Shown here piece by piece: positions 1-30,124 of a stretch of 30,124 bases of DNA (position 1 is its first letter; the number at the start of each line of letters is the position of its first letter). The notes under the pieces are model-generated. The model was not told the origin of the DNA and did no database searches. It saw only the letters and a program-made list of their open reading frames with translations. The translations under genes were made by a program, and so were the position numbers. The stretch is from a virus: positions 1 to 30,124 of IMG/VR virus record IMGVR_UViG_3300026478_000549. One strand, given 5' to 3'.

Positions 1-4
1 GCGT

Positions 5-88
5 ATGGTAAAATGTAAAAAGTGTGGGTGTTTTATGAAGTTGAAAACAACTTTGAGAGCAGCCAAGTGTCCAATAGGAAAGTGGTGA
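5..88 (+). CDS. Tiny zinc-finger-like protein (27 aa, start uncertain)
   Basis: The reading frame from the ATG at 5 gives a basic 27-residue peptide with a CxxCxC cluster (K-C-K-K-C-G-C) and the C-terminal motif KCPIGKW. Short proteins ending in a C-P-x-G-K-W motif recur in tailed phages and probably bind one zinc ion; function is unknown. The frame is open to the window edge, so the true start may lie further left. The stop is 3 nt before the next gene, which suggests one operon with the following oxygenase. Confidence 0.55.
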   Translation: MVKCKKCGCFMKLKTTLRAAKCPIGKW

Positions 89-91
89 GAA

Positions 92-280
92 ATGAATAAG
101 GAAGATGTACTAAAGATCATGTTGGAAAGCATTAATGCTGATAACAGAGATTTATGCAAGAAGGCTGGAATGAGTGATGCAGATGCTGAATCTCAGATTG
201 CTCAGTCTCAGCCTAGCCTAGGCTTCATACTTGGCAATATCTATGACAAGTTGAATGAGGCTGGCGTACTAGCGAAATAA
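92..280 (+). CDS. Hypothetical 62-aa acidic protein
   Basis: No family recognised. The predicted protein is acidic and mostly helical, with one Cys. Its TAA stop shares bases with the ATG of the 2OG oxygenase (TAATG), so the two are probably translationally coupled. The tight join to a recognisable gene is the main evidence that it is real. Confidence 0.7.
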   Translation: MNKEDVLKIMLESINADNRDLCKKAGMSDADAESQIAQSQPSLGFILGNIYDKLNEAGVLAK

Positions 281-909
281 TGTACGCAAAAAAAATATCT
301 CCAGACATTTATGTCGTAGAAGACTTTGTTAGTGAATCAGAACGGTTAGAGGTTTTTGCCCTAATCAACTCACTATCAGAGTCTTCTTGGTATTCTGTCC
401 AAACCAAGGAAACAGACTTCTTTTGGGGAAAACAGTTTACTCGTGAAGTAAGAGCCAATAAAGATGATATTTTAATTCGTTTGACAGATAGGGTTATGAA
501 CCTTGTCCAAGGAAGGTTTTTCGATAATAACCAAGTTGACGGTGAGATAGTTAAAGGTTTTATCGATATTGGAATACATAGGTACTTTAAAGGTGATTAC
601 ATAGGTGCTCATAGGGATAATCATGAGTATTCTCCAGATACCGTCCGATTTGGCATATGTATCTATTACAACGATGATTATGAAGGTGGGGAACTTTTCT
701 ACCCCGAACTAGATATAACATACAAACCAAAAGCAGGAGATCTAGTCATACATGGTGGAAATATACTTCACCAATCGTTACCAGTTACAAGTGACTCAAT
801 AAGATATATTAGTACATGTTTTGCTAAAGGTACGTCAGAATACCCGATTACTCTTAATCAGGAAGTATTTGGTTCTATTGAAGAAGAAGACGGCTCGTTA
901 TATTACTGA
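280..909 (+). CDS. 2OG-Fe(II) oxygenase (prolyl-4-hydroxylase-like fold)
   Basis: 209 aa. The double-stranded beta-helix signature is clear: H111-x-D113 in GAHRDN, distal H164 in GNILHQ, and R175 in SIRYIS as the likely 2-oxoglutarate anchor, with the EGGELFYP turn between. Enzymes of this superfamily use Fe(II), O2 and 2-oxoglutarate to hydroxylate proteins, nucleobases or small molecules. The substrate cannot be read from the sequence. Closest in style to phage and bacterial P4H/PKHD-type enzymes. It overlaps the upstream small gene by one base, and its 3' end overlaps the convergent minus-strand gene at 903-998 by 7 nt. It is one of five 2OG oxygenases in this window. Confidence 0.9.
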   Translation: MYAKKISPDIYVVEDFVSESERLEVFALINSLSESSWYSVQTKETDFFWGKQFTREVRANKDDILIRLTDRVMNLVQGRFFDNNQVDGEIVKGFIDIGIHRYFKGDYIGAHRDNHEYSPDTVRFGICIYYNDDYEGGELFYPELDITYKPKAGDLVIHGGNILHQSLPVTSDSIRYISTCFAKGTSEYPITLNQEVFGSIEEEDGSLYY

Positions 910-998
910 GCGGTGTCTTCGTCCTGTGGCTTTGACTTGTGAGGATTCTCACAGGTGCATGCTTCACAGCACTTTGCTTCTAGTGGTAGGTTTGTCAT
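903..998 (-). CDS. Cys-rich micro-protein (31 aa)
   Basis: Minus-strand frame with ATG at 998 preceded by a good Shine-Dalgarno (AAGGAG, about 11 nt upstream). The peptide contains KCCEACTCENPH, a dense CC..C.C cluster typical of metal-binding micro-proteins, followed by a charged tail. It is the last gene of a minus-strand unit (1471 to 903). The preceding gene ends in a similar CCDQCSC cluster, so the two may be paralogous or cooperate. It converges on the 2OG oxygenase and overlaps its stop. Confidence 0.6.
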   Translation of the reverse strand: MTNLPLEAKCCEACTCENPHKSKPQDEDTAQ

Positions 999-1005
999 GG
1001 CTATA

Positions 1006-1191
1006 TTATATCTCCTTATTTTGTTGACATGAGCATTGATCGCAACACTCTTCTTTAAAAATCTTTAGTGCCAAACCATCGTTTTTAGGTCTATCCCAAG
1101 CAATATGCTCAAGATCTGGTCTGCCTAGATCTTCCCAAAACTTCTCTCTGCCCATAGCATCTGTCTCTGGAATTGGTTCTGACTCTCTCAT
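1006..1191 (-). CDS. Small acidic protein with C-terminal CCxxCxC cluster
   Basis: 61 aa from the ATG at 1191, which forms an ATGA overlap with the stop of the upstream gene and has GGTGG nearby. A longer start at 1203 exists but overlaps more and has a poorly placed ribosome site. The body is acidic (EPIPETDAMGREKFWEDLG) and the C-terminus is ECCDQCSCQQNKEI. Function unknown; probable metal binding. Confidence 0.62.
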   Translation of the reverse strand: MRESEPIPETDAMGREKFWEDLGRPDLEHIAWDRPKNDGLALKIFKEECCDQCSCQQNKEI

Positions 1192-1352
1192 ATTGACCAC
1201 CATCCTTCATACGTTGCTTTACCAGACTCAATCCATTCTCTGTGTAGTTTATTTTGATATACCCAGTCTGTTTCATGAGTCTCCCCGCCACACTTAGGGC
1301 ATGGGTTTTGATTTACAATCTTATATACGTGCTCACAAACCTCTGTGTTCAT
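1188..1352 (-). CDS. Small zinc-ribbon protein (54 aa)
   Basis: Minus-strand ORF starting MNTEVCEHVYK with a CxH pair and a central NPCPKCGGETHETDW segment, giving a C.H...CxxC zinc-ribbon-like arrangement. Both ends use ATGA overlaps (with the membrane peptide upstream and the 61-aa protein downstream), which strongly supports the frame. Small zinc ribbons of this kind are common accessory genes in actinophages; function unknown. Confidence 0.68.
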   Translation of the reverse strand: MNTEVCEHVYKIVNQNPCPKCGGETHETDWVYQNKLHREWIESGKATYEGWWSI

Positions 1353-1471
1353 CTCTGATCCAGGTCTGATAGCATCTTATGAATCTTCTTTATTTCTCTG
1401 CTTACCCACAGTACGGATCCAAGTAAAAATACTACGTACCCCGCAGTTGCCCAATATGTAATATTTGTCAT
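1349..1471 (-). CDS. Single-pass membrane micro-protein (40 aa), leaderless start
   Basis: Residues 4-24 (ITYWATAGYVVFLLGSVLWV) form one hydrophobic helix, followed by a basic amphipathic tail (SREIKKIHKML). The start codon lies exactly 6 nt after a TAGAAT -10 element, so the transcript is probably leaderless. It is the first gene of the unit 1471-903. Phage proteins of this shape can be holin-like or inner-membrane effectors, but nothing here decides the role. Confidence 0.6.
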   Translation of the reverse strand: MTNITYWATAGYVVFLLGSVLWVSREIKKIHKMLSDLDQR

Positions 1472-1477
1472 GAAACC

Positions 1478-1486
1478 ATTCTACCA
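1478..1486 (-). promoter_or_regulatory. Extended -10 promoter for the 1471-903 unit
   Basis: On the minus strand the sequence reads TGG-TAGAAT followed by 6 nt and ATG. No convincing -35. The spacing matches the other leaderless starts in the window. Confidence 0.55.
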
Positions 1487-1574
1487 TAATCTGAAAAATT
1501 TTTTAAAAACCATTTTTAGAAAAATCTGAATTTTTTGCTAAGATGTATGATGCACGATCTACAGAATAAAACAG

Positions 1575-1607
1575 AAAAATAATAGTGAGCACATAATGCA
1601 CCCACTA
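1575..1607 (-). terminator. Rho-independent terminator of the 2219-1622 unit
   Basis: The minus strand reads an 11-bp stem with three wobble pairs (TAGTGGGTGCA / TGTGCTCACTA, loop TTA) followed at once by TTATTTTT. It sits 15 nt after the stop of the last gene in the unit. Nothing else with coding potential is seen between 1487 and 1621. Confidence 0.7.
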
Positions 1608-1621
1608 CTACCCCCTTGAGT

Positions 1622-1807
1622 TTAGATTTCTTTTTTTCCTAAAATCCAACCGTTGTGTATTCCAACAAGTGGGGCGTCAATGCAGACAGCATAACCTTTT
1701 GGAAGTTGTGCAGGGAAAAACCCTATAAACTTTTCAATGTGTTCTTTTGTATAGAATGGAATAGTCTTAGACTCTCCATTAGTCGTTGTTAGTTTTACTG
1801 GTATCAT
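1622..1807 (-). CDS. Hypothetical 61-aa protein
   Basis: Starts MIPVKLTTTNGESK with a strong Shine-Dalgarno (AAGGAG, 8 nt before ATG). Predicted mixed alpha/beta with PKGYAVCIDAPLVGIHNG in the second half; no family recognised. It begins inside the end of the previous gene (overlap 29 nt) and is the last gene before the terminator. Confidence 0.72.
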   Translation of the reverse strand: MIPVKLTTTNGESKTIPFYTKEHIEKFIGFFPAQLPKGYAVCIDAPLVGIHNGWILGKKEI

Positions 1808-1931
1808 TTTTATCTCCTTGTTCTATTGTAATCCCGTTTTTTTCGTAGTGGCTTCTATCGTAGTTAGCAAGAGTGCCACCACTCTCAAGGTGGGCTTTCC
1901 TGCGTAGTTGTTCTGCTGAGTAGTTAGCCAT
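1779..1931 (-). CDS. Hypothetical 50-aa hydrophilic protein
   Basis: Minus-strand frame starting MANYSAEQLRRKAHLESGG, overlapping the end of the zinc protein upstream by 8 nt and the start of the 61-aa protein downstream. The C-terminal third (EQGDKNDTSKTNND) is read in the overlap and may be under dual constraint. No family recognised. Confidence 0.55.
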   Translation of the reverse strand: MANYSAEQLRRKAHLESGGTLANYDRSHYEKNGITIEQGDKNDTSKTNND

Positions 1932-2040
1932 TGGCTACACACTCGCATGGGTCAATGTGATAATCCTCGTTATCACCAAAAAACACTACACCTTTTCCGT
2001 TGCAGGTGTCGCAATCTGCTACATAAATTGAGTTAATCAT
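1924..2040 (-). CDS. DnaJ-type CxxCxGxG mini zinc protein (38 aa)
   Basis: Contains DCDTCNGKGVVFFGDNEDY and a C-terminal CEC, that is one CxxCxGxG knuckle plus a CxC. This is the same layout as the + strand gene at 5793-5972 (NCSDCNGQGVNYWGNGEDY with CDC), so the two are likely paralogues. The CxxCxGxG half-motif resembles a DnaJ zinc repeat. The ATG overlaps the upstream stop (ATGA). Confidence 0.68.
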   Translation of the reverse strand: MINSIYVADCDTCNGKGVVFFGDNEDYHIDPCECVANG

Positions 2041-2219
2041 TTGGATACTCTCCAATTTGTCCACATAGGTAGACGCTCAGGGTCAGTATCATCATACCAA
2101 CGCTCAATGTTGTTTTCACATACTTCACAGAATGTGAATTGGTCATCTCCTACCATAGAGATAGCAGATTTATTTGGTGTATGCTCTTTGCATACTTCTT
2201 GAATTGTTAATGTAGTCAT
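2037..2219 (-). CDS. Small zinc-binding protein (60 aa)
   Basis: First gene of the minus unit 2219-1622. Potential ligands are C10, H13 (EVCKEH) and C31, C34 (FCEVCENN). Ribosome site AAAGGTGG about 9 nt before the ATG. The promoter is the TGC-TAGGAT element with a palindrome 52.5 bp upstream. Function unknown. Confidence 0.7.
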   Translation of the reverse strand: MTTLTIQEVCKEHTPNKSAISMVGDDQFTFCEVCENNIERWYDDTDPERLPMWTNWRVSK

Positions 2220-2252
2220 TTTAGACCACCTTTCTTTTTTCTAACTAGGACT

Positions 2253-2318
2253 ATCCTAGCACTAGGGTCTGACAAATTGGGGCATTTATTCGCTAGGCTC
2301 ACTGTGATTTACACCACA
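2253..2318 (-). promoter_or_regulatory. Promoter of the 2219-1622 unit with CRP-like palindrome
   Basis: Minus strand: -10 TAGGAT (2258-2253) preceded by TGC, TGTCAG in the spacer (2274-2269), no good -35, and a TGTGG-N6-TCACA palindrome at 2303-2318. The palindrome centre is 52.5 bp from the first base of the -10. Confidence 0.7.
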
Positions 2319-2335
2319 TTTATTTGCTAGGCTCA
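2285..2335 (-). repeat. Direct repeats flanking the palindrome
   Basis: Read on the minus strand, TGAGCCTAGCAAATAA and TGAGCCTAGCGAATAA flank the palindrome at 2303-2318. The same arrangement, with TGAGCCTAAGCAAATAA and TGAGCCTTAGCAAATAA, occurs on the + strand around 3816-3868. Confidence 0.7.
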
Positions 2336-2370
2336 CTGCCTGATTTATCGTTATTTAATTTTATAGGAGT

Positions 2371-2436
2371 ATCCTATCATAGATACCCTCAAAAGTCAAG
2401 CACCTTGACGGCGTGTCGTCTGTGATTTATCTCACA
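2371..2436 (-). promoter_or_regulatory. Second minus promoter with CRP-like palindrome
   Basis: TTGACT (2399-2394), 17-nt spacer, TAGGAT (2376-2371); palindrome TGTGAGATAAATCACA at 2436-2421, centre 52.5 bp from the -10. The element ACGGCGTGTCG lies between. No gene begins between this promoter and the next one at 2258, so it makes a short transcript or reads into the 2219 unit. Confidence 0.7.
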
Positions 2437-2573
2437 AGATACATGTTCTCATCAAATGTGAGTACTTTGTGAACCTTGTAGGTTTTATCGATTGGACAGA
2501 TCATCATCCAACCCTCAGGGTCTACATGTCCACATGTTGGACAGATTGGGTGAATTTTTTCGAATGTATTCAT
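2427..2573 (-). CDS. Small zinc-ribbon protein (48 aa)
   Basis: Missed by length-limited gene calling. Starts MNTFEKIHPICPTCGHVD with a second MICPID element, giving CxxC...C ligands. Ribosome site GAAAGGATAACTAAA before ATG 2573, the same leader style as the + strand genes. Its TAA stop lies inside the palindrome at 2421-2436. It is driven by the promoter at 2624-2652. Confidence 0.7.
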   Translation of the reverse strand: MNTFEKIHPICPTCGHVDPEGWMMICPIDKTYKVHKVLTFDENMYLVR

Positions 2574-2623
2574 TTTAGTTATCCTTTCTAGATACTTTCT
2601 TATTTAATTTTTCTTATAGGAGA

Positions 2624-2689
2624 ATAATAGCACACAATTTCCCAAAAGTCAAGTCCTAACACGGCGTGTCGCATGTGATTTAGACCACA
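2624..2689 (-). promoter_or_regulatory. Minus promoter with CRP-like palindrome (divergent hub)
   Basis: TTGACT (2652-2647), 17-nt spacer, TGC-TATTAT (2629-2624). The palindrome TGTGGTCTAAATCACA (2689-2674) is again centred 52.5 bp from the -10, with ACGGCGTGTCGC at 2661-2672 in between. Confidence 0.75.
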
Positions 2690-2724
2690 TCACAAAAGGT
2701 GCAAATCGGACATTGGTCGGGGGC

Positions 2725-2745
2725 TGTGGATAACTTTGTGGATAA
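2725..2745. promoter_or_regulatory. Pair of DnaA boxes
   Basis: Two perfect TGTGGATAA boxes (complement TTATCCACA) start 12 bp apart (2725 and 2737). They lie between the two palindromes of the divergent control region. The same pair geometry occurs at 4834 and 14821. Confidence 0.7.
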
Positions 2746-2765
2746 CTTATGTGACCTACGTCATA

Positions 2766-2836
2766 TGTGATGTATCTCACAAAGTCCTAAATGTCCGTTT
2801 TATACCCTCGAAAATGTCAGACCCCCCTGCTAGAAT
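2766..2836 (+). promoter_or_regulatory. Plus promoter with CRP-like palindrome
   Basis: Palindrome TGTGATGTATCTCACA (2766-2781), AAATGTCCGTTTTATA (2789-2804), TGTCAG in the spacer, and TGC-TAGAAT at 2831-2836. There is no -35. Centre to -10 distance is 57.5 bp. Drives 2870-3475. Confidence 0.7.
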
Positions 2837-2869
2837 ACTTGTATTAGATAAAAAAGAAAGGACAATAAA

Positions 2870-3121
2870 ATGTCACTAGAAAAATTAGATAAAGTAATAG
2901 TAAATGGTTATTCCTCTTGGAACTATGTTTCACAATACTACAATGACTACAATGTAAAGGGTAATGACCCAAATTGTAAGCACGAAACTTGGACAGATGT
3001 TCAAGGTGTTTCAACTAGACAACCATACTTCAATCGCTACTGCGATAAATGTGGTTATCGTAAATTATTCGTAAAGTATGCTAAGTATTGCCGTAATACT
3101 AAGAAAGGTGGTCGTAAATAA
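2870..3121 (+). CDS. Small zinc-ribbon protein (83 aa)
   Basis: Strong ribosome site (GAAAGGACAATAAA). A possible treble-clef set of ligands is C37 and H39 in PNCKHETW with C58 and C61 in RYCDKCGYRK; the C-terminus is basic (NTKKGGRK). This C.H..W...CxxCG layout is seen in small actinophage proteins of unknown role. The stop overlaps the next ATG (TAATG). Confidence 0.78.
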   Translation: MSLEKLDKVIVNGYSSWNYVSQYYNDYNVKGNDPNCKHETWTDVQGVSTRQPYFNRYCDKCGYRKLFVKYAKYCRNTKKGGRK

Positions 3122-3333
3122 TGGCTACACTAGAAATTTTTGAAATGAATTCAGATGGTGCAGGTTGGACTGCGCTAGAAAATGTTTCTGCTGATACTAA
3201 ACTAGATTTAGAATTAGCAATCGTAACAAATGCTCCAATGCAAATGTTATGTTTCAAATGTCATACACCAATCCCTCGTGGAAATGTGTGTGTTAATCAT
3301 AAAAATGTGAAAGGAGGAATTTACCTTGACTAA
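3121..3333 (+). CDS. Small zinc-binding protein (70 aa)
   Basis: C44-F-K-C47-H and C57-V-N-H60 give a CxxC...CxxH finger in the C-terminal half; the N-terminal half is acidic. The coupled stop/start with the previous gene and the 8-nt overlap with the next (TTG start) indicate an operon. Confidence 0.75.
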   Translation: MATLEIFEMNSDGAGWTALENVSADTKLDLELAIVTNAPMQMLCFKCHTPIPRGNVCVNHKNVKGGIYLD

Positions 3334-3475
3334 AAAAAATGTTTTAATCAGTTTTGTAACTGATGCTGAAACTGATCTTCAAGCAGTTTTCAATCTAAAT
3401 AAAATTTTTAATAAACTTTCTGAAAGTGAATTAGAAAAATTTAACGCATTTGAAGTTTTAGATGTTGTTGAATAA
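3326..3475 (+). CDS. Hypothetical 49-aa protein with TTG start
   Basis: An almost perfect Shine-Dalgarno (AAAGGAGG) lies 7 nt before the TTG at 3326, which fixes the start. The peptide begins MTKKNVLISFVTDAETD and ends EVLDVVE; alpha/beta, acidic, no family recognised. A 9-bp AT-rich inverted repeat (TTTTTGCAA / TTGCAAAAA, about 3484-3509) follows and may end the transcript. Confidence 0.72.
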   Translation: MTKKNVLISFVTDAETDLQAVFNLNKIFNKLSESELEKFNAFEVLDVVE

Positions 3476-3524
3476 ATAAAAAGTTTTTGCAAAATAAAAA
3501 TTGCAAAAATTTGCTCGGGCGCTG

Positions 3525-3590
3525 TGTGGTGTAAATCACATCTAAGATACGGCGTGTCGCCTTGACTTTTTGAGGTTTTTATGTTAAACT
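3525..3590 (+). promoter_or_regulatory. Promoter with CRP-like palindrome for the 3627 gene
   Basis: Palindrome TGTGGTGTAAATCACA (3525-3540), ACGGCGTGTCGC, TTGACT (3562-3567), 17-nt spacer, TAAACT (3585-3590). Centre to -10 is 52.5 bp. Confidence 0.75.
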
Positions 3591-3626
3591 ATCCATAGTT
3601 AAAAAATAAAGAAAGGATAACTAAAA

Positions 3627-3716
3627 ATGGACTTTTTAGACTATATGGACGAAATCTACGAGGAACTCGTGGAAGAATTTGGACACGAAATCGAAAGCGA
3701 TTGTATCCATAAGTGA
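3627..3716 (+). CDS. Acidic micro-protein (29 aa)
   Basis: Starts MDFLDYMDEIYEELVEEFGH with ribosome site GAAAGGATAACTAAAA. Strongly acidic amphipathic helix. It has its own promoter, and its TGA stop is embedded in the next palindrome (3712-3727), exactly as for the minus gene 2427-2573. DNA-mimic or inhibitor-like chemistry is possible but unproven. Confidence 0.6.
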   Translation: MDFLDYMDEIYEELVEEFGHEIESDCIHK

Positions 3717-3777
3717 TATAAATCACACAACGCCTACGGCGTGTCGCCTTGACTTTTCAGAGTTTATCTGATAGGAT
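3712..3777 (+). promoter_or_regulatory. Promoter with CRP-like palindrome, no gene directly downstream
   Basis: Palindrome AGTGATATAAATCACA (3712-3727), ACGGCGTGTCGC, TTGACT (3749-3754), 17 nt, TGA-TAGGAT (3772-3777). Centre to -10 is 52.5 bp. The transcript would begin with a ribosome site and only ATG-GGC-TAA, then run into the next promoter region. Confidence 0.7.
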
Positions 3778-3815
3778 ACTAGGTATCAAAACTAAATAAA
3801 GGACAAATGGGCTAA

Positions 3816-3868
3816 TGAGCCTAAGCAAATAAGTGTGATACAAATCACAATGAGCCTTAGCAAATAAG
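3816..3868 (+). repeat. Direct repeats flanking the palindrome
   Basis: TGAGCCTAAGCAAATAA and TGAGCCTTAGCAAATAA flank the palindrome 3834-3849. This mirrors the minus-strand arrangement at 2285-2335, suggesting an inverted duplicate of a regulatory cassette. Confidence 0.7.
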
Positions 3869-3899
3869 TAGCCTAAATGTCAGCCCCAAATGCTAAAAT
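3834..3899 (+). promoter_or_regulatory. Promoter with CRP-like palindrome for 3926-4794
   Basis: Palindrome TGTGATACAAATCACA (3834-3849); TGTCAG in the spacer; TGC-TAAAAT (3894-3899); poor -35. Centre to -10 is 52.5 bp. Confidence 0.72.
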
Positions 3900-3925
3900 T
3901 AGTAATAACAAGAAAGGAAAACTAA

Positions 3926-4126
3926 ATGTCAGCAAATGTCTATTCAATCGAAAATCTCCTAGTGGGAAAAATCTATCGCTCAAAAACTATTGAGGGCGAA
4001 ATCGTATCAGCAGAAAAGCACCCTCAAGGTGTATGGTATGAGAATTGCGAGAGTTATCTCGTAGAAATTCGCAAGCCACAAGGTGGCTACACTTTCCGCA
4101 CTCTAGCAGTAAAGGTAAATGACTAA
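3926..4126 (+). CDS. Small beta-rich protein (66 aa), possibly SH3-like
   Basis: First gene of a five-gene operon. The layout VGKIYRS..EGEIVSAE...YLVEIRKP..G..R resembles the small beta-barrel proteins at 8136 and 8401 (VGDLYTS...TGTI..I...VRVKL..NG..RW), so a distant paralogy is possible. Ribosome site AAGAAAGGAAAACTAA. Function unknown. Confidence 0.72.
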   Translation: MSANVYSIENLLVGKIYRSKTIEGEIVSAEKHPQGVWYENCESYLVEIRKPQGGYTFRTLAVKVND

Positions 4127-4242
4127 TGAAACTAGATGAATTCAAGAAACTAATCGAGGCGCAACGCCAAGAAATCAAATTGACAAACTTAGAGAAAATC
4201 GCTAAAATTGTAGAAACAACAAAAACGAAAGGTAAAAACTAA
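4126..4242 (+). CDS. Basic helical micro-protein (38 aa)
   Basis: TAATG overlaps at both ends. A single amphipathic Lys/Glu-rich helix (MKLDEFKKLIEAQRQEIKLT) with a basic tail TTKTKGKN. No family recognised; the frame is supported by the coupled neighbours. Confidence 0.6.
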   Translation: MKLDEFKKLIEAQRQEIKLTNLEKIAKIVETTKTKGKN

Positions 4243-4493
4243 TGACTACAACTTATACAGACTTTCCATTTACTCACAATGGAATTAACTACATTTCAAG
4301 ATTTACCAATGACTCACCATTTTTGGCAAGAGTTAAATCTATGCCTACCGCAATTTTCAACGAAATAAATCGTGCCTGCCTAAACGAATACCTAGAAAAT
4401 AAAACTTACACACTTTCAGAAATTCAAGCCGTATTAGATACACTTAACGAAGGTGGCTCTCATGCGTTTATCATGTTAGGAGAAAATAACTAA
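4242..4493 (+). CDS. Hypothetical 83-aa protein
   Basis: Coupled by TAATG at both ends. Motifs FTHNGINYISRF and NEYLENKTYTLSEIQAVLDTLNEGGSHAFIMLGE suggest an alpha/beta domain. Not recognised. Confidence 0.72.
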   Translation: MTTTYTDFPFTHNGINYISRFTNDSPFLARVKSMPTAIFNEINRACLNEYLENKTYTLSEIQAVLDTLNEGGSHAFIMLGENN

Positions 4494-4684
4494 TGATGAC
4501 TCGTAAAGACTATGTTCAAACCGCAAACATTCTAAAAGGATTTTCAGATGAAATTCACCCAGCAGTTTTTGAAGATTTAGTAGAAGAATTCGCACAATAT
4601 TTTGGAAGCGATAACGAAAGATTTGATAAAGCACGATTTGAAAAAGCGTGTGGTGTTGATGAGATTGGACTAATACCAGTATGA
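4493..4684 (+). CDS. Conserved phage protein of the RxDYVxxAxxL type (63 aa)
   Basis: Starts TRKDYVQTANILKGF and ends ERFDKARFEKACG, a layout I recognise from small conserved actinophage proteins (Rx(D/K)YVxxAxxL...FxxxRFxxAC) of unknown function. All-helical. Coupled to both neighbours by short overlaps. Confidence 0.75.
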   Translation: MMTRKDYVQTANILKGFSDEIHPAVFEDLVEEFAQYFGSDNERFDKARFEKACGVDEIGLIPV

Positions 4685-4794
4685 GCATGAGCAGATTTCT
4701 AACAACACTAATTCAAATTGGTTTAGTTTCAATTTGTTTTCTTTTAGTTAAAGAATTAATTCGTGACATAAAAGAAAACGGATTTTTCAAATGA
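4681..4794 (+). CDS. Single-pass membrane micro-protein (37 aa)
   Basis: ATGA overlap with the previous stop. Residues 6-24 (FLTTLIQIGLVSICFLLVK) form a transmembrane helix, followed by a charged tail (ELIRDIKENGFFK). Likely inserted with the N-terminus out; role unknown. Last gene of the 3926 operon. Confidence 0.62.
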   Translation: MSMSRFLTTLIQIGLVSICFLLVKELIRDIKENGFFK

Positions 4795-4833
4795 TCTAAA
4801 TTAGTTGAATTTTCAACAATGGGGCCCGAGGGG

Positions 4834-4854
4834 TTATCCACAGGCTTATCCACA
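4834..4854. promoter_or_regulatory. Pair of DnaA boxes
   Basis: Two perfect TTATCCACA boxes start at 4834 and 4846 (12 bp apart). The second sits in the loop of a small inverted repeat (CAGGC/GCCTG). It lies upstream of the palindrome at 4869. Confidence 0.68.
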
Positions 4855-4868
4855 GCCTGTTTAAGAAA

Positions 4869-4954
4869 TGTGGTTAAGATCACAGTTTTTATGTCTCATT
4901 ATTTAAGAATTACGGCGTGTCTAATTTGATTTTGTCAGTAGAAAATGATAGGCT
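4869..4954 (+). promoter_or_regulatory. Promoter with CRP-like palindrome for 4986-5714
   Basis: Palindrome TGTGGTTAAGATCACA (4869-4884), ACGGCGTGTC, TTGATT (4926-4931), spacer with TGTCAG, TGA-TAGGCT (4949-4954). Centre to -10 is 72.5 bp, two helical turns more than the 52.5 class. Confidence 0.7.
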
Positions 4955-4985
4955 TACGGAGTAAGACTAAAGAAAGGAAAAAACA

Positions 4986-5201
4986 ATGAGAGGTTATTCT
5001 ATTGTTGATTTACTAGTAGACCAATACTATGCGCCTACTTCACTACGCCGTCGTTTCAATGGCGGAATTATAAACCATGCTGAATTGCGTGAAGATACTT
5101 ACCCTGCTGAGGGTTGGTTAGATTTCGCAATTCGCTATACACCAAAAGGTTCACTAAAAGATGAGTGGGCTACAGTTTCCGTTAGAGTAGATAATTACTA
5201 A
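4986..5201 (+). CDS. Hypothetical 71-aa protein
   Basis: Ribosome site AGAAAGGAAAAAACA. Opens YSIVDLLVDQYY and ends WATVSVRVDNY, echoing the 3926 protein (YSIENLLVGKIY ... LAVKVND), so the two may be distant paralogues of a small beta-rich family. Function unknown. Confidence 0.72.
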   Translation: MRGYSIVDLLVDQYYAPTSLRRRFNGGIINHAELREDTYPAEGWLDFAIRYTPKGSLKDEWATVSVRVDNY

Positions 5202-5216
5202 GAAAGAGGTAAATAA

Positions 5217-5714
5217 ATGGGACTAGATATGTATCTCCACGCTAAAAAATATGTGGAAAAAGTTGATTGGCAAAAACTACAGGCAGATAATGATTTGTCT
5301 ATGAATAGCCCTGAAGTAATTAATGATTTGTTTAATCAAATTGTAACTACCGCAGGATTAGAAGATGTCGCTACAGATATCTATGGTGCTGAAGTTTCAG
5401 TTACTTGTGCCTATTGGAGAAAGTCTAATCAGATCCATAAGTGGTTTGTAGATAATGTTCAAGGCGGTAATGATAACTGCGGTGAGTACTATGTCTCGCA
5501 TGAGAAACTAAAAGAATTGCTAACTACTTGCCAACAGGCTCTATTTGCTAAAGACCCTAGCCTATTGCCACCACAGGCAGGTTTCTTCTTTGGCTCCTAT
5601 GATATCGATGAATGGTATTGGGCAGATATCAAGGACACTATCAAGAAATTGAAGCGTGTGCTTGCTATGCCTGAAATGTCCAAATTGTCCTTTTACTACA
5701 CTTCTTCGTGGTAG
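5217..5714 (+). CDS. Conserved phage protein of the MGLDMYL family (165 aa)
   Basis: The N-terminus MGLDMYLHAKKYV and the central AYWRKSNQIHKWFVDNVQ segment are hallmarks of a widely distributed phage and bacterial protein family of unknown function. In this family the conserved W-R-K-x-N-x-I-H-x-W block and the following N-D-x-C-G-E-Y (here NDNCGEYYVS) are strongly kept. The C-terminal part (FFFGSYDIDEWYWADI) is also typical. Second gene of a two-gene unit with its own ribosome site (AGAAAGAGG). Confidence 0.85.
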   Translation: MGLDMYLHAKKYVEKVDWQKLQADNDLSMNSPEVINDLFNQIVTTAGLEDVATDIYGAEVSVTCAYWRKSNQIHKWFVDNVQGGNDNCGEYYVSHEKLKELLTTCQQALFAKDPSLLPPQAGFFFGSYDIDEWYWADIKDTIKKLKRVLAMPEMSKLSFYYTSSW

Positions 5715-5736
5715 GACACGCCGTATTGTGGGGGAT

Positions 5737-5765
5737 TTGATTTTGTCAGTCCCCCATGATAAGAT
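5737..5765 (+). promoter_or_regulatory. Promoter with TGTCAG spacer
   Basis: TTGATT (5737-5742), 17-nt spacer with TGTCAG and CCCCC, TGA-TAAGAT (5760-5765). An inverted copy of the ACGGCGTGTC element lies just upstream (5714-5724). There is no clear palindrome. Confidence 0.68.
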
Positions 5766-5792
5766 TTCAGTATGAAAAGAAAGGACAGAAAA

Positions 5793-5972
5793 ATGAGTAA
5801 AATGAAAAACCTACTAGATGAAATACTAAACTGCTCAGATTGTAATGGGCAGGGTGTAAATTATTGGGGAAATGGTGAGGACTATGATTTTGAGTATTGT
5901 GATTGTAATCCTTATCGCATGATTATTGAAGACGGCGAAATTGTAAATGAGGGAGATTTGACTAATGTGTAA
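5793..5972 (+). CDS. DnaJ-type CxxCxGxG mini zinc protein (59 aa)
   Basis: ILNCSDCNGQGVNYWGNGED and a later YCDCNP give one CxxCxGxG knuckle plus CxC, as in the minus gene 1924-2040. I chose the ATG at 5793 because GAAAGGACAGAAAA precedes it. An in-frame ATG at 5772 lies exactly 6 nt after the -10 and could give a leaderless longer form (66 aa). Confidence 0.75.
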   Translation: MSKMKNLLDEILNCSDCNGQGVNYWGNGEDYDFEYCDCNPYRMIIEDGEIVNEGDLTNV

Positions 5973-6090
5973 TATCTGCTATGCTTTAGAAAATAAAATA
6001 TCTATGATTGACGCAAGTCCTAGCACAATGTGTAAGTCACACTATCAAGATTGGTCAGATGAAAAGTCTTTAGGAGAGGATTGGAACTAA
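5965..6090 (+). CDS. Small Cys/His protein (41 aa)
   Basis: Starts MCNICYALE with CxxC, then MCKSHYQDW, giving a CxxC...CxxH finger. Overlaps the previous gene by 8 nt and the next by one base (TAATG). Function unknown. Confidence 0.65.
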   Translation: MCNICYALENKISMIDASPSTMCKSHYQDWSDEKSLGEDWN

Positions 6091-6212
6091 TGGAAAATGC
6101 TTGTCTTCAATGTGGCGACAATGAAGCGATAGATGGCTTCTATTGCTTTGGTTGCGGGATTGATATATACTTCAGTGAGGAAACAATTTTTGAGATGGGA
6201 GAAAGTAAATAA
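6090..6212 (+). CDS. Zinc-ribbon micro-protein (40 aa)
   Basis: NACLQCGDNEAIDGFYCFGCG is a compact CxxC-x11-CxxC zinc ribbon followed by an acidic tail. TAATG overlaps at both ends. Similar zinc ribbons often act as protein or nucleic-acid adaptors; no target is visible. Confidence 0.68.
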   Translation: MENACLQCGDNEAIDGFYCFGCGIDIYFSEETIFEMGESK

Positions 6213-6511
6213 TGGGAAGTAATATGGCAACAGAAATGGCAGATGGAACTCTAGAGGATTTGGGTATCCACCTAGATTTAGAAACTCAGATAGGAATACA
6301 CTTATCTGCTAATCACTACCCTCCAGTGCCTAAGTCAATGGTAAAACCTTGTATTGAGGCTATTGACGCAGTAAATGACCTAGGACTATGGGACGCAGAT
6401 ATTGAATTGCCAGAGGGTATTTCATGGCGTGGATTGAATACTGCGCCTGCTCATGCTATTATTGAGGCTCACCACCTAAATGCTTGGATTATCGAAAGAG
6501 AGGAATACTAA
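6212..6511 (+). CDS. Conserved phage protein (99 aa)
   Basis: The sequence LEDLGIHLDLETQIGIHLSA with NHYPPVPKSMVKPCIEAID and later SWRGLNTAPAHAIIEAHHL matches a small conserved actinophage family of unknown function (HLxxNHYPPVPxxMVxxCIEAI). Mostly helical. The start overlaps the previous stop (TAATG). Confidence 0.82.
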   Translation: MGSNMATEMADGTLEDLGIHLDLETQIGIHLSANHYPPVPKSMVKPCIEAIDAVNDLGLWDADIELPEGISWRGLNTAPAHAIIEAHHLNAWIIEREEY

Positions 6512-6512
6512 A

Positions 6513-6722
6513 ATGGAATATAACTACAGCCTAACTATCTCCTATGACGGAGATTTGGTATCAACAACACGCAGCGCAGATATGCTTGAAATTGTCAATG
6601 CGTGGAATAAGTGCGTAGACTTTGGAGATGCTAAAGAATACGCTACCTACAACCTATCAGACCCAATGGGTAAAATGTATACTAAGACCTTCTATCGCAA
6701 TGGAAATGTGAGTGTGAAATGA
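6513..6722 (+). CDS. Hypothetical 69-aa protein
   Basis: Start at 6513 chosen for the GAGAGGAATACTAAA ribosome site directly after the previous stop. Beta-rich (YNYSLTISYDGDLVSTT), with TYNLSDPMGKMYTKTFYRNG near the end. No family recognised. ATGA overlap with the next gene. Confidence 0.72.
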   Translation: MEYNYSLTISYDGDLVSTTRSADMLEIVNAWNKCVDFGDAKEYATYNLSDPMGKMYTKTFYRNGNVSVK

Positions 6723-6958
6723 GTGCTACAATGACAACTATGGAACTTCGCTTTGCTGATTATCTTTTTCCTAATCAATTAATGGAAGAAGATTTAATTA
6801 AAATTGATGAACAATATGTAACTGTTGGATCAATTACTGAAACAAAAGATGGTTATCTTTTAATTTGTCTTGATGATTTCAATGATGAAATTGAAGTGTT
6901 CGTAACTGATGAACAAAAAATTGAGTGGTATGTTTTTATAGAAGAAGACGACGACTAA
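6719..6958 (+). CDS. Hypothetical 79-aa acidic protein
   Basis: Very acidic C-terminus (FIEEDDD). The core (LIKIDEQYVTVGSITETKDG, then LLICLDDFNDEIEVFV) looks like a small beta-barrel. Last gene of the 5793 unit. The ggggcccga and AAATGTCCG motifs follow the stop. Confidence 0.72.
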   Translation: MSATMTTMELRFADYLFPNQLMEEDLIKIDEQYVTVGSITETKDGYLLICLDDFNDEIEVFVTDEQKIEWYVFIEEDDD

Positions 6959-7011
6959 AGGGGCCCGACCCAATGTCGCAAATGTCCGTTTTACGTAGAA
7001 TCTCCCTAAAC

Positions 7012-7040
7012 TTGTTTTTAAGATAGTTTTATGATAAGAT
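7012..7040 (+). promoter_or_regulatory. Promoter for 7047-7985, leaderless
   Basis: TTGTTT (7012-7017), 17-nt spacer, TGA-TAAGAT (7035-7040), then 6 nt to ATG 7047. AAATGTCCGTTTTA lies at 6980-6993. Confidence 0.65.
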
Positions 7041-7046
7041 TATTCT

Positions 7047-7199
7047 ATGTTAAGAAAAAATAAAGAGGAATTAAGGCGTATTCAAGAACTACGCAGATCT
7101 AATGCTGCCTCTTTTGTTCCTAACAAAAAGAATTACACTAGACAAAGTAATAAAAAAATGATAGAATTGTCTAAGAAAGAAAGGGAAGACCATGACTAA
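7047..7199 (+). CDS. Basic 50-aa protein, leaderless start
   Basis: Starts MLRKNKEELRRIQELRRSN, highly basic and helical, with KKNYTRQSNKKM in the second half; nucleic-acid binding is plausible. The predicted transcription start is the A of the ATG. It overlaps the next ATG by 8 nt and carries the GAAAGGGAAGAC ribosome site of the gp88-like gene inside its 3' end. Confidence 0.65.
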   Translation: MLRKNKEELRRIQELRRSNAASFVPNKKNYTRQSNKKMIELSKKEREDHD

Positions 7200-7914
7200 A
7201 TTAAAACGGTCCAACGATAGGAAGGTAGCAAATGCAGTCTCACGAAACGGAAAAACCCCAACAATCGCCAATACCTTTGGTTTACCTGCTGGAAAAAATT
7301 TCTCGTGTCCTGGTGCCACTGCCACTTGTGAGAGCGTTTGTTATGCAGGAAGACTTGAAAAAGTCTACAAAGGAGTAAAGGCTACTCTTCTCCATAATTG
7401 GGAATTACTTAAAGACGCAGACCATGACACTATGGTGTTTTTATTGCAGGACATGATTAATGATTTCAAGGCAGACTGTGATAAGCGCAATGCACCAAAG
7501 TTATTTCGCATTCACTGGGATGGGGATTTCTTCTCTGATACCTATGCCAATGCATGGAAGTATGTAATCGAAAACAATGCAGATGTTAAATTCTGGGTAT
7601 ATACACGTGTAAAGTCTGCTGCCCTTATTCTCAAGGGAATTGATAATCTAAGTTTATATTTTTCTGCAGACGCAGATAATATCAAAACCGCAGTAGACTT
7701 AAAATTAAAAAATGGTGTACGCATGGCATACCTTGCTAAGAATTTTGCAGTGGGTCAAGAAACACTAAAAGAATTAATTTCAAAACCTGGTGCTAAGTGT
7801 CCTGAAAATGCAAAACGCATTCCACTTATTTCTACTAATGGTAGTGCTTGTGTATCATGTGGCTTGTGTGTTCATAATAAGTCTGATATAGTATTCTCTT
7901 CTAGTAAAAAGTAG
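7192..7914 (+). CDS. gp88-like conserved phage protein with Cys clusters (240 aa)
   Basis: Resembles the mycobacteriophage gene product 88 family. Features are NFSCPGATATCESVCYAGRL (C39, C46, C50), the FRIHWDGDFFS motif near residue 105, VKFWVYTRV, SLYFSADADN, and a C-terminal KCPE plus ACVSCGLC cluster. The paired Cys clusters suggest an iron-sulfur or zinc site; the overall order (Cys motif, acidic beta strand, aromatic strand, CxxCxxC) is loosely radical-SAM-like, but the canonical CxxxCxxC is absent. Biochemical role unknown. Family assignment is from memory. Confidence 0.82.
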   Translation: MTKLKRSNDRKVANAVSRNGKTPTIANTFGLPAGKNFSCPGATATCESVCYAGRLEKVYKGVKATLLHNWELLKDADHDTMVFLLQDMINDFKADCDKRNAPKLFRIHWDGDFFSDTYANAWKYVIENNADVKFWVYTRVKSAALILKGIDNLSLYFSADADNIKTAVDLKLKNGVRMAYLAKNFAVGQETLKELISKPGAKCPENAKRIPLISTNGSACVSCGLCVHNKSDIVFSSSKK

Positions 7915-7919
7915 AGGCC

Positions 7920-7985
7920 ATGGAACTATCTCAATTAATAATTTATTTATTCTGGTGGGGACTTTGTTTATTTCTTTTGCAATGA
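7920..7985 (+). CDS. Possible membrane peptide (21 aa)
   Basis: MELSQLIIYLFWWGLCLFLL is almost wholly hydrophobic. A GAGG lies too close to the ATG, so translation is uncertain. It would be the last gene of the 7047 unit. Confidence 0.35.
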   Translation: MELSQLIIYLFWWGLCLFLLQ

Positions 7986-8040
7986 TCCCGCTCTAAAATG
8001 GGGGCGGGGGCAAAATGTCCGTTTTATACTAATTAAGAAG

Positions 8041-8104
8041 TGTAATTAAGATCACATGGAAAAACCCCCCACGATTTGTATTTCTTGTATTTTTTTGCTA
8101 TACT
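8041..8104 (+). promoter_or_regulatory. Promoter with CRP-like palindrome for 8136
   Basis: AAATGTCCGTTTTATAC (8013-8029), palindrome TGTAATTAAGATCACA (8041-8056), TTGTAT (8076-8081), 17 nt, TGC-TATACT (8099-8104). Centre to -10 is 50.5 bp. Confidence 0.68.
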
Positions 8105-8135
8105 TAGAATAAGACCAAAACAGAAAGGGAAAGAA

Positions 8136-8306
8136 ATGACACTAGGTGGATACACTTATCAGATTGGCGACCTATTCACTACTTCTAAGACAGGAATTAC
8201 AGGCAGAATTGCTGGGTTCTCACCTCTTAGCAATAAGGTCACTCGTGTAAATCTTATCTTAGCAAATGGCTCTCGCCGTTTCGCTATGGTAAAGACCTCT
8301 AAGTAA
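8136..8306 (+). CDS. Small beta-barrel-like protein A (56 aa)
   Basis: Start at 8136 follows AGAAAGGGAAAGAA. The sequence YTYQIGDLFTTSKTGITGRI with a later RVNLILANGSRRFAMV aligns with the neighbour at 8401, so the two are tandem paralogues. Predicted five-strand SH3-like barrel. Function unknown; single-gene unit with its own promoter. Confidence 0.75.
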   Translation: MTLGGYTYQIGDLFTTSKTGITGRIAGFSPLSNKVTRVNLILANGSRRFAMVKTSK

Positions 8307-8337
8307 TCTCAAAATGTGAGAAAATGTCAAAAAATGT

Positions 8338-8366
8338 TTGACATTATTCTCTAAAAATGCTAAAAT
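8338..8366 (+). promoter_or_regulatory. Strong promoter for 8401
   Basis: Consensus TTGACA (8338-8343), 17 nt, TGC-TAAAAT (8361-8366). No palindrome nearby. Confidence 0.75.
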
Positions 8367-8400
8367 AAATACTATCAACAACTAACAAAGGAGAAAGAAA

Positions 8401-8568
8401 ATGGCAGTAGCAACAGCAACATACAAGGTAGGCGACCTCTACACTTCACAGAAGTCAAAGGTTACAGGCACTATCACAGAAATCAAGCCAAACACAGACG
8501 GAAGCACAGTTCGTGTCAAGTTAGATGTCAATGGCACACCACGCTGGACAACTTGGACAGCGAAGTAA
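8401..8568 (+). CDS. Small beta-barrel-like protein B (55 aa)
   Basis: ATYKVGDLYTSQKSKVTGTI with RVKLDVNGTPRWTTW parallels protein A at 8136. Codons are enriched in AAG, GGC, GTC and ACA compared with neighbours, and promoter and ribosome site (AAAGGAGAAAGAA) are near consensus, so high expression is likely. A pseudoknot element follows the stop. Confidence 0.75.
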   Translation: MAVATATYKVGDLYTSQKSKVTGTITEIKPNTDGSTVRVKLDVNGTPRWTTWTAK

Positions 8569-8585
8569 TTTAGCACACGCTAACG

Positions 8586-8616
8586 CCACCTGAGCAAGTG
8601 GAGGCTAAACTGCTCA
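8586..8616 (+). ncRNA. H-type pseudoknot element, copy A
   Basis: Stem 1 CCAC/GTGG (8586-8589, 8598-8601) encloses CTGAGCAA; TGAGCA in that loop pairs with TGCTCA at 8611-8616 across GAGGCTAAAC-type linker. A TTAGC/GCTAA hairpin precedes. Its 3' strand abuts the -35 of the next promoter. Confidence 0.65.
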
Positions 8617-8617
8617 C

Positions 8618-8646
8618 TTGATTTTCTAGTTTAGAAGTGCTAGACT
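8618..8646 (+). promoter_or_regulatory. Promoter for 8681
   Basis: TTGATT (8618-8623), 17 nt, TGC-TAGACT (8641-8646), directly after pseudoknot copy A. Confidence 0.68.
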
Positions 8647-8680
8647 AGAGTAAGACCAAAACCCATAAGAAAGGAATACA

Positions 8681-9100
8681 ATGTCAAGAGGCAAAGCCAT
8701 AAATGTCAAGATTGCTACGACTAAAGTAATCAAGGCACTTGAAACCAAACTAGCCCAACTCCAAAAGGATAAGGCTAATCAGAAAGTCAATGAGGAGAAG
8801 TTCTCAAAGGCTCAAGAGAAATACAACAAGGAAGTTGCTAAGTTAGCACTTGCTCAAATCTCTAAGGCAGAGGACATTTCTGCTCACACTCGCTACAATG
8901 GCGAAATAAATGTATCGTTCTCCTTGCCAAAGGGAACTATTGAACTTCCAAAAGAACCTGAAAAGGATTTTGAGAGTTTCCACGATTGGCAATACAAGGA
9001 AATGGTAGAGGAAATTGAAAACGCTATCCGTATTCTGAAAATGACAGATGAGGAAGTAGTTTCAACTTCAACTTACAACGCTATCGCTAGATACTTGTAG
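8681..9100 (+). CDS. Coiled-coil protein (139 aa)
   Basis: Residues about 15-65 (KVIKALETKLAQLQKDKANQ onward) form a Lys/Glu-rich coiled coil; the C-terminal half holds DFESFHDWQYKEMVEEIENA and a short helical end. Ribosome site AAGAAAGGAATACA. Family resembles small phage proteins of unknown role. Single-gene unit, followed by a structured 3' region. Confidence 0.78.
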   Translation: MSRGKAINVKIATTKVIKALETKLAQLQKDKANQKVNEEKFSKAQEKYNKEVAKLALAQISKAEDISAHTRYNGEINVSFSLPKGTIELPKEPEKDFESFHDWQYKEMVEEIENAIRILKMTDEEVVSTSTYNAIARYL

Positions 9101-9107
9101 AGATTGG

Positions 9108-9178
9108 GTGGGGTGTAAAAGCCCCACTCATTATCCCCTGCGTTCAAGGCAGATAATCTGCGAAAGTCCCCTGGGGAT
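9108..9178 (+). other. Structured 3' region after 8681 gene
   Basis: Hairpin GTGGGG/CCCCAC (9108-9113, 9122-9127), then an outer ATCCCC/GGGGAT pair (9133-9138, 9173-9178) enclosing GCAGA-TAA-TCTGC (9149-9161). No T-tract, so it is either a weak terminator or an RNA-stability element. It precedes pseudoknot copy B. Confidence 0.5.
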
Positions 9179-9190
9179 CACAACTAAATA

Positions 9191-9219
9191 GTCCTGAGCA
9201 TGACATAGAAAACTGCTCC
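9191..9219 (+). ncRNA. H-type pseudoknot element, copy B
   Basis: Stem 1 GTC/GAC (9191-9193, 9202-9204) around CTGAGCAT; GAGCA (9196-9200) pairs with TGCTC (9214-9218); linker ATAGAAAAC. Confidence 0.6.
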
Positions 9220-9228
9220 ACATAAAAT

Positions 9229-9258
9229 TTGACAAATGTCAGACCATAATGCTAAACT
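9229..9258 (+). promoter_or_regulatory. Promoter for 9283-9979
   Basis: TTGACA (9229-9234), 18-nt spacer containing TGTCAG, TGC-TAAACT (9253-9258). Confidence 0.72.
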
Positions 9259-9282
9259 TAGTATATAAAGAAAGGAAAGAAT

Positions 9283-9555
9283 ATGCTATCAACAGCACTA
9301 GCAATACAGACCGCAACATCAGAAGCGGTACACGATGAATCAGTTATGGGAATCGCCTCAATGATTTTTCATGGCAGAAATGAAATGAGCGAGGATGAAT
9401 TTGCGAAAGCAATGTTCATGTATTCTGCTCATCTATCAGCCTTAACGGCTACTCTCGTTACTCATGCCTGCTTGACAGAATCACAGATTAACGATATGAT
9501 TGATACTATTAATGAAATGGAAGACCTTGGAAAGGATATCACAAATGGAAACTAA
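9283..9555 (+). CDS. Hypothetical 90-aa helical protein
   Basis: Ribosome site AAGAAAGGAAAGAAT. All-helical, with ESVMGIASMIFHGRNEMSED and a YSAHLSALTATLVTHACLTE core. Resembles small conserved phage proteins, but I cannot name the family. Overlaps the next gene by 11 nt. Confidence 0.75.
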   Translation: MLSTALAIQTATSEAVHDESVMGIASMIFHGRNEMSEDEFAKAMFMYSAHLSALTATLVTHACLTESQINDMIDTINEMEDLGKDITNGN

Positions 9556-9979
9556 TGAAACAATTGGAGCGACTGAATCAGTACAACACGTCACTGAGGA
9601 ATTTTTAAAAACTCAGATTGTACAAAAAGATGAACGCATTCAGCAACTGGAAGAACACATTCAGCGTGTAACGCAGCGTGACTACGCAACTCGTGGTGAA
9701 TTGCAAAGCATGCGTGACGGTATGCATGAGTGGACCATGGCAGCACTTAAGTCTCGTGAAATCTCTGAAACAAATGCAGAAGAGATTGCAGAGATTTGTG
9801 GTTTTGAACTTACATCAGAAGTCGAAGCAGAAGTCACTGTCACTTACTACATCACATTGCAAGTACCTGCAGGCGAAGAAGCAGAAGACATCATTAATGA
9901 AATTGATTTTGATGCAATTACATATGATTGCGATAAAATTACATATGTCTCATCTAATGTAGACAGTATCGACATCTAA
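9545..9979 (+). CDS. Coiled-coil plus alpha/beta protein (144 aa)
   Basis: Start at 9545 chosen for GGAAAGGATATCACAA upstream. Residues about 12-50 (EEFLKTQIVQKDERIQQLEE) form a coiled coil; the C-terminal domain (VTVTYYITLQVPAGEEAEDI) is beta-alpha-beta-like. Similar two-part proteins occur in actinophage early regions; function unknown. Confidence 0.75.
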   Translation: METNETIGATESVQHVTEEFLKTQIVQKDERIQQLEEHIQRVTQRDYATRGELQSMRDGMHEWTMAALKSREISETNAEEIAEICGFELTSEVEAEVTVTYYITLQVPAGEEAEDIINEIDFDAITYDCDKITYVSSNVDSIDI

Positions 9980-9984
9980 AGAAT

Positions 9985-10053
9985 TCCTGGGCTTCATGAA
10001 AGGGCCCAGGATGTAAACGGATCCTCTCTTTCATCCTTTCTTTCAGAGGACCG
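9985..10053 (+). other. Double hairpin after 9545 gene
   Basis: A perfect 8-bp stem TCCTGGGC/GCCCAGGA (9985-9992, 10004-10011) is followed by CGG-TCCTCT / AGAGGA-CCG (10018-10027, 10045-10053, one bulged A). No U-tract. It leads directly into pseudoknot copy C. Confidence 0.55.
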
Positions 10054-10057
10054 TCAG

Positions 10058-10087
10058 GGACCTGAGCACGTCCACGTAAACTGCTCA
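10058..10087 (+). ncRNA. H-type pseudoknot element, copy C
   Basis: Stem 1 GGAC/GTCC (10058-10061, 10070-10073) around CTGAGCAC; TGAGCA (10063-10068) pairs with TGCTCA (10082-10087); linker ACGTAAAC. Confidence 0.65.
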
Positions 10088-10162
10088 AATCAGGTGCCGA
10101 GGGGCATTTGTACCAAATGTCCGAATTAAGAAGTTTAAGAAGATCACCCCATAACCTAGGAT

Positions 10163-10191
10163 TTGCTTTTGTCAGTCAAATCTGCTAAACT
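10163..10191 (+). promoter_or_regulatory. Promoter for the DUF932 gene
   Basis: TTGCTT (10163-10168), 17-nt spacer with TGTCAG, TGC-TAAACT (10186-10191). AAATGTCCG (10115-10123) and a degenerate half palindrome (AAGATCACC) lie upstream. Confidence 0.68.
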
Positions 10192-10219
10192 TAAGATAAC
10201 AAAAACAGAAAGGAAAAAA

Positions 10220-11215
10220 ATGGCTCACGAAATCGAATCGTTTGCAAGCCTGCGTGAACCCGCATGGCATGGTCTTGGAACAGTTTTTCAAGACGAAGTA
10301 ACAACAGCAGAAATGCTATCAACAGCAAATCTCTCTAATTGGAATGTTAGATTAGAAGATTTGGAAATCCCATCACACTTACAGTCTGATAAATCTTATC
10401 AGTATGTTGTGCGTACAAATCCGTTTGATAATAATCAGACAGATGTTCTTGGTGTTGTAGGTGAACGCTATGTTCCACTACAAAATGAAGACCTATTTAC
10501 TTTTGGAGATGCAATTCTTGACGGCGGTGGTCGTTGGGAAACAGCAGGCTCTTTGCGTGGTGGTCGTGTAGTATTTGGCTCTCTTGCTCTTGAGCGTGAG
10601 ACTGTACTAGACCCTAGTGGTGTTGCAGATAAGGTAAAAACTTATCTTCTTGTAAATACATCACACGACGGCTCAATCGCTATTCAAGCAAGTGTAACAC
10701 CTGTTCGTGTTGTATGCGCTAATACTCTTGCTGTTGCTTTACAGCGTACACGCAAGAAGAATGGTGTCAAGCAATCTTTCAAGATTCGCCACACACAATC
10801 TGCTGAGGGTAAGGTACAGCAGGCTCGTGAGGCTCTTGCTGTTGCTAATGCTTACATGGACGAATTCTCTAAAATGGCACAAGCCATGATTGAGAAAGAA
10901 ATCACAGCGCAACAATTCAATGATATTGTTTTGGCTGCGTATCCAAAACCTGATGAAGCCAAAAAGGGTGCATTGTCTAAGTGGACAACAAAAGTTGATA
11001 CCATTAACGACATCTACACTGGTGAATTCAATGGCATGATTGCTGGTACTGCTTGGGGTGCATGGAACGCACTTACAGAACGCATTGACTGGTATCGTGG
11101 TGGTAAGCGTGGTCTTACTGAATCTATCCTTATGGGTTCAAGTGGTTTTGACCCAATGATTAACGCAGAAAAAAATCGTCTGCTTCATATTGTGCAGGAC
11201 GTAATGGCTGCATAA
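10220..11215 (+). CDS. DUF932 / TIGR03299 phage-plasmid protein (331 aa)
   Basis: Start at 10220 follows AGAAAGGAAAAAA. Diagnostic stretches are REPAWHGLGTVF near the N-terminus, VVGERYVPLQNEDLF, WETAGSLRGGRVVFGSLAL, YLLVNTSHDGS and TPVRVVCANTLAVAL. These mark the DUF932 family found in phages and plasmids; its biochemical activity is not established to my knowledge. Length is normal for the family. It is the largest gene in the left half and is transcribed alone from a TGTCAG-type promoter, with pseudoknot copy D 6 nt after its stop. Confidence 0.92.
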   Translation: MAHEIESFASLREPAWHGLGTVFQDEVTTAEMLSTANLSNWNVRLEDLEIPSHLQSDKSYQYVVRTNPFDNNQTDVLGVVGERYVPLQNEDLFTFGDAILDGGGRWETAGSLRGGRVVFGSLALERETVLDPSGVADKVKTYLLVNTSHDGSIAIQASVTPVRVVCANTLAVALQRTRKKNGVKQSFKIRHTQSAEGKVQQAREALAVANAYMDEFSKMAQAMIEKEITAQQFNDIVLAAYPKPDEAKKGALSKWTTKVDTINDIYTGEFNGMIAGTAWGAWNALTERIDWYRGGKRGLTESILMGSSGFDPMINAEKNRLLHIVQDVMAA

Positions 11216-11221
11216 ATATGC

Positions 11222-11249
11222 ACTCCTGAGCATGAGTATAAACTGCTCA
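11222..11249 (+). ncRNA. H-type pseudoknot element, copy D
   Basis: Stem 1 ACTC/GAGT (11222-11225, 11234-11237) around CTGAGCAT; TGAGCA (11227-11232) pairs with TGCTCA (11244-11249); linker ATAAAC. Confidence 0.65.
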
Positions 11250-11279
11250 CTTTTTCATGCGATCATGGGGCCCCGACCA

Positions 11280-11375
11280 TGTGATTTTTATCACAATCTT
11301 ATTAAGATGTTAATTAGATTTTTCCAGGAATTTCATTACGTAAGAGTTGACAAACTCCCTGATATTTGCTAAAAT
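11280..11375 (+). promoter_or_regulatory. Promoter with distant CRP-like palindrome, leaderless
   Basis: Palindrome TGTGATTTTTATCACA (11280-11295), TTGACA (11347-11352), 17 nt, TGC-TAAAAT (11370-11375), then 6 nt to ATG 11382. Centre to -10 is 82.5 bp, three helical turns more than the 52.5 class. Confidence 0.7.
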
Positions 11376-11381
11376 AAATCT

Positions 11382-11543
11382 ATGACCACAACATACAAAC
11401 CATATACCATAGATGAACTTGTAACAGAAATCTATGAGGATAACCTATCGCACTTTGAGTTCATGGAAAACATGAATGGTGGAGACTGTGACTGTGCTCT
11501 ACACCTTACTATGAATACTATCCTAAAATATTGGGGGGAATAA
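11382..11543 (+). CDS. Hypothetical 53-aa protein, leaderless start
   Basis: Starts MTTTYKPYTIDELVTEIYED and contains GGDCDCALHLT, a small CxC site. ATG is 6 nt after the -10. The stop overlaps the next ATG (TAATG). Confidence 0.65.
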   Translation: MTTTYKPYTIDELVTEIYEDNLSHFEFMENMNGGDCDCALHLTMNTILKYWGE

Positions 11544-11665
11544 TGGATACCGTGCTTTATTGGTCAGACCTAGCGGATCTAACACATGAGACACAGGTAG
11601 AGATGTTTAATTTCTGTACCTGCGAAGACCCTGACTATGAAAAACCATACTTTGACTGCCCTTGA
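11543..11665 (+). CDS. Hypothetical 40-aa acidic protein
   Basis: Reads MDTVLYWSDLADLTHETQ, then NFCTCEDPDYEKPYFDCP. Coupled to the previous gene. Its TGA stop is contained in the TTGACA of the next promoter. Confidence 0.62.
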   Translation: MDTVLYWSDLADLTHETQVEMFNFCTCEDPDYEKPYFDCP

Positions 11666-11690
11666 CAAATTTATAGCGGTTTGCTAGAAT
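11662..11690 (+). promoter_or_regulatory. Promoter for 11719-13013
   Basis: TTGACA (11662-11667), 17 nt, TGC-TAGAAT (11685-11690). The upstream gene's stop codon lies inside the -35. Confidence 0.75.
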
Positions 11691-11718
11691 AATACTAAGA
11701 CCAACAGAAAGGACCAAT

Positions 11719-12438
11719 ATGCCAAATTGGGTATATAACTCACTTACAATTGTGGGTAGTAAAGACGAAATCAAGTCTATCAAGAAACAAGTTAATCAAC
11801 CATTCCAACGTCAACACGACCAATGGAATCCTGCTACAGGACAAATGGAATTACAGGATACACTATATCCAAACCCTATATTTGCATTCTGGAATATAGT
11901 TGCTCCTACAGATATGGCAACTTACAATCTACAAAAAGACCCTAATCATGACGACAGCGTTATCGATTTTAAGGGTAATAACTGGTATGACTGGAATGTA
12001 CGTAACTGGGGCACTAAATGGGATGTGGCTGTATCTCATAATGAGGAATGGCCTGAGACTGAGTTAATGGAAGAAGATGAGACTACTCTTGCATACCGCT
12101 TCAATACCGCTTGGTCTCCACCTCTACCTGCCATTGAGGCGTTGTCTGCACAGTATCCTGAAGTAGAATTTAGTCTTGACTTTGAAGAAGAGACTGGTTG
12201 GGGTGGCGAATACCTGTTTGTTAATGGGCAGGGCAGTGAGATAGAATCATACGATAACAAATGCAGAGACTGTGATTCACTTAACACCATGGAGTATTGC
12301 GAAAACGACTGTGGTGAGATATGCTCATCCTGTAATTATATGGGTGAAGCAGACCTTGAAGCAGTTGCGGAATGTGATGAGCACAAGGTATACTTGGACG
12401 AAGAACATATACCAGCATATAGATTTGAGGTAGGATAA
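11719..12438 (+). CDS. Api92-like / DUF1281-type protein (239 aa)
   Basis: MPNWVYNSLTIVG at the N-terminus, NWYDWNVRNWGTKWD in the middle and FNTAWSPPLPAIEALS followed by GWGGEYLF are signatures of the ferredoxin-like Api92 (APSE phage) family, widespread on phages and plasmids. A Cys-rich appendix follows (KCRDCDSLNTMEYCENDCGE, CSSCN), probably a zinc ribbon. Function unknown. Ribosome site AGAAAGGACCAAT. First gene of a four-gene unit. Confidence 0.85.
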   Translation: MPNWVYNSLTIVGSKDEIKSIKKQVNQPFQRQHDQWNPATGQMELQDTLYPNPIFAFWNIVAPTDMATYNLQKDPNHDDSVIDFKGNNWYDWNVRNWGTKWDVAVSHNEEWPETELMEEDETTLAYRFNTAWSPPLPAIEALSAQYPEVEFSLDFEEETGWGGEYLFVNGQGSEIESYDNKCRDCDSLNTMEYCENDCGEICSSCNYMGEADLEAVAECDEHKVYLDEEHIPAYRFEVG

Positions 12439-12638
12439 TGAACCTAGAAACATTAATTGAATTCATCAAGATTACTATTATTAGTCTGGAGCAAGATTTA
12501 GAGGGTTTGTATGAGGACATGGAATCCATGGACCCTGCCTCAAAAGATTTTGCAGACTTAGATATTGAGTACAACTTTATCAGTGGGCAGGCCACAGGTA
12601 TGAGATATATTCTTAAACAAGCACTAGGAGAAGAATAA
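12438..12638 (+). CDS. Hypothetical 66-aa helical protein
   Basis: TAATG-coupled on both sides. Two predicted helices (LETLIEFIKITIISLEQDLE and ISGQATGMRYILKQALG). No family recognised. Confidence 0.7.
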   Translation: MNLETLIEFIKITIISLEQDLEGLYEDMESMDPASKDFADLDIEYNFISGQATGMRYILKQALGEE

Positions 12639-12937
12639 TGCACTACGACATCGAGAACTCAGAAAAACTGGAGCCACACCTGCAGCGTATGGTAGACCAT
12701 GGTGTCAATGGCCTGGATATCATGCACGGGGAATTAAAGAACCTCATGCTGCTTGCAGACGCACAGTTGGAAGAGGCACAGCGCATTGAGGAAGACAATG
12801 ACTACAGTGACGCAATGGAATCTATGGAACGTAAATATTGGGAGGGTATGGCAGACGCCTACACTCATCTTTATAAACTAACATATGATTTAAGTTTTGC
12901 AATTGCGGGATTGGAAAAAGATGACAACGGAGAGTAG
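12638..12937 (+). CDS. Conserved small phage protein (99 aa)
   Basis: Helical; the C-terminal SMERKYWEGMADAYTHLYKL with LSFAIAGLEKD resembles small conserved phage proteins ending in (E/R)xYWEGxxDAY..LY.LTY.L.FAI. The start is coupled to the previous stop. Confidence 0.75.
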   Translation: MHYDIENSEKLEPHLQRMVDHGVNGLDIMHGELKNLMLLADAQLEEAQRIEEDNDYSDAMESMERKYWEGMADAYTHLYKLTYDLSFAIAGLEKDDNGE

Positions 12938-13013
12938 ATCTGCTATACAGTATGAGCAATTGACATTAGACCTAGACTTTGATACACTTATAACAAACCA
13001 ACAAGAAAGGTAA
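12921..13013 (+). CDS. Possible 30-aa micro-protein
   Basis: Reads MTTESRSAIQYEQLTLDLDF and ends TNQQER. It overlaps the previous gene by 17 nt, and its second half covers the promoter of the next gene. Plausible composition and GGAAAAAG upstream, but short. Confidence 0.4.
   Translation: MTTESRSAIQYEQLTLDLDFDTLITNQQER
12960..12988 (+). promoter_or_regulatory. Promoter for 13018
   Basis: TTGACA (12960-12965), 17 nt, TGA-TACACT (12983-12988). Leader contains AAGAAAGGTAAGACA before the ATG. Confidence 0.65.
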
Positions 13014-13017
13014 GACA

Positions 13018-13392
13018 ATGGGAGCACGTTGCACGTTTGTATTTAAAACTAGTGAGGACCATGCAGTTGCACTGTACAGTCACTGGGGAGAAGACTCAAT
13101 GTATCCAGATTTGGCTGCAGCACTGAACCACGCTAGGCCACGCTGGAACGATTCATCATATGGCACACGTATGGTGATATCATATTTGTTACAGCATGAT
13201 ATTTTAGATGAGACTGGGTTTGGTATCTATGGGGTGGACCCATCAGACCAGGCATTCATGGACCATCCAATAACTATCGACTTTACTGATAATACTGTTG
13301 GTGAGGGCGAAGAATGGCATTCGTTTGAAGAGTTTGTCAACTACCATGGCAATATCTTAGATAAGAATTTAGTAGCGACGGCTACCTCATAA
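13018..13392 (+). CDS. Conserved phage protein of the MGARCTFVFK type (124 aa)
   Basis: MGARCTFVFK, VALYSHWGEDSMYPDL and PRWNDSSYGTRMVISYLL mark a small conserved phage family; DETGFGIYGVD is also typical. Function unknown. Single-gene unit ended by a strong terminator. Confidence 0.82.
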   Translation: MGARCTFVFKTSEDHAVALYSHWGEDSMYPDLAAALNHARPRWNDSSYGTRMVISYLLQHDILDETGFGIYGVDPSDQAFMDHPITIDFTDNTVGEGEEWHSFEEFVNYHGNILDKNLVATATS

Positions 13393-13414
13393 CGGGGACT
13401 GGTCATCCCTATCA

Positions 13415-13460
13415 GGGGCAGCGCAGGCAACCTTTCTACTTGCGCTGTCCCCACTTTTTT
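13415..13460 (+). terminator. Rho-independent terminator
   Basis: Stem GGGG-CAGCGCA (13415-13425) with TGCGCTG-TCCCC (13441-13452, one bulge) followed by ACTTTTTT. A smaller GGGGA/TCCCT hairpin precedes. The 3' arm also forms the -35 (TTGCGC) of the next promoter. Confidence 0.85.
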
Positions 13461-13468
13461 GATACAAT
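13440..13468 (+). promoter_or_regulatory. Promoter overlapping the terminator
   Basis: TTGCGC (13440-13445), 17 nt, TGA-TACAAT (13463-13468), then AAGGAGG before ATG 13484. Formation of the terminator and use of the promoter share the same DNA. Confidence 0.6.
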
Positions 13469-13483
13469 GCTTAAGGAGGCACT

Positions 13484-13696
13484 ATGATTAGACGAACTAT
13501 AACACCTGAAGAAAAAGTAGCACAGCGTTTGTCTGCTATCGTTTCAGACTTACGCCTTGACATTGAGCAGGTTGGCGTTTATTTAGCAAGGACATCACCA
13601 AATGTAGCGTATAATCGTCTTGTTGAAATCGCTGAATCAGCGCAGTATGAAAAGGAACAAAATGAAATCAGATTCTACCAACACAGACTTTTCTAG
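13484..13696 (+). CDS. Conserved small phage protein (70 aa)
   Basis: The block VSDLRLDIEQVGVYLAR with NVAYNRLVEIAESAQYEKEQ matches a small conserved actinophage family (SDLRLDLExVGxYLAR...YNRLxxIAExAxxEK). Perfect ribosome site AAGGAGG. Overlaps the next gene by 35 nt. Confidence 0.8.
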   Translation: MIRRTITPEEKVAQRLSAIVSDLRLDIEQVGVYLARTSPNVAYNRLVEIAESAQYEKEQNEIRFYQHRLF

Positions 13697-13952
13697 AAAG
13701 TGCGAGATACTAGATGAACTTTGGATGGCTTATAGAGATGCAGAGCCAATGCAAGACTACATGGAATACAACGATCTGGCACTGCCTCTGGCCTTTGCAA
13801 TTAACGAGGGGATAGTAGAAGCAACCCCTACTGCTAAAGTCTATATAGAAGAAGCCTGGGGTATGCTATGCGAATTCCTGGCTATAGATGAAACACAGTC
13901 CTATGAATCATTAGACGACATGATGGAGCAATCAGAGCATTTTGATACTTGA
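13662..13952 (+). CDS. Hypothetical 96-aa acidic protein
   Basis: Start at 13662 chosen for AAAAGGAACAAA upstream. Helical and acidic, with ILDELWMAYRDAEPMQDYME and YNDLALPLAFAINEGIV. No named family. Its TGA stop is inside the TTGACA of the next promoter. Confidence 0.75.
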   Translation: MKSDSTNTDFSRKCEILDELWMAYRDAEPMQDYMEYNDLALPLAFAINEGIVEATPTAKVYIEEAWGMLCEFLAIDETQSYESLDDMMEQSEHFDT

Positions 13953-13978
13953 CAAGATGGCAGATGGTTTGCTATACT
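13949..13978 (+). promoter_or_regulatory. Promoter of candidate small RNA with octamer operator
   Basis: TTGACA (13949-13954), 18-nt spacer containing ATGGTTTG (13964-13971), TGC-TATACT (13973-13978). No coding start within 290 nt downstream. Confidence 0.7.
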
Positions 13979-13984
13979 TAGAGT

Positions 13985-14050
13985 AAGTCAGGGGGCATGT
14001 ATAGTTGAGCCGTTAGGCTGTGGCTATTACTCCCCTGACCCCTAGGTGCC
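13985..14050 (+). ncRNA. Candidate small structured RNA
   Basis: The predicted transcript starts near 13985 and folds at once. GTCAGGGG/CCCCTGAC (13987-13994, 14032-14039) is a perfect 8-bp outer stem; ATAG/CTAT (14001-14004, 14024-14027) and AGCC/GGCT (14008-14011, 14016-14019) nest inside. No ORF or ribosome site follows. The 3' end is undefined; there is no T-tract. Confidence 0.55.
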
Positions 14051-14062
14051 GAGGGTTGTTAT

Positions 14063-14176
14063 CAAACCATCAAACCATATTACGAAGAATATCCAAATTT
14101 CCTGGAAAAACCATTACGATCCAAACCATCAAACCCTCTAGCATAATATATTTGGTTTGTCAAACCATCAAACCAT
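14063..14176 (+). repeat. Left CAAACCAT iteron cluster
   Basis: Exact copies start at 14063, 14071, 14122, 14161 and 14169, with near copies at 14130 and 14152 (inverted). Two are in direct tandem, and GGTTTG-T-CAAACC forms a palindrome at 14154-14166. This and the surrounding 13953-14278 stretch have no coding sequence. Confidence 0.8.
14078..14107 (+). repeat. 30-bp imperfect direct repeat, copy 1
   Basis: Begins TATTACGAAGAATATCC and ends TTCCTGGAA. Copy 2 is at 14551-14580 (TATTACGAAATTATTCC ... TTTCTGGAA). They flank the gene at 14279. Confidence 0.65.
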
Positions 14177-14266
14177 AGTGTATTCTATATAGGGTATTTA
14201 CTATAGGGGTATTACGAAGGATCTTTTCTATTCCCCGCCGCTTTTCAGGCGGGAATTAAAGAGTGT

Positions 14267-14272
14267 TATAAT
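14267..14272 (+). promoter_or_regulatory. -10 element for the leaderless 14279 gene
   Basis: TATAAT followed by 6 nt and ATG. A CCCGCC/GGCGGG hairpin (about 14233-14252) overlaps the -35 position. Confidence 0.6.
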
Positions 14273-14278
14273 TAAATT

Positions 14279-14503
14279 ATGAGTCCCCGTCATTTTGCAA
14301 GAATGTATCAGAATAAAAATTCACATAGACATGATCAGCCATCTGATTGGGACTTGTTTACGAAAGACATGACGGTTTTGACGGGCATGTTGTATACAAT
14401 TGCTAAAGCGCCTATCAAACCATTCCTCCCTGCCTTCTACAAAACTGCGGGGGAAGTTAAAAAAGATTACGAAACTCTCTATAATCTCCCTAATGAAGAG
14501 TAA
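14279..14503 (+). CDS. Hypothetical 74-aa basic protein inside the iteron region
   Basis: Starts MSPRHFARMYQNKNSHRHDQ; the middle DLFTKDMTVLTGMLYTIAK is helical, followed by a Pro-rich KAPIKPFLPAFYK. No family recognised. Leaderless start. It is the only gene between the two iteron clusters and contains one octamer (14416), so a role in replication or control of the locus is possible but unsupported by motif. Confidence 0.68.
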   Translation: MSPRHFARMYQNKNSHRHDQPSDWDLFTKDMTVLTGMLYTIAKAPIKPFLPAFYKTAGEVKKDYETLYNLPNEE

Positions 14504-14550
14504 CAAACCATTCTTTCTGGTTTTTAAACATTTTCAAACATTTTAAAAGA

Positions 14551-14580
14551 TATTACGAAATTATTCCAATTTTTCTGGAA
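14551..14580 (+). repeat. 30-bp imperfect direct repeat, copy 2
   Basis: Partner of 14078-14107; same TATTACGAA start, CCAA..TTT core and CTGGAA end. Confidence 0.65.
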
Positions 14581-14600
14581 TTTTCTGCAAAAATCCCTAC

Positions 14601-14629
14601 TTGACAAACCATGGTTTTGCATGTATAAT
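14601..14629 (+). promoter_or_regulatory. Consensus promoter with dyad operator
   Basis: Perfect TTGACA (14601-14606), 17 nt, TATAAT (14624-14629). The spacer contains CAAACCATGGTTTTG, a dyad of the iteron octamer. Only a doubtful 24-codon ORF (14670-14744) follows. Confidence 0.75.
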
Positions 14630-14645
14630 GCCAAACCTTTTATAT

Positions 14646-14723
14646 ATGGTTTGACAATATCGAGGATATATGGTAGATGGTTTGATGGTTAAATGGTTTG
14701 ATGGTAGTATGGTTTGTGGTTTG
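14646..14723 (+). repeat. Right ATGGTTTG iteron cluster
   Basis: Exact copies at 14646, 14677, 14693 and 14709 plus a near copy at 14716, all in the opposite orientation to the left cluster. Additional single copies lie at 14504 and 14605. The 14504-14849 stretch otherwise holds no convincing gene. Confidence 0.8.
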
Positions 14724-14820
14724 GGATTACGGCGCCTACGATAAAAGCGTTCCATCCACCACTATCCTCCACTTTACTCCACTTTAACCCCATATAAGAA
14801 AAATAACAGTAAGATTTATC

Positions 14821-14841
14821 TGTGGATAAAGTTGTGGATAA
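14821..14841. promoter_or_regulatory. Pair of DnaA boxes
   Basis: Two TGTGGATAA boxes starting 12 bp apart (14821, 14833), next to the iteron region. Same geometry as at 2725 and 4834. Confidence 0.7.
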
Positions 14842-14849
14842 TTATTAGA

Positions 14850-15575
14850 TTATTGTGATTTTTTGACTTGATTTACTATATGCCAGAACTGATCATAGGA
14901 TGAAAGACACAATCCATACTCAGTATGAAGGTAGAAAAAACAAAAATATTTATCTCCACCAGTTACTTCTTCAGCGATATGTGGTTCCATAGTTCTAAAA
15001 CACAAAGCACTTCCAGCAGCAGGTCTAAACCTTACTTTCTGGTCAGGGAAGTTAATATTTCCACCTTCATAGTCATCACTAAGATATATCAAGATAGTCC
15101 AATCCATAGTATGTGAGGGGTTTGTAGGGTCAATATCAAGATGCTTACCAACATGTCCACCTTGGCGGTATGTATAAATAGAGTAATTGCGAGTAATGAA
15201 ATCTGGCACAGAATTATTTGTCTTCTCAGCCCATACATCTATAACCTTGAGCAATGGTTCTTCAATCATTTTTACTATCTTAAAAGCCTCTGTATGGGAA
15301 GGGGAGTGATCAGGAGTTATCTTCTTATCAAACCATTCTTCTGCACTATTGGCAATCCAACCATCCCAATCAACTGTCTTTATATATCCACGATGTACTT
15401 GTCCATAACCTCTAATGTCATCATATGAATGGTCAACCCACTTATCCCAAGGATAGATAACTGGAGAAATAACAGGATCTCCATCAGTAGAGTTTAAAGC
15501 ATCAACTATCTCTTTAGGGTTTGGGATAGCATTCTCGATATAAATAATATTATCTGTAAGATTGTTAATGATCAT
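14850..15575 (-). CDS. 2OG-Fe(II) oxygenase (241 aa)
   Basis: H145-x-D147 in GKHLDIDP, the SDDYEGGNINFP turn, distal H199 in EPHIAEE, and K209 (GGDKYF) at the position usually filled by the 2OG-binding Arg. The N-terminal 100 residues (YIENAIPNPKEIVDALNS) match the usual helical lead-in of P4H-like enzymes. Substrate unknown. Leaderless: TATAAT, 6 nt, ATG on the minus strand. Transcribed away from the GIY-YIG-like gene's promoter but on the same strand. Confidence 0.88.
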   Translation of the reverse strand: MIINNLTDNIIYIENAIPNPKEIVDALNSTDGDPVISPVIYPWDKWVDHSYDDIRGYGQVHRGYIKTVDWDGWIANSAEEWFDKKITPDHSPSHTEAFKIVKMIEEPLLKVIDVWAEKTNNSVPDFITRNYSIYTYRQGGHVGKHLDIDPTNPSHTMDWTILIYLSDDYEGGNINFPDQKVRFRPAAGSALCFRTMEPHIAEEVTGGDKYFCFFYLHTEYGLCLSSYDQFWHIVNQVKKSQ

Positions 15576-15581
15576 AGATTG

Positions 15582-15587
15582 ATTATA
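15582..15587 (-). promoter_or_regulatory. -10 element for leaderless 2OG gene
   Basis: Minus strand TATAAT (15587-15582), 6 nt, ATG at 15575. Confidence 0.6.
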
Positions 15588-15608
15588 TCACCTATAAAAA
15601 AGCGGGGG

Positions 15609-15929
15609 CTATAACAAACCCTTTATGGCCTTATTGACCAAACGCAGTATCTTTCTCTTGGTTATTTTAGATGCATCAAAGGTCTCTGTATATCCTCTTT
15701 GGGGCATATCTCCCTTATCTAGGTAATGTCCATATCTCTCTCTTAGGGTTTGTAGTACTATAGATTCGACTCTTCTGGCTCCCGCCCGATTTTGAAAATA
15801 CCAATAACAAACCAATTCCCATCCCTTGGTCCTATGCTGGCGAAACCTTTTACCAGTTATATCCCCTATCCCTATCTTTATGGCATTATATTCCTGGTTG
15901 TAGATAATATATAGGATAGTAGGGGTCAT
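15609..15929 (-). CDS. GIY-YIG-like nuclease domain protein (106 aa)
   Basis: TILYIIYN near the N-terminus and IKIGIG about 10 residues later form the GIY...YIG pair, followed by R..QHRTKGW and a helical GARRVESIVLQTLRERYG with MPQRGYTETF. This layout is seen in small T5orf172/MUG113-type GIY-YIG proteins of actinobacteria and phages. Start at 15929 chosen because it lies 6 nt after TATAAT; an ATG at 15935 is also in frame. Could cleave DNA or be a degenerate homing-type nuclease. Confidence 0.75.
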   Translation of the reverse strand: MTPTILYIIYNQEYNAIKIGIGDITGKRFRQHRTKGWELVCYWYFQNRAGARRVESIVLQTLRERYGHYLDKGDMPQRGYTETFDASKITKRKILRLVNKAIKGLL

Positions 15930-15935
15930 AGGCAT

Positions 15936-15941
15936 ATTATA
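15936..15941 (-). promoter_or_regulatory. -10 element for leaderless GIY-YIG-like gene
   Basis: Minus strand TATAAT (15941-15936), 6 nt, ATG at 15929. Confidence 0.6.
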
Positions 15942-15989
15942 GGCTATTAAACCATATTGCTCGTTTAGAGCATAAGGGGTTTGATATTC

Positions 15990-16035
15990 TATTTTCCGCC
16001 GAACTTTAAAAACTTGACTTATTTTCCGCCGAACT
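15990..16035. repeat. 16-bp direct repeats in divergent promoter region
   Basis: TATTTTCCGCCGAACT occurs exactly at 15990-16005 and 16020-16035, 30 bp apart. The second copy fills the spacer of the + promoter, suggesting an operator. Confidence 0.75.
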
Positions 16036-16042
16036 GTATACT
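16014..16042 (+). promoter_or_regulatory. Promoter for 16049-18386, leaderless
   Basis: TTGACT (16014-16019), 17 nt, TATACT (16037-16042), 6 nt, ATG 16049. Confidence 0.72.
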
Positions 16043-16048
16043 GTATAT

Positions 16049-16264
16049 ATGCTACATAATAAATTAATAGAAATATTAGATGGACAAATTGCAGGTTCTA
16101 AAGCAATAGGCTGTAAATGTATTGCTTGCGACAATGCTATTGCCCTTCGTGCAGTAGTGGAATTGCATAAGCCTGAGCATTCTATTCGTGGATACCGTTG
16201 TAATCTTGACGATGAACTTTATCCATGCCTAACTGTTCAGGCTATTGAGAAAGAGTTAGCATGA
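16049..16264 (+). CDS. Small Cys-containing phage protein (71 aa), leaderless
   Basis: GCKCIACDNAIALRAVVELH, then RCNLDDELYPCLTVQAIEK. The pattern C.C..C...(L)H.P...(R)C....YPC.T..AI is common in small actinophage proteins, probably zinc-binding. First of a ten-gene operon. ATGA overlap with the next. Confidence 0.78.
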   Translation: MLHNKLIEILDGQIAGSKAIGCKCIACDNAIALRAVVELHKPEHSIRGYRCNLDDELYPCLTVQAIEKELA

Positions 16265-16524
16265 GTGCAGATAACTTTTATATCATTCGCAAGCATCCAC
16301 TTGGTGGATATGCTGCGGTAATAGGATTTGCTTCTGATACTGATGAAAATGATGAACAGATTATGCCAGAGGCTGAAATTACTGATAAAAAATTTGAAAA
16401 GTGGCAAGATGCTTGGAATTATGCCCTTGGACAATATGCAGAGTATGGGTATGACATTCATCCTGAGTGTTTTGAATCTAAGTCAATATTAAGACGAATT
16501 AAATATATGTTAGGAAAGTTATGA
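16261..16524 (+). CDS. Conserved small phage protein (87 aa)
   Basis: Starts MSADNFYIIRKHPLGGYAAV and has KKFEKWQDAWNYALGQYAEY. A small alpha/beta protein of a type common in actinophages (ADNFY.I..HP.G.....G.AS......P....... F.....A...A......EYG). Function unknown. Coupled to both neighbours by ATGA. Confidence 0.78.
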   Translation: MSADNFYIIRKHPLGGYAAVIGFASDTDENDEQIMPEAEITDKKFEKWQDAWNYALGQYAEYGYDIHPECFESKSILRRIKYMLGKL

Positions 16525-16889
16525 GCGAAGAATATTATTATCCATCAGAGTCTTATGACTCTTTAGTTGCATCTGCTGGAACCATTATTAAAGACTGGAA
16601 TATTGGTGATTGGCAGGGTGATTATGTATACCTGCTCAAAAATGGTAATAAATTTGGATTTACTGTAGTTGGATATGGATCATGCTCTTATTGCGATGCC
16701 CTTGAAGGTTGTGAAAACGATGAACAGGTTGAAGAATTAAAAGAAGAAATTGTTAAGGGGATTTTCTGGGGAACTGCAGAAGAAGTAGAAGCCTATGCTA
16801 TTAATGATCATGCTAATCGTTGGTATTATCATGAACATGAATGGAAAACTATTAAAAGAGAACTAAAAGCAGAATTGAGAAAGGGTTAA
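16521..16889 (+). CDS. Conserved phage protein with GYGSCSYCDAL motif (122 aa)
   Basis: The central VVGYGSCSYCDALEGC motif, flanked by WQGDYVYLLKNGNKFGF and a C-terminal helical region, marks a small phage family of unknown role. Three Cys (SCSYC, GC) may bind metal. Confidence 0.8.
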   Translation: MSEEYYYPSESYDSLVASAGTIIKDWNIGDWQGDYVYLLKNGNKFGFTVVGYGSCSYCDALEGCENDEQVEELKEEIVKGIFWGTAEEVEAYAINDHANRWYYHEHEWKTIKRELKAELRKG

Positions 16890-16890
16890 A

Positions 16891-17040
16891 ATGAAACTAA
16901 ATATTGACTATAATATTAAAGATGGCCAAAAGGCTATTATTAGTACTGAGGATGATATGTATGGATGTAGGACTTTAATTCTACCGTCTCATCTTGCCAT
17001 TGAAATTTATGAAGCATTAACAGAAGAATGGACAATGTAA
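16891..17040 (+). CDS. Hypothetical 49-aa protein
   Basis: Starts MKLNIDYNIKDGQKAIISTE and has LILPSHLAIEIYEALTEE. Ribosome site AGAAAGGGTTAAA. Coupled to the next gene by TAATG. Confidence 0.68.
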   Translation: MKLNIDYNIKDGQKAIISTEDDMYGCRTLILPSHLAIEIYEALTEEWTM

Positions 17041-17267
17041 TGAATAATCCACATGCAGAACAACTAACAATAAAACTTCTTATGGAATATGCAGGTAACA
17101 TGGAAGATGCTTTAATTAGAAAGACATTACATGATATTGAAACTGTCCTGCGTGAGCAGGTAGCACAAGAAATTGCTGCTGTTTGGAGAAAAACAGATAA
17201 CCCAGAACATTTAACTTATGCAGATGGGTTAGCAGATGCAGTTGATATTGCAAGGAATGGAAAATAA
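17040..17267 (+). CDS. Hypothetical 75-aa helical protein
   Basis: Start at 17040 chosen for TAATG coupling; an in-frame ATG at 17028 would extend it by 4 residues. Helical, with HAEQLTIKLLMEYAGNMEDA and RKTLHDIETVLREQVAQEIA. No family recognised. Confidence 0.7.
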   Translation: MNNPHAEQLTIKLLMEYAGNMEDALIRKTLHDIETVLREQVAQEIAAVWRKTDNPEHLTYADGLADAVDIARNGK

Positions 17268-17271
17268 AATA

Positions 17272-17487
17272 ATGCCAATTCACATTCCAATCTACGTTAA
17301 TGATAAACTAATTAAAACATACCACATTGGTAGAGTTTCAGGTGGTACAGACCAGGAATCAATCAATACTTATTTAATTATAGAAGATGACTTTCCTTGG
17401 GAGACTGGTCAAATGTTTAATCATAGATATGGAGATAGCATTGAAACTTGCGTAATCAAGGGTATTAATGCTATGATGAATACATGA
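17272..17487 (+). CDS. Hypothetical 71-aa beta-rich protein
   Basis: Start at 17272 (MPIHIPIYVNDKLIKTYHIG) follows GGAAAATAAAATA; upstream in-frame ATGs lie inside the previous gene. A compact beta-rich domain; ATGA overlap with the next gene. Confidence 0.7.
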   Translation: MPIHIPIYVNDKLIKTYHIGRVSGGTDQESINTYLIIEDDFPWETGQMFNHRYGDSIETCVIKGINAMMNT

Positions 17488-17663
17488 GACTATTTGTTAA
17501 TGTAGATGACATTACTTGGCAATGTGGTGACTGTGGAAATGTGTACGATTTAGCAGTTAATCATTGTCCTAATTTTATATTGGACAAAGCATTATTGGAG
17601 CAAGGAATGCTAAATTTAAATTATGATAACCCTGCAAAAAATAAAAAGGGTAAAAAGAAATGA
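17484..17663 (+). CDS. Zinc-ribbon-like protein with basic tail (59 aa)
   Basis: Reads WQCGDCGNVYDLAVNHCPNF: CxxC plus HxC-type ligands, then a helical segment and the tail NKKGKKK. Overlaps on both sides by 4 nt. Possible nucleic-acid binder. Confidence 0.7.
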   Translation: MRLFVNVDDITWQCGDCGNVYDLAVNHCPNFILDKALLEQGMLNLNYDNPAKNKKGKKK

Positions 17664-17926
17664 GCAAAAATAAAAATAAGAGACCAGACTATATCATCAA
17701 GGTTGATCGTGACTGGAGATACGGTAGACATGCCAGATTCTGGGAGATTCAGAGGTGGTACGGTACAGATGAAAAAGGATATTGGTCAAGTGCATGTAGG
17801 GGCGGTTTAGCATATACTGAATGGGGTATGAGGCTGGCCATTAAAAGAAAATTAAAAAAGATGAAGATTGGTAATGCAACTAATCATTTTGATTTAAATT
17901 GGAATAAAATTGAGGAGCCAAAGTGA
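17660..17926 (+). CDS. Basic, aromatic 88-aa protein
   Basis: Rich in Arg, Lys, Trp and Tyr (RPDYIIKVDRDWRYGRHARF, GGLAYTEWGMRLAIKRKLKK). Likely a small alpha/beta domain; no family named. GTGA overlap with the next gene. Confidence 0.72.
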   Translation: MSKNKNKRPDYIIKVDRDWRYGRHARFWEIQRWYGTDEKGYWSSACRGGLAYTEWGMRLAIKRKLKKMKIGNATNHFDLNWNKIEEPK

Positions 17927-18267
17927 CACTTGAAGAAGAGATTATTGATTTAACCGATAAATGGTATAGGTATGTCGGAATGGACCATCATAAAGATCGT
18001 GATTGTCACTGGTATATAACAAAGACCTATTCATATGGACAAGAACCTTATTGGCAAGCAAGTCATCATGGATACCGCTCAGAAACATGGTATAGCCCTA
18101 AGTGTGGAACCGAAGAATTGGCAGAAACGCTTTTACGTGATAGACTCAATAAATTGTTACAGGAAGCCCTTTATTATTTAAAACGGGATATTGATAATGA
18201 AGAGGCACTCGACTGGATGGGCATTAACAAAGAAATATTAGAAGAAATGATTGAGGAATTGTCGTGA
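17923..18267 (+). CDS. Hypothetical 114-aa protein, GTG start
   Basis: GTG at 17923 with TTGAGGAG upstream and a GTGA overlap. The N-terminal half is His/Trp/Tyr-rich (MDHHKDRDCHWYITKTYSYG, WQASHHGYRSETWYS); the C-terminal half is helical and acidic. The His cluster could bind metal. No family recognised. Confidence 0.75.
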   Translation: MTLEEEIIDLTDKWYRYVGMDHHKDRDCHWYITKTYSYGQEPYWQASHHGYRSETWYSPKCGTEELAETLLRDRLNKLLQEALYYLKRDIDNEEALDWMGINKEILEEMIEELS

Positions 18268-18386
18268 GCAAAGAGCCTAAGATAACTAATATGGATTGGC
18301 GGTCTTTAGGCTATTGGCCTATATGGAAAGATGGTAAAAAGGTTTGGGTTCCTAAAGATAAAGTAGAAAAAGAAGAGGATAAATAG
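18264..18386 (+). CDS. Micro-protein (40 aa), GTG start
   Basis: GTGA overlap and GAGGA upstream fix the start. Reads MSKEPKITNMDWRSLGYWP and ends in a Lys/Glu tail. Last gene of the 16049 operon. Confidence 0.6.
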   Translation: MSKEPKITNMDWRSLGYWPIWKDGKKVWVPKDKVEKEEDK

Positions 18387-18398
18387 GTAATATTCTGG

Positions 18399-18404
18399 TA
18401 TAAT
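18399..18404 (+). promoter_or_regulatory. -10 element for leaderless 18411
   Basis: TATAAT, 6 nt, ATG 18411. No clear -35. Confidence 0.6.
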
Positions 18405-18410
18405 CGGTAT

Positions 18411-19172
18411 ATGTCTAAAAATCCATTTGATCCGTCGCTAAGCGTAGAAGAATTAGCAGCAATTTGGGAGCCCCGCAAAGAATACATTGAAAAAGATCTT
18501 TGGGTCATCCGTAACTTTTTAACCGACGAAGAACTAAGATGGCTTAACGAAGAAGCCAACGATCCAAAAGACTGGTATACCACCATGCGTTCCCCATATG
18601 GAGGAAATACTAAGAATAAGTTTTTAGGCTATATTGCAGATTATGATGAATTTGGTAATATGCTAGTACCAGGACCAAACTCTAAATATAGACCACTACA
18701 TGTCAAACCTATCGAAAAGCGAATAGAATCAGTAGTTCCTAAGCACTTTGGTGGTGCGGGTGCACTTCAGTCATTCTTTGAGGTTCCTGATGAGCAAATT
18801 ATTGCAGAGTTAGGACATGACGTAGATTACGCCATGGGATGGCATTATGAACGAGATGATGCTGACGATGATATTCAACAAAGAACTATTGTAGAAAACT
18901 CTAAAACTCAAGGTAAAAGAATCGTGAGTGAAGCAAAAATATCAGCCTCATTCAATGTATATATTAATGATAACTTTGAAGGTGGCATCTTACAATTTAA
19001 AAATAAAGATTACGAAATCAAACCAGAACCAGGTATGCTTGTAAATATTCCTCTGTACAGAGAGTTTGAACACAGAGTGACAAAGGTAACTGGTGGCAAT
19101 AGACATACCATCTATGGAAGATGTTGGGATAACATTGACAATAAGTATATATCTACTAACGAAGATTGTTAA
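18411..19172 (+). CDS. 2OG-Fe(II) oxygenase with HxE metal motif (253 aa)
   Basis: GWHYERDDADDD gives H145-x-E147 (Glu instead of the usual Asp), NDNFEGGILQF is the turn, H221 in FEHRVTK is the distal His, and R231 in GGNRHTIYG the 2OG anchor. The N-terminal LWVIRNFLTDEELRWLNEE is the common lead-in helix. An acidic Asp run follows the metal motif. Substrate unknown. Leaderless start; coupled to the next gene by TAATG. Confidence 0.88.
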   Translation: MSKNPFDPSLSVEELAAIWEPRKEYIEKDLWVIRNFLTDEELRWLNEEANDPKDWYTTMRSPYGGNTKNKFLGYIADYDEFGNMLVPGPNSKYRPLHVKPIEKRIESVVPKHFGGAGALQSFFEVPDEQIIAELGHDVDYAMGWHYERDDADDDIQQRTIVENSKTQGKRIVSEAKISASFNVYINDNFEGGILQFKNKDYEIKPEPGMLVNIPLYREFEHRVTKVTGGNRHTIYGRCWDNIDNKYISTNEDC

Positions 19173-19408
19173 TGGATAAAAGGGTTCTTTTAGACGGATC
19201 TACCGTCGATTCTTATGAAAAACCAATAGACCTAATTATACATACTAAGGCTCCTGGAAAGTGGAAGGTTATTGACATGGAAACTGGGGAAGAGTACATT
19301 GGCAGCAAGTTTGGCTTTGGATCTTTTGGGGAAACCCTGAGAGAAAAGGTTAAAAATGGCATTATAGGCTCATGGCATAAAATAAAAGAAGCACAAAACC
19401 ATAACTAA
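19172..19408 (+). CDS. Hypothetical 78-aa protein
   Basis: Start at 19172 overlaps the oxygenase stop (TAATG). Beta-rich core APGKWKVIDMETGEEYIGSK, then a basic helix ETLREKVKNGIIGSWHKIKE. It could partner with the oxygenase; no family recognised. Confidence 0.72.
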   Translation: MDKRVLLDGSTVDSYEKPIDLIIHTKAPGKWKVIDMETGEEYIGSKFGFGSFGETLREKVKNGIIGSWHKIKEAQNHN

Positions 19409-19419
19409 TCACTTAATGA

Positions 19420-19425
19420 TATAAT
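19420..19425 (+). promoter_or_regulatory. -10 element for leaderless 19432
   Basis: TATAAT, 6 nt, ATG 19432. Confidence 0.6.
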
Positions 19426-19431
19426 GATTAT

Positions 19432-19653
19432 ATGATAGATGTTAATATAGTGTGTCAAGATTGTGGTACTTTATATACCGCTCCAATCGACGCTGAAAAC
19501 AAGGCTTTGCTATGCACTAATGAAAACTGTGCAAGTAAGAAAGAAAAATGTACCAAGTGCAACAAATTGGCTAAGTTTACCCAGCCAGATAAAAATACTG
19601 GCAAAATCATAGATGTATGTGAACAGCATTTTATTTTCATGCATATGGGATAA
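19432..19653 (+). CDS. Double zinc-ribbon protein (73 aa), leaderless
   Basis: Ligand pairs: VCQDCG, LCTNENC, KCTKC and a C-terminal CEQH. The order is CxxC, Cx4C, CxxC, CxxH, enough for two zinc sites. Function unknown. Confidence 0.75.
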   Translation: MIDVNIVCQDCGTLYTAPIDAENKALLCTNENCASKKEKCTKCNKLAKFTQPDKNTGKIIDVCEQHFIFMHMG

Positions 19654-19654
19654 C

Positions 19655-19810
19655 ATGAAAAAATCAAATAATAATAGATCTAAGAGTCAAAAGAAACGTG
19701 CTGAGAAGAATCAAAAGAGACTATCAGATAAGACTAGATTATCTAAGCAGCAGCGCTGGGAAATGAGAGAGCGAGTACGCATCCTCTCAGAAACATTATC
19801 TCAATTTTAG
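19655..19810 (+). CDS. Very basic helical protein (51 aa)
   Basis: Start at 19655 one base after the previous stop. Reads MKKSNNNRSKSQKKRAEKNQ, then a helix LSKQQRWEMRERVRILSETL. Strong positive charge suggests nucleic-acid or ribosome binding. Confidence 0.65.
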   Translation: MKKSNNNRSKSQKKRAEKNQKRLSDKTRLSKQQRWEMRERVRILSETLSQF

Positions 19811-19817
19811 CAAGGAC

Positions 19818-19846
19818 TTTACAAGGCCGTTAGTTTCATGTATAAT
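19818..19846 (+). promoter_or_regulatory. Promoter for 19853-22559, leaderless
   Basis: TTTACA (19818-19823), 17 nt, ATG-TATAAT (19841-19846), 6 nt, ATG 19853. Confidence 0.7.
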
Positions 19847-19852
19847 GGTTTT

Positions 19853-19954
19853 ATGGACGTAACTTATATACACCCCCTTTGGATATTGGGTGGTTTTGTA
19901 GCAGGATGGGTCGTATGTTTTATTCAAATGAAATACGGCAACGATGGCAAGTAA
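19853..19954 (+). CDS. Single-pass membrane micro-protein (33 aa), leaderless
   Basis: IHPLWILGGFVAGWVVCFIQ is a Gly-containing transmembrane helix followed by a charged tail. First gene of a nine-gene operon ending in the fourth 2OG oxygenase (21942). Confidence 0.62.
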   Translation: MDVTYIHPLWILGGFVAGWVVCFIQMKYGNDGK

Positions 19955-20051
19955 TAGAATAGTAATCTGTTCTATCTGTAAACGTGAAATCGAGGTAAGA
20001 TCTGGTTTTGCACACGAAACATTAACTAGGCACATGAAAGAGCATAAATGA
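19944..20051 (+). CDS. C2H2-type zinc-finger micro-protein (35 aa)
   Basis: VICSICKREIEVRSGFAHET followed by LTRHMKEHK: CxxC, a hydrophobic core and HxxxH, that is a near-canonical C2H2 finger standing alone. ATGA overlap with the next gene. DNA or protein binding is likely. Confidence 0.68.
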   Translation: MASNRIVICSICKREIEVRSGFAHETLTRHMKEHK

Positions 20052-20212
20052 AAGAATACAAGTTTCCAGACCCAGACTATGAAGGATGGGAAATTACTGT
20101 ACCAAGAGATGTTGTTAAAGACATCATTATTTCTTATTTGCAAAAAACATATTATTGGACTGTTGCTGTAGGCTGCTTCCTAATTGGACTTTTGGTTGGT
20201 ATTAGAATATGA
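20048..20212 (+). CDS. Tail-anchored membrane protein (54 aa)
   Basis: Soluble acidic N-terminus (EYKFPDPDYEGWEITVPRDV), then a C-terminal membrane helix (YYWTVAVGCFLIGLLVGI). Overlaps both neighbours by 4 nt. Confidence 0.66.
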   Translation: MKEYKFPDPDYEGWEITVPRDVVKDIIISYLQKTYYWTVAVGCFLIGLLVGIRI

Positions 20213-20367
20213 ATAGAAAACAAGTAGAGTTTGAAGAAATAGAAGAGCAGGTAGTTGTAACCCTAAGAACTAAGTGTCCTGAAAAATATCTTCTTATTGA
20301 TAGAGAAAATGGCAATGTATTTATTGCTAAGGAAACAGGTGAATGGGAGTTAATTCGTGGTAGATAA
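20209..20367 (+). CDS. Hypothetical 52-aa protein
   Basis: Begins MNRKQVEFEEIEEQVVVTLR and has YLLIDRENGNVFIAKETGEW, a beta-hairpin-like repeat. Overlaps the GTG of the next gene by 11 nt. Confidence 0.66.
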   Translation: MNRKQVEFEEIEEQVVVTLRTKCPEKYLLIDRENGNVFIAKETGEWELIRGR

Positions 20368-20620
20368 AATTGTTAACCTTATTTTTAAATGGAAAACACT
20401 TCGACTTGCTATATTTGATGAGGTCAATCTCTATAATTCACTTACACGGATTATGAATGACCCAGAGTCAATGCAAACAGCATCTGCTTTTTGGGATGAT
20501 GGAGATGGGTGGCGTGGATGGACTATAAAAGATGACAATACATATTATTTTCATGACTTGCCAGAAAAGTCTTTAAGTGATATTATGTATATTATTATGG
20601 AAAAAGAGGAGTTAACCTAA
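20357..20620 (+). CDS. Hypothetical 87-aa protein, GTG start
   Basis: GTG at 20357 with GGGAG upstream. Aromatic and acidic (SAFWDDGDGWRGWTIKDDNT). The stop overlaps the next ATG (TAATG). Confidence 0.68.
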   Translation: MVDKIVNLIFKWKTLRLAIFDEVNLYNSLTRIMNDPESMQTASAFWDDGDGWRGWTIKDDNTYYFHDLPEKSLSDIMYIIMEKEELT

Positions 20621-20802
20621 TGAATTGTGGATGTGGATTTTCAACTGAATACCCTACTTGCAACGGTACACACAAAGTAGTAAAGACAGTAAAAGATAAG
20701 ATAATTGCTGATGTTGAGGCAATTTCGTTAGAATCTGAATTAAGCAATGAAGAGTTTAGAGCCTTAATGATTGGTATTATTCGTAAAAGCAAAGGCATTT
20801 AA
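20620..20802 (+). CDS. Mini CDGSH-type iron-sulfur protein (60 aa)
   Basis: Residues 3-18, CGCGFSTEYPTCNGTH, match the CDGSH signature C-x-C-x2-(S/T)-x3-P-x-C-D-G-(S/T/A)-H with one change, Asp to Asn at residue 15. In mitoNEET-type proteins three Cys and one His hold a redox-active [2Fe-2S] cluster; here these are C3, C5, C14 and H18. The rest is a helical domain (DVEAISLESELSNEEFRALM). The N-terminal domain is the minimum size for the fold and may need to dimerise. Coupled to both neighbours. Confidence 0.75.
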   Translation: MNCGCGFSTEYPTCNGTHKVVKTVKDKIIADVEAISLESELSNEEFRALMIGIIRKSKGI

Positions 20803-21581
20803 TGAGCGAAAACATAATTAAATTTCATTCTTATCATCCATCTAATAACACTACAGATGACTATAAGCCAGCGCCAGTAAAAAAGCATATGCCACAATGG
20901 TTTTTAGATAAGGAAAAGTTTAAGAGAAACGAAGATGGAACATTTTACCTGACAATGTTTACCGATCCAGACGGCAAGCAGTCTGTTCATAGACAACCTT
21001 CTTGGAAAGCATGTCCAGCAATGCTTGATGTGTTTATGGCAGGATATTATTTGTTTACTCCATGTGATATTACATTTAAAAAGAATGATAGCCTTCCATA
21101 CCCAGAGGTCGAGTATGATGAAAAATGGGGCAATGTTGCTCCGTCAAAATCATTTTGTGCTATGCGTGGCGCAGAAGATGGACTTCCAACACCTGAAGGT
21201 TACAATGAATATACTTTTGTATGGCGAATAAATTGGTATTTTGAGGTACCAAAAGGTTATACTCTTTTAATGACCCATCCAATTAATATACCAAACCTTC
21301 CATTCCAAACTATTTCAGGATTTGCAGATGCATCAAATCCTTATATGATATCTGGTAACTATCCTTTTTATATTAAGAAAGACTGGTATGGAACAATTCC
21401 AGCAGGAACACCGTATGCACAACTTATTCCAATGAAGGCCGAATCTTGGTCATCTGAAATACATCATTATTCTGTTGAAGAAACAACACGTATGCTAGAA
21501 GAAAAACAAAGAAACTATGTTGTTGGTCACGGAATAACAAAATATAAAGAACTCGATTGGATCAGAAAAGAGTATGAGTAA
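20802..21581 (+). CDS. Conserved virus-type protein (259 aa), possibly DUF6065-like
   Basis: The order PQWFLDK, WKACPAMLDVFMAGYYLFTP, FVWRINWYFEVPKGYTLLMT, then HPINIPNLPFQTISGFAD and GTIPAGTPYAQLIP is typical of a phage family (often in cyanophages) predicted to have a beta-barrel core. Function not established; relation to DUF6065 is my guess. No catalytic motif seen. Coupled to the CDGSH gene (TAATG) and overlapping the next gene by 8 nt. Confidence 0.8.
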   Translation: MSENIIKFHSYHPSNNTTDDYKPAPVKKHMPQWFLDKEKFKRNEDGTFYLTMFTDPDGKQSVHRQPSWKACPAMLDVFMAGYYLFTPCDITFKKNDSLPYPEVEYDEKWGNVAPSKSFCAMRGAEDGLPTPEGYNEYTFVWRINWYFEVPKGYTLLMTHPINIPNLPFQTISGFADASNPYMISGNYPFYIKKDWYGTIPAGTPYAQLIPMKAESWSSEIHHYSVEETTRMLEEKQRNYVVGHGITKYKELDWIRKEYE

Positions 21582-21945
21582 TACATGGGTATGTCCCTGC
21601 AATGGCTGTAAAAAGGCTCAGAAGGTCATTATAGACCAGATCATTGAGGAGTATAGGACTTGCCCTAATGTTGAAGAGATAGATGGCAAACTATACTGTA
21701 CTGTATGGTATAAGCATGATGACTGTGAACGTCTTAGAGAATTATTATATAAGATTACGGGGAAAGATCTATATACCCTGCCAGAAATGCGTTTTGAGGT
21801 AAGTAATGCGTTGGAAGAAATATTAAAAGATCGTGATACCCACGAACTATTAAGAAGGCTTGGCTCAGATTATGATAAAGATGGTGTACCATATTGGCAT
21901 AGATATGAGGAGCGTTTAAAATATATGGAGGATAACGGCATATGA
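21574..21945 (+). CDS. Hypothetical 123-aa protein with CxCxxC start
   Basis: N-terminal TWVCPCNGCKKAQKVIIDQI carries CxCxxC, a metal or redox site; C31 and C42 (RTCPNV, LYCTVW) may add to it. The rest is helical and acidic. It lies between the conserved virus-type gene and the 2OG oxygenase with ATGA overlap. Confidence 0.76.
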   Translation: MSNTWVCPCNGCKKAQKVIIDQIIEEYRTCPNVEEIDGKLYCTVWYKHDDCERLRELLYKITGKDLYTLPEMRFEVSNALEEILKDRDTHELLRRLGSDYDKDGVPYWHRYEERLKYMEDNGI

Positions 21946-22559
21946 CTGTTTTAAAAATAGATAATGTATTTTCAGATACTGAATTAAATCTTATTAATTC
22001 TTTGTTAAGAAGAGAAGATATTACAAGGAATGAAGATGGTACTTTTATACAGCATGATGGCGATGAATATGGTTATGGAATCCATTCTGGACTTGGTAGA
22101 CTTCAGTATAGAATTGAAGATAATCAAAAGTTTAGCGAACTTCGACAAAATTTAGCCAAAAAAATTAATGCATTATTTGGAGTAAACCTCTCATCTTCTG
22201 GTGCATATTGTGCAGAATATAGTGCTGAATTTGGTACACCCAACTTACCAGTGCACTGGGATCATGATAATACTGAGATTATTTTTAATTATCAATTATC
22301 TTCAACAACTTCATGGGACATTGGAGTAGATAAAGATGTTTATTCAATGGAAGATAATACGGCATTAGTTTTTAATCCTAACAAGTATACACATTGGAGA
22401 CCTCATAAGACTTTTAAAGAAGGCGAATATGTAAAGATGATCTTCTTTAGATTTACAGATTTTAATAATCCATCTGATTATGCACATTTAGACTATAGTA
22501 TTGGTCATGATGTTTTTGCAGAAATTAATGCATTTAGGGATAGCCTAAAACAAACTTGA
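21942..22559 (+). CDS. 2OG-Fe(II) oxygenase-like protein (205 aa)
   Basis: PVHWDHDNTEI supplies H105-x-D107, the strand block NYQLSSTTSWDIGV follows, YTHWRPHKTF supplies the distal His (H151 or H155), and K165 in EYVKMIFF replaces the 2OG-binding Arg. This variant resembles cyanophage oxygenase-like proteins. Substrate unknown. Its TGA stop lies inside the TTGACA of the tRNA promoter. Confidence 0.8.
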   Translation: MTVLKIDNVFSDTELNLINSLLRREDITRNEDGTFIQHDGDEYGYGIHSGLGRLQYRIEDNQKFSELRQNLAKKINALFGVNLSSSGAYCAEYSAEFGTPNLPVHWDHDNTEIIFNYQLSSTTSWDIGVDKDVYSMEDNTALVFNPNKYTHWRPHKTFKEGEYVKMIFFRFTDFNNPSDYAHLDYSIGHDVFAEINAFRDSLKQT

Positions 22560-22584
22560 CATAAGCCCTGTTTAATAGTAAAAT
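22556..22584 (+). promoter_or_regulatory. tRNA cluster promoter
   Basis: TTGACA (22556-22561), 17 nt, TAAAAT (22579-22584), about 15 nt before the first tRNA. Confidence 0.75.
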
Positions 22585-22598
22585 TATTATAATAATCA

Positions 22599-22672
22599 GG
22601 AGCAGTAGCCAAGTTGGTCAAGGCCCCGAACTCATAATTCGGCTATCGTAGGTTCAAGTCCTACCTGCTCTA
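22599..22672 (+). tRNA. tRNA-Met(CAT)
   Basis: Cloverleaf with acceptor GGAGCAG/CTGCTCT, D arm GCC/GGC, anticodon stem CCGAA/TTCGG with loop CTCATAA (anticodon 22633-22635), T arm GTAGG/CCTAC. Could instead be Ile2 if the C is lysidinylated. No encoded CCA. Confidence 0.88.
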
Positions 22673-22676
22673 CCTA

Positions 22677-22749
22677 GCCCTTATAGCCCAGTGGTAGAGG
22701 CACACGACTTAAAATCGTGACAGCATTGGTTCGAATCCAATTAGGGGTA
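22677..22749 (+). tRNA. tRNA-Leu(TAA), class I body
   Basis: Acceptor GCCCTTA/TAGGGGT, anticodon stem CACGA/TCGTG, loop CTTAAAA (anticodon TAA at 22710-22712), T arm ATTGG/CCAAT. The variable loop is only 5 nt (ACAGC), whereas tRNA-Leu normally has a long variable arm. Confidence 0.85.
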
Positions 22750-22750
22750 C

Positions 22751-22823
22751 ACCTCTGTAGTTCAGTGGACAGAACGATGGACTTCTAAGCCATGCGTCGC
22801 AGGTTCGATTCCTGCCAGGGGTG
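22751..22823 (+). tRNA. tRNA-Arg(TCT)
   Basis: Acceptor ACCTCTG/CAGGGGT, anticodon stem ATGGA/GCCAT (last pair mismatched), loop CTTCTAA (anticodon 22784-22786), T arm GCAGG/CCTGC. Confidence 0.87.
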
Positions 22824-22844
22824 CTACAATAGTAGTAATAGTAG

Positions 22845-22917
22845 TGGACTGTAGTTCAGTTGGTAGAACACTCGACTGTTAATCGAGATGTCGCAGGATC
22901 GAGACCTGCCAGTCCAG
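22845..22917 (+). tRNA. tRNA-Asn(GTT)
   Basis: Acceptor TGGACTG/CAGTCCA with an unusual T1:A72 pair, anticodon stem CTCGA/TCGAG, loop CTGTTAA (GTT at 22878-22880). The T loop reads ATCGAGA, with A at the normally invariant T54. Confidence 0.86.
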
Positions 22918-22918
22918 C

Positions 22919-22968
22919 GATGTAGGCACGGTAGTAGGTGGAATGGAATGGGCTATCGTGTCTACATC
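22919..22968 (+). other. 12-bp hairpin between tRNA genes
   Basis: GATGTAGGCACG and CGTGTCTACATC pair over 12 positions with one wobble; the 26-nt loop is purine-rich. It fills the gap between tRNA-Asn and tRNA-Asp. It may be a processing structure or tRNA relic. Confidence 0.5.
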
Positions 22969-22972
22969 CTTT

Positions 22973-23046
22973 GGTCCGTTAGTTCAGTTGGTTAGAACGC
23001 TACCCTGTCACGGTAGAGGTCGACGGTTCAAGTCCGTTACGGATCG
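22973..23046 (+). tRNA. tRNA-Asp(GTC)
   Basis: Acceptor GGTCCGT/ACGGATC, anticodon stem CTACC/GGTAG, loop CTGTCAC (GTC at 23007-23009), T arm GACGG/CCGTT-type, discriminator G. Confidence 0.88.
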
Positions 23047-23051
23047 CCAAG

Positions 23052-23123
23052 GGCTCCATCGTCTATCGGTTAGGACTTCAGATTTTCAATCTGGCAAGAC
23101 GGGTTCGATTCCCGTTGGGGCTA
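23052..23123 (+). tRNA. tRNA-Glu(TTC)
   Basis: Acceptor GGCTCCA/TGGGGCT, anticodon stem TCAGA/TCTGG, loop TTTTCAA (TTC at 23085-23087), T arm CGGG/CCCG, typical tRNA-Glu GTCTATCGGTTAGGAC D-arm. Confidence 0.87.
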
Positions 23124-23129
23124 CTAGTT

Positions 23130-23138
23130 TGCTATAAT
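23130..23138 (+). promoter_or_regulatory. Extended -10 promoter of ahpC
   Basis: TTGC-TATAAT (hexamer 23133-23138) just after tRNA-Glu; no clear -35. Leader contains AGAAAGAGATATCG before ATG 23168. Confidence 0.6.
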
Positions 23139-23167
23139 AGATAAACTACTAGTAGAAAGAGATATCG

Positions 23168-23737
23168 ATGAGAACTATCGGAGATAAGTTAGAGCCATTT
23201 CGCATCATTGGAGTAAAGCCAGGAAGATTGGATGCTGCCGATGATGTTTTTGAAGTGTTAGATGAAAAGTCATTTCCAGGAAAATGGAAGGTAATTGTTT
23301 ATTATCCAAAGGACTTTACATTTGTATGTCCAACAGAAATTGTTGCATATGATAAGTTAGTTAATGATTTCAATGATCGTGATGCTGTATTACTTACAGG
23401 ATCTACAGATAATGAATTCTGTAAGATTGCATGGCGTAATGCTCACGAAGATCTTAAGAAGACAAACTCTTGGTCATTTGCAGATCAGATTCGTGAATGG
23501 TCATGGTCTAATGATGAAGGTTTCACAGGTCTTGCTAATCAATTAGGAATCATCAACAAAGATGGTGTTGCCCTTCGTGCAACTTTTATTGTAGACCCTG
23601 ACAACGTAATTCAGCATGTAACAGTTAACAACCTTAACGTTGGAAGAAGCCCAGAGGAAACATTGCGTATTCTTGATGCTTTGCAAACAGGTGAACTTTG
23701 TGCATGCAATAGAAGTCTTGGTGGAGAAACACTGTGA
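23168..23737 (+). CDS. ahpC: AhpC-type 2-Cys peroxiredoxin
   Basis: 189 aa. The active site YPKDFTFVCPTEI carries P47, T51 and peroxidatic C54; R137 (ALRATFIVD) completes the catalytic set. The C-terminal GELCACNRSLGG holds resolving Cys candidates C178 and C180, as in actinobacterial AhpC (typical 195 aa). It reduces H2O2, organic peroxides and peroxynitrite in the cytoplasm. Reduction normally comes from AhpD, which is encoded two genes downstream. Overlaps the next gene by GTGA. Codon use is as AT-rich as its neighbours, so it is not a very recent host import. Confidence 0.93.
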   Translation: MRTIGDKLEPFRIIGVKPGRLDAADDVFEVLDEKSFPGKWKVIVYYPKDFTFVCPTEIVAYDKLVNDFNDRDAVLLTGSTDNEFCKIAWRNAHEDLKKTNSWSFADQIREWSWSNDEGFTGLANQLGIINKDGVALRATFIVDPDNVIQHVTVNNLNVGRSPEETLRILDALQTGELCACNRSLGGETL

Positions 23738-23853
23738 CCTGGATTAAGTTAAATGGCGAGGCGGGACATTCATGTGTCCTACCTTGGTCAGTTGGTGAAC
23801 CTAGTATGGGTGCAATACATCTACAAAAAAGACATGCTGGTTCAATTTGGTAA
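23734..23853 (+). CDS. Small Cys protein truncated by in-frame TAA (39 aa)
   Basis: GTG start overlaps the ahpC stop. Reads MTWIKLNGEAGHSCVLPWSV and ends QKRHAGSIW, then TAA. Small actinophage proteins of this type normally continue W-x-C-x-C-x(3-5)-W-G/N-G-K-x-W; exactly such a segment follows in the same frame (23854-23910). The stop therefore appears to interrupt a zinc-ribbon protein of about 58 aa, perhaps CAA to TAA. Confidence 0.65.
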   Translation: MTWIKLNGEAGHSCVLPWSVGEPSMGAIHLQKRHAGSIW

Positions 23854-23910
23854 TGTGAATGCACTCTGAGATATGAGTGGAATGGAAAGAAGTGGAAGGC
23901 TTTGATATGA
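23851..23910 (+). other. In-frame continuation after the TAA
   Basis: Codons after the TAA read CECTLRYEWNGKKWKALI and end in a TGA that overlaps the ahpD ATG (ATGA), the usual junction in this genome. No separate start codon or ribosome site serves this segment. Confidence 0.65.
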
Positions 23911-24419
23911 GTTGGGTAGATGAAATTAAGGAACTTGTTCCTGAATATGCTAAAGATATTAAGTTAAATCTTGATGCTGTAATTAATAGAAGTTCTGTAG
24001 ATTATGATTATGCTTCATCTCTCGCACTTGCAGCAGCATTAGCAACAGGAAATCAAGATATTGTTGCTATGATTTCTGCTGGAGTAACAAATGAAGTAGA
24101 AAAAAATGCAGCATTTACAGCAGCAGCATTAATGGCTCAAAACAATGTTTGGTATCCATATACTGAAATGGCTGATGATCCAAACCTTAAGGGATTACCT
24201 GCACAACTTAGAATGAATGCCATTACTTCTCATGGTGGAACTACAAAAGCCAAGTTTGAATCATATGCATTAATTGCATCAATTATTGGTAAGTGTCATT
24301 TTTGTGTGAAGGCTCACTATGAAACCTTAAAACAAGAAGGATATACAACAGAACAACTTCGTGATATTGGACGAATTGCTGCAACTATTAATGCTATTGC
24401 AAAAGTTGTAGTAGCATAA
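23907..24419 (+). CDS. ahpD: AhpD-family alkylhydroperoxidase
   Basis: 170 aa from the ATG at 23907 (ATGA junction); an upstream ATG at 23877 lies in the interrupted gene. The active site is E118 in FESYALIASIIG, then KCHFCVKAH with C130, C133 and H137, the same numbering as M. tuberculosis AhpD (E118, C130, C133, H137). The His between the Cys is shifted by one (C-H-F-C). AhpD is a C-x-x-C thiol protein with weak peroxidase activity of its own that reduces AhpC. Length is close to the family norm (about 175). Followed 6 nt later by tRNA-Thr. Confidence 0.9.
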   Translation: MSWVDEIKELVPEYAKDIKLNLDAVINRSSVDYDYASSLALAAALATGNQDIVAMISAGVTNEVEKNAAFTAAALMAQNNVWYPYTEMADDPNLKGLPAQLRMNAITSHGGTTKAKFESYALIASIIGKCHFCVKAHYETLKQEGYTTEQLRDIGRIAATINAIAKVVVA

Positions 24420-24425
24420 TGGATT

Positions 24426-24497
24426 GCCTCCTTAACTCAGGGGTAGAGTACCCGCCTTGTAAGCGGGTTGTCGTAGGTTCAAATCCTACAGGGGGCT
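24426..24497 (+). tRNA. tRNA-Thr(TGT)
   Basis: Acceptor GCCTCCT/AGGGGGC, anticodon stem CCCGC/GCGGG, loop CTTGTAA (TGT at 24458-24460), T arm GTAGG/CCTAC. Separated from the main tRNA cluster by the ahpC-ahpD genes. Confidence 0.88.
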
Positions 24498-24500
24498 CAA

Positions 24501-24656
24501 ATGAGTTTAGAACAATCAATTAAAGATATCCTATTTGAAATAGGAAAAGAAATAAAGATTCATAAGTTACAAGACGGAAACTTAATACTAGAAATAGATT
24601 ATGACAGGTACACAGTTGAACTTATAGAATTATTTAAAAAGTATTTAGAAGAATAA
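24501..24656 (+). CDS. Hypothetical 51-aa acidic protein
   Basis: Starts 3 nt after tRNA-Thr, reading MSLEQSIKDILFEIGKEIKI with LILEIDYDRYTVELIELFKK. The tRNA 3' end GGGGGC may act as a ribosome site. The stop abuts the convergent bS22-like stop with no gap. Confidence 0.65.
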   Translation: MSLEQSIKDILFEIGKEIKIHKLQDGNLILEIDYDRYTVELIELFKKYLEE

Positions 24657-24752
24657 TTACTTATTTCTTCGTTGCCATCTTGAACGCTTCAAGCGCTTCT
24701 TATGCTTTTTCTTAGCCATGCGCTTGCGACGCTTTTTGATAATTGATCCCAT
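24657..24752 (-). CDS. bS22-like ribosomal micro-protein (AURKAIP1/COX24 domain)
   Basis: 31 aa: MGSIIKKRRKRMAKKKHKKR followed by LKRSRWQRRNK. This is nearly the actinobacterial bS22 sequence, a 30S subunit protein of about 33 residues (typical MGSVIKKRRKRMxKKKHRKLL), also known as the AURKAIP1/COX24 domain. In mycobacterial ribosomes it is buried in 16S rRNA. Codons (CGT, CGC, AAG) are more host-like than in neighbours, suggesting recent capture. ATG lies 1 nt before the stop of the upstream 2OG oxygenase, so they are cotranscribed. Recognition is from memory of the family. Confidence 0.85.
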   Translation of the reverse strand: MGSIIKKRRKRMAKKKHKKRLKRSRWQRRNK

Positions 24753-24753
24753 A

Positions 24754-25338
24754 TTAGAAGTCTACCTTTTCTAATAATGACTCATCTACGTCACATGCTA
24801 TATTAATTACAATAGAATATCTAAAGTTAGTTTTGTCTGGATTTTCCCAATTGTGATAGATATCTCCATCAAAAAATAATGCATACCCTGCCTTTGGAGT
24901 AAAAGACTTATATAGTTCTAGGCTGTCTCCGTCCACGTACTCGCCATTCCATCTTTTCTTAAATAGGTTAATGTTTCCATCCGAATCATTTGCATAATAA
25001 ACAAAGGTGTAATTGTGCTGCCTTCTTCTTAAATCTACATGTGGATCCATGCCTCTTTTATCGTTTACTCTAAATGTAATATGTGCTCTTGTTCTTAGAT
25101 ATTCATAAACCTTAACATTATATTTTGCAGCAAAACGATCCATAATAAAACTAACAAGTTCTTGATTTAGTGGAGTATGTGCTAAAATTCCACAGTCAGA
25201 ATAATCACCAATGAGGCCAACTACACCGTCTTTAGCAGCATGAACCGAATGATCTAGATAGTACGGCAACTGCACTAATGAACGATAAACATGATCTCTT
25301 TCTTCTTCAGTTAAAAAATCATTTGTCCAAATATACAT
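24754..25338 (-). CDS. 2OG-Fe(II) oxygenase (194 aa)
   Basis: H100-x-D102 in MDPHVDLRRR, distal H162 in GDIYHNWENP and R173 in NFRYSIVINI give the full Fe/2OG site; the core strands ITFRVNDK and YALFFDG match the double-stranded beta helix. The N-terminus MYIWTNDFLTEEERDHVY is the typical lead-in. Substrate unknown. Its start overlaps the upstream stop (TAATG), and it is followed immediately by the bS22-like gene. Confidence 0.88.
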   Translation of the reverse strand: MYIWTNDFLTEEERDHVYRSLVQLPYYLDHSVHAAKDGVVGLIGDYSDCGILAHTPLNQELVSFIMDRFAAKYNVKVYEYLRTRAHITFRVNDKRGMDPHVDLRRRQHNYTFVYYANDSDGNINLFKKRWNGEYVDGDSLELYKSFTPKAGYALFFDGDIYHNWENPDKTNFRYSIVINIACDVDESLLEKVDF

Positions 25339-25490
25339 TACTTATTTTCTTTCTTATATTCTCCATACTTACCAAGTACTGATTGAACAGTACCGTCTTT
25401 GCGTAAGCGAACAATCATTCCACCCTTAATCTGTATTGGATTAAAAGGATGCTTTGACTTAAACTTTCCTGATGATTTACCAGAAGCCAC
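25338..25490 (-). CDS. Basic 50-aa protein, GTG start
   Basis: GTG at 25490 (MASGKSSGKFKSKHPFNPIQ) has AGAGG 7 nt upstream and overlaps the previous gene by 14 nt. A longer ATG start at 25571 would overlap by 95 nt. Core GGMIVRLRKDGTVQSVLGKY is beta-rich. No family recognised. Confidence 0.68.
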   Translation of the reverse strand: MASGKSSGKFKSKHPFNPIQIKGGMIVRLRKDGTVQSVLGKYGEYKKENK

Positions 25491-26616
25491 GACCACTACC
25501 TCTAACCTTCTTGCTTGTTTTTTCAATTGGGCTGAAGAAATCTGAAAACATTTTTTTATCTTTTTCAGCATTTACAATTCTTCTTGACCATGCATAACCT
25601 GCATCTCCACCCCATGCTAACCACATGATGTATCCATTGGATGGATTTGCGGTGTTGCCCCAGTCTTTACCTTTCTTATCTACTTCATGACGTGAGAAGT
25701 AGGAATACATTCTCTTGACTGTGCTAAGAGATAATGACTCTCCTCTTGCTAACTGACCTGCACGAGTCCAACCAACTGCAGTTCCTGCACCATTGGCCTT
25801 ACCATCTTCTTTAAATTTAATTGCTCTACGAGCAGCAGATCTTGCTCCTGCAGGTGGAGAATATCCTTCAGCCTTTGATACTGTGTCTGTATCATATTCA
25901 ACTGTATCATCATCCTCCCAAAGATCATCTGCCTTCTTTGCAGGAACACAATTAGGAACTGGCTTACCATTTTTACCTGGCTTCATACCACGTTGAACAT
26001 AGCCATCCCAACAAGGAGATTGCTTATTAAGATCTGGGCAGCAATCTGATTTCATTTCATTTGCTTGACATACAGGACAAAGATCACAACAAACATTCAT
26101 ATCTTTACATGTGGGACATCCACAACCATCATACTGACACGGTTCTGAATCAGATTGACCTATTGTTGAAACATCTTCTTTAATAACTTCGTTTTTATCC
26201 ATACCAATATTTTCTTCTAATGATGGCATAACCATAACCTCTGATGCCTTTGCTCCTACAAAATATTCAGTCTCTTCAAGACCGCCCTCTTCCATTTCAA
26301 AAAGTTGTATTAATATTGCTGGCTCAGTAGGACTTGCTTCAATAGCATATTCTGATCCTGGAACTCCCAACATTCCTTCATTCATTACATGAACAACACG
26401 ACCTACAAACATTTCTTCTTCATGTGGGGCCATAACCATATCGCCCTCTTTAACCATAGACTTGCCTATATTGCCCTCAGAACGGTTTATAGCATAGATC
26501 TGTGCTGCTGCCTCACGTCTAGTCTTATGACAGCCCATAACCTCTCCTGTGCCTGTTTTAACGGCAGGGTAGCCTGAGCAACCATGAGAACCTTTAGAAC
26601 CTATAGAGTATGGCAT
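25477..26616 (-). CDS. Phage head-associated mosaic protein with Cys-rich insert (379 aa)
   Basis: N-terminal GCSGYPAVKTGTGEVMGCHK (from residue 13), WDGYVQRGMKPGKNGKPVPN (203-222) and a C-terminal domain with ARSAARRAIKFKEDGKANGA, then WTRAGQLARGESLSLSTVKR, FSRHEVDKK and MWLAWGGDAGYAWSRR are segments I associate with actinophage prohead-protease or capsid-associated proteins. Between residues 160 and 193 lie ten Cys (e.g. CGCPTC, CCDLCPVC). No Ser-His protease triad can be confirmed. Leaderless start (TATAAT, 6 nt, ATG). First gene of the 26616-24657 unit. Confidence 0.75.
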   Translation of the reverse strand: MPYSIGSKGSHGCSGYPAVKTGTGEVMGCHKTRREAAAQIYAINRSEGNIGKSMVKEGDMVMAPHEEEMFVGRVVHVMNEGMLGVPGSEYAIEASPTEPAILIQLFEMEEGGLEETEYFVGAKASEVMVMPSLEENIGMDKNEVIKEDVSTIGQSDSEPCQYDGCGCPTCKDMNVCCDLCPVCQANEMKSDCCPDLNKQSPCWDGYVQRGMKPGKNGKPVPNCVPAKKADDLWEDDDTVEYDTDTVSKAEGYSPPAGARSAARRAIKFKEDGKANGAGTAVGWTRAGQLARGESLSLSTVKRMYSYFSRHEVDKKGKDWGNTANPSNGYIMWLAWGGDAGYAWSRRIVNAEKDKKMFSDFFSPIEKTSKKVRGSGRGFW

Positions 26617-26622
26617 AGAATT

Positions 26623-26628
26623 ATTATA
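26623..26628 (-). promoter_or_regulatory. -10 element for leaderless 26616 gene
   Basis: Minus strand TATAAT (26628-26623), 6 nt, ATG 26616; it abuts the stop codon of the HNH gene. Confidence 0.6.
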
Positions 26629-26901
26629 TCATGCTGTTTGATTTAGTAGCCTGTGGTGTGTTCTTATCCTATGACAGTTGGCACAGACTACCTCGCATTT
26701 TTCTATCTCTTTTTTGATTGCTTTCCAGGAAAAACCATCATGAATCATTCTGGACACATTATATTTTTTATCTTTAAGATGATCAAAATCTAAAACTATT
26801 GGGTTGGATTCACCGCAGTCAGTACACCCACTGGTCTCTTTTATTTTTACCAGCCTTTGCCTATAAGCCTGCTTCTGCCTATGCAGTTCTTTATCTGTCA
26901 T
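26629..26901 (-). CDS. Free-standing HNH endonuclease (90 aa)
   Basis: Structural zinc pairs C26xxC29 and C73xxC76 enclose the motif LDFDHL (D40-H41), N48 and CHR (H77), the beta-beta-alpha-metal fold. Such small HNH proteins act as homing or packaging-associated nucleases in phages. The TATAAT on the minus strand lies 10 nt before the ATG, so the leader is very short. Confidence 0.87.
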   Translation of the reverse strand: MTDKELHRQKQAYRQRLVKIKETSGCTDCGESNPIVLDFDHLKDKKYNVSRMIHDGFSWKAIKKEIEKCEVVCANCHRIRTHHRLLNQTA

Positions 26902-26936
26902 AGATGAGATTATTATACATACAAATTATAAATCCC

Positions 26937-27003
26937 CCGCAGGTATTCAAGCACGATGGCCAGGTTAAATAAGATGGTAACTAATCATCCCAAGGTCCTG
27001 CGG
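26937..27003. other. Intergenic inverted repeat between HNH and Hsp20
   Basis: CCGCAGG (26937-26943) and CCTGCGG (26997-27003) frame a 53-nt segment that contains GATG/CATC. On the minus strand it lies after the Hsp20 stop region and directly downstream of TATAAT-like sequence, so it may be a terminator-like or small-RNA structure. Confidence 0.4.
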
Positions 27004-27021
27004 AGGACTTATTATATTATA

Positions 27022-27426
27022 CTACTTGATTTCGATAGTTTTTGGTAGTTTGTCTTCTGGGATCTGCTTTTCAAGAACAACATTCAAAATGCCATCCTTA
27101 AACTCAGCCCCAATAACCTCAACAAACTCAGGAAGGGTAAAGATATCAGTGAACTTGCGTGTAGCAATTCCCTTGTGCAGATACTCTCCGCCCTCTGGTA
27201 ATTCCATCCCCTTTGATTCGCCCTTAATTGTAAGTTTGCGATTGTCTAGCGAGATAGAAACATCATCCTTAGTGAATCCAGCCAAGGCAAACTGAAGAAT
27301 ATATTCCTTGTCGTTTAACTTGATTTGATTATAAGGTGGATAGTTTGTTGTTGTTGTTACCTTCTGAAAGTTTGTGAAGGTATTAAAAAAAGGATCATTA
27401 AAAAGATCCAGTGCTGATTTAACCAT
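27022..27426 (-). CDS. Small heat-shock protein Hsp20 (IbpA-like)
   Basis: 134 aa. N-terminal NYPPYNQIKLNDKEYILQFA and LAGFTKDDVSISL begin the alpha-crystallin domain (residues 33-120). AEFKDGILNVVL (107-118) is the conserved A..(K/D)G.L.(V/L).(L/V) motif, and EIPK-like KTIEIK ends the protein. Hsp20 is an ATP-independent holdase; phage copies are known in cyanophages. Ribosome site AAAAGGAGAAAAAT, with TATAAT on the minus strand at 27485-27480. Confidence 0.92.
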   Translation of the reverse strand: MVKSALDLFNDPFFNTFTNFQKVTTTTNYPPYNQIKLNDKEYILQFALAGFTKDDVSISLDNRKLTIKGESKGMELPEGGEYLHKGIATRKFTDIFTLPEFVEVIGAEFKDGILNVVLEKQIPEDKLPKTIEIK

Positions 27427-27479
27427 ATTTTTCTCCTTTTAAGCGAGTTAAATACCCCCCAATCTGGGCAGGTAATATA

Positions 27480-27485
27480 ATTATA
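27480..27485 (-). promoter_or_regulatory. -10 element for hsp20
   Basis: Minus strand TATAAT with TCTACA 17 nt upstream, inside the 3' end of the carbamoyltransferase gene. Leader of about 50 nt before the ATG. Confidence 0.55.
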
Positions 27486-27490
27486 TCATA

Positions 27491-28915
27491 CTAAGCAATG
27501 ATTGTAGAATTGTATGTATTTTGCCATTCTAAAATATCATTTTCATCATTTAGAAGTGGCTGACCTTTAATGTTAAGGCTAGTATTTAATAAAACTGGAA
27601 CTCCAGTTATTGTATACCAATGTGAAAGCACCTCATATAAACCTGGGTGCTGATCTTTATTTACAGTTTGTACCCTTGAAGTACCATCTGCATGTACAAC
27701 TGCTGGTATCTTATCTGCCTGTAAACATTTAACTGCATACTGCATATATGGAGAAGTAAATTTCATATCAAACCATTTATGTGCATGTTCTTCTAAGACT
27801 ACTGGTGCAAATGGCCTAAACAATTCTCTCTTTTTAATTAAGTTTACTTTATCTTTAATGTCAGAATATCTTGGATCTGCCAAAATACTTCTATTACCCA
27901 AAGCCCTTGGGCCATACTCAGCCCTTCCTGTTGCTACTGCTGCTATTTTATTTCTAATTAGTTCAGTAATAATAGAGTTTACTGGATATTCCCCGCCTAA
28001 ATCATAGCCAAGATAGGGGTGTTCCCATTTAACATGTTGTCCGTAGGCTGCTGCTGCTGCACCAAGAGATGAGCCAGCATCACCAGGATTTGGCATAATC
28101 CAAATGTCATTAAAGATATCCCATAACCTTGTATTTGCAGAACAATTTAATGCACATCCACCCATAAATACAAGATTATATTTTCCAGTTTTTGCCTGTG
28201 CATATCTCATAAACTCCATTAGCCTTACTTCATATACTTTTTGAACGGCAGCAGCAATATCAAACTTGTCCTGCTCATTAAAAATTCTATAAGGCCAATC
28301 GGTAATGCCTTGATGAAAATTATATTTTTGATCAGTTATAGAAGGAAAATATTCTAATACTTTATTGTAATATTTTGTCGAATCACCATATGCTGCCATC
28401 CCCATCATAATATATTCTTCTTGATTAGGCATTAATCCAACTAATTGTGTAAATGCTGAATAAAATAATCCAAAACTTAATGGGTAATTAAACTTTTTAA
28501 TTAGTTTAATATTTGAACCCTCACCAACCCAAATTGTGGAAGTGTTATATTCTCCAATTGCATCCAGAACAACAATTACAGCATCATCAAATTTACTTGT
28601 ATAGTATCCTGCTGCTGCATGTGAATGATGATGCTTAAAATATTTAACGGGAAGGTCAAGCGGAATGTTTGGTTTCCAATCTGATGCTCCACCTTTTAAT
28701 AGTAATCTTGATCTTTTTAATTGTGGCTTTTCGTAATAGGCAATGAGATCTGGAGTTCCATATTCTAAAAGATTGGATAGTATTTCGTTGTTGTTATACC
28801 AATCATTTTTTTGTTTGCTATATCTTTCCGCATGACCAGCAAATAATATGTTTCCATCTTTAATTAAAGACATAGAAGCATCATGCGATGTTTCATTAAT
28901 TCCAAGGATTATCAT
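27491..28915 (-). CDS. NodU/CmcH-type O-carbamoyltransferase (474 aa)
   Basis: N-terminal ILGINETSHDASMSLI, metal/active-site FKHHHSHAAAGYY (H95-H99), VLDAIGEYNTS (D118), GGCALNCSANTRL (252-264), GDAGSSLGAAAAA, and the C-terminal YGPRALGNRSILADPR with RPFAPVV and LLNTSLNIKG. Family members transfer a carbamoyl group from carbamoyl phosphate via carbamoyl-AMP to a hydroxyl of a sugar or antibiotic. Length is at the short end for the family (cellular enzymes are often 550-600 aa). It overlaps the SGNH hydrolase by 20 nt; the two probably modify the same glycan or capsid/tail structure. Confidence 0.92.
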   Translation of the reverse strand: MIILGINETSHDASMSLIKDGNILFAGHAERYSKQKNDWYNNNEILSNLLEYGTPDLIAYYEKPQLKRSRLLLKGGASDWKPNIPLDLPVKYFKHHHSHAAAGYYTSKFDDAVIVVLDAIGEYNTSTIWVGEGSNIKLIKKFNYPLSFGLFYSAFTQLVGLMPNQEEYIMMGMAAYGDSTKYYNKVLEYFPSITDQKYNFHQGITDWPYRIFNEQDKFDIAAAVQKVYEVRLMEFMRYAQAKTGKYNLVFMGGCALNCSANTRLWDIFNDIWIMPNPGDAGSSLGAAAAAYGQHVKWEHPYLGYDLGGEYPVNSIITELIRNKIAAVATGRAEYGPRALGNRSILADPRYSDIKDKVNLIKKRELFRPFAPVVLEEHAHKWFDMKFTSPYMQYAVKCLQADKIPAVVHADGTSRVQTVNKDQHPGLYEVLSHWYTITGVPVLLNTSLNIKGQPLLNDENDILEWQNTYNSTIIA

Positions 28916-29873
28916 TATCTATCTCTTTCATAAACTGTTCAGCAACATGGATGTGATGATGTATTCCTAGGTGGGCATTGTCAATTCCATTGTGCCAAAT
29001 TTTTGATGGGTAGTTGTCTTTTATATCTTCATGACAAGTAATGTTAAGTTGAGTATTTATTTGTTGTAACCTTAACGTATTAAGTATGTCTGGCTCTGAA
29101 TAATTTGAATATTCTGGTAAATATTTTTTAAGCAATTTTAATATTATGTTTGAATTATGGTCCCATGAAAAATATTTAAAATAAATATTATTATCTTTAC
29201 AATATTGATCTAATAACAATATACATTGTAAACTACGATATAAAGATTGTGTCCATGGCAAAACTGTGTGTGCATAATGTGGGGCTTTAGAGATCGCTGG
29301 GTATTCAGTTTCATCCCATGGCTGTATAAAAAAATGTTGAACTAGTTCGTGTTGATTTAAAAGATGAATAGATCTTATTTTTTCATTATCTACAAAACTC
29401 ATTCTTCCAAAATCTGGTAATAAAATTAGTAATACTTTTGGATTACCATTTTGTTGAAAATGATGCATAAGTCCTTTATGAATTGCCTCAACAGACCAGC
29501 CACCCATTCCTAAATTTAAAGCCTCTTTATTATATTTATTTGCTACCTGAAATCCCCAAATATAATTATGATCTCCAAAATCTACTAATGGTGGAGAAAT
29601 ATGGTCTCCATGTGTTTGTGAACATCCAGAAAAAACTAATTCATAATTTTTATTTAAGTCTTGATTTACAGGTCTATATCTTAATTCATCAAGTTGCTGG
29701 TTAAATGTAAAAAAACTTTTTGCCTTACAGTTTCTGCCGTCATTAGAATTATTTAATAAAGCAGAAAGTTCTTTGTCTAAATCCTCTATTTGTTCTTCAG
29801 ACAACAGATCTGTGCGTGACAACTTCAGCATCTTAGCAATAAAATTTTTGAATGTTAAGTTTATGGCGTTCAA
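28896..29873 (-). CDS. SGNH/GDSL-type hydrolase (325 aa), TTG start
   Basis: Block I VFSGCSQTHGD (S85 nucleophile), LNLGMGGWS (N120-x-G122) and the C-terminal DNAHLG (D298-x-x-H301) define the SGNH fold. Such enzymes deacylate or acylate sugars and lipids. An alternative ATG lies at 29831. The TTG start is favoured because TTGA overlaps the stop of the 28-aa ORF upstream, the same 4-nt junction as elsewhere. Second gene of the 29956-27491 operon. Confidence 0.8.
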   Translation of the reverse strand: MNAINLTFKNFIAKMLKLSRTDLLSEEQIEDLDKELSALLNNSNDGRNCKAKSFFTFNQQLDELRYRPVNQDLNKNYELVFSGCSQTHGDHISPPLVDFGDHNYIWGFQVANKYNKEALNLGMGGWSVEAIHKGLMHHFQQNGNPKVLLILLPDFGRMSFVDNEKIRSIHLLNQHELVQHFFIQPWDETEYPAISKAPHYAHTVLPWTQSLYRSLQCILLLDQYCKDNNIYFKYFSWDHNSNIILKLLKKYLPEYSNYSEPDILNTLRLQQINTQLNITCHEDIKDNYPSKIWHNGIDNAHLGIHHHIHVAEQFMKEIDNDNPWN

Positions 29874-29956
29874 TATGTATACCTATTCTTATTTTTTTTC
29901 TTAAATATATTTTTTAAAAAATAATATATTTTATACAAATAATACTTAATTAACAT
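29870..29956 (-). CDS. Basic, Tyr-rich micro-protein (28 aa)
   Basis: Good ribosome site (GAGGAGAGTT) before ATG 29956. Reads MLIKYYLYKIYYFLKNIFKK then NKNRYTY: one amphipathic or membrane-active helix. Stop overlaps the TTG of the SGNH gene. Confidence 0.5.
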   Translation of the reverse strand: MLIKYYLYKIYYFLKNIFKKKNKNRYTY

Positions 29957-29975
29957 AACTCTCCTCACTAAATTA

Positions 29976-29981
29976 ATTATA
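29976..29981 (-). promoter_or_regulatory. -10 element for the 29956-27491 operon
   Basis: Minus strand TATAAT about 19 nt before the ATG; -35 weak and overlapping the terminator hairpin. Confidence 0.5.
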
Positions 29982-29982
29982 A

Positions 29983-30016
29983 CATAAAATAGGGGTGGCT
30001 ATTATGCACACCCCTA
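29983..30016 (-). terminator. Rho-independent terminator after the partial gene
   Basis: Perfect 8-bp stem TAGGGGTG/CACCCCTA with 11-nt loop; the minus strand continues TTTTATG. It lies 15 nt after the stop of the 30032 gene. Confidence 0.75.
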
Positions 30017-30031
30017 CTCTATAGTTAAGTC

Positions 30032-30124
30032 TTACTTGACCTTAAGTGAGTTACCGCCACCGCTAGACTTCTTTGCAGGTGCCTTCTTAACTGTAGCCTT
30101 CTTAACTGCAGCATAAACTTCTGC
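30032..30124 (-). CDS. Partial protein, Lys/Ala-rich C-terminus
   Basis: Cut by the right window edge; only the last 30 residues are visible, AEVYAAVKKATVKKAPAKKS then SGGGNSLKVK. The KKA(T/P)(V/A)KK repeats resemble histone H1-like or flexible nucleic-acid-binding tails; identity cannot be given. Confidence 0.7.
   Translation of the reverse strand, partial: AEVYAAVKKATVKKAPAKKSSGGGNSLKVK

Follow-up and report, generated by a model that had tools for sequence, protein, structure and literature searches.

A virus-specific family of CDGSH-type loop mini-proteins and its possible link to phage 2OG oxygenases

The gene, its loop and its operon

The window, which is the whole stretch of DNA analysed, is a 30,124-base IMG/VR virus record. 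The open reading frame at 20620-20802 (+) translates into MNCGCGFSTEYPTCNGTHKVVKTVKDKIIADVEAISLESELSNEEFRALMIGIIRKSKGI, and its ATG shares the final base of the preceding stop codon (TAATG). The N-terminus carries the motif C3-x-C5-x2-S8-x3-P12-x-C14-N15-G16-T17-H18. Compared with the CDGSH consensus, C-x-C-x2-(S/T)-x3-P-x-C-D-G-(S/A/T)-H (PMC5859297), residues 3-18 show a single mismatch, Asn for Asp, by which the strict consensus is missed. The 3Cys-1His ligands are present at CxCx8Cx3H spacing and are invariant in 42 family members. Searched as a degenerate DNA pattern, the motif is present a single time in the window, while shuffles give an expected count of 0.00. An earlier sequence-only reading had described this frame as matching the CDGSH motif at all spacings but with Asp replaced by Asn, and the reading frame, the consensus comparison and the shuffles confirm that description.

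The profile search proposed in that reading gave a weak match. Pfam zf-CDGSH (PF09360) is the top match of the 60-residue protein, with E=0.0032 over profile positions 32-48 of 48, and its 18.2 bits fall under the curated gathering score of 29.5 bits. Relatives are referred to here as N-type (CNGTH mini-CDGSH) or D-type (Asp-bearing CDGTH/CDGSH mini-CDGSH), and L-numbers denote loci fetched from viral contigs that matched the motif scans. D-type relatives score 23-34 bits against the same profile. Searches of PHROGs and NCBIfam profiles returned no match, and neither SEC-C nor another zinc family appears among the Pfam matches of the frame at E up to 10. The significance of the CDGSH assignment, as judged from sequence comparison, comes from the family and not from the single sequence.

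Table 1. Features of the mini-CDGSH gene and its neighbours in the window
Feature	Position	Strand	Evidence
87-aa conserved upstream neighbour	20357..20620	+	Two genes or fewer from N-type in 17/21 loci
AGGAG, ribosome-binding-site-like	20607..20611	+	Sequence; 8 nt upstream of ATG
Mini-CDGSH protein, CNGTH variant	20620..20802	+	ORF, 60 aa; 42-member conserved family; pN/pS; sub-cut-off Pfam match
3Cys-1His CDGSH-type loop CGCGFSTEYPTCNGTH, residues 3-18	20626..20673	+	Pattern match; invariant ligand/loop residues
Helical tail (predicted), residues 19-60	20674..20799	+	AlphaFold2 prediction
phrog_7084 protein	20802..21581	+	phrog_7084 E=3.9e-28; abuts mini-CDGSH gene
Cys-rich protein, CPCNGC N-terminus	21574..21945	+	Neighbour statistics; fusions in relatives
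2OG-Fe(II) oxygenase-fold protein, HxD...HxR	21942..22559	+	Invariant residues; Foldseek of relative; phrog_2954 E=2.6e-8

Seven consecutive genes (20048-22559) overlap or abut, which bears out the earlier proposal of an operon that includes the CxCxxC protein at 21574-21945 and the 2OG oxygenase at 21942-22559. Two of these neighbours recur with the mini-CDGSH gene in other phages, in tests where some loci come from related phages and are not fully independent. Loci holding the family of the 87-aa protein place it within two genes of an N-type gene in 17 of 21 cases (null mean 3.1, p<=0.0005), and those holding the Cys-rich 21574 family do so in 14 of 16 (null mean 2.5, p<=0.0005). The phrog_7084 protein is also found in D-type CDGSH/2OG clusters (L141, L179, L086).

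The 21942 protein has no Pfam match and a generic oxygenase HMM also missed its family, so invariant residues and structure were used instead. H105, D107, H151 and R153 are invariant in 11 aligned rows, and in Foldseek the modelled relative from L014 resembles structures of PHD2 and ALKBH (E 2.4e-7). The earlier assignment as a 2OG oxygenase thus holds despite the silence of Pfam: the modelled double-stranded beta-helix fold, the HxD...H triad and the distal Arg are those of a 2OG-Fe(II) oxygenase. A separate Ca-binding-loop-like element, DxDxDG-x-PYW, is present in the 21574-21945 protein (residues 99-108) and in L004:5632-5973, L006:5655-5999 and L016:10318-10512; it lies within the C-terminal part of several small neighbours that otherwise differ, one CNGTH protein included.

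The viral family and its Asn variant

The pattern CxCG..P.CNG.H, scanned against viral contigs, matched 67 stretches, nearly all belonging to one protein kind; L007, from the pattern scan, was rejected as a spurious reading frame. About 43 N-type proteins are distinct. They are 44-65 aa long and all carry CNGTH, with the motif starting at residue 3-4; behind it comes a helical tail, in many cases rich in Lys. Alignment of 42 members shows M1, C3, C5, G6, S8, P12, C14, N15, G16, T17 and H18 to be invariant, S8 and T17 being the informative positions, as the scan pattern itself imposed C3, C5, P12, C14, N15, G16 and H18. The family is under purifying selection by the estimate of pN/pS, which over 82 pairs comes to 0.12 for the motif and 0.22 for the tail.

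Among bacteria and archaea (genomes of 84,980 species), the one pattern scanned, [EDA]YPxCNGTH, identified no true relative; its single hit, in Vibrio, is a 10-residue coincidence lacking CxC and was rejected. Similarly, tblastn against annotated isolate phages revealed no true relative. A match in AR9 was rejected for covering residues 9-51 only and lacking CxC, and a weak match in Psp6 for lying on the strand opposite to the annotated gene. Across these scans, the N-type mini-CDGSH is a virus-specific family. The sequence-only reading had regarded a 60-residue phage version as unusual, which is not upheld, since dozens occur in viral contigs, yet annotated isolate phages gave no real match. 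The open-access literature yielded no description of phage CDGSH mini-proteins or of CDGSH-2OG fusions.

Asn at position 15 recurs in dozens of family members, and a DNA pattern with Asp in its place gave at least 120 matches in viral contigs; Asn and Asp were scanned separately, and the match counts give no relative frequency of the two. Asp sisters of the N-type family among the matches listed are L173, L091, L105 and L095. The two residues interchange within the phage family, where a tree with starred branches forces at least two D/N changes, its columns being too few to date them and its D rows hand-picked for alignable tails. In mitoNEET, the D84N variant retains [2Fe-2S] absorption, which mutants of the Cys/His ligands lose (PMC11138216, review), so the replacement of Asp by Asn is no argument against cluster binding. 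The Asp-to-Asn change noted earlier is present, and the 42-member alignment, the D/N tree and mitoNEET D84N correct its reading to a family-wide, recurrent and probably tolerated variant, not a defect.

Fold prediction and the nature of the metal site

Work on CISD crystal structures concluded that the CDGSH module requires a beta-sandwich and a paired module (PMC3174974); according to that work it needs an N-strand, the GP-Phi-x-Phi sequence called the P motif, and hydrophobic residues at Phi1 and Phi12 of the dimer interface. Of 44 N-type members, 0 have the P motif and only 4 have hydrophobic residues at both Phi1 and Phi12. Among the full-length viral CISDs that these scans also found, 12 of 13 combine the P motif with hydrophobic residues at both Phi positions, in a control that was chosen by P motif and in which the Phi comparison alone is independent. 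AlphaFold2, with the family alignment (A3), predicted a helical hairpin (residues 17-33 and 43-58) with a mean pLDDT of 75, values of 52-60 in the motif region, and no beta strand. Foldseek with this low-confidence model found no PDB fold match. By these fold tests the 60-residue protein carries the CDGSH loop and lies outside the CISD fold family; alignment and model describe it as CDGSH-derived, a stripped loop with a helical tail. Its earlier description as a mitoNEET-type CDGSH protein is retained for the ligand loop and abandoned for the fold.

Likeness to CISD/NEET proteins (PF09360; mitoNEET; type 4 bacterial members such as RsCISD; type 6 MmCISD, 3tbn) resides in the CxCx8Cx3H spacing, in the S/T, P, G and S/T/A positions and, in most members, in a Lys after the His, with 3tbn being the top PDB sequence match (E 0.0014). 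Unlike CISD/NEET proteins, the N-type has Asn for Asp, a loop at the extreme N-terminus, a helical tail and mostly non-hydrophobic Phi1/Phi12, lacks the N-strand and P motif, and remains under the Pfam cut-off. Stand-alone D-type mini-CDGSH genes (L074, L093) resemble the N-type in their N-terminal loop, length of 30-60 aa and oxygenase-rich phages, whereas they carry CDGTH/CDGSH, a hydrophobic Phi12 (often Tyr) and shorter charged tails.

The loss of the CISD fold and interface makes a structural zinc knuckle the main rival to an iron-sulfur site: 3Cys-1His would hold Zn, and the small protein would serve oxygenases or other proteins as an adaptor or docking tag. This agrees with the missing N-strand and P motif, the degenerate Phi1/Phi12, the lack of predicted beta structure, and the presence nearby of the Cys-rich 21574 protein and further small Cys proteins; a tag would also suit fusion at either end of an enzyme. 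It accords poorly with the invariance of the non-ligand residues S8, P12, G16 and T17 (P12 and G16 imposed by the scan pattern), which, added to the invariant ligands, exceed in the alignment what a generic zinc knuckle needs. Furthermore, CDGSH proteins were once annotated as zinc fingers and later recognised as [2Fe-2S] proteins, and excess zinc is not taken into mitoNEET (PMC11138216). The zinc knuckle is considered less likely than the iron-sulfur reading and ranks first among the alternatives.

Oxygenase fusions, gene neighbourhoods and a proposed role

Among the fetched loci, which are an incomplete sample (the Asp scan matched at least 120 times), every motif-bearing protein of 130 aa or longer (13/13) contains a 2OG-oxygenase or JmjC domain. 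Twelve match a 2OG profile built here, and the thirteenth, L011:11850-12614, matches Pfam JmjC_2 above cut-off. The motif, and no oxygenase sequence, guided the scans, so the oxygenase partner was not selected for; the exceptions are L224 and L225, which were chosen on account of a CDGSH match inside a long frame. Five fusion architectures are represented. The loop is N-terminal on three distinct 2OG-FeII_Oxy_3 domains (L141 type, L179, L081) and on JmjC_2 (L011, with a CDETH loop, 1.3 kb upstream of a CNGTH gene), and C-terminal on the 2OG oxygenases of L224:50-784 and L225:11-745 (CDNTH). In L141 and L179 the start codon of the fusion overlaps the preceding stop, which makes the loop the true N-terminus. 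A stand-alone gene of 39 aa encodes the loop in L074, L093 and L177, and it has a 4-bp overlap with the gene for the oxygenase that carries the loop in L141. A CNGTH gene is co-resident in the phages of the JmjC-type and C-terminal-type fusions, the latter also holding other CDGSH mini-genes, with three zf-CDGSH matches per contig. The CDGSH-2OG fusions (L141, L179, L081, L224) and the CDGSH-JmjC fusion share the loop and the kind of phage with the mini-proteins. They differ from the N-type in placing the loop inside an enzyme and in reading CDGTH, CDNTH or CDETH, mostly CDGTH.

The partner families are likewise joined in relatives. L154 fuses an Asp-bearing CDGSH loop to a 21574-type domain (53% identity over 53 residues), and L014:2563-3516 and L027:1205-2182 combine a 21942-type 2OG oxygenase with a C-terminal 21574-type Cys-rich domain in one gene, whose start is overlapped by a CNGTH gene; these two phages are close relatives. 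Other CDGSH fusions place the CDGSH at the C-terminus of a 123-aa phage protein (L078, L088, L106) and inside a 115-aa methyltransferase-like fragment (L184).

A host-takeover peptide, in which the loop would offer a surface for binding to a host protein and its metal redox would play no part, could be envisaged from a small gene within a block of small variable phage genes and from a conserved N-terminal loop with diverse helical tails. Loops that also serve as oxygenase domains do not fit such a peptide, conserved neighbour pairs argue for a shared pathway, and this explanation is regarded as very improbable.

General adjacency to oxygenase genes does not exceed background. N-type genes adjoin 2OG genes in 9 of 42 cases against 5.8 expected, and the 21942-type oxygenase alone is near an N-type gene in 3 of 7 (p 0.13), neither being significant. 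For stand-alone D-type genes the next gene is a 2OG gene in 7 of 15, where the background ranges by locus from 0 to 0.64, so that adjacency does not decide the question there either. Each of the 11/11 long N-type contigs has 1-12 2OG-FeII_Oxy_3 genes, in phages that are oxygenase-rich anyway. The oxygenase link of the sequence-only reading is therefore supported by the fusions in relatives and by the specific 21574/21942 partner families, and not by 2OG adjacency in general. Within its 30 kb, the window holds five 2OG-oxygenase-like genes (280-909, 14850-15575, 18411-19172, 21942-22559 and 24754-25338). A search for T4 gp23 in the 11 long contigs gave no match, and the control likewise gave none.

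Downstream of the operon, six tRNA genes are clustered at 22599-23124 with a seventh at 24426-24498, and the listed frame at 22943-23137, probably an artefact, runs over two of the clustered genes. Antioxidant genes follow, namely an AhpC/TSA-type peroxiredoxin (23168-23737) and a CMD/AhpD-like gene (23877-24419), and relatives carry a KatG-type peroxidase (L004:8575-10659) or a GPx-like protein (L014:6284-7087). These genes, and the ties of CDGSH proteins to iron and ROS balance (PMC11138216), would agree with a small Fe-S/redox protein serving phage oxidative stress or iron balance, as a cluster carrier or a peroxide/NO sensor, independently of oxygenases. The antioxidant genes, however, lie beyond the tRNA cluster and vary among relatives, and the fusion partners are oxygenases, so that such a role is judged improbable.

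The reading favoured here, at a probability of roughly 45%, is that 20620-20802 encodes an accessory module of phage 2OG oxygenases that binds metal, probably as a [2Fe-2S] cluster, through 3Cys-1His. It is preferred because the non-ligand consensus residues are kept and because the loop recurs in and beside oxygenases. Under this reading the 16-residue 3Cys-1His loop with its helical tail would fold around the metal and hold a labile [2Fe-2S] cluster without the beta-sandwich of cellular CISDs, and the module would act on phage 2OG oxygenases through redox or iron supply. It could, for example, be a local electron source returning the oxygenase iron to Fe(II) as a substitute for ascorbate, or alternatively an iron source. 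The lost fold features, the low-confidence loop model, the background-level adjacency and the prevalence of CDGTH rather than CNGTH in the fused loops count against it. More doubtful is the wider proposal that phages have made the CDGSH loop a minimal, fold-less [2Fe-2S] plug-in of about 16 residues, a redox or iron partner for 2OG oxygenases supplied in trans as CNGTH mini-proteins or in cis in the five fusion architectures.

The protein family and its fused relatives suggest that phages use the CDGSH loop as a small helper of oxygen-using enzymes. A loop-only virus family would test the minimum size of an Fe-S site, and the repeated joining of the loop to 2OG oxygenases suggests that CDGSH modules have a function in viruses. 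The fusions also suggest a route by which phages could hold many 2OG oxygenases reduced without ascorbate. Collagen-like proteins with G-x-y repeats adjoin 2OG/CDGSH clusters in L141:5950-7107, L074:621-1919 and L187:8268-9368, and are possible hydroxylation substrates.
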